DNA from: Syncephalis plumigaleata
Lineage: Eukaryota > Zoopagomycota > Zoopagomycetes > Zoopagales > Piptocephalidaceae
Length of the DNA stretch: 55,286 nt
Assembly: GCA_025201365.1 (NCBI GenBank)
Contig: JAIXMF010000049.1
Location: 1 to 55,286 of the forward strand
Direction: 5' to 3'
Position 1 is the first letter of the stretch. Each line of letters opens with the position of its first letter. The position numbers were made by a program, and so were the translations under genes. Below, one piece after another: positions 1 to 55,286 of the stretch. The notes under the pieces were generated by a model. That model saw only the letters and a list, made by a program, of their open reading frames with translations, searched no databases and was not told the DNA's origin.

Positions 1-854
1 GTCCCTGTTGTTGCTCTTATTATAATGTCTATCCGATGTAATCAAGATTGTCGTTGACTCATCGGCATTCGAGTCATATTTAATAATGACACATACGAGT
101 TGTTTATTGACAGATAACTAGACTAGAGATACTAAGCATAACCATGCGTCACTATTGAATAGTAATGCCATTGTGACTAATAGGATGAGTAAGTGCATAG
201 CAATATTGCCTATGGAAAATAGTACAATTGCACGGTGATAAGTTGACGCGACACTGATGATGCGCGTTGTATTATCACGCGTAGCACCACACTCTTTTCA
301 CAGTCGATAGTATGAACTGGTGTCACTCGAACTACTTTGCCATGACCTAAGCTATGTGTTTACACTACGGCAATAGTAGCTGCCACGTTGAGCAACACGA
401 GCAGTCGACTTGTCTTTACACTGCTCTTTCGGAATACCATTTCTTGGAGTAAACGATGATGACGATTTGGCAGTAATCATCTATGAGGTAAACCATATCA
501 ATAATACTATAATCGTATAACAAAAGACTTGCGTCATATCGTATGACATCCTTATCGTAGTATCAAGCAGCAGTATGTATGTATGTATGTATATTGATAT
601 CATTTCCTTTTTCAATCTTCAAAGGGGAGTTCGGTAGTTTACCCATGTTGACCCCTGGCATGACATATACAAGCCAATTAAAGCCATTCCAATATACTGG
701 TTAAACAGTGGATCGACCCTTGAGCATCCGTATTCCTACGTCATGCACGGTTACGGATTGGCTGTTGTTTGTCAAAAGTAAAAGCAGTATTCATACAAAG
801 CGCGTCCATGATGATATTTTACTCTTTCACATGAAAGCTCACCATTCCATTACT
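1..854. other. intergenic stretch, left end of window
   Basis: I see no gene here. The stretch is AT-rich and lacks long open frames or splice-linked exons. It holds a short (GTAT)n run near 574-590. The last part is presumably the promoter of the small secreted-protein gene that follows. Confidence 0.5.
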
Positions 855-864
855 TATAAATAAA
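855..864 (+). promoter_or_regulatory. TATA box of the microexon gene
   Basis: TATAAATAAA lies 141-150 nt before the chosen ATG at 1005. With transcription starting about 30 nt downstream, the ATG at 876 would sit at or before the transcript start, so the ATG at 1005 is the better start. Confidence 0.5.
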
Positions 865-1004
865 GCGTCGATCGCATGTCCAGTTTGTCTATCCATGTCA
901 AACATTCATTCATCTTGCACTCAACACCATTTAGCATTGCTACCACTGTTTTATATCATCATTGCAATCAGCTTACCATTCCATCATATCAAATCGACAT
1001 CAAC

Positions 1005-2270
1005 ATGAAGTTCTCTGCCGTTATTGCTATTGCCGTCGCCGTTGTCGCTCTCGCCAGTATGGTCGCCGTTGAAGCTAGTCCCGTCTTGGATCGTCGTGGT
1101 ATGTCTGGCTGTGACCCAATCAATTGATGTACTAATTGTAGTCTATTGTTTCATTGTCCACCGATGATTACCGATAGCTCGTAAGTTTACGTGTATTAAA
1201 TGGTTGTTTTGATATGCTAATCACGTTGCAATGGTTATTCTACCTATCAATTGATTAGCTAAATTCAGTAAGCTAGTTTATTGACCATAACAAGCACCAT
1301 GCTGATCATAGTATAATATTTACTCCACCTGCTAAATGGTCAGGTAAACCTGGTAAGCTATTCCATTGACTATAACAAATACCGTACTAATCATACTACA
1401 AATTGATTATATGTGATTACATTTACAAGCTTTTGTAAGTTCAAGCAATAATTGTAACGCATTGTATACTGATCACCATATGACGTGTAATCCGCGCATG
1501 TTCGTCTATACCAGTGGGTAAGTTGTCATTCTGATTTTAGCATACGCCGTACTAATTATCATATGGCACATGATTCACGTATACCTGAATACGATAGGGA
1601 GTAAGTCATCATTCTAGTTACGATGTATACGAGGTATTAATTACAATTATGGCGTATGATCCACGTATATTTGTGTCCGTATTAGGTGGTAAGTCACCAT
1701 TCTAATGGTAACGCATAGTCTATCAATTGTAATCTGAAATATATTCTTTACGTTCGCTTGTTTACAGAATAGTGTAAGCTGTCATTCTAATGACGTCGAA
1801 TGATGTACTAATTACGATGTGACATATGGTCCCGTATGGCTGTGCGTAGCAAGATGTAAGTGACTATTCTAATTGTTACCAGCAACGTGCTAATTGTAAG
1901 TTGAAATGCACTCCACGCATGTTTGTAAACGATAGAAAGTAAGCTATCATCTCGGCTGTAATGCATCGTAAAGTACTTACATTAGACTATTATGACCATC
2001 GATTTGCGTATATTTGTGCACGATAGCTTGTAAGTCAATATTCCGATCGTAATACATGCGGTACTAACAAACTATAACGCATGATCTACGCATATTTATC
2101 CATAACAGTGGGCAAGTTAATGTTTCGGGCTTACCATATAATGCGCTAATAATGATATCGTACATGATTTACGTATATTTACGCATAATAGGAAGTAAGT
2201 CGACACACCCCACTGTGATACAAACGTACTAATTACAGTATGGATTGCATCACTCATACAGGGACTTTAA
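1005..2270 (+). CDS. secreted mini-protein encoded by one exon plus many microexons
   Basis: Unrecognised gene. Exon 1 (1005-1098) encodes a textbook signal peptide (MKFSAVIAIAVAVVALASM..., cleavage near VEA-SP) followed by DRR, a Kex2-like dibasic site. It ends at a gtatgt 5' splice site. Downstream are 14 tiny segments, each between an AG and a gtaag-type site: 1178-1180, 1259-1267, 1344-1352, 1430-1434, 1515-1517, 1598-1600, 1686-1688, 1768-1773, 1850-1855, 1936-1938, 2027-2029, 2109-2111, 2192-2194 and 2262-2273. Read in order they stay open and add 22 residues after DRR, beginning APKFSK and ending KLWEGL, with a TAA at 2268-2270. The product would be a 53-aa secreted peptide precursor. 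A last exon from 2325 would then be 3' UTR. The signal-peptide exon is solid; the splicing of the microexons is inference. The alternative is one long intron carrying a minisatellite full of decoy splice sites. Confidence 0.5.
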
Positions 2271-2324
2271 ATGGTGAGTAATTAACTATAGGATTGTACT
2301 CATACTAATCCATTACGATTACAG
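1099..2324 (+). repeat. tandem array of about 15 intron-like units, period 79-91 bp
   Basis: Donor sites occur at 1099 (gtatgt), 1181, 1268, 1353, 1435, 1518, 1601, 1689, 1774, 1856, 1939, 2030, 2112 (a GC-type donor, gcaagt), 2195 and 2274 (gtgagt), almost all spaced 82-88 nt. Each unit repeats the same order: gtaagt, a cattctaat-like stretch, a tactaat-like branch site, a catgatycacgtat-like stretch, then cgatag, cag or similar, and the microexon. The branch-site to AG distance is near 47 nt in most units, against roughly 10-25 nt in ordinary introns of this window. Units are diverged but clearly homologous, so the array grew by tandem duplication of an intron plus a tiny exon. Confidence 0.8.
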
Positions 2325-2700
2325 AACAAGGCAAGGACACCATCAAGTAGATATTATAGGTATTCAAGTCAAGAATGAATTGGTGCAAGACCCTTTAGTG
2401 TCCATGCCATTCAAGTCATTATTCCTTGGTACAACAACAAACATATCTACAAGCTCATTATTCAATTATTTATTGAATAAATATGTCCTATTCTAAGCAT
2501 TATAATCATTGCTTCATTCTACTTTAGAAATACACACACACAACTATTGTTAACATGAAAACATAGAATGTTGATGATGTTAAGTTATACGATTTACTAA
2601 ATGAAAAATGGACCACTCTAATAATGTTATTTACATTGAATAAATCAATGAATATAAAAAGGAATAATGACTACTGCTACGCTCTCCTTAGCACGCTTGT
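2325..2700. other. terminal exon / 3' region of the microexon gene
   Basis: A normal-looking acceptor (tactaat branch, then attacag at 2324) opens a final exon. In the frame followed above it is untranslated. In another frame it would read NEQGKDTIK and stop, but that frame meets a stop inside the 1768-1773 microexon. AATAAA-like sequence near 2476 may serve for polyadenylation. Confidence 0.35.
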
Positions 2701-3980
2701 TTATAGATTCAATACCATCCAACCGCTAAGCACTAGACCGGTCATCGAGATGATGGTCACGGTCGAGCTTGCACTGCCGAATGGTGCGTGTACGGAGCTA
2801 GCGGTATTCGCGTCATCACCTGCTGTAGCACCCATTTTCTTAGTACCTGGCACTACTACCAATTGCGTAGGCGTTACCACCACGAGTTGAGTTCCACTCG
2901 TAATCGTGCTGGGAGGTTTACGGATGGTGAGCGAGCCATCGGTACCAGATGTGGTCGTGGAACCATCCTTACCAATGCTGGAGGTAGGTGTGGATGGACT
3001 ACTGTTGTTGTCCGAGTCGGATGAGGATGGCTTGCCACCACTGCTAGTACTGGTGCTAGTGCTAGTGCTGCTGCTACTAGAGCTACTGCTGCTGCTGCTA
3101 CTGCTACCATTACCGCTGTCGGAAGCCGATGCCGAAGGACTTGGATTGCCTGACGATGGTGCGTCTTTCTTGTCACCTATATTAGATAAAGGTACATTTT
3201 GTCCATTGGTAAGTTGGGATAGAACATTGTTTGTAGTAGATATCGCACCATTGTTATTGGCATTTTTAGAAGAGTCCGTAGTACTCTTATTGTCACCACC
3301 ACTACCAGAAGTACTAGTGGTAGTAGTGGATGTGGAGGTGGTGCCTGCACCTAAAGATGGAACTATGAGTGGAATGAACAGAAAAGAGCACACACACACT
3401 ACAATCAATCAACACGAATATCAAAAATGCTCACATCCTTTTCCTTTCCCATTTAGTTGTGGTACACTACTAATGATGTTCGCAACGAGAATGACCCGTG
3501 ACACATCATTTCTTATTCATAGATCGACATCCATTCTAGGTGACAATCAATGATTAAAGAATAGAATAGAATGAATGAACATGATATGCTTGTCATTTAT
3601 AATGAGTATCCTATTAGCAACCACATCCATTCATACTACTATTCTCTATCACATGCATGTGGTGTGTGTGTGCCATGAACACATGTCACAGTTGAACATG
3701 ATCAATCATTCTATTCACATAATTGCCAAGGCCATTGATACGCGTGTCATTTTTATCCCTTATTCTCGCTCCTCTTTAGATAGACAATCATTATCCTCTA
3801 TCTAAGAGGAGTGTAGGTGTGTGTGGCTATAGAAGAATGACGTTACTTACCAGCTTTATCCTTCAACAATGAATCGAGAAATCCTTTGTTCTCTTGTGGT
3901 ACAGCTTCAGTAATACTGACAGCCGTAAGAGCCACCACAAGCAAACCGATCATGGCAAGGGTACGAGTTGAGAAATGCAT
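2701..3980 (-). CDS. GPI-anchored Ser/Thr-rich cell-wall protein
   Basis: Two exons, 3980-3851 and 3350-2701, joined across a 500-nt intron (gtaagtaacg to ccatctttag) give 259 aa. The N-terminus (MHFSTRTLAMIGLLVVALTA) is a signal peptide. The middle is a low-complexity Ser/Thr/Gly/Asp region with poly-Ser and ST repeats, a likely O-mannosylation stalk. The C-terminus (SSTVTIISMTGLVLSGWMV) is hydrophobic after a small-residue omega-site region, as in GPI signals. The role is presumably structural at the plasma membrane or cell wall; no catalytic domain is visible. The intron is several times longer than others here, so a missed small exon is possible. An in-frame TTG at 3408 is not a credible start. 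Confidence 0.75.
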
Positions 3981-4093
3981 GTTGATAGTTGGAGTATCAC
4001 GCTGACGACGATAGAAAGCAGAACGTAGAACTGTATGGAATGATGGTGTGTGTACGTGTATAGGAAAGTCGGAACGAGAGAATGAAAGCGCTG

Positions 4094-4101
4094 TTTATAT
4101 A
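4094..4101 (-). promoter_or_regulatory. TATA box of the GPI-anchored protein gene
   Basis: Reads TATATAAA on the minus strand, 114 nt upstream of the ATG at 3980. Confidence 0.5.
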
Positions 4102-5584
4102 TCTCGATGAACGGATAGATAGAGTGGGTTAATCCTAGGGAACGCTGCGTGTACGTGTACGTGTGTGCTTTAGTAGATGCTAATGTGATGGATAGTGACG
4201 TTGTGAATATAAATGAAATAAAAGGTGAGAATGGCTCGCTTCTTCCTTATCAAAGATACACCTAATAGATGCAGCAGTAATAAAGATAGTAGTAGTAGTA
4301 GTAGTAGTAGCAGTAGTGGGAAAAAAGCTGAAATGCAATGAATATGCGAGGATAAAGCAGCTCAAAAGCAATGGGTTGCTTTATAAGTGTACGAGGTAAC
4401 GAGATAGTGAGATGGTGTGATAGGGAAGGGAAAAAAACACGGAGTATCGGCATTCTATTTATGGCTGTCGCGCTACAAAGCCGAAACGTGCAATGCTCCT
4501 CACCATGAAGCATTTTTCATCGCTTTTTACTGTATTACCGGTTTAGGATGAGTACATACGGTTATCATCATTCTATGGCACGCACTGATGTTTGTATGTG
4601 TGCTCATCCGCCTTGTATCCTTGACTCATTTGTTCATCTGTCTTCAGGTGAAATTACTCACACTCTCACATACAACGCAGTCATCAGGTTGAAGTCAACC
4701 GCACAAAGGTGTCGGCGCATATCTATCCGTATCCACCTCATAGGACGGCCTTGTCATTGTAATAGCCGATATTTGTTTGCCTATCAAAATAGCAATTTGA
4801 TATATGAATTGGCCTTATACTAAATGAATAAATTACTCGTGAAATAGAATGACACTGTGATGCATTGATTATCCAGCAAAGAGAAACAACACGCCATTAT
4901 TGCCATGTGTATTCCTAAACACTGCTATAAGCAGATAACCAGTGACTTTAGCAGTGTGAACTGGTTTTCCCTTTTCTACACGCGTATATGGAATAGAACA
5001 AGTAAAAACTATCAATGGGCATCCAGATCGATATAGTAATCCCGCATGGCTCTATGACAGAATACAACGAGAGAGAGAGAGAGAAAACGCTTGACATTCT
5101 ACTATAAAGTTCTTTTTTGTATGATTTGTACCCATTGAGTAGCAGTTTAACATACACACATGACACCATTACTATCGTGTCTATGTACTTGCCTACCAAT
5201 CTAGCTTGTTTTCTCCCGATATTTCCTGTATATTGTCTGACATTCCAGTCTCTCGCATAACCCCTCTTCCCTCCCCGAATAGCCATTGTTGAAACAACCG
5301 TAACAATCAACGTGTACTGTTTCATTGAAATACGCGTTAGATATCATCTATCATGTACTAGTGGTAGCCATGTGGTCTAAGCCCATTTAGACATGATAAA
5401 ACAAAACACAACAAGCACACATATTGATTCAGTATATCCAATAGATTTCGCGATTTATTACGGCTAGTAGCCAGTTGCCAATCATTCACTCATTCATGCA
5501 CACATGTACACGTACATACGCAATAGAGTTGCACTTCCATTGGTGTCTAGTGGATCTACTCGGTAATTACACTCGGTGGTGTGC
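4102..5584. other. gene-poor stretch
   Basis: No supported gene. It holds a (TAG)n microsatellite near 4288-4312, a (GA)n run near 5070-5083, and scattered short open frames without domain or splice support (for example a 91-codon frame from 4548). Confidence 0.4.
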
Positions 5585-7309
5585 TTAGGCCGTAGCGGTA
5601 GATTTACCACCAGATCGCTTCTTGTTCTTCTTCTTCTTCTTGGCAAGTGTTTGAGCCAATAGAGTGTTGATCGTTTCATCTTCAATCTTGTGCTCGGACT
5701 GAATGACTGACGTATCCAAAGCGGGATTAGTGGTGATGCGTACTGGTCCATTGGCCGTGACAAACACGGTGTATTGCACTTGAGCCACAATGTCACCTAT
5801 ACATGACAATGATTAATAACGATTATTATTACAATATTGCTGCTACTACTTACCAGATTTCTCGGTAAAGATTGGATATGGATAGATGACACCAGTCTTG
5901 GTACATTCAGTAATGGCCAAACGTGCCTTGTTGCTATCCTCGAGTGCACTATTACAAACGTGTACGTGTCAGCTATCTCACTGCTAGACTAGTCGTCGTC
6001 ATTTCATATGCAACTTCTTACCGTAGCGTGAATGGGAAGTTGCCAAACTTTTGCTTAACTTCACTCACAAGGACACGGGAGGCTGCCACCTTAAGTTGAT
6101 AGTTGTTGTCGGTCTTTTTGTAGATGGTAGTACGCAATTCAGATGGACGAGCCTATTATATCATTTGATTAGTATTCGGCTCTACACTCTACTAGTGTAT
6201 TCACGATTGATTACCTTGCCATCACCTGACGACATGATCATATCGATGCAGTAAACCTCGCCAGCCTCAAGGGTTTGCTCCTTATAGTCACGACGTTGTT
6301 GTTCATTGGGGTTAAGCATGATGTTCTTCTCGCCATCCACTTGATTTTGCTCTTGTTGATACGACATCATACCTAATAAATAAAAGCATACTTGTTACTA
6401 TTATTTGCCGACCACTCATCAATCAATGTCATTACCCTCGACTGCCTTGACCTTGTAGGCATCAGCAATCTTGTCAATGGTTTCGGTGATTTCCTTGTTC
6501 TAATAGATTGAAGAATATAAGTTGGTTGTTGCAACCACAACAATTTGCATTCATCATGTACTTACGCTACGACCTGGTGTCATCATACGTAGAACGGCTT
6601 CACCAGCCATGTAAGCAGCTGTGATAACATCAGCCTTGGCACCAGTAACTGGATTGCTCTATAATAATACTATTGTTAGTATTACATTCGATATATAGTC
6701 TAATATTACCTCAGAGGCACCAACCACCACGGTGTGACCGGTCATGGCACTGAATCCATCAATCTGAGCACCCAATACACTATGTAACAATCATTAGACA
6801 CTAGACAAAAGATGTACTCGTTGACTACTTACATCTTCAATACATCGCCTTCAGCAATAACAGTGTTGGCCTCGGCATCAGTAGCCAATGGGTTCAAGTG
6901 ACACACCAAGTGATTAGGCGTGATGGTAGTAGGGAAGGCAACACCTAAGCCCATACATATTGATTGGTTATACACCGTGACAATGACTGACATAGCGACG
7001 CATCGATGCACTTACTCTTGTGGATTTTGCCTTTGGTGTAGACACCCTTCAGTTCATTGGTAATAAACTCGTCGCCCAACTTGCACACGTCGATCAGTTT
7101 AGCGTCAGCCACACAAGCTTCAATCACTTTGGCCAAAGCACCTATAATAGCAATAAGGTAGAAACAGCATAAACATAAAGCATAATAGACGTAGTCAAGT
7201 GCCACTTACGATTGGCAATATCGGCTGCCTTGGTGTACTTGGTAACAACGTCCGAGTTGTTAATAGTAGTGTCTACCGGAGTAGTATCGGATTTTTCCAC
7301 GGTCGACAT
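5585..7309 (-). CDS. PA2G4: PA2G4 / EBP1-type proliferation-associated protein (MetAP fold)
   Basis: Ten exons (7309-7210, 7141-7016, 6944-6833, 6779-6710, 6658-6566, 6499-6436, 6372-6215, 6152-6022, 5948-5854, 5796-5585) close in frame to 386 aa; human PA2G4 has 394. The order of blocks matches the family: DVVTKYTKAADIANRALAKV, KSVAFPTTITPNHLVCHLNP, KIVLGAQIDGF, SNPVTGAKADVITAAY, DGEKNIMLNP, RTTIYKK, FPFTLRALED, NGPVRITTNP, and a Lys-rich tail (KKKKKNKKR) of the kind used for nucleolar/ribosome targeting. Family members have a methionine-aminopeptidase fold without peptidase activity and bind at the ribosome exit tunnel; the S. pombe homolog was described as a curved-DNA-binding protein. The start at 7309 is the only sensible ATG. 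It is divergent from ITPA across 346 bp. Confidence 0.95.
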
Positions 7310-7655
7310 GATCAAAACAAGCGTTTACGGAATACGAATAAACGCGTACAGATAGACGGGTAGTAGCAAACACCAACAGAACGTAAGGTGTACAAGCAAG
7401 TAAACAAGAAAGACAAGAAAGAAGGAGCAAGATTAGCAAGATCAACACGTCTGGTTCTTTTTTTGCTGCTATTGTAGCTAGAAAAAAAGAAAGAGAGAAA
7501 GAGGAAAAGCGTATCTGAACGTGTAGTGTGCGTCAGAGTGAGTGAATAAGTGAAAAAGGGTGGGGTTACTATCGACAGTTAATAAACTATAAGCATACCA
7601 TGATATGCATCATTATTATTATTGTTGTTATTTTCTCTTGCTCTAACCGTTCGAT
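7310..7655. promoter_or_regulatory. divergent promoter region, PA2G4 / ITPA
   Basis: 346 bp between two divergent start codons, containing T- and GA-rich tracts (agaaaaaaagaaagagagaaagagg near 7480). It must hold both promoters; I see no clean TATA box. Confidence 0.45.
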
Positions 7656-8622
7656 ATGTCCACTGTTCCGATACTGCGTACGTTGACGTTCGTCACTGGC
7701 AACAAGAATAAACTGGCCGAAGTCAAGGCCACACTGGATGGCATCATCAATGTGGTATCGGCTAAAGTAGACTGTAAGTCTATACGGATATCATGTTGTA
7801 GCACTACACTGATATATTCTTTCCTGTAGTACCTGAATTACAAGGTGATCCACGAACTATTGCAGAAGAGAAATGTCGTCTAGCTGCCCAACAGGTATTG
7901 CACACTAACAACTGTTACCATGTCACTACAGTAGTTCTAATAATAAACGCGTAATATCTAGGTGAATGGTCCAGTTATCACTGAAGATACATGTCTATGC
8001 TTTAACGCTCTCAACGGCTTACCTGGTCCTTATGTGTACGTGATCATGCTGCAGCTGTAGCAATCATGTATCATTGATTAATTGAACGTCATTGCTTTAT
8101 TGATATAGGAAATGGTTCATGGATAAGATTGGTCATGATGGTAAGTGAAGATAAACACGTCAACAGTCAAGTATCATAATATGTTATACGATATGTGATA
8201 CACTAGGGTTGAATCGTATATTAGCGGGATACGAGGATAAGTCTGCCTACGCACTCTGCACATTTGGCTATTGTCCCGGTCCCAATGAGGATCCGATCAT
8301 CTTTGAAGGCCGTTGTCCGGTAATGACCTACCCTATTACGATAATATTATTACTTATACTTCTCATTGTTGTACCATAGGGTCGTATTGTACCTGCTCGT
8401 GGACCATCTAATTTCGGTTGGGATCCAATATTTGAGCCTACTGGTTACCAACAAACGTAAGTCACTTGACATGCATTACAAGCAATATTAGTAATATGAT
8501 TATGTGCTCTTGTAACATTTAGCTTTGCCGAAATGCCATTATCGATTAAACTCGAGATCTCGCATCGCTCTCGTGCATTGGATGCATTAAAAGATTACTT
8601 TGCTCAAGCTGACAATGTTTAA
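7656..8622 (+). CDS. HAM1: inosine triphosphate pyrophosphatase (HAM1/ITPA)
   Basis: Seven exons (7656-7773, 7830-7894, 7962-8035, 8109-8140, 8207-8319, 8380-8456, 8523-8622) give 192 aa, the usual size. The enzyme hydrolyses ITP, dITP and XTP to the monophosphate and pyrophosphate, cleaning the nucleotide pool. Visible family motifs are TGNKNK at residues 14-19 (phosphate binding), [24 protein letters not shown] (substrate pocket with acidic residues), [20 protein letters not shown], and the C-terminal SHRSRAL. Exon 4 is only 32 nt. No oddities. Confidence 0.96.
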
Positions 8623-8719
8623 ACAAATAAATCATTATCATCATGCCATGACTATACTGTAAATTACGAAGCTCATTTTTATTATTTTACTACTGCTTCT
8701 GCTTCTGCTTCTACAGTCA

Positions 8720-10080
8720 TTACTCGTCCTCGTCCAAATCGCCTAAATCTTCCTCTGCGAACAAGTCTTCATCGACCTTAAGCGATGCTACACCAGATGC
8801 CACACCGTCTACGACTGCATCCTGCGGTGATTTACCCTTCGCCGCACTGATAAGCTGATCCTCGTCAGCCTTTTCTTGTTCTGCTCGCATACCCGCGAGA
8901 TCAAATGCATCGTCATCATCCTCGTTCCATTCGCCGTCATTAATAAGATCCGGATTAAAGTCGAACAATTCACGACCGGACATTTGAAGTGATTTACCGG
9001 CTTTGAACGCAGCCTCCTTCTTTTGACGTGCGTCCTTCTCCTCGGCTTCCTTACGCTCTTTACGCGATTTCTTCCATGCTGTGAAGGTCTCCCAGGTCAC
9101 CGGTGTAAGATTAGAACCCAATTTATGACGCTAATCATGTACATGCCATTAGATTCCATATAATAACATTAATAATAACAATAATTACCTCAGTCTCCAA
9201 GAATTCCTCAAGTGTAATCTTATCTTTCTCTTCATCCTCTTTACGCTGTTGCTTCGATTTCAATACGAAACCAGGTGGCAACGCATGTCGATAAATACAT
9301 TTAGCGCCTATCATGTATTATTCATAAATATGTATATATGTATATGTATAATACGCGAAACAATCACTCACCATTAGGACATTCCCAGAACCAACCGTAT
9401 TTTCCATTATCGATAGCTTCCAAAAAGTATTTGCATACAATATCCGTTGTGGTACGTGGATTACCATGCTTACTGAGTACCACCTTCTCCAGCTTACTCT
9501 GATCCCAAGTATCCATCGTGTCTATTCGTTGTCAATATTAGCATTACCATTCTGCTTCTCTTGTCACGCATCATTACCTTCTTCCTTGTTGCCACGCTTA
9601 TCGGTATACAAATCGATCTTGTCACGCTTACGACCAACATTAGGATCGTGCGAGAATCGACACTTGTCTCCTTTAGCACAGTGGCCATTCTTAAAGTTGA
9701 CACAGTATACGGTCTTGGGATCCGTGCCAAATGGTACCTTCTGCTGTATTTGAGCCACTTTGAATAGCTCGGCCAACTCGGCCTTACGCGCAGCTTCCGC
9801 TTCCTTCTTACGCTCTTGCTCCTTCTTACGCTGCTCCTTCTCTAGCTAATAACACACAGGTATTAGTACTCGTAGTAATCTCGATAGAGTCATCGATAGC
9901 ATCACTTGCCATTTCCTTTCGATTACCCGACACCTCCACTTGTTGCTTCACTTGTTGGACATATCGATTAACTTTAGACGACCGATTCTTATTCTTCAAG
10001 CCAAATGTTTTGTCATCGATAATCTTGGCCTTCTCCTTCTTGACCGACTTGTCTCCCTTGCCTGCTTTCTTTGGCGGCAT
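8720..10080 (-). CDS. TMA46: DRG-family regulatory protein, Tma46/ZC3H15 type (CCCH zinc fingers)
   Basis: Five exons (10080-9910, 9845-9578, 9521-9372, 9307-9189, 9130-8720) give 372 aa. The N-terminus is Lys-rich ([12 protein letters not shown]) and a charged helix precedes two CCCH fingers: C-x7-C-x5-C-x3-H in [20 protein letters not shown], and a second ending [19 protein letters not shown]. The DFRP segment ([20 protein letters not shown]) and an acidic tail ([11 protein letters not shown]) follow. In yeast, Tma46 binds and stabilises the GTPase Rbg1 on translating ribosomes, and the partner gene DRG1/RBG1 lies 750 bp upstream in this window on the same strand. Intron 1 (9909-9846) is a GC-AG intron (gcaagt). 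The ATG at 10080 matches the conserved MPPKK start. Confidence 0.94.
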
Positions 10081-10418
10081 ATTGATCAATGAATCCGTTA
10101 ATAAATGTAGGTAATAATAGCAAACTATATGTCGATGTCTTTAGTCGAATTGCAACGACACCGAAAAGTGTAAAAACAACAAGAACTCACAAAGTAGAAT
10201 TGGCAGAAAAGTCCGTATGTAAAAACTGTAAACTTGTACTAAATAGATGAGCACATCATTATTACAACCACTCCTGCTACGTGTTGCCACATCTTTTATC
10301 TTGCTACTTTCACTACAAGTACACTGCCAGGATAGTCATTGTCTAAAAGACACGCTACTGCACTGCCATCTTTATTGTTACTGCTACATTACTCATTCAC
10401 AGGTAGTCTACCATAGCA
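10081..10418. promoter_or_regulatory. divergent promoter region, TMA46 / OST4
   Basis: Gap between the divergent TMA46 and OST4 genes. I see no other gene. Confidence 0.4.
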
Positions 10419-10426
10419 TATAAAAG
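10419..10426 (+). promoter_or_regulatory. TATA box of OST4
   Basis: TATAAAAG lies 75 nt before the OST4 ATG. Confidence 0.5.
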
Positions 10427-10500
10427 TAGATGTAGACACTAATAGCGTATATATACCATACTCATCGTACTTGTTATAGGAAGAAACACACACTTACAAA

Positions 10501-10614
10501 ATGATGTCTGATGGCCAACTCACCGCGTTCTGCAATCTATTGGGTGCTACCGTTGTCTTTCTAATTATATTGTATCATTTCATTTCAGTGAATGCAAAGA
10601 CAAAACAAGGATAA
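10501..10614 (+). CDS. OST4: oligosaccharyltransferase subunit OST4 (37 aa)
   Basis: A single 38-codon frame beginning MMSDGQLTAFCNLLGATVV and ending NAKTKQG. It lines up residue by residue with OST4 proteins (the family pattern is M-I-[ST]-D-x-Q-L, then LG, one TM helix, then LYH). OST4 is a one-helix membrane subunit that holds the catalytic STT3 subunit in the ER oligosaccharyltransferase complex during N-glycosylation. Length equals the family norm (36-37 aa), no intron is needed, and a TATA box sits upstream. It is easily missed because of its size. The glycosylation gene ALG11 is also in this window but is not close. Confidence 0.9.
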   Translation: MMSDGQLTAFCNLLGATVVFLIILYHFISVNAKTKQG

Positions 10615-10828
10615 ACATTGAATAGTAGTAATTGTCGTCGTAATAGGAGATAATAACCCATCCGCGAGTTTTATTGTGAATGTTATTACGTGTATATTGA
10701 TATACACACACCGGGAAACAACTAGGATGCTGACGATGACGATTATTATACTCTACAAATGAATACACGCGTATTAATAATAGGCAGATAAAGAGTGACT
10801 ATGTCACTAAGTAATAAAACACTTTAAC

Positions 10829-12457
10829 TTACTTTTTAACAATCTGCACAACATCCTCGTCCATTAGTACATGTTCCTTGCCTACTCGCTGTGGATTATG
10901 CTTCACGGAACTACCCCATACCAATGCCCTAATAGATATGTCATCATCATTTATGATTAGTTAGTCAGGTCTTCTGTTTGTTTACGTTAAGAAGAGAGCA
11001 AGCAATGACTTACATTCTGAACTGACTAAGAATCGATCGATGAATCGAGTTACAGAAATCTTCAACGGTGCATCGTCCATTGGTCATCACCACCGGTTGC
11101 GCGTAGTCGGGCAGTTGTCCCTTGGGTTTGGTATAACTAGAGACAAGCCATTAAGCATTAGTAACAAGTTGTATATCATGCATTACTGCTTCTTACATTC
11201 GCACGAGATTGAGATACTCCCAGGACCTTTCCAGTAATTCGTCAAAGTTCCATTCGTGATGTGCGGAAATAGGAACAGCATGAGGAATCTTGTAGACTAG
11301 ATCCAATTCCTACATGTAATACGAGTATTAATTTACATTTGAATGACAATAAAACACCAAGCTTACCTCAATGGAAATCTGATCAATCTTGTTGAGCACA
11401 TAAATGGCTGGAATATACACACTATAATGTACACTCGTTTATAACATTGCTACCATTACCATTTATACTGCCACACTTACCGATTGCCTTCGATAATATC
11501 GATAAGATCATCGGGTGTCGCGTCACACTTGAAGCTAACATCAGCATTATGGATCTTGTATTCCGATAGAATAGCCTTGACTTGCTCCAAATCCAAATAA
11601 GTCAATGGCACGGTATTCGTCATATTGATACCGCCACGCTCCTTGCGTTTAAAGTAAATGTTGGGCGGTTCTTTATTCAATCGAATGCCGAATCCTTCCA
11701 ATTCATGCTCGATGACATGCTTGTCCGTCAATGGCTTAAGCACATCAAGCACTAGATAGATGAGCGAACAGGTACGCGCCACTAAATCACCATGCCAATG
11801 TTAGCATCCTATTACTATCACTATTATTCTATATTCATGTTGCCGATAACTTACCCGCAATAACTTGACGACCACGACCCTTGCCATCTTTGGCACCTTC
11901 GATAATACCCGGCAAATCAAGAATCTAATCGTAGAATAGTGTTTAATACTAGCAAGCATCAATAATAATACAAAAAGAAGGATAACCTACTTGAATCTTG
12001 GCTCCTTTATACTGAATCATACCTGGCACCGTAGTCAACGTTGTGAATTCATACGCGCCCACTTCAGAGAATGTGCCCGTCATTTTAGACATTAGCGTGG
12101 ATTTGCCCACTGACGGAAATCCTATATAATAGTAGAATCGTTGATTAGACGCTTGACTATAACCAGTATACCACCGCACTTACCGATGAAACCAATACGC
12201 GCTACACCCGTCTTTGCCACTTCGAATCCAACTGTAACAAGACAAGATTCAATCTATCCGTTCATAATAAACGCTATATCGATGCTGTAGCACTTACCAC
12301 CTTCACCGCCACCGCCACCACCCTTTGGTGTCAGTAGTTCACGACGTAATTTAGCAAGCTTCGCTTTTAGAATTCCCAAATGATACGAAGTCGCCTTGTT
12401 CTTTTGGGTACGAGCCATTTCGGCCTCGATTTCCTTAATCTTTTCAACAGTCGACAT
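10829..12457 (-). CDS. DRG1: developmentally regulated GTP-binding protein DRG1 / Rbg1
   Basis: Nine exons (12457-12298, 12231-12184, 12121-11991, 11924-11855, 11781-11481, 11421-11367, 11309-11197, 11136-11014, 10928-10829) give 366 aa; human DRG1 has 367. The parts in order are an N-terminal helical region ([20 protein letters not shown]), a Gly linker, G1 GFPSVGKST, the switch region [11 protein letters not shown]3 [11 protein letters not shown], the DRG insertion domain, G4 NKID, a [16 protein letters not shown]5 region, and a C-terminal TGS domain ([11 protein letters not shown] ... [23 protein letters not shown]). It is a translation-associated GTPase that resolves ribosome stalls with Tma46/ZC3H15, whose gene is next but one. 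All residues expected for GTP binding are present. Confidence 0.97.
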
Positions 12458-12597
12458 GTTGAGAGATATTCGCTAGATTATCGTAAATGTGAAAGAATGA
12501 GTGAGAGAGAAAAATGTATATCAAGTGGAACAAAAATCAATACATAAGTAGAGAAAATTAACATCAAAAAATAATCATCATCTACGAGTACAGGCTA

Positions 12598-12814
12598 TTT
12601 CCATCCAATTTGCGCAGTTAGCCTTATGTCTTTACGAATTAATAATATTTAACATTATCAATATAGGATCCATTACTAACTACTGAATTGTTATTATTAT
12701 TATCATGCTGTGTTAATTGGCATTTCTATGGTAATAGTGGTGTTAACAATTGTGCAAATCTATTTATTAATAAACTGCAAAAGCTAAAGGATAAATGCGC
12801 AAATTGGATGGAAA
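12598..12814. mobile_element. MITE-like element with perfect 19-bp terminal inverted repeats
   Basis: TTTCCATCCAATTTGCGCA at 12598-12616 is mirrored exactly by TGCGCAAATTGGATGGAAA at 12796-12814. Similarity continues imperfectly for about 12 bp inward. The 217-bp element has no open frame. Its AT-rich core matches a second copy near 34640-34840. I do not see a convincing target-site duplication. The element lies between DRG1 and the 3' end of the PX-protein gene. Confidence 0.65.
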
Positions 12815-12869
12815 AACACTGTACTTCATGAAACGAAAATAAAGTGAGAATATAAGGTATTCCTCTAGA

Positions 12870-15800
12870 TTATGTAACAACATAGGATAGATGCGACTCG
12901 CCTCTAGATGATGATGACGATGACGACGAGGTAGCAATACGCGCCAATGTTCCCACTAGTTGTTCATCCAACTGTGTTCGTAATTCTCTTATGAATGGAT
13001 TGACCATTTCTGGTATCACCTTCAATTGCGGTAATGGAATGGGAGGTTCAACAATGGCATTAACACGTCGATTCATGCTCGTTTCCTGCTGTTGCTGCTG
13101 CGACATTGATTCACTATCTCCTTCTTGTCTTGCTTCTCCTCCTTCTCCTGCAAGTCTATTTGCTTCTTCTTCCATGTAACGCTGCCATTCCAGTAGCATG
13201 GCATCATCCTCGTCATCACCCTCATCGCCCATAACATCTTCAACATCGGCGCTTACACCCAGTTGGTCAAGAATATCCTGCACGTCCTGTTCCGTCCAGT
13301 CGTTGACGTTCGTTTGTAAGCGTGCTTGTAATTTACGTCGATGTCGCTCCTTGACTTGATGTCGATACCCGGCCAATTGATGTAAATCCTCCTTGAGTGC
13401 CGCCGTCTGATCCACGCCAGACGATGATGCCACTTGCGAAGCAATCGCTTGTATATCAATGACACCACTGCCCGATTGAAGGAATTGCATAATGGTCTCG
13501 GCCCAGTTGAGCACATTATCGAATAGTCCATGACGATCACGCGAATACAGTCGATGCAAGAATTGGTACATATTGCCTCTGTATCGATTGACTAGTGCTC
13601 TAAATGGCTCCAATGGATTACGGCCATCATTATCTAATAAGCAATTAATAAATAAATATTCTCTTATTATTACAATCGAGTATCACTTACGTATACGCCA
13701 TTCATCCATTCTCTCGACGGTGTGGATTAGATCATCAACAAACGCGGCAATATCCATTATATAATCACCGATATTCGCTGCTTTATACACTTCCGCCAAT
13801 GGACCATACACTACCGCGATAATATCCTTGAGTAGATCACTTGTACTACCCTCGAATATAAGGCTAAGTATGGTTTCTTTGTCGTGTTTCTTTAGATATA
13901 GCGTCAATAGTTTACGCAATTTACCAAGCAATGTTCGATTGGGACGTGCATGACCATTGCTAACAGGCCAGATACGTTCCAATTGAATGGCGTGCAATTC
14001 TGGTGCTATACTATTATCGTGTAATAATCGCATTAACAACTCATCATCCGACATTTCTACATAGTTTCCATCACATTAATCATCCTATCATCATCTAGTG
14101 TATATATTATCAAATACTCACCAGCATCATCGGGATATTGTAACTTGGGATGTGTGATATACTTGTTAATCTTGTGACAAATAGCCAAGTCGCCAATCTC
14201 TCGTTCTAGCCTTTCAATATCACCATCCAGTTCTTTTAATGTTTCATTAACATTAGTAGCAATAATACTAATAGCCATGTCATTGTATTATTGCTCAATT
14301 AGTAATTGTAATTCATGCTAGATCATCATGAAATAACCTACCGTTGCAGTACACTACGCTGTCCAAATGGTCGAGCCAGGAATAGATCAGTCACGCCTTT
14401 GGCCATTCGAGCGGGATTCGATATCTTCAAGACAGTGCGTAAAGCACGATAAGGTATCATGCCATTGGTACGCTTTAACGATGCCAACTTGGCAGGTGAA
14501 TCATCCGAGCTATAAAAGTTTATGTAAAGTGAAGTAGCAAAACTAGTTTATACGTATATGTATATCTGTCAGTATTGCAACTTTCATGTCCTACCATTAA
14601 TGCTTACTTGATGCAAAGATAATTAAATGTAGCCTGACAATAAGATGGTAATTTATCAACATCATCGACACGTTTCAACATGTCAACAAGTCGTTGTAGT
14701 CCACCTAGTCAATATCGTATTTAGTTATTATGTTGTAGTCACTTTCCTCTTCCCAATGATTAACCCTACCACTAGATAGCACTTCCTTGCGAAGATTCGC
14801 CATATCCACTTGATATTGTTTGGTAAGTCGTTCCGATTCCTCTTGCGCCCTCACTGACTCTTCATACAGCTGCCATTCTCGTGCTGCACGACACTCGGCA
14901 TCCAGGAGAGATTCGCCTTGCAAGTCAATCGGTTCATCCGTTAGAAATGAATGAAAGATTGGCGAGTGTGCCACAGGTCGAATAACAACAAGGCGACGCA
15001 AATGAGCTCGCATTAATAGCCGGTCCTTCTCGCGGTAGAATACTTCATGTTGCATTGCTTTATTATGTGTTTTTGGCGGTGGAAATGGTAATTCCAATGA
15101 TGGCATAGCTCGACGTATCTATAATTAGTAGTAATGATCATGAGTATACTATATATTGATGTCACTCATCATTTACCTGCTTATGCAATCGACGCAGATC
15201 ATGAAATCGTCTCGCTACATAGAGATGATTACCATTATCAAAGGTAACCGACAATATAAATTCCTATTATTCCACCGTACATTTGTTAGATGAAATACTA
15301 CTAATAAACGTTCAATCACTTACAGCATGCGTTGTATCACGAAGTTTACCCGATTTCTGCACAGGGCGTACGGTGACCACATTCAAATTAATACCGTTGA
15401 CACCCTTCGGTGGTCCTACACTCGGCTCACTAGGTTTATCCTCGTTGGCAGTGGTGGCAGTGGTGGTGGTGGTGGTTGCATCGTCTTGCTCTCGATGCTC
15501 TCCACTTATATCGATCGATTGTAGAGAATGCTCATGCGTGTCAGCATGCTCTTCATTCTCTGTTTGCTGCGTAGATGTATCCGTGGTATTATCAGCTGGC
15601 AGTTTACCCGCACTATGACTACCCTCCACGAGATCTGGCTCACTTAGTAGTGCAATGGAGGGTGCTTCCGTTAATTTGGTACCCGAATAAAAGAAAAGCG
15701 TCAATAGTCGATTCAGTCGTTTCATCATCTGTTGTCGTTTATGCTTCTCGCCTGATTCGCGACTATTACCAATACCGCGAGCAGCCAACTGATCGAGGAA

Positions 15801-16460
15801 TCGTTGTACTCGAGGCCAGAATGAAGGACCAGCATCGCGGAATAGCGGGAAACTCACCACGTAGCGCAAGTAGATGTAGCGCAACAAGGGAGTGGGATCA
15901 AAGGTGGACGGGCTAATCCGCGTGCCAACTGCGCCAGCTGGTAATCGACGTAGATATTGCAATGATGGATTAGCCGCTAAATAGACTAGCTCCTGAGTTA
16001 TCTCGCGATTAATTAACTCGCGAGTAACCAAGCGTTGCTGTTGACTGTCCAATAATGTTGGAGGAGGCGCATTAGTACATATAGAATCAGTAATGTTATT
16101 AGTAGTCGATGATAATGCATCTGGCTGATTTGATGTATTTATAGTATTATTGGTAGCCGATTCAGTTGCTGATATATCTGTTGGATTTATCTCACTATTA
16201 TTGGTACTATTGCTATACAACTGCTCTTTTGCAGAAGTAAATGATTTTGCACGCATATCGTCGTCGTCTTCGTCGTCGTCATCTTCATTGTAAAGTACAA
16301 ACTCGTATTTCTGACTATCCGAAGAGGTTGTATGGTTGTGGTGACTACTAGAACTTGTTGTTGTAGCTGTACTGCTACTACTAGTTAATGGCTGGTCACT
16401 AGCATCTACAAATGTAGACAATGGAGACGGTGTTCTCGTGTCCGGTCGTTCATTAGACAT
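12870..16460 (-). CDS. PX-domain protein with PX-associated domains (Ypr097w type)
   Basis: Eight exons (16460-15324, 15263-15177, 15118-14770, 14704-14608, 14509-14342, 14267-14122, 14056-13691, 13633-12870) give 1037 aa. An N-terminal Ser/Thr/Asn-rich tail (about 1-160) precedes a helical domain (LVTRELINREITQELVYLAA ... LLRYIYLRYVVSFPLF). The PX domain follows near residues 360-480 (GINLNVVTVRPVQKSG, then HLYVARRFHDLRRLHKQIRR, then the hallmark LPFPPPKTHNK). The C-terminal half carries the PX-associated domain (ARMAKGVTDLFLARPFGQRS, WRIRHNDGRNPLEPFRALVN) and coiled-coil stretches. PX domains bind phosphoinositides on membranes; the yeast homolog is poorly characterised and binds PI3P. The intron at 14769-14705 uses gtaggg. 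The function is inferred only from domain content. Confidence 0.85.
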
Positions 16461-17005
16461 TATACACGATAGAATATAAGGTAAATGGGAATACTCTGCT
16501 AATAGAATGCCAATTCGATAAAATGAATAAAAGAATGAATAATAAAGAGACTTGTAATGTGCTAGTATTGTAGAAAGGAAGAAAAATAATAGAGCGATGG
16601 GTTGTGCAGTCCTACATCAGTGTCTTATTCAATTGTAAGACAAACCAGCCATGGCATAAAACGGTTTTGCGTAAAACACGGTGATATTCACATTTGTTCA
16701 CTGCTTGGTCGATTAACATCGTAAGTGATTTGTAACATGTTTGTATTAATAACTATCTAATAAGAACATACTAGTAGTAATGACGATGACGATGATGATG
16801 ATGATGATAAGTTGCGTAATAATGTATTACAAAGAGTATTCTAAATAATCACTTATATCTATTTGTTGATATAGAAAAGCATCACCTCAAGACAAACAAA
16901 AAGATGTTACTGCTGCATAATTATCTATCATACAATAGTTTCAAATAGAGCGATGATCTACATGCTTAAAAATGCTTAATGGAATGTGCGCTTGAAAGGA
17001 GGCGG
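16461..17005. other. intergenic stretch
   Basis: Upstream region of the PX-protein gene. It contains an imperfect (GAT)n microsatellite near 16780-16808. No gene seen. Confidence 0.4.
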
Positions 17006-17345
17006 TTAATTGATCATTATCGCCGACTGCTTGGCATCACTACTACTAGTTTTCTCATCTCTATCCTCGTCAAGCATCACATTCATAGTCTTGAATAAAA
17101 GGCTCGGCAACGGAATAGACAGCGATGACACTGTTATACATTGACATATCTCTGCCTATCTTTTTTATATGTGTGTATAGCTTACCTTGAGCAAACCATT
17201 TTACGCAGCCCATGTTCTCCTTGACAGTCACCATGTGAAATAGGATACCTGCGTTTCTACGAACTGTTCCATGGATATGGATACAATATCAGTGTCATTA
17301 TCACTCGTATTATTCAATGGCACTCTTATCCACATGAACACCTTT
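17006..17345 (-). CDS. possible spliced gene fragment, unrecognised
   Basis: Two segments look coding when joined: 17345-17249 (KVFMWIRVPLNNTSDNDTD ... MEQFVETQ) and 17155-17006 (AEICQCITVSSLSIPLPSLL ... KQSAIMIN, then stop). They join in phase across a 93-nt intron (gtatcc to gatag). An acceptor (attagaacag) precedes the first segment, so at least one 5' exon is missing. It may lie in the open frame at 17393-17698 but I could not make the phase fit convincingly. I do not recognise the protein. The 5' splice site is weak and no clear branch site is visible, so this may be chance. Confidence 0.3.
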
Positions 17346-18239
17346 CTGTTCTAATTACGGATAATGAAGTCGCAAGGCTTACAATAGCCCTACTATATAA
17401 TTACTATCCCATGTGGTGTAAGACTACGATGTGCATCGGTATATGTGTGGATGAGTGTGGATGCGTGTATGGATGTGTGTGTGTGTGTGTGTCTACCGTA
17501 TGAAGATGGTTTCTTTTTTAGATATTCTCGACCATCCATCGCCTCTTCCCCTCCTCCTCCTCTGCCACTACCGCTGTTGCTGCTGTCATATCTCCTTTTT
17601 TGCGTGTTATTCAACCTCCACAGGTTGCTTTTAAACATTGCTCGCGCGGCATCAACCTTGGAGCCTGCCATTGACGCTTCTCTTTCCATTTCCTCCACTC
17701 ATTGTTTGTCTGTGTATGCGTGTATGTGTGGCATTATACCGTCACGGCTTGCAGTACTACACTCGTCTTTATTATTTCCCTTTATTAACTTGGTATTACG
17801 CTTTGCTAAGCAAGATTAAAAGTATCATCTTGGTGTTCTAGCCAATAGGCGTTTAAAATTTATTAGTATTACTTACTATTAGCGTGTTCTAGTGAGACAC
17901 GCGTTTACACGTAAGTAGATAGCAGCAGAGCAGTGTAATAACTCAAAGAAACAACCAGCTAACTGCGCGTTTACCACTCTCCTGTATAACTGTTACGAAT
18001 CCACGTCATGACTAGTATATTCATCCATCTTTCTACCATTTCAGCAGAAGCCGTACACTTATACTCCACTTACGCAACCGTGCAAACACGCGCATTAGGT
18101 GCAGTGTTGAATACTGTCATCTTGTCAATTATCATCATATACCTATAGTAAGTGCAGGATGAGTCTTTGTAGATTCGACTATATAAGCAGGAATAGCTAA
18201 CATGTCACACTGTGCGGGTGGTTAATAGGAATATCGTAG
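17346..18239. other. intergenic stretch before the CAF120-like gene
   Basis: Contains (GT)n/(AC)n runs near 17470-17490 and a Lys/Arg/Gly-rich minus-strand open frame (17698-17393) that could be an exon of the tentative gene to its left. No firm feature. Confidence 0.35.
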
Positions 18240-21200
18240 ATGAGCGAATCAGCCGTCAACATGGAAGCTAGTGACCAGCAACTACCTCCTCCGCTAACCG
18301 ACCCTTCTCCGACTACACCTACCGGTGGTGGTGGTGGTGCAGTATCACCGTCTGCTGCCAACACTGGTAGTATTAGTGCAGGTATGTCATTTTGCATATA
18401 AACTAATTAAAAGATGTCTTACTAATCAGCTGTCAATATTGTATTTGCCGAACAATAGCTTCATCACCAAGTGGCAATGGAATGACCGCACAAGAACCTG
18501 CCACGTTTAATCCTGCAGGTATACCCCCGGAAATAGTACCTATAGCGCAGCGTTTCTTCACCTTTACCAATAAGGTTTACATGCGTGGACTTCTTAACAA
18601 AAAGAACGATATCATGCCGGATGGAAAACCGTTTAGCGTACGTGACTGGACCTCGTGGTATGTTGAACTACGCGGGCCTGTTCTGACATTCTGGACCACT
18701 ACCGATTTAGTCGGAGATGCAGCTCGTCTACAACTACTTCATGATCCGCAAGTATTGAGCGCTCACAAATCGCAAACCATACCAAACTACATCAACATCA
18801 CGGATTCGGTGGCCGAGGTCATTGGCATGTTCGAGGATCGTCAATTCGTGCTTAGTCTTAACACGGCCGGTGCCAATCGATTCTATCTGGAGGCCACCGG
18901 GCCACAGGTCATGCTAGCCTGGGTACGCTGCATTCGTTTAGCGTGCTACGAGGTCACTCATTTGTGCGAGATCTATACGCAAGCCTTGATGAGTCGACCC
19001 GCATTCAGCAAGGGTGCCTCAACGCGATCCGGTAAACGTACAGAAGGCTGGCTACAAGCACGAGCCACCGGCAGTACGGAATGGAAAAAGTACTGGACGG
19101 TCATTGATGTGGCGGGCCCAGTACCGCGAGTGGTATTCATGGACTCGAAACGATCCAAGAAGCCTATCTTCGTGATGACCAACATTTCACAGGCATACGC
19201 CATTTATCCGGAGAAACCGCAACTGGTCGACCTATCAACAATTCATAAACTGGAGGGTTTAGTATTACACGGCGAGGATTCATCACCGGTGCCTGCATTC
19301 GTTCAATTAATGGCACCAGCACCCGCGGAAATGGCACGCTGGCTATGTGCCGTCCATGATGCCTTCTACCTGTATGGCTGCCCGGGTATGCCACAAATCA
19401 TACCGCTACCTGACGAGCATAATCTCTATTTGGATCCCGCCGAAGTGGCCGATGTACCGGTGGACGGGCATAGTCTAGCCGCCACCAAACAGATATTTGA
19501 TCGAATTGCTAATGAAAAACAACAGCAACGTCATCGATCGCCTGCTACTAGTAATTCGGGTAGTTCGGCTGCATCTCCATTCGCACCACGTCCTCCCACC
19601 ATGAGTCGTAGCAATAATAGTAGCTCGCAACATCCTAATATGCAACACTCTGGTATATTCGCGCCATCTAGCCATCGACAAGGACATGTTCATCAGCCAA
19701 GTCTACACAATCCCAGCGGTAGTGGACCGATGCCACCGCCACCACCTCCTCCAGTGAATCCCATGAATCCCAACTATTATTCTCCTCCCCCTCTTGGTAA
19801 TAATGGTCCACCATTACCACATCCTCCTCCACACCCGATACAACACCAAATGAATGTACCATCACCACCCGGTTCACGTAATAGCTCACTCAGTGATCGC
19901 GCTCCTCATAATCGACCGCCATTGTCGCATAATCCGAGTAACATGAGTGTGTCATCGAACCATCAGTATGTGCCACCGCCACAGCAGAATGCTATCAATC
20001 CAATGGTGCACAATCATGTTGGTACTACCAATCCAGGTCACACGGTCAACTCTTCTATCTCGTCCAATAACAACAGTCAAGATCGTCAGCTGCCCATTAC
20101 TAATACATCGTCGATATCGCCTCCAATGGCATTGTCCTCATTGCCCGAGATTCCATCTATTAGTGGTGATTTAATGGGAGATGGACTGCATGGACTATCA
20201 TTGACCGAGAAAGATACGAAATCAGAGAAGAAAGAAGAGAAACCACAACGACGACGTAAACCGGCTCGTCCATTAGCCAGTGATTCTGAAGAGGAGGATG
20301 ATGATGACGACGAGGAGGATAATGAAGAAGATGACGAGGATGAAGATGAGCCAGCTGAGAAGAAGAAAGAAGTGGCAGCACCTGTCAAGCCATCTCCACC
20401 TGTATCGCAAACTAGTCCACCCATTATTCATCCTAGCAGCGATCTATTGCCACCCATTGGCGGTCTAATATCATCCGATATCAACTTGTCATTCCTTAAT
20501 GTCGACCCTCATGCAGCGGAATCGGCGGTAACCAGTACGAAAGCAGACACATCAAGCACTACAGCGAAACCTGCTACCGAGGAGAGTGCTGCAGAGGCAC
20601 CATTAAGTGCAGCAGCTAAACGACGTAATCGACGATTAGCCAAGGCACAGGCACCACTTCCATCGGATAGTGAAGAGGATGATGACGATGATGACGATGA
20701 CGATGATGGCGAGAATAAGCCAAATCTACCAATGACGACCACGACAATTAATACGACAGGCAACAATCCGATACTAGGCACATCCAACGCCAATGCCTCT
20801 ACACAATCATTAGGTATGAATGAAACAATGGATTCGATAGCACGTCCACGTACGGGTAGTGTTCCAATGCTTAGCGAGGGACGTCGACCATCAATGCCAT
20901 TCGACTGGCAATCCAATAACTCTGGTAATTTACTAAAACATACTATCATCATATACAATTACTAACAACGTTGTTAATAGAAACCACACTTCCATCCATG
21001 CAATCAGGTCGTCCTCAATCGGCACACTTACTAGAATCGGGACCAGCTTATCCAGCGATGACTATGAATGCTGCCAATGTTGGTGTCGGTGCCGGTGTTG
21101 GCGGTACATTCAATCAAATGCGTCCAATGAGCCATGCTATGGGTAGCACATTTGACCCTATGCAACCGATGCCTGGTATGGAGTTTATGACACCAGAGGA

Positions 21201-22788
21201 GCGTTGGCGTTGGGAGCAACAACAGCTACAGCTACAACAGCAACAAATGTATATGGCACAATCGGGCGGCATTATGCAGCCACCAATGGCGCCATTTATG
21301 GGACACAATCGTATATCCATGTTCAGTCAAGGCAGCGGTAGCGTATACGGTGGCGGTATGGGCAGTGGACCAGGTAGTGCTTATGGCGATGATAATCAAA
21401 GTATCGTTAACGGTATGCGACCAAATCCACACAACATGGGCTACACCAATGAACATATGCAACGTATGCATATCGCGCAAGAGGCAGGTTTCGACTACAC
21501 GGGCATGCAAATGGGCGATTTCAAGCCACCGCAAAACTCGTTGCTAGCCGCGCATGATGCAGCAAAACAACATCAGAGTGTCTACGGTCTACCCGGCATG
21601 AGTGGCATATCGGGCAATGTAGGAGGACAACGCAGTGGTCCACTCGTGCAACTAAAGGAGAAGCGTAAGCAAGCACAAACCACGGGACTAGTTGGCGCCA
21701 TTCATGCTCGTGAGCAAATGAAGGCTGCCAATAAGTACAGCAATGCCGCCTATGGCAACCAGCCTCGACATGATCCTGACCGCGAGCGTGAACGAGCATT
21801 AGATCGTGAAAAGGAACGCTGGCTCGAACAGCAACGACAGAGCACGTTCATGCAAGATGAGATGATGCGTAGACGCGCCACGAATATGACACCGGTAGGT
21901 GGTGCCAACATGAGTATGATGCAAGGCATGCCTATGGGTCAGAATCCCAATATGATGATGATGATGCGACCTAATATGACGATGATGGACGATGGCGACG
22001 ACGTATCTCTAATGAACTTTAGCCAGCTACAGCTACAACAACAGCAGCAGCAACAACAGCAGCAACAAGCAATGATGAACGCATCGAATGCTGGTGGATT
22101 TGGTCTAGTTGGCGGACAATTACCGAATCATTCAGCATCAAATATACTTGATGGCTCGCTACTAGGTATACCGTCATCGTTCATGCATAACCATGCTTCG
22201 CCAGCATCATCACCGGGTTTAATGCCTATCACCGGGTTGGAAGACTCGATCAATTCCATGTCACTTAATAAGCGTGAACCCGATCAAGTAATGCAACAAC
22301 AAAAGCACGTACGTCACTCCTCTCGCGGTAACTTGGAGAACATTAGCAACATATCCGACGACGATGATGACGATGACGAGGATGAAGAAGACGATGACGA
22401 CGAGGACTCGGACTCGGAAGGTTCGGTAGACGACGATCTACGTGGACCACCCGGCTCTCGTAGTACGACACAGCTACAAGTAATAACGGAGGTAACGCCA
22501 GATCTAGTCGATATATTCGATCAATTTGTCGATGAACAACTGGAAATGCGCCCATACTCGTTTGTACCGGCCGCACAACTCTACTCGGCTTACAAGCTCT
22601 ACTGTCGAACTAAAGGAGCAAGCGAAATTGCCAATGAAACGGTACTCGAGGAGATGATGACCGATAACGGATTCCTTAAGAAGCGTCGTACCGCCGTGTC
22701 GGGCAAGAAAGGTCGACGTTCCGCATCATCCAAGGAGGCACCGGCAAGTGGCGAGGAAGAATGGTATAACATTGCCCTCGTATCCTAA
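18240..22788 (+). CDS. CAF120: CAF120/Skg3-like PH-domain protein (CCR4-NOT associated)
   Basis: Three exons (18240-18381, 18459-20924, 20981-22788) give 1471 aa. After a short Pro/Gly leader comes the family hallmark: PIAQRFFTFTNKVYMRGLLN, a PH domain (SWYVELRGPVLTFW ... FYLEATGPQVMLAWVRCIRL), then a second PH-like unit starting GWLQARATGSTEWKKYWTVI. The rest is mostly disordered: Pro/His/Asn-rich, acidic Asp/Glu tracts, KRRNRRLAK repeats, Met/Gly-rich and poly-Gln stretches. A compact C-terminal segment ends the protein (EVTPDLVDIFDQFVDEQLEM ... PAAQLYSAYKLYCRTKGASE), discussed separately. Yeast Caf120 and Skg3 are linked to CCR4-NOT and the cell cortex. The family is fungal, which supports the organism call. 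The first ATG is at 18240; a later one at 18482 would lose only the low-complexity leader. Confidence 0.88.
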
Positions 22789-23029
22789 TGTTGATACAGT
22801 TTGTTATCGTTATCGTTATTGTTTCTCTCTATCTATCTAATACGCTCTCTCTCTTTCTCTATTACATTATAGCAATGCATTTATTATTACATCTAAATTG
22901 CGCATAATCAATAATAATAATAATAACTAAATTTATTAAGTGTTTCAATCGAGTCTATAAGTAAATAATAATAAAACCATTTAGCATGTTATTTTACGTT
23001 AGAATACTCGTCTAAAAGATTAAAGAATG
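22789..23029. other. 3' region of the CAF120-like gene
   Basis: Pyrimidine-rich (CTCT)n and AT-rich sequence with ATAATAATAA runs; likely 3' UTR and terminator. No gene. Confidence 0.4.
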
Positions 23030-23150
23030 TAAGACGTTCACACTAGGAGGGTGGAAAGGGAGGTATAAAGCGATAAGTGAGGTCTTATTAGTATAAGACG
23101 CTCACGCAAGTAGAATAGAAATGAGGGACAAAGCGACGAGTGAGGTCTTA
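23030..23150. repeat. two tandem imperfect hairpins (about 58 bp each)
   Basis: Unit 1 (23030-23087) starts TAAGACGTTCAC and ends GTGAGGTCTTA; unit 2 (23094-23150) starts TAAGACGCTCAC and ends GTGAGGTCTTA. The two ends of each unit are near-perfect inverted repeats, and the units are direct repeats of each other with a shared AAAGCGA-type motif before the right arm. Function unknown. Confidence 0.6.
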
Positions 23151-23630
23151 CGTAGAACGAGATCGTGCGAGAGAACCTTATGACACAAACTACACGAACT
23201 CAAACAATAAAGCAAGTTACGAATAGTCAGAAGTGTCAAGGAAAAGGTCAATTAATGTTTATTGATATGTGTAACGTCGTTAGTTTATATACGCAACATA
23301 CACCGCTCCATGAACGTAGCTCTGCTACGTTCTCTGTATTAAAAGAGACTTCTCCTCGAGTAAGAAGCGCTTAATCGGTAGGAGGGAGGTGATGTTGAGT
23401 AAGATAAATATGGCAACGTTAGTAGTGTTAATGATAGTGTTGATAATGAGAATACTGAAGTTAATGATAGAGATAATAATAATGTGACTGGTGATGCCGA
23501 TGATGATACTACTAGCTAGTATCATCATGATCTTCGATGAAATGGGTGAGAGGCGTCACAAAGAATAATCCTAGATTGTAGTTGAGCGGTTCAAAAAGAA
23601 AATGCCATGCTGAACATGAGCAAAAAGAGA
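23151..23630. other. intergenic stretch upstream of tRNA-Val
   Basis: AT-rich sequence with short shadows of open frames only. The T5 stretch on the minus strand at 23622-23626 is the expected RNA polymerase III terminator of the tRNA-Val gene. Confidence 0.4.
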
Positions 23631-23703
23631 TGTTTCCACCCGGGGTCGAACCGGGGACCTTCTGCGTGTAAAGCAGATGTCATAACCACTAGACTATAGA
23701 AAC
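23631..23703 (-). tRNA. tRNA-Val (anticodon UAC)
   Basis: 73 nt, begins GTTTCTATAGTCTAGTGGTT and ends GGTGGAAAC plus discriminator A. The anticodon arm TCTGC-TTTACAC-GCAGA places UAC at 23670-23668. The A box (TAGTCTAGTGG) and B box (GGTTCGACCCC) are present, the acceptor stem pairs in full with one T-G pair, and there is no intron. A poly-T terminator follows. Confidence 0.96.
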
Positions 23704-24017
23704 TAACTCGTTATAATTTTGAGCATTTTTACTTACTAATATCAATTAAGTAAAATTGGCCAAAAAACGAAAAATTTGCTATTTTTACGTAAAATTATCA
23801 AAAGATACGTAGTTGTACTACTGAAAACAATGTATAGAATTACGTATAATGTTTACATTGAATTATTTACGTATTTCTGTCGTATGTTATTAATTAACAA
23901 CACACACACAACTTGTTCTCCTTTGCAATTGTTATTCCCTCGCTTTCGTCTTTCGCTTCTCGTTAACTGTACGCTATTATACTAGATTATAGTGCGTAAT
24001 CTGGACGATGACAACAA
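23704..24017. other. AT-rich spacer
   Basis: Very AT-rich sequence between the tRNA-Val 5' end and the LINE insertion. I see no gene. Confidence 0.4.
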
Positions 24018-24999
24018 GGCGAGTGTTCAGTTTTTTTTTTTTCTTTTAATATTGCCGTAGCTTATTTTATTATAATAAACCAAATTGACAACATTCAAGT
24101 GAATGATCATATGAGATAAAATAAAGTACAGAGATATGATCGTTTGGGTTATTGAAGTGAGTGGTTATCGAGAGTCGTTAGGCCGTGTATTATTATGTTG
24201 CGTGTTTAATGCTGTTGGTAGTGCATTATTGAATAACACTCTACCGTTGTAAGCATTTCCACCTGACTCGAAAACAAACCATTGACACTTTATCCGTGTC
24301 CACGACTTCTCGAACCTCTTCATGTTGTTAAGTAATTTCGAATGATATAGATCGGCTTTGATTCGCTTTTGTACCTCACTTATCCATCTTGCGTACATCG
24401 ATAAGCTATCGACCACCGAATTATCTAACGACGCTTCCGCATGCGCTCTATATACTTGCCATAGTGCTAATGCGTGGAAGACGTTGATGTTTGGTATGGA
24501 CTTTTTCCATGCTGGCAATCCCGTCACGATGTCGACCATGGTGATTTGCCTGGCAGGTGAGTTGTCCATCTTGGTGTAGTTCAAGAAATCCTCTACGTGC
24601 TTCCAAAACTGTTTCACTCTCGGGCACTCGAAGAAATAGTGACGCAGTGTCTCGCTTTCTTCTTTGCATACTACACATATATCTGTCATGTCTGGTATGA
24701 AGTGGGTCAGTTTTCTTGCCGTTGGGACCGCCGCATGTTGTATTAGCCATAGTAAAGAATTCTGCTTAGGCTCGATGTGCTTCGAAAAGACCTCATGCCA
24801 TGGTAGCATCTTCTTCGCCGTAGCATTTTGCAGTTCCTCGGTAGTCAGCCACTTTTCCGCTTTCGGTTCCAGCTGCTGTTTGCCGTGGAGGAACAGTCGA
24901 CCTTTCTTTGGCGTGTACGCTGTCGTCACCTCGTTAGCCACTCGTAGCTTAGAGAACGGAAGGAAGAAGGGAGTTGGTGATTGGGCGAGTGTTCAGTTT
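24018..24999 (-). mobile_element. 5'-truncated LINE (non-LTR retrotransposon) with target-site duplication
   Basis: A 16-bp direct repeat, GGCGAGTGTTCAGTTT, flanks the insert at 24018-24033 and 24984-24999. On the minus strand the insert ends in a poly(A) tail (T12 at 24031-24042), and the open frame runs out through the 5' junction, so it is a 5'-truncated copy made by target-primed reverse transcription. The body is about 950 bp: the last part of ORF2 plus a short 3' UTR (24034-24164). The intact frame and perfect duplication suggest a recent event. It sits between two tRNA genes, about 300 bp and 240 bp from their 5' ends. Confidence 0.88.
24165..24983 (-). CDS. LINE ORF2 C-terminal fragment with RT zinc-binding domain (zf-RVT)
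   Basis: Open from the 5' junction of the insertion to a stop at 24165. It contains the zinc-binding domain that follows reverse transcriptase in many LINEs: LLWLIQHAAVPTARKLTHF, then C-x2-C ... H-x4-C (ICVVCKEESETLRHYFFECP), then VKQFWKHVEDFL. The reverse transcriptase and endonuclease parts are absent from this copy. No proper start codon is needed, because this is a fragment; the first in-frame codon used as a start (24941) is GTG. Confidence 0.85.
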   Translation of the reverse strand, partial: QSPTPFFLPFSKLRVANEVTTAYTPKKGRLFLHGKQQLEPKAEKWLTTEELQNATAKKMLPWHEVFSKHIEPKQNSLLWLIQHAAVPTARKLTHFIPDMTDICVVCKEESETLRHYFFECPRVKQFWKHVEDFLNYTKMDNSPARQITMVDIVTGLPAWKKSIPNINVFHALALWQVYRAHAEASLDNSVVDSLSMYARWISEVQKRIKADLYHSKLLNNMKRFEKSWTRIKCQWFVFESGGNAYNGRVLFNNALPTALNTQHNNTRPNDSR

Positions 25000-25238
25000 A
25001 TTAGCGTACGTGTTCATCTACTAATTACTGCATTGTATACAATGTTTTGTTCATTATTTATTGTTTACGTGTTTCCTGCTTGTTTTCTTGTTACCAACGT
25101 TGAATACAAGCATATAGACCGCGATTAAGGTAGGTAATCATAAAAAAAAGCGCAAAAAAACGCAATGTTAGGAGGAGAGGAATTGAGAAAAGCGAGGCTG
25201 ATAGTGACAAGAAATGCTTCGATTTCATGGAAGTTAAT
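25000..25238. other. spacer between LINE and tRNA-Leu
   Basis: No gene. Contains poly-A tracts near 25141-25160. Confidence 0.4.
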
Positions 25239-25322
25239 GGTGCGTTGGCCGAGCGGTCTAAGGCGCTGCACTCAAGTTGCAGTCTTCGTATGAAGGCGTG
25301 AGTTCGAATCTCACACGCACCA
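25239..25322 (+). tRNA. tRNA-Leu (anticodon CAA)
   Basis: 84-nt type II tRNA. The acceptor GGTGCGT pairs with ACGCACC, discriminator A. Anticodon arm CTGCA-CTCAAGT-TGCAG gives CAA at 25273-25275; the variable arm is TCTTCGTATGAAGGC; the B box GAGTTCGAATCTC is present. No intron is visible, unlike the yeast gene for the same anticodon. Confidence 0.96.
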
Positions 25323-25694
25323 AACGTTTTGCATTCCTGAAATGTTAGCTTTTTGCAGTAGAATGGTATTTCATGTAGTATTTTGCATTTTTGCACGGTA
25401 GAACAGCGAGAAAGGCGGTAAAAGTGTAAGTGCATGCATGTGAAAAGGGCAGGTGAAACGTAAAATGATGATGTAAGACGTCATGTAGCATAGAACGACA
25501 ACGAATAAACAATTAATCACAACTAGAGGGATGTACTTTTATTTACTATCTATCATATGTATATGTATATCGTTATGAGCTGTGATGGTTATCAATAGTA
25601 TCGTCATTGTGTTCATATTATTGTATCAAACTATGGTAAGTAGCAGAATGTTTGCTATCACTGCATCGCACTATTAAATAGCACGCTATTCGAC
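25323..25694. other. intergenic stretch
   Basis: No gene seen. The right end presumably holds the promoter of the following Cys-rich protein gene. Confidence 0.4.
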
Positions 25695-26451
25695 ATGTAT
25701 ACGACGCCGTACGGTTACTCACCATCATCTCGTTCAATTGTCGTTAACATGTGCTATTATCCAGTGGCCACCTCCTCGATGAAGAGCAATCTTGTGACGA
25801 GCCAAGCATCGCGTGTATGTGCACGTCGCGGTTGTACTCGTCCATGCTACAAGACTAAACAAGGTTCACTCTGTTACTCCTACTGCAGTCATTTATGTGG
25901 TCAGTTGGATGCGACAAATAGCGAGTATTTCACCTTTCTACCGGTATATCAGGACGATGTCGATTTTCATCAAGTCTGTGCGCAGCTAAACAAGGAGAAT
26001 CATGATTTAACCAATGGTACTGCTGCTGTTTTCCGAATTATGGCACCGCACAGCATGCTGCAACGATATGCGAGCAGCATAAAGAAATACGGAGGCAACT
26101 CACGACGTATTATCTGCTATATCGATCAACAGGGCAATGACGTGCTGCGTAATAAAGCATCTACAAAGTGTTTCCCTGAGGTCATTCTCAAAGGTAAGTA
26201 GTGCTTATTCATTATTTGATTGCATACTTAATGACTTTAATTGCTAGCCGTTCCAGAGAAATTGCCTGATTCCATTGCTCAATACGAGCAACAAGAGGAT
26301 TGGCATATTGCTATAGTATGCAGTGTACCAAGCATACATGCAGCACCATCCAAGACTACAATGGTTAGTTATTGAATTATTTGCTACTACTTGTACATAC
26401 TAACTTGATGCTTAGCTCTTGCCTCGTTTTCTCGTCTATTATCACAAATAG
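25695..26451 (+). CDS. Cys-rich protein with remnant ART (PARP-like) C-terminus
   Basis: Three exons (25695-26193, 26248-26363, 26416-26451) give 216 aa. Residues 42-68 form a Cys-rich finger (CARRGCTRPCYK ... LCYSYCSHLC) with the same Cys spacing as the ART-like gene at 41682. The last exon, after a strong tactaac...cttag acceptor, adds LLPRFLVYYHK, the typical closing strand of PARP-like domains of this family. The middle region (LQRYASSIKKYGGNSRRIIC) aligns with the segment that precedes HGT in the relatives, but no HGT or G-x-YF motif is present. It is probably a shortened, non-catalytic paralog. Without the third exon the frame would stop at 26375. Upstream of M1 the ATG at 25749 is an alternative start. 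Confidence 0.6.
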
Positions 26452-26694
26452 ACAATAGTTTTTTACGTGATATCCATTGCAATTATTGTGTTTGATTACT
26501 TGTATATATGAAGTTGCATTTACGAATAAATCAAACTTTTACTTGGATACAAACAGTGTAATTGATGCTGACGCATTAGTGATTACGATCATCGCTGATG
26601 GATTTAGATTGTTTTCTTTTTTGCTTGCCTGATATGATTAATTTCACGCAGCGTCACTTTCCTGTCAACGACTTCTTTTCCCTTTTACTCGACC

Positions 26695-28380
<1,686 letters not shown>

Positions 28381-28539
28381 CTTTATTGCTCCACTAATTG
28401 ATTACTCTTTTTTGTCATAAAATAATCATATATTATGGTAATAATTGTATTTTGTCGATACATGCTTGCACCGACTGCATTGATACTTTCATGTATAAAC
28501 ATACGTTTCATAGCGTAACCTCATAAGAAAGACTTGCTA

Positions 28540-30599
28540 TTAGTTTAATAATGGCTCTAATGCCTGTAAAAATCCTTGACAAAATGATTCGGCGCTAAAC
28601 CGCTGTGAAGCATCCCGTGCATTCTGTTGCACTTTTAGACGCTCTTCTTCAGGCATGTTCAACACTGTCAACATAGCTTGTGCAAAACTATGCTCATCAT
28701 GTGCCAAATAGCCTAGTTGTATTGTAAGTGATATGCATGTATACAACATTGTAATTATCTACAACACTACTCACCTGTACGTTGTCCTTGATGTGGCACA
28801 ACAATATCCATTCGTGGACCGGCAGAGTTGTGTGCCACGGGAACAAGACCAGCAGCCTGTATGTACATGAATAAATAAATGAATAAATATTGCCTCTATT
28901 ATGTCAATGATGCTACATACCATGTATTCTACGACACCAATACCGAAATGCTCATTCCACATGGTGTGTATACCAATCATAGCATTGGACAAACGATCCA
29001 ACAGCACATCGTATGCTGCATTAACCACGAACTCAACATTATCCTATATGAACGGTTAATCTTTCTATTGCAGACATTAAACAATGATGGCCACTACCTT
29101 GATATCCAGTTTATCTGCCAATTCTTTCAGGGCATCAATACGAGCTGCATCTTCGGCATGTCGACAACTACCAAGCAGAACCAATCGTGCAGGATTCGGT
29201 CCATCTTTCAACGAGGGATCCAGCACTAGTAGCTGCTTAAATGCTTTAACTTGTAGGGCATGATCCTTCTCTGGTCTATTTACCATTATACAGACAAGTT
29301 TGTTAATGCTGCGCGTTATCTCCATAATTCCTATTCACTTACCGAAATTGACCAATCGACATGATAGTCCTACTTCGATTCGTCAATGGTAACTTATTGA
29401 GAGCAATCGTATCGCATGGTGGATAGACAGTCTGAGCGGTCAGACCCCAGATCTGTTCGATATGGCCGCGTGTCCATGAAGAATTTACCATAACCACCTT
29501 TGCTAGTGCGCCTACCCATCCATAGATTGTGGCGAATATCTGATAATAACTAGAGATCATATCAGAATAGTGTACTCATTGATGATAATAGTAAATGTAC
29601 ATACAGTAATTTACCAGATGATAATGCAGTGCTTGCTGCAACGTGTGCATTATTGTTGAAATCTTCAGTACGTTGACTCACTTTCTCTATCATATCAGTG
29701 CTATAATCAATTGGTACGGTAGAGTTAGACAAACATTGAATTGAAGCTTATTGCTCATTTCTTCCCTCTCACTTACCTGATAGTCGGGTAATGAACGTAA
29801 GCAGCTACTTTATGACAACCAGCTAGTCTAGCTAATGGAAATGTGAAAGCATATCCCATAGAATCTTTGACAATCATTTAGTACATCTGATATTAACTAC
29901 TACAAGTGAACGTATTTACCAATGAAGATGTCTGGTATTACGCATCGTAGTGCTTCCCAGCCTAGTAGCATTGATCCTATACTTTGGCCTAGTAATGTAA
30001 ATCGTGGATAGCTACAAGATGATTGTTAGGAGGAGTAGTGTTATATGCAATTTGTTCATAGTAAATAATTACCGCTTGTCTTCTATCCAGTCACGCTCAT
30101 ACAAGTAAACGAGTACTAAACGTTCCTCTGGCAATGTTATGTCAAATCGACTCTAATATATATATACAATGCATCAGCATAATACTGACATCTATCTTGT
30201 GCAATACCTACTTTAGTTTTATCCAACATTTCTTGTTTCGACACTTGTGTATCGCCCGTATACAAAACGCAGATAACATTGGGATACTGGCGTAAAAGTG
30301 CCTCGATTGCAGTCCATAGAACGCGTTCGCCACCACCACCAGCATTACTAAACGTGTTTGTTTGTTTGAATAAACAGTCAATACCGATATTCTTTGCTGA
30401 TTAGACTACTACGTTACCAGTAGGGATGAAAGAAGCCCACAATAAGTGTGGAACGACTATTAGAGACATTGGCTTGTTGCAGAATGTGTTGTCGATGCTT
30501 GTCGCGATCACGAACCAGATAGATTCGTAGCACGATAAGCGTGCCTAGTATTAAAGCGAACACACCGGTAATAAGCGTGATAAATAGTTGGAGCAGCAT
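28540..30599 (-). CDS. ALG11: ALG11, GDP-Man:Man3GlcNAc2-PP-Dol alpha-1,2-mannosyltransferase
   Basis: Eleven exons (30599-30418, 30347-30212, 30152-30073, 30011-29920, 29864-29777, 29700-29605, 29549-29343, 29275-29098, 29043-28921, 28856-28775, 28712-28540) give 478 aa. An N-terminal TM anchor ([20 protein letters not shown]) precedes the GT-B fold. Hallmarks are [75 protein letters not shown], and the donor-site [20 protein letters not shown]. It adds the fourth and fifth mannose on the cytosolic face of the ER. Exon 6 ends at a gtatgt site (CT|T codon split), chosen over a nearer gtaaat because only that keeps the conserved KLLYYQIF frame. It is convergent with ARG8 (159 bp apart). Confidence 0.95.
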
Positions 30600-30756
30600 G
30601 GTTGTGTGGAATTAGAACAAGTTTGATGGGCAACATCATACAGGGTTTTCTGACCAATTAACACTTCTAGTCATATTTATTAATGAGTAATTTTGCAATA
30701 TCACGTTTATTAGAAACATTTATAGCGCACTATCGTTATATTCATCGTAATACATT

Positions 30757-31777
30757 CTAAGCATATGTTCTTGCTGTGTTAATCTGTGAAAGATGCATCA
30801 TGTGTTCTGTCTTCGGCTTGTGGCAAGCATTTCTCTTGATGTTCTTCATGTTACGGCAATGATTAACTAACAGTGTTCCCGAAATAGCCCTAATATGGCT
30901 CACGTGTTAGTATAATTATAATAAGACAATATTACATAGTAGTCGCACGATTGATTAAATGTACGTACCAGTCAAGCGGAAAGAACACATCTGCAAAATT
31001 ACCGCCAGCTTTCAGCATAACAAGGGTGCAGGATACGATATTGCATAGCGTCACCATGCACATGGTCTGAATGCCATCGCGGGCCAGCCGTCGCCAGGCA
31101 TCAGATCCAAACAAGCGATATTGCTTGTAGGCTACTCGACAAAATATAATGGAGAACATTAGGTTGACCGAGGCAATGGCACCAAACCAGTAAATTGGTA
31201 GAAATGCCGGGTAATGCGTGCCACACGAGCCAACCCTATCCAGCGTAATAAACGATGTAAACGTGATGAGAAGGCCGCATAGCGCTGTGGGCAACATCAA
31301 TGGAATGGCAATGATCAGCATCCATCTTTGCTGATACATTACGAGATAGGCTTTCTGAAGTAGTATCACGTTATTGCAGATTTGGCTAATGGACAAGCCG
31401 TACCATGCCGTTAGAAGGAGTATCCGGCAATTCATATGAATGCTAAATACAAACATGATACTTTGAATGCAAAAGACCATGCCTAATACAGCGCCAATGA
31501 AGCAACACCATACGGGGAGCGAGCGATAACAGGTGAACAAGCTTTTGGTGGAGAGGACAAAGTTACGCACAAACAAATAGGAGCCGATGGTCAGCATAAA
31601 GGCATGGATGAGTATGCTTTGCAGACGCGTACGTAGCTCCACTAGATCGTCTTCTGCCTCTGCGTAGAACTCGTTCACGCTTAGTTCACCACGAGCATGT
31701 AACCTCATACCCCATAGATGGTTTGTTGTCTTTATCCAGGCCACATCCTCTGGGTTATCATAGTCGAATGCTGGCAT
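30757..31777 (-). CDS. seven-transmembrane receptor-like protein
   Basis: Two exons (31777-30969, 30889-30757) give 313 aa. A hydrophilic N-terminus of about 45 residues (MPAFDYDNPEDVAWIKTTNH) precedes seven hydrophobic segments: LIHAFMLTIGSYLFV; WCCFIGAVLGMVFCIQSIMF; ILLLTAWYGLSISQICNNVI; MLIIAIPLMLPTALCGLLIT; LPIYWFGAIASVNLMFSIIF; IQTMCMVTLCNIVSCTLVML; and a final one spanning the splice junction (FPLDW-AISGTLLVNHC). A short basic tail follows. This architecture suggests a GPCR-like or membrane-sensor protein, but I recognise no named family and no ligand can be guessed. The MPAF start was preferred to a TTG upstream. Confidence is high that it is a gene, moderate for receptor. Confidence 0.7.
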
Positions 31778-32242
31778 ATTTGCAATAAAAAATGAAATCA
31801 AAAGTTATAATGCAAATGCTTATATTAAGTAAGCGATGGAACTGATGAAATTGAATGATGGGTGCGCAGCACTAATGAGGAAAGAACGAGAGATCAATGT
31901 TTGCCATAGGTCATGCAATTTGTCCACATACATATATAGCATATATACGAACAAGTACCATGTGTTCATATACCGGTTTTTTTTACCTGAGGACTTGCAG
32001 ACATACTACTAATGAAACGTTGTTTTATCTCTATCTTTGCATGCAATGCTGCAGGATAAAAGATGCAGTATAACTTGACTACGTGATGGTAGCACGATGT
32101 CATCTGATTCTATCTAGAGTAGAGTTTGCAATTTACATGTTGCGTTATAATAAAATGTACATTCAATAGTATTATGTATTTATTTCAATATTGGTTTGAT
32201 AATGTATAATAGCACTTGTGGAAATCATATAGGTGTCAACCA
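31778..32242. other. intergenic stretch
   Basis: Gap between the 7TM gene start and the amidase stop. AT-rich with a T9 run near 31978-31984; no gene seen. Confidence 0.4.
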
Positions 32243-33967
32243 TTACTTTCGCGCATTCTTTAGACACGAGTCTATTATCTTCATACATCCTAGTACCTTC
32301 TCCTCTTGGAATCGTTCGGCGAATACTTGAATACCTACTGAATGTCCATGGATTGCTTCGGCATCATAGTAGTTACGGAAGATGCTTTCATTATACCCGA
32401 TAGGGGCACCTTCTCCTAGCCATGATACACCTTCAACCTGTGCGTCTAAATCTTTGTCCACAGTGATAGCGGGAAGCACACCCGATGGCACGTCGAGTAT
32501 ATTTTGTAGAATTGTATAGCCGCTTGTCAATAGTAGATCACTCGCCGAGTCGTGTGGTATGGCGGGGAAGCCAAATGCCGGACAAATAATGGCGTCAAAT
32601 GGACGACCACACTGACGAATGCCGGATTCGCGAGCAGCTTCCGCGAATAAATGACGATATTGATCACGACGTGCAGTATAATCACACACTTGGGGATAGG
32701 ATTTGGGTGAGGTAACCGCGAATATCTCACTTAATAATGGTTCACCATACCAACTGGATATGAACCAGGATAGAAGGTAGCGAACAACCTTTGGCATACC
32801 AACAAGCATCTTGAGCGCTTGTACCGGTGCACCAATTGGATCACCCTTGAGATGCGCAAGTAGTCCTTCACCACCATCGGCCGCCATCAAAGCGTGAAAT
32901 ACGACAATTGCTTCGTGAGCATTTGGTAGATCAAACTCAACCACCGTATGACCAGCATCGCGCAACACTTGCACTGTATGGGTGACTGCTCGTTGACAGG
33001 GCGGTGCTGCCGGTAGGAATCCATTAAAGGTGAAATAGCCGATACACAACTTCTCCGGTGGGCTCCACGACTTCCATGGCATTGGCACGCAGTACTGATC
33101 ATCGTGCCATGGCTCTTGACTGAGTAGCGCATCCATAAACAGATCGAGCGTGTCAACGTCGTTGGCCATCGGTCCACAGGTGGCTCGGATCAAATCGCGT
33201 CCATGAGCCGGAGCAATCAAGCCATGATTGGGAATACGATCGACGGTGGGTTTCAACGAGTAGATACCGCAGAAATCTGCTGGTATACGAAGCGATCCAC
33301 CAATATCGTTGCCAATACCTAGGATGGAACCTCTAGCACCGATGAGTGCACCCTCACCACCACTACTGCCACCTGGTGTCAAATTAGCATTATGCGGATT
33401 TAGCGTGCGACCAAACACTGGATTCTCGCACTCGAATGCCATCATCGTTTGCGGTACATTCGTTTTGACGTAGGGAATGGCACCGGCTCGACGTAGACAC
33501 TTTATAATGGTGTTGTCCTCATCGAGTGGTTGCATTGTCCACGAGGAGTAGCCGATACACGCGTCGTATCCTTTCAAGCCAACATTATCTTTTATGGAAA
33601 TGGGAAGGCCATGAAGCTTGCCAATTGGACCGTGATCGGTCAGGCGTGCATCGAGTACACGCGCTTCACTGATTGCATCCTTGATACAGATTTCCGTTAA
33701 ACAGTTGAGACGAGTATGCGTATCGAGTGCTCGACGACCAAGCATGGCCACGGCATCAACGGCGGTAAGTTGTTTGGCGGCAATAGCAGCACACAATTTA
33801 CGAGCGGACATATGAGCTAGTTCATCGCTTGATATGTCGGTGGATGATGATTTCTCGCTTTTAATCCGTTCCAAGTATTCGTCAGCTTCTTGTATCGCTG
33901 CATCGCGCTCTTGTTGCTTCTTCTTGATACGAAGCTGCGCTTGACCACTAGCTGTCCAGGCCGACAT
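32243..33967 (-). CDS. amidase, fatty-acid amide hydrolase-like (amidase signature family)
   Basis: A single exon of 574 aa from MSAWTASGQ. The amidase-signature catalytic set is complete: Lys126 in PISIKDN, the cis-Ser in TPGGSSGGEGALIG (Ser201/202), and the nucleophile Ser225 in GIGNDIGGSLRIPADF. A helical N-terminus (residues 8-40, charged) and the spacing between the two serines resemble FAAH-type enzymes, which hydrolyse fatty-acid amides; fungal paralogs act on various amides, so the substrate is open. No signal peptide in the chosen frame. An upstream extension in the same frame (to 34090) is hydrophobic but its start is not conserved, so I use 33967. It is intronless, unlike most neighbours. 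Confidence 0.88.
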   Translation of the reverse strand: MSAWTASGQAQLRIKKKQQERDAAIQEADEYLERIKSEKSSSTDISSDELAHMSARKLCAAIAAKQLTAVDAVAMLGRRALDTHTRLNCLTEICIKDAISEARVLDARLTDHGPIGKLHGLPISIKDNVGLKGYDACIGYSSWTMQPLDEDNTIIKCLRRAGAIPYVKTNVPQTMMAFECENPVFGRTLNPHNANLTPGGSSGGEGALIGARGSILGIGNDIGGSLRIPADFCGIYSLKPTVDRIPNHGLIAPAHGRDLIRATCGPMANDVDTLDLFMDALLSQEPWHDDQYCVPMPWKSWSPPEKLCIGYFTFNGFLPAAPPCQRAVTHTVQVLRDAGHTVVEFDLPNAHEAIVVFHALMAADGGEGLLAHLKGDPIGAPVQALKMLVGMPKVVRYLLSWFISSWYGEPLLSEIFAVTSPKSYPQVCDYTARRDQYRHLFAEAARESGIRQCGRPFDAIICPAFGFPAIPHDSASDLLLTSGYTILQNILDVPSGVLPAITVDKDLDAQVEGVSWLGEGAPIGYNESIFRNYYDAEAIHGHSVGIQVFAERFQEEKVLGCMKIIDSCLKNARK

Positions 33968-34639
33968 AGTAATGAGTTTACGTGAACAGGTAAATACGTG
34001 TAGTTTGCTTAGAAAGAGAAAGAGAGAGGAACAATAGATAGTTCGGGTACAGTAAATAAGGAAATAAGGCTTATAACAATACGTTGTCATGCATGCAAGG
34101 ACAGATATTGTGCAATTTATATGTTTGCAGACTCGCTAATAGCATGGGACGACCACGCAACATCTGACTATGACATGCACGGCACTTTTTCTACCGTACA
34201 ACGTGGTTCCCATGTTGTTCATTCGGAGTTTATCCGATCTCGTTTCTTGACCATTTAGCGTAGTTATTGTAACATTTACAGCCTGATGAGGCCTTTATTT
34301 ATTATACAAGCTTATGCCTCCTGATTAATTCAATTAGCCTTTTGTGTTTATAAATAAATAATAATAATTATGATAATCAAACACGTGTTTAGCTGTGGAA
34401 GCAATAACCAACACGGTTAAGTTGTTGTTTGTTGCTTGATTCTCCTTGTATTGAATGTTTAGAAGTAAGTAATGGTACTTTGTTGGAATTGTGTTGGAAT
34501 ACGACCATCAGCACGATGACTGTGAATAATCTGAATGAAATTCAGACATGCAGCCATATCCCGATTCCATACACGATACTCAATAGCTACTTGTAAGTAC
34601 ATGACATGGCAATATCCAACTATACTAGTACACTTGTAT
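33968..34639. other. intergenic stretch
   Basis: No gene; upstream region of the amidase gene. Confidence 0.4.
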
Positions 34640-34840
34640 CATCTATCTTATAGAATTGATGATAATAGTTATCGCTATCAATATAGGATCCATTACTGGA
34701 TACTGAATTGTTATTATTATCGTGCTATATCAATTGGCATTTCTATGATGATAATGGTACTAACAATTAGATAACACATCTTTAGAATAGTAGTTTATTT
34801 TAATAAAGACTAAAACACAGCAAAGGATATTGGCCTTAGT
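34640..34840. repeat. second copy of the MITE-like core sequence
   Basis: Similar in the same orientation to 12616-12800. The longest identical blocks are TATCAATATAGGATCCATTA and ACTGAATTGTTATTATTAT (34676-34695 and 34702-34720); other blocks are AATTGGCATTTCTATG, TAACAATT and AAAGGATA. The 19-bp inverted termini are not recognisable here, so this looks like an older, end-eroded copy. Confidence 0.6.
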
Positions 34841-34891
34841 AGCAGTATTACTAATTAAGCCTATGCTTAAGGGCATACACACATCGAGTGA

Positions 34892-36168
34892 TTACCATCG
34901 ACGTACAATCAATAATGCTAATAGACCAAGTAGTATCATAATTGCCGTGTCCCATTGCCGTTTAGTAAGACCGAATGGCGCCATTGCTTGTGATGCTGTA
35001 TTGCGATTTGTCGTTCTACGATCACGACGATTTGCCGTGGTAGTTCGACGTCTTTGTGGTGGATTAGATGACACTGACGATGATTCTGCATTTGATAATG
35101 GTTCAGGTGTCGCTGGTTGTGTTTGTACTGCCGCACTACCATTTGCAACTACATCATCTGTAGTGGTTGCATCCTGTTTAGATTGATCTTGCGAATCCGA
35201 TGTAGTATCTACGGCGACACTATCATTGTCCTTGTTGTCGTTGGAGGGAGCAGGCTCGTAGGTGAGTTGAAACATGGAGATATCTTCACGAGCATCTGCT
35301 TCTGATGATAATGTCGTTTCCTTTGCATTCAACATCATGTAATCGATATCATCGTCACAATGCTCACATCGCCAATGAATCGATCTATACGTTGTCATCG
35401 CGGTTAGTATTACGCATCTATACCAATCAATAATACGTACTTTTTCGCAAATAAACGACGCTCTTCATCCGTGTAATCTAACGCACCAATGGCACCTTCA
35501 CCCTTAGTAGGTAAGAAACTGATCAATGCAAGCATAGCAGTTCTAACTGTAGAATCATTGTAAATATACTACTGCTTACGTTGTACTATATACATTTGCT
35601 ACAATCTACTTACCACCCCATGCTGGCTGCCAGTATTCTGGATGATAACCAGTAATGCTTAGACATATCTTTTTATGTAGTTCAAATCGTCCATTGGGCT
35701 AAACAAACAATGGATCGCTTGTAAGTAACAACACTAGTATAAAGCATGTTATTTACCGTTAGTAGAATAATGTTAGGCGGCTTAAATGGATAATCATTTG
35801 GTAACAGTAGTCGTCCATGATATCTATTAGTATACTCGTGAGTATAGATACGCTATGTTAAATAGACGGTCAATTACCTGCCACCTTCAAACGCTGTCCC
35901 TTGCGGGCCACGTATAGTGAAATGCCATTCAAATAAGTTATCCTTTCATTATTATTCAGCCAGGGTTAGAGATGCACACATACATATTGTCATAATACTA
36001 CTTACTTCCAGTGGATATGCTATGAATGCATCCGACGGTTCTTGTTGCAATTCGCGTACTTCTTGCAACAATCGCCGTACAGCTACATAGAATGTTAGTT
36101 AAACAGCTAGATACACACATCTCAATATGCTTACCTGAACTGTTACGGTTATACTGACTGCTTGTCAT
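34892..36168 (-). CDS. UBE2J1: UBE2J-type (Ubc6-like) ER-anchored ubiquitin-conjugating enzyme
   Basis: Seven exons (36168-36135, 36082-36006, 35942-35878, 35823-35757, 35698-35614, 35546-35441, 35384-34892) give 308 aa. The UBC fold occupies about residues 1-155: AVRRLLQEVREL, EWHFTIRGPQGTAFEGGRYH, PNDYPFKPPNIILLTPNGRF, the catalytic Cys93 in HKKICLSITGYHPEYWQPAW, and VRTAMLALISFLPTKGEGAI, which is diagnostic of UBE2J. A disordered Ser/Thr/Asp linker leads to a C-terminal tail anchor (AIMILLGLLALLIVRRW). Such enzymes attach ubiquitin to misfolded ER proteins in ERAD. Exon 1 is only 34 nt. It is divergent from QTRT1 over 442 bp. Confidence 0.95.
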
Positions 36169-36546
36169 GCTTTGAGAAACGAAGGAGAGAGAATGAGATA
36201 AAGAAAACGGTGGTCGATGTGAGTGGAACGTATTCTTTCTCGATAAAACCAGGAATCGTCTCAAATGTGCAGAATATCGCCGTCTCCGCTACAGTTCTAG
36301 TCGAGTATGGGTCTCAGTTTTCTTTTTTTAGAATGGAAAATGCTTACTTGCTTCAACGCAGCAAGGAATTGATGGTTACAAGGTGCATGAGAACGAGCAG
36401 AATACTGTAGATACCGGTGTATGTGGCAATGGCTAACAAGTAGCAGTATTAGCACTGAGCTTTGTAGTTGATTTCTACGGGATTATTATTATCTGCAATG
36501 AGTGCCACTTTGCTGTAGGTGAATTCCATTCATTGTTATTGGCCAG
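36169..36546. promoter_or_regulatory. divergent promoter region, UBE2J1 / QTRT1
   Basis: Intergenic DNA between two divergent genes; I see no additional gene. Confidence 0.4.
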
Positions 36547-36554
36547 TATAAAAA
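36547..36554 (+). promoter_or_regulatory. TATA box of the queuine tRNA-ribosyltransferase gene
   Basis: TATAAAAA lies 64 nt before the ATG at 36611. Confidence 0.45.
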
Positions 36555-36610
36555 TATTGATTGGATTTTTTTCTTATTGAATTCACGACAACAACGACAT
36601 TCTACATTGC

Positions 36611-38468
36611 ATGCGTCTTCCGTTTCATTTCCTTCGTCGTACTATGGTCACCCACGCTCCGTTCTCGACTCGTTCGCCTGCATTGCATTTGGAGATTGTT
36701 GCCAAATGTTCAACAACGAAGGCTCGTGTCTCTCGGTTGCATTTACCGCATTATGCAGCTGATTTGCCCATGTTCATGCCAGTGGGCACACAGGGAACCA
36801 TGAAGGGTTTGACTACACAGCAGCTCGAAGACCTTGATTGCCATGTTATCCTCGGCAACACGTATCATTTAGTAAGTAGGATAAAGAATAGGCATGTATA
36901 TTTATATATACTTATTTATACTTATTTATTGTAGGGTAATCGACCTGTAAGTACAACAGGAGGTAGCGAGAAAGTGATATATGTATAATGAATGTTATGT
37001 TGGTGCTATAGGGTCAAGAGCTCTTAGACGAAGCGGGAGGCTTGCACAAGTTTATGAACTGGAATCGAGGCTTATTAACGGCAAGTACCAAGTGCCTAGC
37101 TTAATCTGAGTCATCTTTAATGTTTACGTATGAACCATTATTATAGGATAGCGGTGGATTCCAAATGGTATCACTATTGAAACTGGCTGAGATTACAGAG
37201 GTAAAGGAAACATCAATGATGAATATATGAATGTGTTTACATTAGTTGTTACTCATTATTCTACTATAGGATGGTGTAGAGTTTGAGGCACCACATGATG
37301 GCTCACGGATGCTACTTACACCGGAGAAATCGATAGACTTGCAAAACTCTATTGGTGCCGATATCATGATGCAACTGGACGATGTTGTCTCCTCGCTCAC
37401 CACTGGTCCACGTCTCGAGGAGGCCATGTATCGATCTATACGCTGGTAAGTTTGCATGATTGGCACAATGGTAAAGGTAATACATGCTTACTCGATACGA
37501 TGCATCATAGGCTTGATCGTTGTATGACAGCGCACAAGCGACCGAATGATCAGAATCTATTCGCTATTATTCAAGGTGGATTGGAGCCAGAGTTACGACG
37601 TATTTGCATAGATGGTAATTAGATGGATGAATTCATTATTGGTGAGCTACTATGTTAAACAAATATGATTAGAAATGGTGAAACGCGACTTGCCTGGCTA
37701 TGCCATTGGCGGATTGAGTGGCGGTGAGGAGAAGGATCAGTTTTGGCGAATGTAAGTGGTTGTAGGATAGTCTTCATAATGGATTAACCTGAGATATCGT
37801 GTAGTGTTACTCTGTGCACAGATCTATTGCCAGAGGATAAGCCTCGTTATTGTATGGGTGTTGGGTAAGTGAGGATAGTCCAGTGGATGTGATGTATCAT
37901 CTAATCAGGCATTATAGTTACGCGGAAGATCTTGTTGTATGTGCAGCACTTGGTGTCGATATGTTTGATTGTGGTGAGTAGCTAGCTTGTAGTGTAGTAT
38001 AGCATTGTATAATGTAGATACTAATATTTGTTTTTGTTTCTGCATAGTATTTCCTACACGTACCGCGGTAAGTATATTGATAATCTAGCTCATAAAATAC
38101 AATAATAGCTGATGACATTGGTAAAGCGATTTGGCAATGCGCTTACTGCCTATGGACCGGTAGTGCTACGACAAACGCAGTATGAGCATGACTATCGTCC
38201 TATCGAGGAGGGATGCGATTGTCTAACCTGCAAAGGATACACGCGAGCTTATCTGCACTCGGTGGTCACAAAGGACACCGTTGGATGCCACTTGGTGTCC
38301 ATTCACAACATTAGCTATCAAATGCGATTGATGCGAGGAATACGAGAGAGTATAATCGCAGGTACATTCCCGGACTTTGTGCGTACATTTATGAAGAATC
38401 GATTCGGAAAGGCCAGCATACCAGAATGGATAATTAACGCGTTGAAAAGCGTCAATGTTGAGCTTTAG
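36611..38468 (+). CDS. QTRT1: queuine tRNA-ribosyltransferase catalytic subunit (TGT/QTRT1)
   Basis: Eleven exons (36611-36871, 36935-36946, 37012-37080, 37147-37200, 37270-37445, 37511-37614, 37673-37751, 37805-37864, 37918-37973, 38048-38067, 38127-38468) give 410 aa. The enzyme exchanges guanine-34 for queuine in GUN-anticodon tRNAs. Visible family parts: [38 protein letters not shown] (general acid/base Asp), [48 protein letters not shown] (nucleophile Asp), and zinc ligands CDCLTC ... H. Exon 2 is a 12-nt microexon (GNRP) needed to keep the conserved LGNRPG run, and intron 3 is GC-AG (gcaagt at 37081). The N-terminal 20 residues before [10 protein letters not shown] look mitochondrial-presequence-like; an ATG at 36644 is an alternative start. 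Confidence 0.94.
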
Positions 38469-38492
38469 AATAAAACAAGCACATTTATTCAT

Positions 38493-39244
38493 TTATTCAG
38501 TAGAAGACTTGTAGGAGTAGACGTAAAGGAAAACAGGCAGACAAGCCTCTTCATCGAATATAGCGTATTCATCGTAATTAAGGCCGCAATTGCCTGCTTT
38601 ACCGTAAATACTATGATAGCCCGATGGTAAGCATTTACGATTTAGCTCCATATTAGATGGGGTGTACATGCGACCGAGTACAACATCCGTTAGGAACATG
38701 CCACGCACTTGACGATATGGATTCGACGATAGTGTTGATACCTAGAATGATATATGCAACATATTGATTATAATTGTCATAATTGTAATATAGCATTTAT
38801 TCATGAATAGCTTACACGAGTGCCCGAGTAATAATGGCATTTGGATGCGTATGGAGAAAAATAGATGCCATGACCTAGTCGTTGCCACTTGCTAGCACGA
38901 CGATTCTTACCGACGCATGCCATTTTGAATGACATTCTAACGATGTTGCAGCCCTCGCAGTTATCCTTGCAAAGTTGATCGGCTGGTTTGTCGGCCAGTT
39001 GGCATTGAAAGGACGTTCCGTGGAATAGACGATACTGGTGGAGTGTCTCGACCCCTAACTCAGCACTTAAGTATTCACGATAGTCGTGATATCGCTTTCG
39101 TATCTTCTCTGGATAGACAATACGAAATATCCGTTCGACATTTAGATCAGTAACATTGTTCTTTACCCAAGAACCTAATAGCATGGATTTTGCATTCTTG
39201 AATTCTTGGTCGTCAGACAATAATTCTTGTAGATAAGACATCAT
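38493..39244 (-). CDS. PARP-like ADP-ribosyltransferase with intact H-Y-E triad
   Basis: Two exons (39244-38816, 38741-38493) give 225 aa, essentially a bare catalytic domain. The PARP-type triad is present: His75 in YRLFHGTSF, Tyr128 in RLGHGIYFSPYASKC, Glu201 in YDEYAIFDEEACLP, then the closing strand VFLYVYSY. Four cysteines after HGT (81, 92, 96, 99; CQLADK ... CKDNCEGCNIVRMSF) form a probable zinc site, as in a Cys-containing PARP-like family known from fungi and plants. It should transfer ADP-ribose from NAD+; the target is unknown. It is divergent from the TIR-like/NADAR gene across 174 bp and convergent with QTRT1 at 24 bp. The double ATG leaves the start at 39244 or 39241. Confidence 0.8.
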
Positions 39245-39418
39245 GTAAGCATGAACGAATGACCAAAGCTACAAGATAGAATGTTGCGTTTTTATTGGAA
39301 TTGTCATATAATAGATGACTAGCCATGGTGTTGATCATAATCACTAGTCAGCCAAGCAATTGATATATATATATGATATATGAATACGCATTAGTCATCG
39401 CTATATAATAACATTTGA
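39245..39418. promoter_or_regulatory. short divergent promoter shared by the ART and NADAR genes
   Basis: Only 174 bp separate the two start codons. A TA-rich tract (TATATATATATGATATATG near 39363-39381) could serve as the core promoter for either side. Shared control is inference. Confidence 0.5.
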
Positions 39419-40569
39419 ATGGGCAAGCATGATCGGTTATTATTCGTTGCGTTCTATGCTGTTCATAAAATGAACATCCTATCGTTTTGTTCCATTATTC
39501 CATGGTTTAAATACACCATCTTGCCTTGTATAGATATGTTTGGGATGTTTAGCGGCAAACAACAAAATACGCCAACATTGCATACCACTCATATGGCAGC
39601 GTTAATCCTGACTTCAAACCAAGAACTCGACAGACTGCATGGATTCCTTAATGCTAATTCTATCCGTTCATTCTATGTTGATTTTGGAAATGTTATTGAG
39701 GTTGCAGATAACATGCTATGTCTAGGTTACTATAACCTAGTGATGCTTATACAGCCTAATACTAGGCAGTACAGTCCAGCTTATGAAATGTTCATAGCTC
39801 ATTTACGTAGGCATTACGACAAAGATACGATGCCCATCTATTTGATACTGCATGGTGGTATGTTCAACGTGTGTACGAGGTATTGGCGCTTAGATGTGGA
39901 GCATCGGACATACTCTGATCAGGCCATTATAGAAGCTATCGCACGTCGTTCTCAGGTAGGTTACGCATCGTTAGAGTGTCACAACTAATAATACATCATG
40001 AATGAGCAGTTACACTTTGAGAATCGTATCATCAATTTCTATCATCGAGGCGAGCCCTACTACGAGTTTACCAATTTCTATCAAGCTCCTATATATATTG
40101 ACGGTTATTATTGGAAAACCACCGAGCATTACTGTAAGTAGCGAGTATAACACTATTTACAGTGACTCACTGATGCAATACAGTTCAAGCGCAGAAATTC
40201 ATTCACATGCCACATTTATATCATCGAATTCTAACAGCTCGATCTGCGCGTGCAGCATTCTCCATTGCTCGAGAGAATAATCGACACAAGCGTTCAGATT
40301 GGGAGCTCTGTAAGAATGGTGTAATGTACAAGGCACTCTATGCGAAATTCATGCAACATCTTATACTCACTCGTAAACTGGTTGCCACCGGTCGTAAACT
40401 GCTAGTTGAACACACGTATAATGATCATTATTGGGGTGATGGCGGTGACGGCAGTGGAATGAATTGGCTCGGACACTTACTCATGCGACTACGCGATACA
40501 GAAATTAACACTATGACAATTTGTCCATGCATTAACATGGTATGCAACTATTGCTATCGAAATCATTAG
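39419..40569 (+). CDS. NADAR-domain protein with TIR-like N-terminal segment
   Basis: Three exons (39419-39955, 40010-40133, 40184-40569) give 348 aa. Residues about 180-340 are a full NADAR (YbiA/RibX) domain: INFYHRGEPYYEFTNFYQAP, DGYYWKTTEHYFQAQKFIHM, WELCKNGVMYKALYAKFMQH, and the signature HTYNDHYWG ... GMNWLGHLLMRLR. NADAR proteins bind or hydrolyse NAD-derived ADP-ribose conjugates; some remove ADP-ribose from guanine bases. Residues about 60-145 (AALILTSNQELDRLHGFLNA, SFYVDFGNVIE, YNLVMLIQPNTRQYSPAYEM, MPIYLILHG) have the strand-helix order of a TIR domain, with Glu123 where TIR NADases carry their catalytic Glu. That match is my inference. The N-terminal 58 residues are hydrophobic and poorly defined; Met59 is an alternative start. 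The acceptor of exon 2 could be 3 nt earlier. Confidence 0.75.
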
Positions 40570-40721
40570 ACGTTGCAATAAAATAGCTTTTTCGTTTGCT
40601 TGTTGAAATATAGATTATATTGAATGATGTCATTAGTGTAAGGTCAAGATTTACTACTTATTTGCGAAGGATCGATCATTCACGCTATTAGCATTAGTAG
40701 CAATCATTGTTATGGTAACTA

Positions 40722-41341
40722 TTAATCAGCTTTCAAATAGGTTTTACGGATCATCTCTCGTTCCTCGTAGGAGACACCGTCGAATGGCCCGCGTACAGTA
40801 CCACCCGTGTAGTCATATACCCACATGGTGGCACCAATGGCGGCTGCCGCACCAACCATTATGGGGAAGGAGCGACCTAGTATGATGAATCATTTATCGC
40901 GCATTAGTTACTATAAGCATGAAAGATATAACTGGTGCGTCATTGATGCACAATATTACCTAGAAGGCCTAGAGTGGCACCGGCTACCGCACCAGCTGTA
41001 CCGGAACTCCAGTGATCTTGCTTCTGGCGCATGTTGCTCATCAAACAATAGGTAGCGCTATAGGTGACTCCGACAAGACCTAGACCATATTATATCCGTT
41101 AGAACAAGCGATATAGAATAAGTATAAGCTATAACTTTGTCTCATTACCGAATGCCTTGACGGAACTACCGGTACGTGTGAATACACTCGTTTTATCAAA
41201 CTTGTGCGTTTGATACGCGTTCGAGACAATACTGAAGGCGACGCCAGCTAGTGCAGAGCCAGCACCGATCTTGACGGTCTCGCCGACACAATCGCGCGCC
41301 TTATACTTGCTTGATTCATCTGAGTAGTGTACTTCACTCAT
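40722..41341 (-). CDS. NDUFA11/B14.7-like complex I membrane subunit (Tim17-type fold)
   Basis: Three exons (41341-41149, 41079-40960, 40876-40722) give 155 aa. Start MSEVHYSDESSKYKARDCVG; Gly/Ala-rich helices GAGSALAGVAFSIVSNAYQT, GLVGVTYSATYCLM, SGTAGAVAGATLGLL and FPIMVGAAAAIGATMWVYDY follow, giving about four TM segments, then a soluble tail (YEERERMIRKTYLKAD). This fits the fungal 21.3-kDa/NDUFA11 accessory subunit of NADH:ubiquinone oxidoreductase, a Tim17/22/23-fold protein of the inner mitochondrial membrane. A TIM22-type translocase subunit is the alternative. If right, the organism keeps complex I. Confidence 0.72.
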
Positions 41342-41681
41342 GGTAAACAAGTGGATACGCGTGAGTTAAAACAAAAAAGGTGAACAACAATAATAAAAGA
41401 AGGAGAGAGAAGAATGGAATCAAAGAAGCAGTAGCAATATCAATTGACACTGTATAGCAGAAATGTGTGTTTGTTTGTTAAACAAATCTATGATGTTTTT
41501 TATAATGATCATGATTAAATACGACGGTAACACACTAGGTACATGATCGTTTGATAAAATGAATTGCCCTACGAGTAAGCAATAAAAAGCGTGTATATAC
41601 CATTGTATGCCATGACCATGATTGTCATCCTTCAGCTTACATCGATTGTTTGTCTATACGTGTATACGTATCGTTTCTCAT
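41342..41681. promoter_or_regulatory. divergent promoter region, NDUFA11-like / ART-like
   Basis: 340 bp between divergent genes, with a purine-rich tract (AGAAGGAGAGAGAAGAATGG near 41398). No other gene seen. Confidence 0.4.
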
Positions 41682-42566
41682 ATGCCTAAATCATCTGCTG
41701 CCGATACGCAACTTGTTACGAGTCAGCTCGCTAACAAATGCTCCAACGAATGTTTCTTCCCTAGTTGCAGACGGGAACGTTGCCAGAAGAACGGAAAGAC
41801 ATGTATGTTCTGCTCTAGGGGTTGTACCATGCTATGGCGTGCGATGCTTGCCCGAGTGGCACCACCCATAGATACGACCTTCCGAGATACCGCACTGTGC
41901 ATGAATAGAAATTGCCATCTGCCACGTTATAAGGATCCTGTTAGCGCAATGTGCTATAGCTATTGTAGTCGTCGCTGTGCCTTGACCGATGTGAACAACA
42001 AGGATGTGCCGCGCCTCATCAGTTTGGATGAGAATAACATTGAATACGCTCGTGTATCGAGTAAATTCCAACTTACAATGACTGTACCAGTGGCGAGCAT
42101 GGACATCTACAAGATACAAATGTCAAAGACTCTACAGGAGAGGTATAACGATTTTGACGAGCAAACCGGATCAGATGGCCAAATGCTGGAGTACTTTCAT
42201 GGTACCACGTTCAATGATAGGATTGAGCATAGCAGTAGCAGCTCGTGTGGTACATCTAGCTGCAAGGTGTGTGGAATATTGCGGTATGGCTTTCTACTTG
42301 CTCATGCAGTATCTGGTAAGTTAGCGAGCACTATATATACATTTATATTTATAGATTAATGAATGTTCTATTCATGATTGTAGGACGAAAGTTCTGGCTG
42401 GCTAGACAATCAGCGATATCGCATGGTTACGCAGGCAATAGCAACATTAAATCAATGTTCCTGTGCAATGTGATAAAAACCGCAAGCATCCAGAAAAATG
42501 CAGATATCATTACGGTGGACGAGGAACCCGTAAGTACTTATCGTAACCATATCCATTGTTCCATTT

Positions 42567-42598
<32 letters not shown>

Positions 42599-42652
42599 AA
42601 TTAGGCTGTTCGACCAACATTTCTGATCTACTACAAGTTAGTTAATGGATGA
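41682..42652 (+). CDS. Cys-rich ART (PARP-like) protein, probably non-canonical
   Basis: Three exons (41682-42315, 42384-42529, 42605-42652) give 275 aa. Two Cys clusters occupy residues 20-48 and 73-99 (CMNRNCHLPRYK ... MCYSYCSRRC), probably zinc ribbons; the second matches the finger of the gene at 25695. The ART part keeps His173 in LEYFHGTTF, a Cys set (CGTSSCKVCGILRYGF), and the closing strand RPTFLIYYKL. The segment equivalent to GIYFS reads KFWLARQSAISHG, and the Glu position is not obvious (ADIITVDEEP), so catalysis is doubtful and it may be a binding or decoy paralog. The frame is intact. The shared LVTSQ leader confirms common descent with the 25695 gene. Confidence 0.68.
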
Positions 42653-43661
42653 GTGATGCATTCTAATGATAATAAATGACCGTGATGTTGATAGCTGCTT
42701 TATTCAAGTGTAATGTATGATGTAGGATAGATGATGTGCGTGCGTTGCTAACCATTCCACTTGTTGTCCCTGTGTCGTTCCTCATTTCTTCAATCGTGGC
42801 GATTGTCTATCATGCGAGTGCGCTCTACCAAAGTTCATCCACGTCACATTGCAGGGACGTTATTGGACTATCCATATGCACATCCACTTGTCGCACGCTC
42901 CACCGTGCATTCGCAATACGTGTTCATTCATGTGTGCCTCCTCCTCCTCCTCCTCCTTTCATTCACAGGCATCCTTTTGTCTATCTGTCCGTCTAAAAAG
43001 AAAGACAGGTAGGCAAGTGGGCTTGGATAGGCGGGTGAGGTTGTCGACATTTCTTTCTAGACTCGCATCATGCCCAGCTGAATATCGCTTTCATTCTTTG
43101 TTCTATAAGCTATTTTTTGTTATTACTACTACTATTACTGTTGTTGTTGTTATCATCACTACTATTAGTGCCGCTACTTTCTTTCCATCCATATTCTTTC
43201 TCTTTCTTTTAGAATTAATCGTCATTGATATATCTTTACTGTTTTTACCTTTACTTGATCCTGCTGCTAACGTAGTATCATCCATCTTGATTCTAGACTG
43301 TGCAACCCTTGAACATGGTAAGCGAAACAAAAAAAAGATGACGCGTCGTTTGCTATCGTCTTCATGTCCTCGACTAAATCGTGAACGAGAGACACGACGA
43401 GCAGTCCTACCAAATGACGTTACGTCTATCATCTATTTGTGTACGCGTGTACACTTGCACTTCCTTCATTAACCACTCTTGTCCGTTAGACTAGTGCTAT
43501 TTCCGAGGAGAGTGGTAGGTTGACGCAGTGATACATACATGTAGACCGTTTGTTTGTACACATCCATACTGACCCTATTGATGACAATGGACGATCATCA
43601 TTTCGTGTCCTCTTTCTCTTTTGATCTACTAAAAACAACCACAACAACCGCAACAATGTAG
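42653..43661. other. 5' region of the Tra2-like gene, unresolved
   Basis: Contains (CTCCTC)n, pyrimidine tracts, and a very strong acceptor (TTCTTTCTCTTTCTTTTAG ending 43210). A donor at 43318 (gtaagc after GAACATG) joins in phase to the exon at 43662, giving LEH-ARE, but I find no convincing in-frame start codon. The first exon(s) of the Tra2-like gene must lie here; a second Arg-rich frame from 43338 is an alternative. Confidence 0.4.
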
Positions 43662-44480
43662 CACGTGAACACGATAGGCGGTCTTGTTCTCCGGAGCAAA
43701 TTGGTAAAGATGAGACAGCGTCTGATAGCAAGGAATCAGATCGCAATTTAGGTCATAATATCTATGTGGCCGGACTATCTACACGCACTGAAGAGGCGGA
43801 TCTAGAAGAGCTATTCCATCCATTCGGCGAGGTAATGAACGATGCTATCGCGCGTTTATTCATCGACTTCTACTAATACGTCAAGTTAGATCGCTCGCTG
43901 TCAAATTATGCGGGATCCACAGACTCAGTCACATCGTGGATTTGCATTTGTCACCATGGTTAATGCGGAGGCTGCCGAGAAAGCAATTGAAAAGTTGCAT
44001 GGCATCGAGCTACATAATCGACGTATTCGCGTGGAACTGGTATGTATTCGATGTCATCTACTGATGATGTAGGTGCGCGATATCTAATCTTCATTCGAAT
44101 ATTCCATCATGATCATTGTATATACAGGGTAAACGAGCTCGTCCACGCACTCCGACACCGGGAAAATATCTAGGACCGCCAAAACGACATAGTGCATCCT
44201 GTAAGATAAGAGTATAGGATAGGATAGAATAGGGATGATATTGCGGATATGCTAATTGCCTACTGTTCTTGTAGATGATGGTCGTCGTCGTAGATCTTAC
44301 AATAATCGTCGAGGTACATCGCCCTCCTCTTCTTCTCGATTCTATGGCCGTGATCGTGCAAGTTATCATCGTCCTAGTCGTACTAGTCGCAGTCGCAGTC
44401 GTAGTCGTGAACGCCATCATCGTCAACGCCATTCGAGTCGTCATCGTTCACGCTCTCCTTCATATCGTAGTCGATACTAG
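43662..44480 (+). CDS. tra2: Tra2-like SR splicing factor (RRM plus RS tail), 5' end unresolved
   Basis: Four clear exons: 43662-43831, 43890-44039, 44128-44200, 44275-44480. One RRM is complete: RNP2 NIYVAGL, the helix ADLEELFHPFGEIARCQIMR, RNP1 RGFAFVTM, then IEKLHGIELHNRRIRVEL. The linker GKRARPRTPTPGKYLGPPK is the Tra2-specific RRM-to-RS linker. The tail is rich in RS and RD/RH dipeptides (SRTSRSRSRSRERHHRQRHS ... SPSYRSRY). Tra2 proteins bind exonic enhancers and promote exon inclusion. That is relevant in a genome with very short exons, though the link is speculative. The N-terminus (REHDRRSCSPEQIGKDETAS) is only partly recovered. Confidence 0.82.
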
Positions 44481-46774
44481 CTGCTCTACTTGCTGATACA
44501 ATACATGTGTATGTGTGTACAAGAAGGAAGTGTAAAGTGAAGTGTTACCCCTGTTACAAAGAGTCACACCACTTTAGAACAATTAGGGCAGCAGCAACAA
44601 TGGAGTAAGCTGGAATGTCCATTGAGCTTCATACCACGACTACAATAACTACAACTACAACGTTAACAATTGCCCTAACATTTACTATGCATCTTACAAT
44701 CGATGGAGACATTATCAGTCGAAGCTAATAATATAGCACTGTACTAAATGTGCTACCATTACTATTTGCATTATCAATAAATATTATCTATCATTTATTC
44801 ACTTTCTATTTACACGCACACACTTGTAATCAAGTCGGCAATATGATGTTGAAGTAGACGTTTCAAGTCCGTATACGGAAGGCCTCACTTCTTTGTACGT
44901 ATATGTTTCTGCTTTGAAAAAGCGCTCATTAACGCTTCCGCTTTCGTAGTGCCATTTCTCTTTTCGTTTACGCTCGCTACTTTTGGATACACTGTCGCTC
45001 TTGGCCGTAGCGTTGATTTGCTTTATGCCTCCTTTCCTGCGCCCATTGCTACTTTTACTTAAAGTCTACGTTTTTTTCCATTCTACTGACCCATTCCATA
45101 CTATCCTATCCCATTCTTGATTCTCGCTTTACGATCTATCTTTCTCCTCACTATCTTTACTAACGAGTCACTTACGATTGATATTAACTTATCCTGCTAC
45201 GATTACAATTACCCCAATTAGTTATAAAGGCGAACGTGTAAGCGTGTAAGTGTGTAGGTGTGTATGTATGTTGTAGGTTTTATGTGTGCGTGTGTGTCAC
45301 CATACTGCTTGTGCTGTCCCCATCTGTGTAGAATCCACATTCTCGCTCTCGTTCTCGCTCTCTCCTGCCTTCTATCTTCCTTTCTAGCACGTCCAATTGA
45401 TCCAAACCGGCTTCTGACCAACTGCAGCAAGCCTCTTTACTTATTATCCGCCCGCCCTTTTATAATACGTTAAACGCCGCCACCACCGCTATAGCCATTA
45501 GTACAACGACCATTATTACAACGCTACTACACCGTTTATTTATTTACCGTTCCGTCATCTGTTTATCCTATTAACGGCAAATAGCTTGATATACCTGTTA
45601 CATTTGGCAGACGCTTGTTTATTTGCACTCGTTTCCCTTCTTTTGCTCTTATCGACTTATACACATAGATTGACCTCACCTTCATTCGTTCTCTTTCTTT
45701 CATATTATAGTCATTCTACAGCGACTGCCTACGACTTCTTCATCTCAATTTCACTGACGTTTATTCACTTTTTATAGCGCGTGTTCTACTTGGAAGCCAA
45801 CTAACCAACCCAACCAACTTACCTTCCTATCTATCAACCTATCCACCTGCCAACTACATTCATCCAATAGATATTGTCTATCCACTTGAAACGTTGATTA
45901 CGCGCATGAAAACAATTTGGTATTGCAGAAAGTAGACGAAGCCACTCTAGGCTGTGCCCTACCACCACCACCACCACCATCAATACTGCTACTAGTACTA
46001 GTACTATCCTCATTTTTGGTAAATATCCTATCTATACCATCCGTCCTATTGTGATTATGATGATTCTGGTGTCTTTGTCGCCTCTTTTTCTCCCTCGCCT
46101 ATGGTCCCTGGTTATTACTAATACCTGCAATGAATGCGGCAGTTATAATGCCTAGCCAAACACATCATAGTAGAACATAGCTAGGATTGACCGCCTTCTT
46201 TCTCTCTTCTAAGCGTGTAACCTCTAGTTATACAGACATTATGGGCACTACACACATATATATATATATATACGTACATATATTGATGGATAATACTTGT
46301 TTGTCGTTGAATGAAACGACACTACCTTTCTCTTTCCATTCATTGCTTAACCACATACCACATCATACTCCTTAGTTTCTCTTATCGCGCGTATATGTGT
46401 GTATACGTGTGTATACGTGTGTTGTGCCCCTTTCCTCTCATATAAGGCTTTTCTTTTCCTAAAGTTCCCCTGGCGCGGCCTTTCTTTTCTTTATTAAGGA
46501 CGATCGATGCATACTATCGTCACTCTATGATGAACGACATTGCTTTTTAACGTGTGACATTTCCTCTCGAATGCCTGGTCATCATCAGCAAATGATGAGC
46601 ACGCGTCACATCATTTGTAAACAAATCTGATCATCCATACGTTTATTATTTACTAATCTTATTATTATTGATATTACTCTAGATTACAAATAGTTTTGGA
46701 GATTTTTCTTGGACACTCGTGATCATTCCATACAGGATCCCATTACCATTTATTTATCATTGTCACTAATAGTG

Positions 46775-46805
<31 letters not shown>

Positions 46806-47150
46806 CACTACCACCTAGACAGATCTTGTTCGATCTAAATTGCGGTTACGAACGCATAGAGAGAGAAAGAGACAAGCCAGTACGCTCCTTGCTTTGTCTA
46901 CCACAGCAACCACAACTACATTGCCGGTGTGCCTCTTTTCTTTTTGTTGCTAGACATTATTATTACTATTATTATTATTATTATTTCGACTTTGCATATT
47001 ATCGTGTCGTGATCACTTCTCCTAGTTTTACTTTTACACTACTACTGCTACTACTACTATTATTATTACTACCACCATTACTACTAGCATCATCACTACA
47101 TCTTGTCAAATCCCTCTTTCCCATTCAATATAGTCGTTATAAATATCGCT
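44481..47150. other. gene-poor, pyrimidine-rich stretch
   Basis: About 2.7 kb without a supported gene. The plus strand is rich in C/T tracts, CTA/CCA/ATT trinucleotide runs (near 46767-46800 and 46970-46984) and a (TA)n run at 46256-46271. It may be a long 5' leader or upstream control region of the gene at 47151. Open frames here are low-complexity shadows. Confidence 0.45.
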
Positions 47151-47816
47151 ATGGAATTCCACACGCTAGCCGATAATCATTCCACCAGTATAGATAGCGT
47201 ATCCTTTCCATTGGCGCACAAAATGCCACCTCGTCTAAACAGTATTGGGTAAGTAGTGATGCTAACAGCAATACTAATAGTAAACGCATTAGCTAACTAT
47301 AATTATTTATGATAGACGTTCCTACAGTGATCCTATGGATATGGTGCAATCACTGAATCATTCCGTAGATCCTACAGTTTGGTCGCCAACCACCGCAACA
47401 CCCCCGTTGACCCCGTGCACCATGAAGGACGACGACGATGAAACTACCGCTCAACATCATCATCAACATCAAATGCTAGATGAATCATCATCGTCCGCTC
47501 CTATTCCTTGTGGCGATCGTAAGCGAAAGCTTTCCATTAGTAGTCATGGTAAGTTAGCCGAATATAATTACAATGATATATATATATATGATAGGAAATA
47601 CTAATGTTTATGTGATTACTAGAACAACCATCTATAGAGGCAAAACATCATATTGTTCATTTTAACGAACAACATTGGTTTAGAGATGCCAATGATTACT
47701 TGATGAAGTCACGACGTCGTAGTGGCATGCCCAATATATTCGATATCCAGCAACCTATTACCCTTGATGCAGATCCAATGGCTAATACTACTAATACAAG
47801 TTCACCACATCATTAG
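47151..47816 (+). CDS. small Ser/Thr/His-rich protein, unrecognised
   Basis: Three exons (47151-47248, 47316-47548, 47623-47816) give 174 aa, all joined at good sites. Features: LNSIGRSYSDPMDM (basic plus SYSDP), several SP/TP sites (VWSPTTATPPLTPCT), an acidic DDDDE patch, a His-rich run (AQHHHQHQ), a basic KRKLSISS motif, and a more ordered part (HIVHFNEQHWFRDANDYLMK, SRRRSGMPNIFDI). The R-x-x-S and SP/TP sites suggest a phosphoregulated protein, perhaps a PKA/14-3-3-type target, but no family is recognised. A TATAAATA lies only 12 nt before the ATG and is unlikely to be its promoter. Confidence 0.6.
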
Positions 47817-48207
47817 TATGTATTAGACGCGAGACAAAGGATTATTATAGTTGTAATAGTTGTAGTAGTCATCGACACCATCGGCAATTTACCGAATTGC
47901 TCAATTACATTAGTATTGGCCCATTTTTCTTACTCTGGTATTATTATATTCCTTAGATTATATACCTTACCGATCTCTAGTTAAACTGCGGCAGTTTTGT
48001 TGGGCCATAGTTTACTTATGATTTTTTCATGCGCTTTTTTACGTTTTACTATTCTTCTCTTTACGATTATGTGATATATAAATATATAACATATTATATA
48101 CATAACATACATATAAGTATTTTACATCCCACTATACAGAAATCAAATAAAATTATGAAATTACTTTTATTTACTCTCTCTCTTATCTTACACAACAAAC
48201 AACGTCA
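47817..48207. other. convergent intergenic region
   Basis: AT-rich 3' flanks of the small gene on the left and of TTI1 on the right. AATAAA (near 48147) fits a poly(A) signal of the left gene. No gene seen. Confidence 0.4.
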
Positions 48208-51200
48208 CTATGCCAATTGATGTTTTAGTCGAGACATGGCTTCTATGGTGGCAGTAGGTATAGATGATGTATCATGCATAATTAAATACGCAGGCACTCT
48301 TACTGTTGACACGCTTTCCCTCCAATGCAAGGGGTTATCCTTACTTGACGATGGAGGAAGTGCAGTGTAAAGTAGTAGCCACACTAGATCGGAATGATAG
48401 CTGATGATATGACTGTACAATTGTTCCACCATACTACCGATGGTATATCCACTTGAGGTAGACATTGATGACTCGCTTGTAACAAACCATGGCAGGGTCA
48501 CTTGTAATAGTTGCCATGTTGTATTGGCATCGAGTAGCGGTACTGCCACTTGACAAGTATCAATGGCAATGGTCACTAGTGTACAATCGTGCCTTGATGG
48601 CGCTGATTTATAGGTGAGCCATTGCTTAAGAATGGGCCATGCATCTTTACAGAAGGGCGATGCAATGAACGAGTCGCACGTTCGACAAATGGCCATGATG
48701 GCACGAGCAGTGGCCACTTTAACCGTTAATGCCTCCGCCAATTGCTGGGTAGCGTTTAGATTTGCGACTAATTGTGGCCATACCTGAGCCACTAATGGAT
48801 CTATACGACGACGATCATCGCGTAGTACGAGTGTACAAGCGGCAATCGCATCTAGTACATCAATACGATGTGTAGTGTCAGCTAGTGTAGTATGATTTTG
48901 TAGACTGATTAGAATACGTTCAGCGTAATTCATTTTTAAATCTAGCATAGCATCATTGACTTGTTTTTCTGCTGTTGCTACTGTTGTCGTTGTTGGTTCA
49001 ATTGGTTCAATTGGTTGATCATCAAGTGACATGCTAGTTTGAGACGAGTTCAATTGAGTGATAAATAATTGAACAGCAGTTGAAGGTCGAGCCGTATCGT
49101 TTAATCGATCTTTGTCTTGTTCAAGTGTACGATGCTGTTCGTTCGTCAATGATGATGCGGCGGTAGTTGTAGGGGCCATTGCACATGACAGCGTGGATAA
49201 TGTATGCACTAGCTGGCCACTTAGCCATTCATCTTCAATGTAGTGCTCCTCCAGTCCACCTATAATATCCTCTACTACATCTTCAATATAGGGAAGAATA
49301 GCCAGACCTGTTACCTTAATGACGGCAGAAAGCATGGCCGGTGTATGAGAGGTATTCGACAAATGTCTTAGGCGTAATGACACGGCATTCATCATATAGT
49401 CGATATTATCGAGTAGTAAATCACGTAATGAAGGATATCCCATAGTGCTGGCTATTGCGTGTAATGCATTGGATGCCGCTATCTGTATACTGGCAGCACG
49501 ACTAGCCAATTGTTCACATAATGGATACAGTAAATCAATAAGTAATGGTTGTAGCTCGGTCGATGGGATAATCTTTGTACAAGTGGTTATTAGCTGTAAA
49601 CAAGCAATACTGCATAGTGCTGATTGTGTCTTGGTATCATGCTGATTAGAATGGATAGACAGACGTGTTTCTGTGATATCTTGTAGAACAGCAATAGCCA
49701 GCGATGATACTAGATGATTGGGCTCAATAGTATCCAATTGTATATAGTTGTCTAAGGTTAAATTATCAGACATTGGAATGGTGGCTGCTCCCTCTAATAG
49801 CCATCCGATGACAAGTATACACTGTGCGTGGTATGTCTCCAACTCGGTTGTCTGAAGTAATTGCATGAAATGATCGAGTAATAGTTCGATATCACCTGCA
49901 GCACCTAATCGTTTGAATAATCGAATTAACGCGGTATCAGTCTTGGTGGTCTCCCTTACAAGACTACTAGTAAGTGTATCGTCCATTCTCTGACTAGTAA
50001 TCACTTCAATGCCAGCATGTTGTTGACTTGTATCTATTATTGATCCAGTTTCATGTTGTAGTGCTCGTAATAATCCAAGAGAAATTGATGGCATCTCCAA
50101 TGAAATAATAGTAGGTGCCTCCGTGTCTAATAATGACAAGTAGCCATTCAACAGTTGTAATGATTGCTCAGTTCGCTTCGTCTGTCCTTCTCGTAGCAGT
50201 AATAGATCAGGCAATTGCACAAGACCATCGCGTAGTCGTTCAGATAAAGCATTAGGCAGTTGTCTACTCACTACGGGATGTTGCTTCAGTTGATTGATCG
50301 TTTGTCGCCATATTTCACGTAGCTCTTCAGATTCATCATCTACATATACAAGTATCGTATCAAGGAGTAGAGGCAGTAGTGTGTCAAGTGTACTAGTGCA
50401 ATGCTGAATGATTTGTGTCGCTAAATGTAAACAAGCCAGTCGAATAGACACTTCATCATGTAACTTCATCGTTAGAATAGCATCGAGTGCCTTGTATAAT
50501 TTAGGCTTAGTAGTATTGATCCATGCTGTATTCCGTATCACAAGTGGAAATGATCCTTGTTGCGTTTTAATCATCTTTTCCGTAGTTTTCCCATTTACAT
50601 CATCTGATTTACTATTCGACGACCATCGTGACGTATCCTTGAACTGTGTGATATCTGTGGCCATTAACATCGATGCAGGCATCCAATCATGCTGGCGTAT
50701 ATCGGCGAATACTGCAATCACAAGTTGTTCTGTTAACTCGAGCATCGCTTTTAATATGCCACGATGTTCCTTATGCTGATGACGTTGCACGTAAACCGCT
50801 AGTTTCCCTAATACTTTTGGTGCTACACCCGCTAATAATTGAGCATCATCTACGAGATTCACGAGTAATGCGTGTAAACAACGTGTAGCAGCCAGTCTAA
50901 TCGATTGACTAATGGACGAGGTCATCCATTCACCGGTAATTAGCGTGAGCATGCCGAGTAAAGCGTAGAATCGAGTGGGATCGCGTGCTATTTGTTGTGC
51001 ATCCACTAACCAATGATATGATGTATGGGGACTACTAACAGTATTACTAGTAGGCAAGCATGCTTCTAAACTATCCAGATAAGCCAATATGACTTCTTCA
51101 TGACTAGCCGATATTGTGGCATCAGGCAGGCCTTGTATACGCTGTCCATAACTGACCAATGTAATAATGATACGATACCAATGTTCTGCATGGAATGTTG

Positions 51201-51661
51201 TCATTATACATACGTGCTCCTCATTATCACTAGATGCTAGTTGTTTACGCCATAGCATGGCTAGACATCTAAATGTAATCGCTATACAATCAAGACTATT
51301 GATCGATTCGAATCCTAATGCCAATGTCATATTTAACGGTAAGTAGGCCATGTTAAAGAACGCGTCATTCAATATAATCGATGATTCTGATATTGCTACT
51401 GATTGCATCGATAACCGCCCTTCTTGTATATAAGTAAATACATGTTCTATAGCCGAATAATAGTCACCGAGTGCTTGTTTTAATAAAAGCGACCATTGCT
51501 CATTTGTCATGGAATTGACACCATGTTGATGAATAACATTCAATAACGCTTCATGTTCAGTTAAGATCTAGATAAATATGAGTGATATGTAAGTTAAACA
51601 CAAGTCAACGTCTTACTATATGCTTGATTTCTTGTGGAATCCTATTATTCAAATAAGCCAT
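48208..51661 (-). CDS. TTI1: TTI1, TELO2-interacting protein 1 (HEAT-repeat)
   Basis: Two exons (51661-51617, 51567-48208) give 1134 aa; a 15-residue first exon (MAYLNNRIPQEIKHI) joins at gtaaga/atctag. It is all-helical with repeated HEAT-like units. Conserved TTI1 wording includes SLQLLNGYLSLL, LLLDNIDYMMNAVSLRLRHL, LSAVIKVTGLAILPYIEDVV, RIDVLDAIAACTLVL, VWPQLVANLN, and FCKDAWPILKQWL. With TEL2 and TTI2 it forms the TTT complex, an HSP90 co-chaperone that matures PIK kinases (TOR, ATM, ATR, DNA-PKcs). It is divergent from DIS3 across 200 bp. Confidence 0.85.
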
Positions 51662-51861
51662 ATTGAAGTTGACGTGCTTATTCAATCAACATGATAAACA
51701 GACTAGAAAGAAGAGCGTAACGTGATATTTATACGGTTAACGTCACAAACCTGATCATTTTTCTTTTTTTCTTATTATTAGCAGATCTTTTCCTTCGTTT
51801 TTCACTTACTCTTTGACGATTAGTACTATTCCGTTATTGAAAGTGAAACACTAGTTACAGT
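51662..51861. promoter_or_regulatory. compact divergent promoter, TTI1 / DIS3
   Basis: 200 bp between two divergent start codons with T-rich tracts (TTTTTCTTTTTTTCTT near 51757-51772). No TATA box that I can assign with confidence. Confidence 0.45.
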
Positions 51862-54800
51862 ATGTTACGATCCAAGGCACACGTTCATCGTAACAAGAAG
51901 GGCAATGTCGTCAAAGTAGTCAAGGAACACTATCTACGTGACGATATTTGGTGTTCCTCGAAGGTATGCAAGGTATGCATATATACTACAGCAACTAGTG
52001 GTGCTAGCAGTAGTAGCAATACTACATCACCAGGCCCTATTCTATCAGCAGTACCCGATACAACACAGCGATACCCGATGCCGCACTATTGTCTACCGGA
52101 TACGAATGTCTTTATTAATCAGGTAGAGCATTTATAGTTACTAGTATTCCATCAAGCATAGCATTAATATATACATAATGACATGTAGATTGACTTTATT
52201 GAACATCCAGCACTACGTAATGTTATTGTTCTACAAACTGTTCTCGAAGAAGTTAGGAATCTAAGTCAGCCGGTGTATAATCGATTACGTGCAGTAATCT
52301 CTGATCCAAGTCGACAATTCTACGTGTTCTCCAATGAACATCATCGGTAATGTGGTTGTGCAACAGCTTATACATAGTTTACTCATTTCTATTCTTTATT
52401 AATAATAGTTCAACCTTTGTGGAGAGTTAAAGGATGAATCACCTAATGATAGAAATGATCGCGGTAATTATTAATCATGTCCAGTATATCATATACTAAT
52501 AGTAATATTGACAATGATGACAATAGCTATTCGAGTAGCTACTCGTTGGTATGAACAACATCTAAGTGAAGCAGTCAATGGCAGTAGTACACACCTATTC
52601 GAGTAGTACTCATTACCAATGATGTGGATAATCGTATAAAGCATTACAAGATTCGTTATTAGCATGCTCAGGTAAGATTGAGATATAGTAGATAGCAATA
52701 CTACTAATAACATTATATCTAGTTAGTGATATGTAACGGTATGACTAATGATGCTCAGATCATTGATATGGTGGCACAAGCCGATACAAATAATGAAGGC
52801 AATGATAATGTTGAGAAACCATTTGAATACGAAGAGGTAATGATTTGATATACAATATCATGTATATCATCAACTGGACTAATTGAACTTGACTAGTATC
52901 TATCCAATCTACAATTACAGCAGGTGTTAAACAAGGACAATTACATCAGGGTACATTGTCGATTAGTACTCATAATTACCTTGAGGTATTTAGCATAGTT
53001 ATGTAATTATAACAGCACTAATGCAATTATGATAGGGATCTATCATGTCAACTGTGAGGAAAGGAACAAACTATACTGATACTAGGCAGAACTCACATTA
53101 ATCGAGCAGTTCATGGTGATGTGGTAGTTGTACGCTTATTGCCCACGAATGCATGGCGTCACTCACCATCAGCAGTAGTTACTGAAGAAGGTTAGTAAAG
53201 AAGAGAAGACAAGAAACTAGCTAACAGCTGTGACATTCTAGATGAGGAAAAGGAACAACCGAGAATGACGATGATATGATGATCAGTGACGACAATACTG
53301 AATTACAACCATGCGGTGTAGTAGTAGGCATCGTTAAACGTAACTGGAGACCGTATCCTTTATTTGAATGCATACCTTGTATGATTGATGAAATAGTATA
53401 TGCTTGACTATTGTTATTATTGTTATTAGTTACTGTGGATTTATTGATGTACGCACTGTGAACATGAATGCCACTAATAGTTGGCAGAATGTATTATTTA
53501 TGGCAATGGATCGACGTATTCCCAAGATACGTATGCGTACTAGACAAGCAGGTACCTTGGGACAGCGACTTATCGTATGCATTGATAGTTGGGCACGTGA
53601 TTCAAAGTATCCATCTGGGCATTTTGTACGAGCATTAGGACGAGCTGGTGATAAACAAACGGAAACTGAAGTGCTTCTACTCGAGCATGATGTGCCATAT
53701 CAGCCGTTCTCTGCTCAGGTACTCGCTGATCTACCGACTGAAGGTGCCGATTGGCGAGTAACCGATGACCGACTAGCTAATCGTACTGATCTACGTCACT
53801 TGAATATATGCAGTATTGATCCACCTGGTTGTACGGATATTGATGATGCATTGCATCTCACTCCCTTACCTAATGGCAACTACAAGTGGGCGTGCGTAAG
53901 TGATTAACTACTTAATGTATAATACTAGATGTATAATGAATGAATGCTTAAATAGATATTGCGGATGTGACAAGCTTCGTTGGAGCAGGTACAGCCATGG
54001 ATACTGAGGCAGCCGCACGTGGTACTACCGTATACTTGGTGGATAAGCGTATTGATATGTTGCCGGCATTACTCGGTACAAGTAAGTACTACTGGAATGA
54101 GCAAGTATATAGATGCAAGCATTATTGACAATGTGGTAGATCTTTGTTCACTTCACTGTAATGTTGATCGATTTGCCTTCTCGTGTATTTGGGAGATATC
54201 GCCTGAAGCGGAAATAGTAAATGTTGATTTCACAAAGAGTGTAATACAATCCAAGGCATCATTCACTTATGACAAGCACAACAACGTATTGATAATGCGT
54301 AAGTAGTAAATATATAGAGAGTTCTTGACTATAACTAATCTATTTCATTTATATTGATATACAGAGAGATGCAGGATGATCTAACACAAAGTATACGATT
54401 ACTCAATGAACTGGCCAAGAAATTACGTGCTAAACGTATAGAGCGAGGTGCCCTAACACTTGCTAGTCCTGAAGTACGTTTCCAATTGGAGAATGACTCG
54501 CAAGATCCAGTGGATGTCGGTATCCTTTAGTGTGCTACTACTACATTAATATTGTACTAGTTGTCGTTAGTATCATTAACTATTCATTTAATGTATTCTA
54601 GAGATGAAGGAATAAAGGAAACCAATGCATTGGTAGAAGAATTCATGTTATTGGCTAATATATCTGTTGCTCAAAAGATATACAGTCATTATCCTGATTG
54701 CTCAATGTTACGGTAAGTGCACTGTGTTAATTACAAGCTAATCGAGTTGAGATACTTTACAAATACTAATAGCTGACCATTATCTATGAATTATTAGACG

Positions 54801-55286
54801 TCATCCCACACCGCCAACATCGAACTTTGATAAACTATTCAAGGCTGTGGCACCATTTGGCATTTCCCGATTGTACCAATTCGAAAACACTCGCTGATTC
54901 ACTCGATTTAGCCATTGTAAGTAACTATTACATTGATTGCTATACTGAATTATCTTTCTATTGAACTAATTGTATGACGATAGTTACCGTCAGATCCATA
55001 CTTTAATAAGCTCATTCGTATTATGACAACGAGGTGTATGATGCAAGCTGTCTACTTTTGTTCGGGAACTCTAGCTGAATCAGATTTCCGTCATTATGGT
55101 CTTGCCACCGATATCTACACGCATTTCACGTCACCCATTCGTCGTTATGCAGGTAATAATACCGAATAGGATAATGATAGTACAAGCTGATTAACTATAT
55201 ACATATGTAGATGTCATTGTGCATCGTTTATTAGGTGCCTGCATTGGTGTCGAGGGCTATTCGTCGAGATTTATGGAAAAGAAGAA
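51862..55286 (+). CDS. DIS3: DIS3/RRP44 exosome ribonuclease, partial at the right edge
   Basis: The N-terminal CR3-like motif ([20 protein letters not shown]) leads into a PIN domain ([43 protein letters not shown]). Cold-shock domains follow, then the RNB exonuclease domain: [17 protein letters not shown] (catalytic Asp cluster), [33 protein letters not shown], and [21 protein letters not shown]3 is the processive 3'-5' exoribonuclease and endonuclease of the RNA exosome. Exons 1 and 2 (51862-52122, 52189-52346) are clean. From about 52430 onward the frame is lost about ten times (near 52430, 52600, 52640, 52735, 53075, 53260, 53882, 54272, 54615, 54885), each fitting one missing base, although the protein sense stays well conserved. 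The gene runs off the window before the S1 domain. Poor consensus near a contig end is likelier than decay. Confidence 0.9.

Follow-up and report, generated by a model that had tools for sequence, protein, structure and literature searches.

Very short exons are generally considered hard for the spliceosome. Among the closest described systems are the microexon genes (MEGs) of schistosomes, which, in the accessible part of the source (PMC10526429), are described as secreted, having a conserved signal peptide and many very short exons mostly of 3n length, and being hard to annotate. The same part of that source gives 35 genes with 10-20 very short exons each, exon sizes of 3-81 bp or 6-81 bp with most at 15 bp, and introns of 0.1-5 kb, the longest being in the centre (PMC10526429). 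The bicycle genes of aphids, according to the accessible part of PMC9168663, are fast-evolving putative effectors with many small internal exons and ~17 exons on average, and one bicycle-related gene has over 100 microexons. A functional fungal microexon is reported in Xlr2 of Trichoderma virens (PMC11121469).

Here, we describe an array of tandem introns in a 55,286-nucleotide stretch of DNA (the window, contig JAIXMF010000049.1) of Syncephalis plumigaleata, a fungus placed in Zoopagomycota, Piptocephalidaceae, whose genus is mycoparasitic according to the accessible part of PMC10386755. Judging from the DNA sequence, the array is with high probability a spliceosomal microexon gene that belongs to a large secreted-peptide family of this species, and splicing is very likely the mechanism by which it is read. 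No account of this gene family was found among the matches listed in searches of the open-access PMC literature, nor was any open-access PMC paper found that holds both the word "introns" and the species name.

Layout of the window array

The window gene as parsed consists of a leader exon, an array of tandem intron-plus-microexon units and a terminal exon (Table 1). The array introns are of the GT(GC)-AG type and 67-88 nt long, and the segments between them measure, in order, 3, 9, 9, 5, 3, 3, 3, 6, 6, 3, 3, 3, 3 and 12 nt. The 15 donors that the original prediction had placed 79-91 nt apart are found with that spacing at 1099, 1181, 1268, 1353, 1435, 1518, 1601, 1689, 1774, 1856, 1939, 2030, 2112, 2195 and 2274, the last one being GTGAGT. 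Eight segments are a single codon long, the very number predicted, and eleven of the 14, not ten, are 6 nt or shorter; the TACTAAT-like site said to be in each unit is present in most of them and weak in some (e.g., in the introns starting at 1689 and 1939).

Table 1. Predicted features of the window gene (positions are those of the window)
Feature	Positions	Strand	Remarks
Exon 1	1005..1098	+	leader MKFSAVIAIAVAVVALASMVAVEASPVLDRR and base 1 of the codon that follows (phase 1)
Tandem array, 14 intron+microexon units of ~82 nt each	1099..2273	+	donor spacing
Intron 1	1099..1177	+	GTATGT...GATAG
Microexon 1, CTC	1178..1180	+	splice parse
Microexon 2, CTAAATTCA	1259..1267	+	splice parse
Microexon 3, GTAAACCTG	1344..1352	+	splice parse
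Microexon 4, CTTTT	1430..1434	+	5-nt exon that switches the frame from phase 1 to 0
Microexon 5, TGG (Trp)	1515..1517	+	splice parse
Microexon 6, GGA (Gly)	1598..1600	+	splice parse
Microexon 7, GTG (Val)	1686..1688	+	splice parse
Microexon 8, AATAGT	1768..1773	+	first-AG rule; alternative T at 1773, chosen by DP parses
Microexon 9, CAAGAT	1850..1855	+	first-AG rule; alternative AT at 1854-1855, chosen by DP parses
Microexon 10, AAA (Lys)	1936..1938	+	splice parse
Microexon 11, CTT (Leu)	2027..2029	+	splice parse
Microexon 12, TGG (Trp)	2109..2111	+	splice parse; GC donor next
Microexon 13, GAA (Glu)	2192..2194	+	splice parse
Microexon 14, GGACTTTAAATG	2262..2273	+	stop codon TAA at 2268-2270; homology of last donor
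Last intron, 51 nt	2274..2324	+	branch-like site near AG
Terminal exon with AACAAGGCAAGGACACCATCAAGTAG and the conserved part after it	2325..2500	+	3' UTR in the microexon frame; 3' end approximate

The motif G[TC]AAG[TC] occurs 14 times between 1099 and 2280 (13 array donors and one intronic site at 1896) against an expectation of 1.09 in 1000 dinucleotide shuffles, the maximum of which was 5, and the longest run of 76-92-nt spacings between such motifs in the window is 8 on the plus strand versus 1 on the minus strand. The array at 1099-2273 is absent from the output of Tandem Repeats Finder, and an Rfam search with a tRNA scan returned two tRNAs and nothing else. Two details of the parse are ambiguous. 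Microexons 8 and 9 are read as AATAGT and CAAGAT with the first AG or as T and AT with later AGs, either pair keeping the frame, and the donor of microexon 14 lies 4 nt later in the dynamic programming (DP) parses (a 16-nt exon) with the stop codon unchanged. The predicted product is MKFSAVIAIAVAVVALASMVAVEASPVLDRRAPKFSKPAFWGVNSQDKLWEGL, in which three residues (NSQD/Y) are uncertain and no cysteine occurs; spliced forms would be expected to contain the junction string ..CGTCGTGCTCCTAAA..

The window contig seems to be a haplotig, i.e., a second copy, of part of contig C35: the stretches flanking the array are 98% identical to C35, and the amidase encoded in the window is matched at 100% on what seems to be that contig. 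The gene would therefore be present twice in the assembly, once uninterrupted and once interrupted, since the copy on C35 (L021) carries a 2,164-base insertion within its array (L021:1298-3461). The insert resembles a LINE-type retroelement: it is flanked by a 15-base duplication, its tail is rich in A, and its opposite strand contains an open frame of 649 aa. A Pfam search with the 649-aa frame gave no match above the cut-off. Elsewhere in the window, a minus-strand frame at 2701-4000 has a Ser/Thr-rich product with a hydrophobic C-terminal end, perhaps a surface protein, and no Pfam match at E 0.1 was obtained for the stretch 2701-3408. The open frames at 38801-39268 and 41622-42359 show by eye what we take to be a PARP-type catalytic likeness.

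A genome-wide family, its reading frame and its splice signals

A search of the window's own assembly (32.6 Mb, 383 contigs) with the window gene gave at least 108 matches (40 of 310 candidates were scored) and 38 loci besides the window. The array first noticed as a single gene is real, and its scope has widened to a genome-wide family. The leader exon matched in all 38 loci, a set chosen by similarity, the exon-1 stretch being 84-100% identical across these paralogous loci, which were picked for their likeness to the window gene. A terminal-exon match lay in range in 34 of the 38; it was absent in L026, L029 and L050, and out of range in L056. Five more loci were then added, which makes 44 including the window gene. 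A family gene starts with a conserved leader exon whose last codons encode RR, continues with tandem introns of ~80 nt and closes with a terminal exon that is conserved as well, and the 35 complete genes have from 8 to 51 introns, with a median of 23. In the whole genome, the exon-1 end with its donor motif occurs 103 times at up to two mismatches (22 in the control), 74 of these being exact, the terminal-exon motif 178 times at up to three mismatches (control 0) and the unit pattern, counted irrespective of array membership, 267 times (control 0); probable allelic copies are included in all of these numbers, and intronless members have the terminal exon too.

All organism-named public proteins with the family leader come from S. 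plumigaleata. Five environmental proteins (P0139, P0140, P0141, P0143 and P0145) have a diverged leader followed by G(T/M)SG(H/Y)G(H/R/Y)I(N/G/D), and read-through of intron 1 in P0121 and P0132 gives GMSGRDPIN, which is like the sequence after the leader in these five; other organisms thus seem to have the leader and the beginning of intron 1 too. Another environmental protein, P0144, has the same leader type; its mature part is contiguous, measures ~95 aa and is rich in Lys, Glu and Ala.

Forty of the 44 loci were parsed by dynamic programming with donor and acceptor profiles, multiples of three being given no preference; outside this set are L021 (insertion), L040 (altered exon-1 end), and L059 and L063 (exon 1 unrecognised). 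The parse contains 1026 internal exons, 865 of which (84%) are exactly 3 nt long and 977 multiples of three; the other lengths are 9 nt (69 exons), 5 nt (28), 6 nt (19), 12 nt (15) and 2 nt (14), plus 16 others. Near the start of 36 of the 40 genes lies a frame-switch exon of 5 nt (28 genes) or 2 nt (8 genes) that takes the frame from phase 1 to phase 0, so that each later 3-nt exon is a whole codon; it is missing from the parse in L022, L039, L043 and L060. The original equation of a 3-nt exon with a codon holds after this switch and fails before it.

None of the 816 3-nt exons from the fourth onward (39 genes) is a stop codon, against 28.9 expected from position-specific composition. After removal of near-duplicate genes the count is 0 of 501 against 17.7, and 0 against 11.6 for TAA and TGA, which were counted alone because the parse could under-call TAG. 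The first parse gave 0 of 643 stops in register (22.5 expected), 8 of 603 in the +1 register, 67 of 603 in the remaining one and 1 of 643 antisense, the +1 and antisense counts being low because third positions are seldom purine. In 28 of the 40 genes the frame stays open until a stop that lies exactly in the last microexon, and five are open to the end of the parse. Early stops are present in seven (L022, L032, L039, L043, L047, L049 and L060), owing to competing acceptors, an AG-less switch exon, a leader deletion or 36-40-nt exons left unparsed, so that the family may include dead copies or the parse may contain errors.

The repeat unit was profiled on 207 distinct units that are delimited by two G[TC]AAG[TC] sites and exactly 83 nt long, a selection that fixes the donor. 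The three microexon positions carry 0.03, 0.04 and 0.14 bit and most intron positions 0.3-1.7 bit, and the AG ahead of the next donor is nearly invariant; the few weak intron positions include 31 (0.16 bit) and 70 (0.12 bit), and there is no other weak run of three positions. In 598 units, AG occurs 104 times between the branch site and the 3' splice site against 1051.8 expected by composition, an about tenfold depletion (GA occurs 1050 times), and 386 times against 941.8 between the donor and the branch site, unit trials being not independent because the copies are related. Units of different genes are ~51% identical without gaps. The median branch-to-AG distance is 43 nt in array units versus ~16 nt in the last intron. 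Features of U2-type introns are thus present, namely GT/GC-AG ends, a branch-like site and AG exclusion downstream of it, and, as donors and AGs are imposed by unit selection and by the parse, it is the branch-like site and the AG exclusion that constitute independent evidence.

In the scheme that we propose, the leader exon encodes a putative signal peptide and would direct secretion, the dibasic RR at its end is a likely Kex2-type site after which a Kex2-like protease would cut, and the mature peptide would be written mainly one codon per 3-nt exon between tandem ~80-nt introns, the 5- or 2-nt exon setting phase 0 and the last microexon carrying the stop. Exons of 3 nt are too small for exon definition, and the introns are therefore probably defined by their own GTAAGT donor and branch site, the TACTAAT-like sequence being followed by AG ~43 nt downstream. 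This long branch-to-AG distance may let U2 bind without a clash with U1 on the next donor.

Predicted peptides, intronless relatives and alternative explanations

The leader MKFS..EASPxLxRR is conserved and hydrophobic, as seen by eye and in alignment, and the predicted sequences after RR can be exemplified by EHPLLKGSKCDGHVCCKQDWAGAVCLPDPDEKDPMIEARKQAEKERQAINDRMKNRH in L025, GRKTRPRRPRPPHGHEPTCSDGYHYVWSWETEQCCPNVGSGPCYDV in L027 and AEGPCIKISNRCCYENSDKPGTLFCDDR in L058. Cysteine is present in 14 of the 28 open genes, always as two or four residues (12 distinct peptides without close pairs), and ten of the 11 four-cysteine peptides have the pattern C-Xn-CC-Xn-C, the exception being L061; L024, which is outside the 28 open genes, has one cysteine. 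These patterns emerge when single codons are joined in order and are otherwise absent, and the cysteines may form disulphides. Cysteine makes up 8.6% and tryptophan 5.0% of microexon codons, versus 1.4% and 1.2% in four genes of the window. In a Pfam search with nine predicted peptides no match exceeded the cut-off; L027 had a sub-threshold match to Conotoxin (E 0.012, 17 bits, cut-off 25.1).

The choice of microexon codons in the first parse is unlike that of ordinary genes: TTT stands for 20 of 20 Phe, TAT for 21 of 21 Tyr, CAA for 17 of 17 Gln and AGA for 12 of 20 Arg. Since the TTT and TAT preferences are opposite to those of the actin exon (TTC 8 of 9, TAC 11 of 13) and TTT is opposite to the leader exons (TTC 35 of 35), an extra constraint on microexon codons is suggested, which perhaps comes from splicing; coding alone does not explain the choice. 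Where a synonymous choice exists, a pyrimidine ending is found in 240 of 279 microexon codons, 917 of 996 leader-exon codons, 372 of 477 codons of intronless mature parts, 131 of 175 codons of the actin exon and 937 of 1923 codons of four window genes. A "codon cassette" model, in which the same codon means the same unit lineage, was rejected as the main cause of codon choice because its effect, although clear, is small: units of different genes with the same codon have an upstream identity of 0.531 versus 0.505 (z 4.7; downstream z 1.8), and the nearest-neighbour unit has the same codon in 103 of 462 cases by the upstream part and 82 of 462 by the downstream part versus 16.8 by chance. Correlation of codon usage with the four window genes proved uninformative as a coding test, the in-register value of 0.34 being close to the antisense one (0.36) and lower than those of the other registers (0.45 and 0.58).

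It is unlikely, though conceivable, that microexons are often skipped or mixed, in which case the arrays would be mainly a combinatorial isoform device, as proposed for schistosome MEGs. Most exons after the switch are of 3n length, so that skipping keeps the frame, and a public protein model, P0122 (BDF22DRAFT_685685), does lack some exons. In favour of the microexon gene, it aligns with the frame-blind peptide of L034 over 80 columns at 90%, with gaps at the missing codons, and, counted by residue, contains 38 of the 41 3-nt exons that follow the switch in L034. It leaves out exons 4, 12 and 40 as well as exon 31 (6 nt) and exon 46 (2 nt), and it partly reads the last intron. As it skips exons and enters the last intron, P0122 is probably an ab initio computed model and not proof of a transcript, and the even cysteine numbers and the C..CC..C arrangement fit nearly complete inclusion. 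As for the other public proteins, P0123 matches L045 a few residues past the leader and the rest match barely past it, in a comparison that used first-parse peptides and in which most such members come from loci outside the parsed set.

Intronless members of the family were reached via the public proteins P0130 and P0142, and 20 further short loci were added to give 22. Twenty of these lack intron 1, the leader being continued directly by an open mature part; L072 retains intron 1, and the leader of L079 is shifted. After CGTCGT, GCTCCTCAA or GCCCCTCAA follows in 6 of the 22 and GCTCCTAAA in 2. When introns 1 and 2 are taken out of the array genes, 7 of 40 yield GCTCCTCAA and the window gene yields GCTCCTAAA, so the joined string of the window gene is contiguous in the intronless L066 and L067. 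At the other end, TAAGCA is joined directly to AACAAGAC, AGCAAGAC or GACAAGAC in nine loci (L064, L066, L067, L068, L076, L078, L080, L081 and L084), which is the junction predicted on removal of the last intron, and this junction is absent from the other 13; the last microexon of the 35 complete array genes ends in TAAGCA in 20 cases and in TAAGCG in 10. Within the nine, TAAGCA is not the first stop in L064, L066, L068 and L081, and is out of frame in L076. When the mature parts of the 22 loci, intronless or similar, were compared with those of the 28 open array genes, no homology was found, the best match having E 0.019 over 7 aa; these loci therefore confirm the end junctions and not the inner ones. 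The leader-sharing genes L064-L085 are mostly intronless and very diverse in their mature parts, L071 and L081 being cysteine-rich, and L065 and L073 longer and charged.

That so many intronless members share the leader and the 3' part could also mean that introns invaded intronless peptide genes at codon boundaries in an introner-like manner, instead of intronless copies having arisen via spliced cDNA or cDNA recombination. We consider such an invasion improbable. Up to 50 insertions per gene would be needed, the recent changes that are seen are gains and losses of whole units, and intronless mature parts also favour TTT (25 of 29, several of them from the repetitive peptide L075). Reverse transcription may also be available, given the retroelement-like insert in L021, which has a 15-base duplication and a tail rich in A.

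The early stops in 7 of 40 genes and the insertion in L021 would also be expected if most arrays were relics of once-expressed genes; such a decay of the family is very unlikely, since in 28 of the 40 genes the frame stays open as far as the last microexon, and in-register stops are absent from all 816 exons. A minisatellite within one long intron, with exon 1 joined to the terminal exon to encode the leader and (E/G)QDKDIIK, would profit from both exons being in phase 1 and joining in frame without microexons, but is least probable of all: it leaves unexplained the lack of stops, the frame switch, the stops in last microexons, the AG exclusion and the paired cysteines; the frame depends on the repeat (0/816 stops, 28/40 genes open), contrary to what a non-coding minisatellite implies; seven of nine listed one-mismatch terminal exons alter an amino acid of QDKDIIK (by eye), so this frame looks unconstrained; and the intronless terminal exon joins ..TAAGCA in 9 of 22 loci and RRG in none. 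The originally predicted microexon gene of tandem intron-plus-codon units is thus supported by the absence of stops, the frame switch, the stops in last microexons and the paired cysteines, and also by the intronless siblings, which show the end junctions that were predicted.

Unit gain and loss, and comparison with known systems

The prediction that one unit corresponds to one residue agrees with the close copies L028 and L031, which differ by whole units. Their flanks are nearly identical, with differences at 1 of 300 and 0 of 150 sites; a CTT unit that is single in L031 is present twice in L028, the two being 97% alike, and a further GGT unit is found in L031. In 12 of 15 gene pairs, microexon sites differ more than intron sites by a factor of ~1.4 to 2.9, where the pairs overlap, L032 and L049 hold a 40-nt exon left unparsed, and distant pairs align poorly; in the three nearest-identical pairs microexon sites were not more divergent. 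Positive selection on microexons is not proved by these 15 pairs because introns may be constrained.

The peptides would diversify as microexon codons change and as whole intron-plus-codon units are gained or lost in tandem. We are somewhat inclined to regard the arrays as a new class of genes, in which gain or loss of a single unit would be a one-residue indel and the intron scaffold would keep a hypervariable secreted peptide in frame. Such a scaffold could serve as a device for residue-by-residue evolvability, perhaps in an arms race between the mycoparasite and its fungal host, with the peptides presumably acting outside the cell and perhaps on host hyphae. In this fungus, one gene seems to comprise as many as ~50 tiny exons, most of them 3 nt long, in an arrangement that extends across a large family. 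The minimal exon size, the order of intron removal and the role of the branch-to-AG distance become directly testable in the Syncephalis arrays, where tandem duplication of introns would also lead to proteins that evolve in single-residue steps. The probable secreted peptides of a mycoparasite have been hidden from standard annotation, and similar genes may be missed elsewhere.

Conotoxin-like families have a conserved leader, a dibasic site and a variable cysteine-paired mature part, and the Syncephalis genes resemble them in all three; homology is not claimed, the Pfam match lying below the cut-off, and we know of no conotoxin-like mature parts encoded one codon per exon. In the accessible part of PMC11121469, Xlr2 has one regulated microexon in a transcription-factor gene, whereas in Syncephalis an array would encode the product. 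The internal exons of bicycle genes are almost all in phase 2, as far as the accessible part of PMC9168663 goes, and those of Syncephalis are in phase 1 before the switch and phase 0 after it; unlike bicycle genes, Syncephalis has introns that form tandem repeats. The schistosome MEGs are similar in that the internal exons of the Syncephalis genes are very short and mostly multiples of three (977 of 1026); the leader of the Syncephalis genes, conserved and hydrophobic by eye and alignment, may be a signal peptide. The MEGs differ in that 84% of the Syncephalis internal exons are exactly 3 nt, that a complete gene has up to 50 internal exons, that the introns are tandem copies of ~80 nt in place of the long introns of MEGs, and that the organism is a fungus. 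Word-seeded searches of public proteins with the leader, an indirect comparison of short peptides, gave no trematode protein among the matches listed. By this analogy, the Syncephalis arrays would work like schistosome MEGs in a more extreme form, the likeness that is seen being one of architecture.
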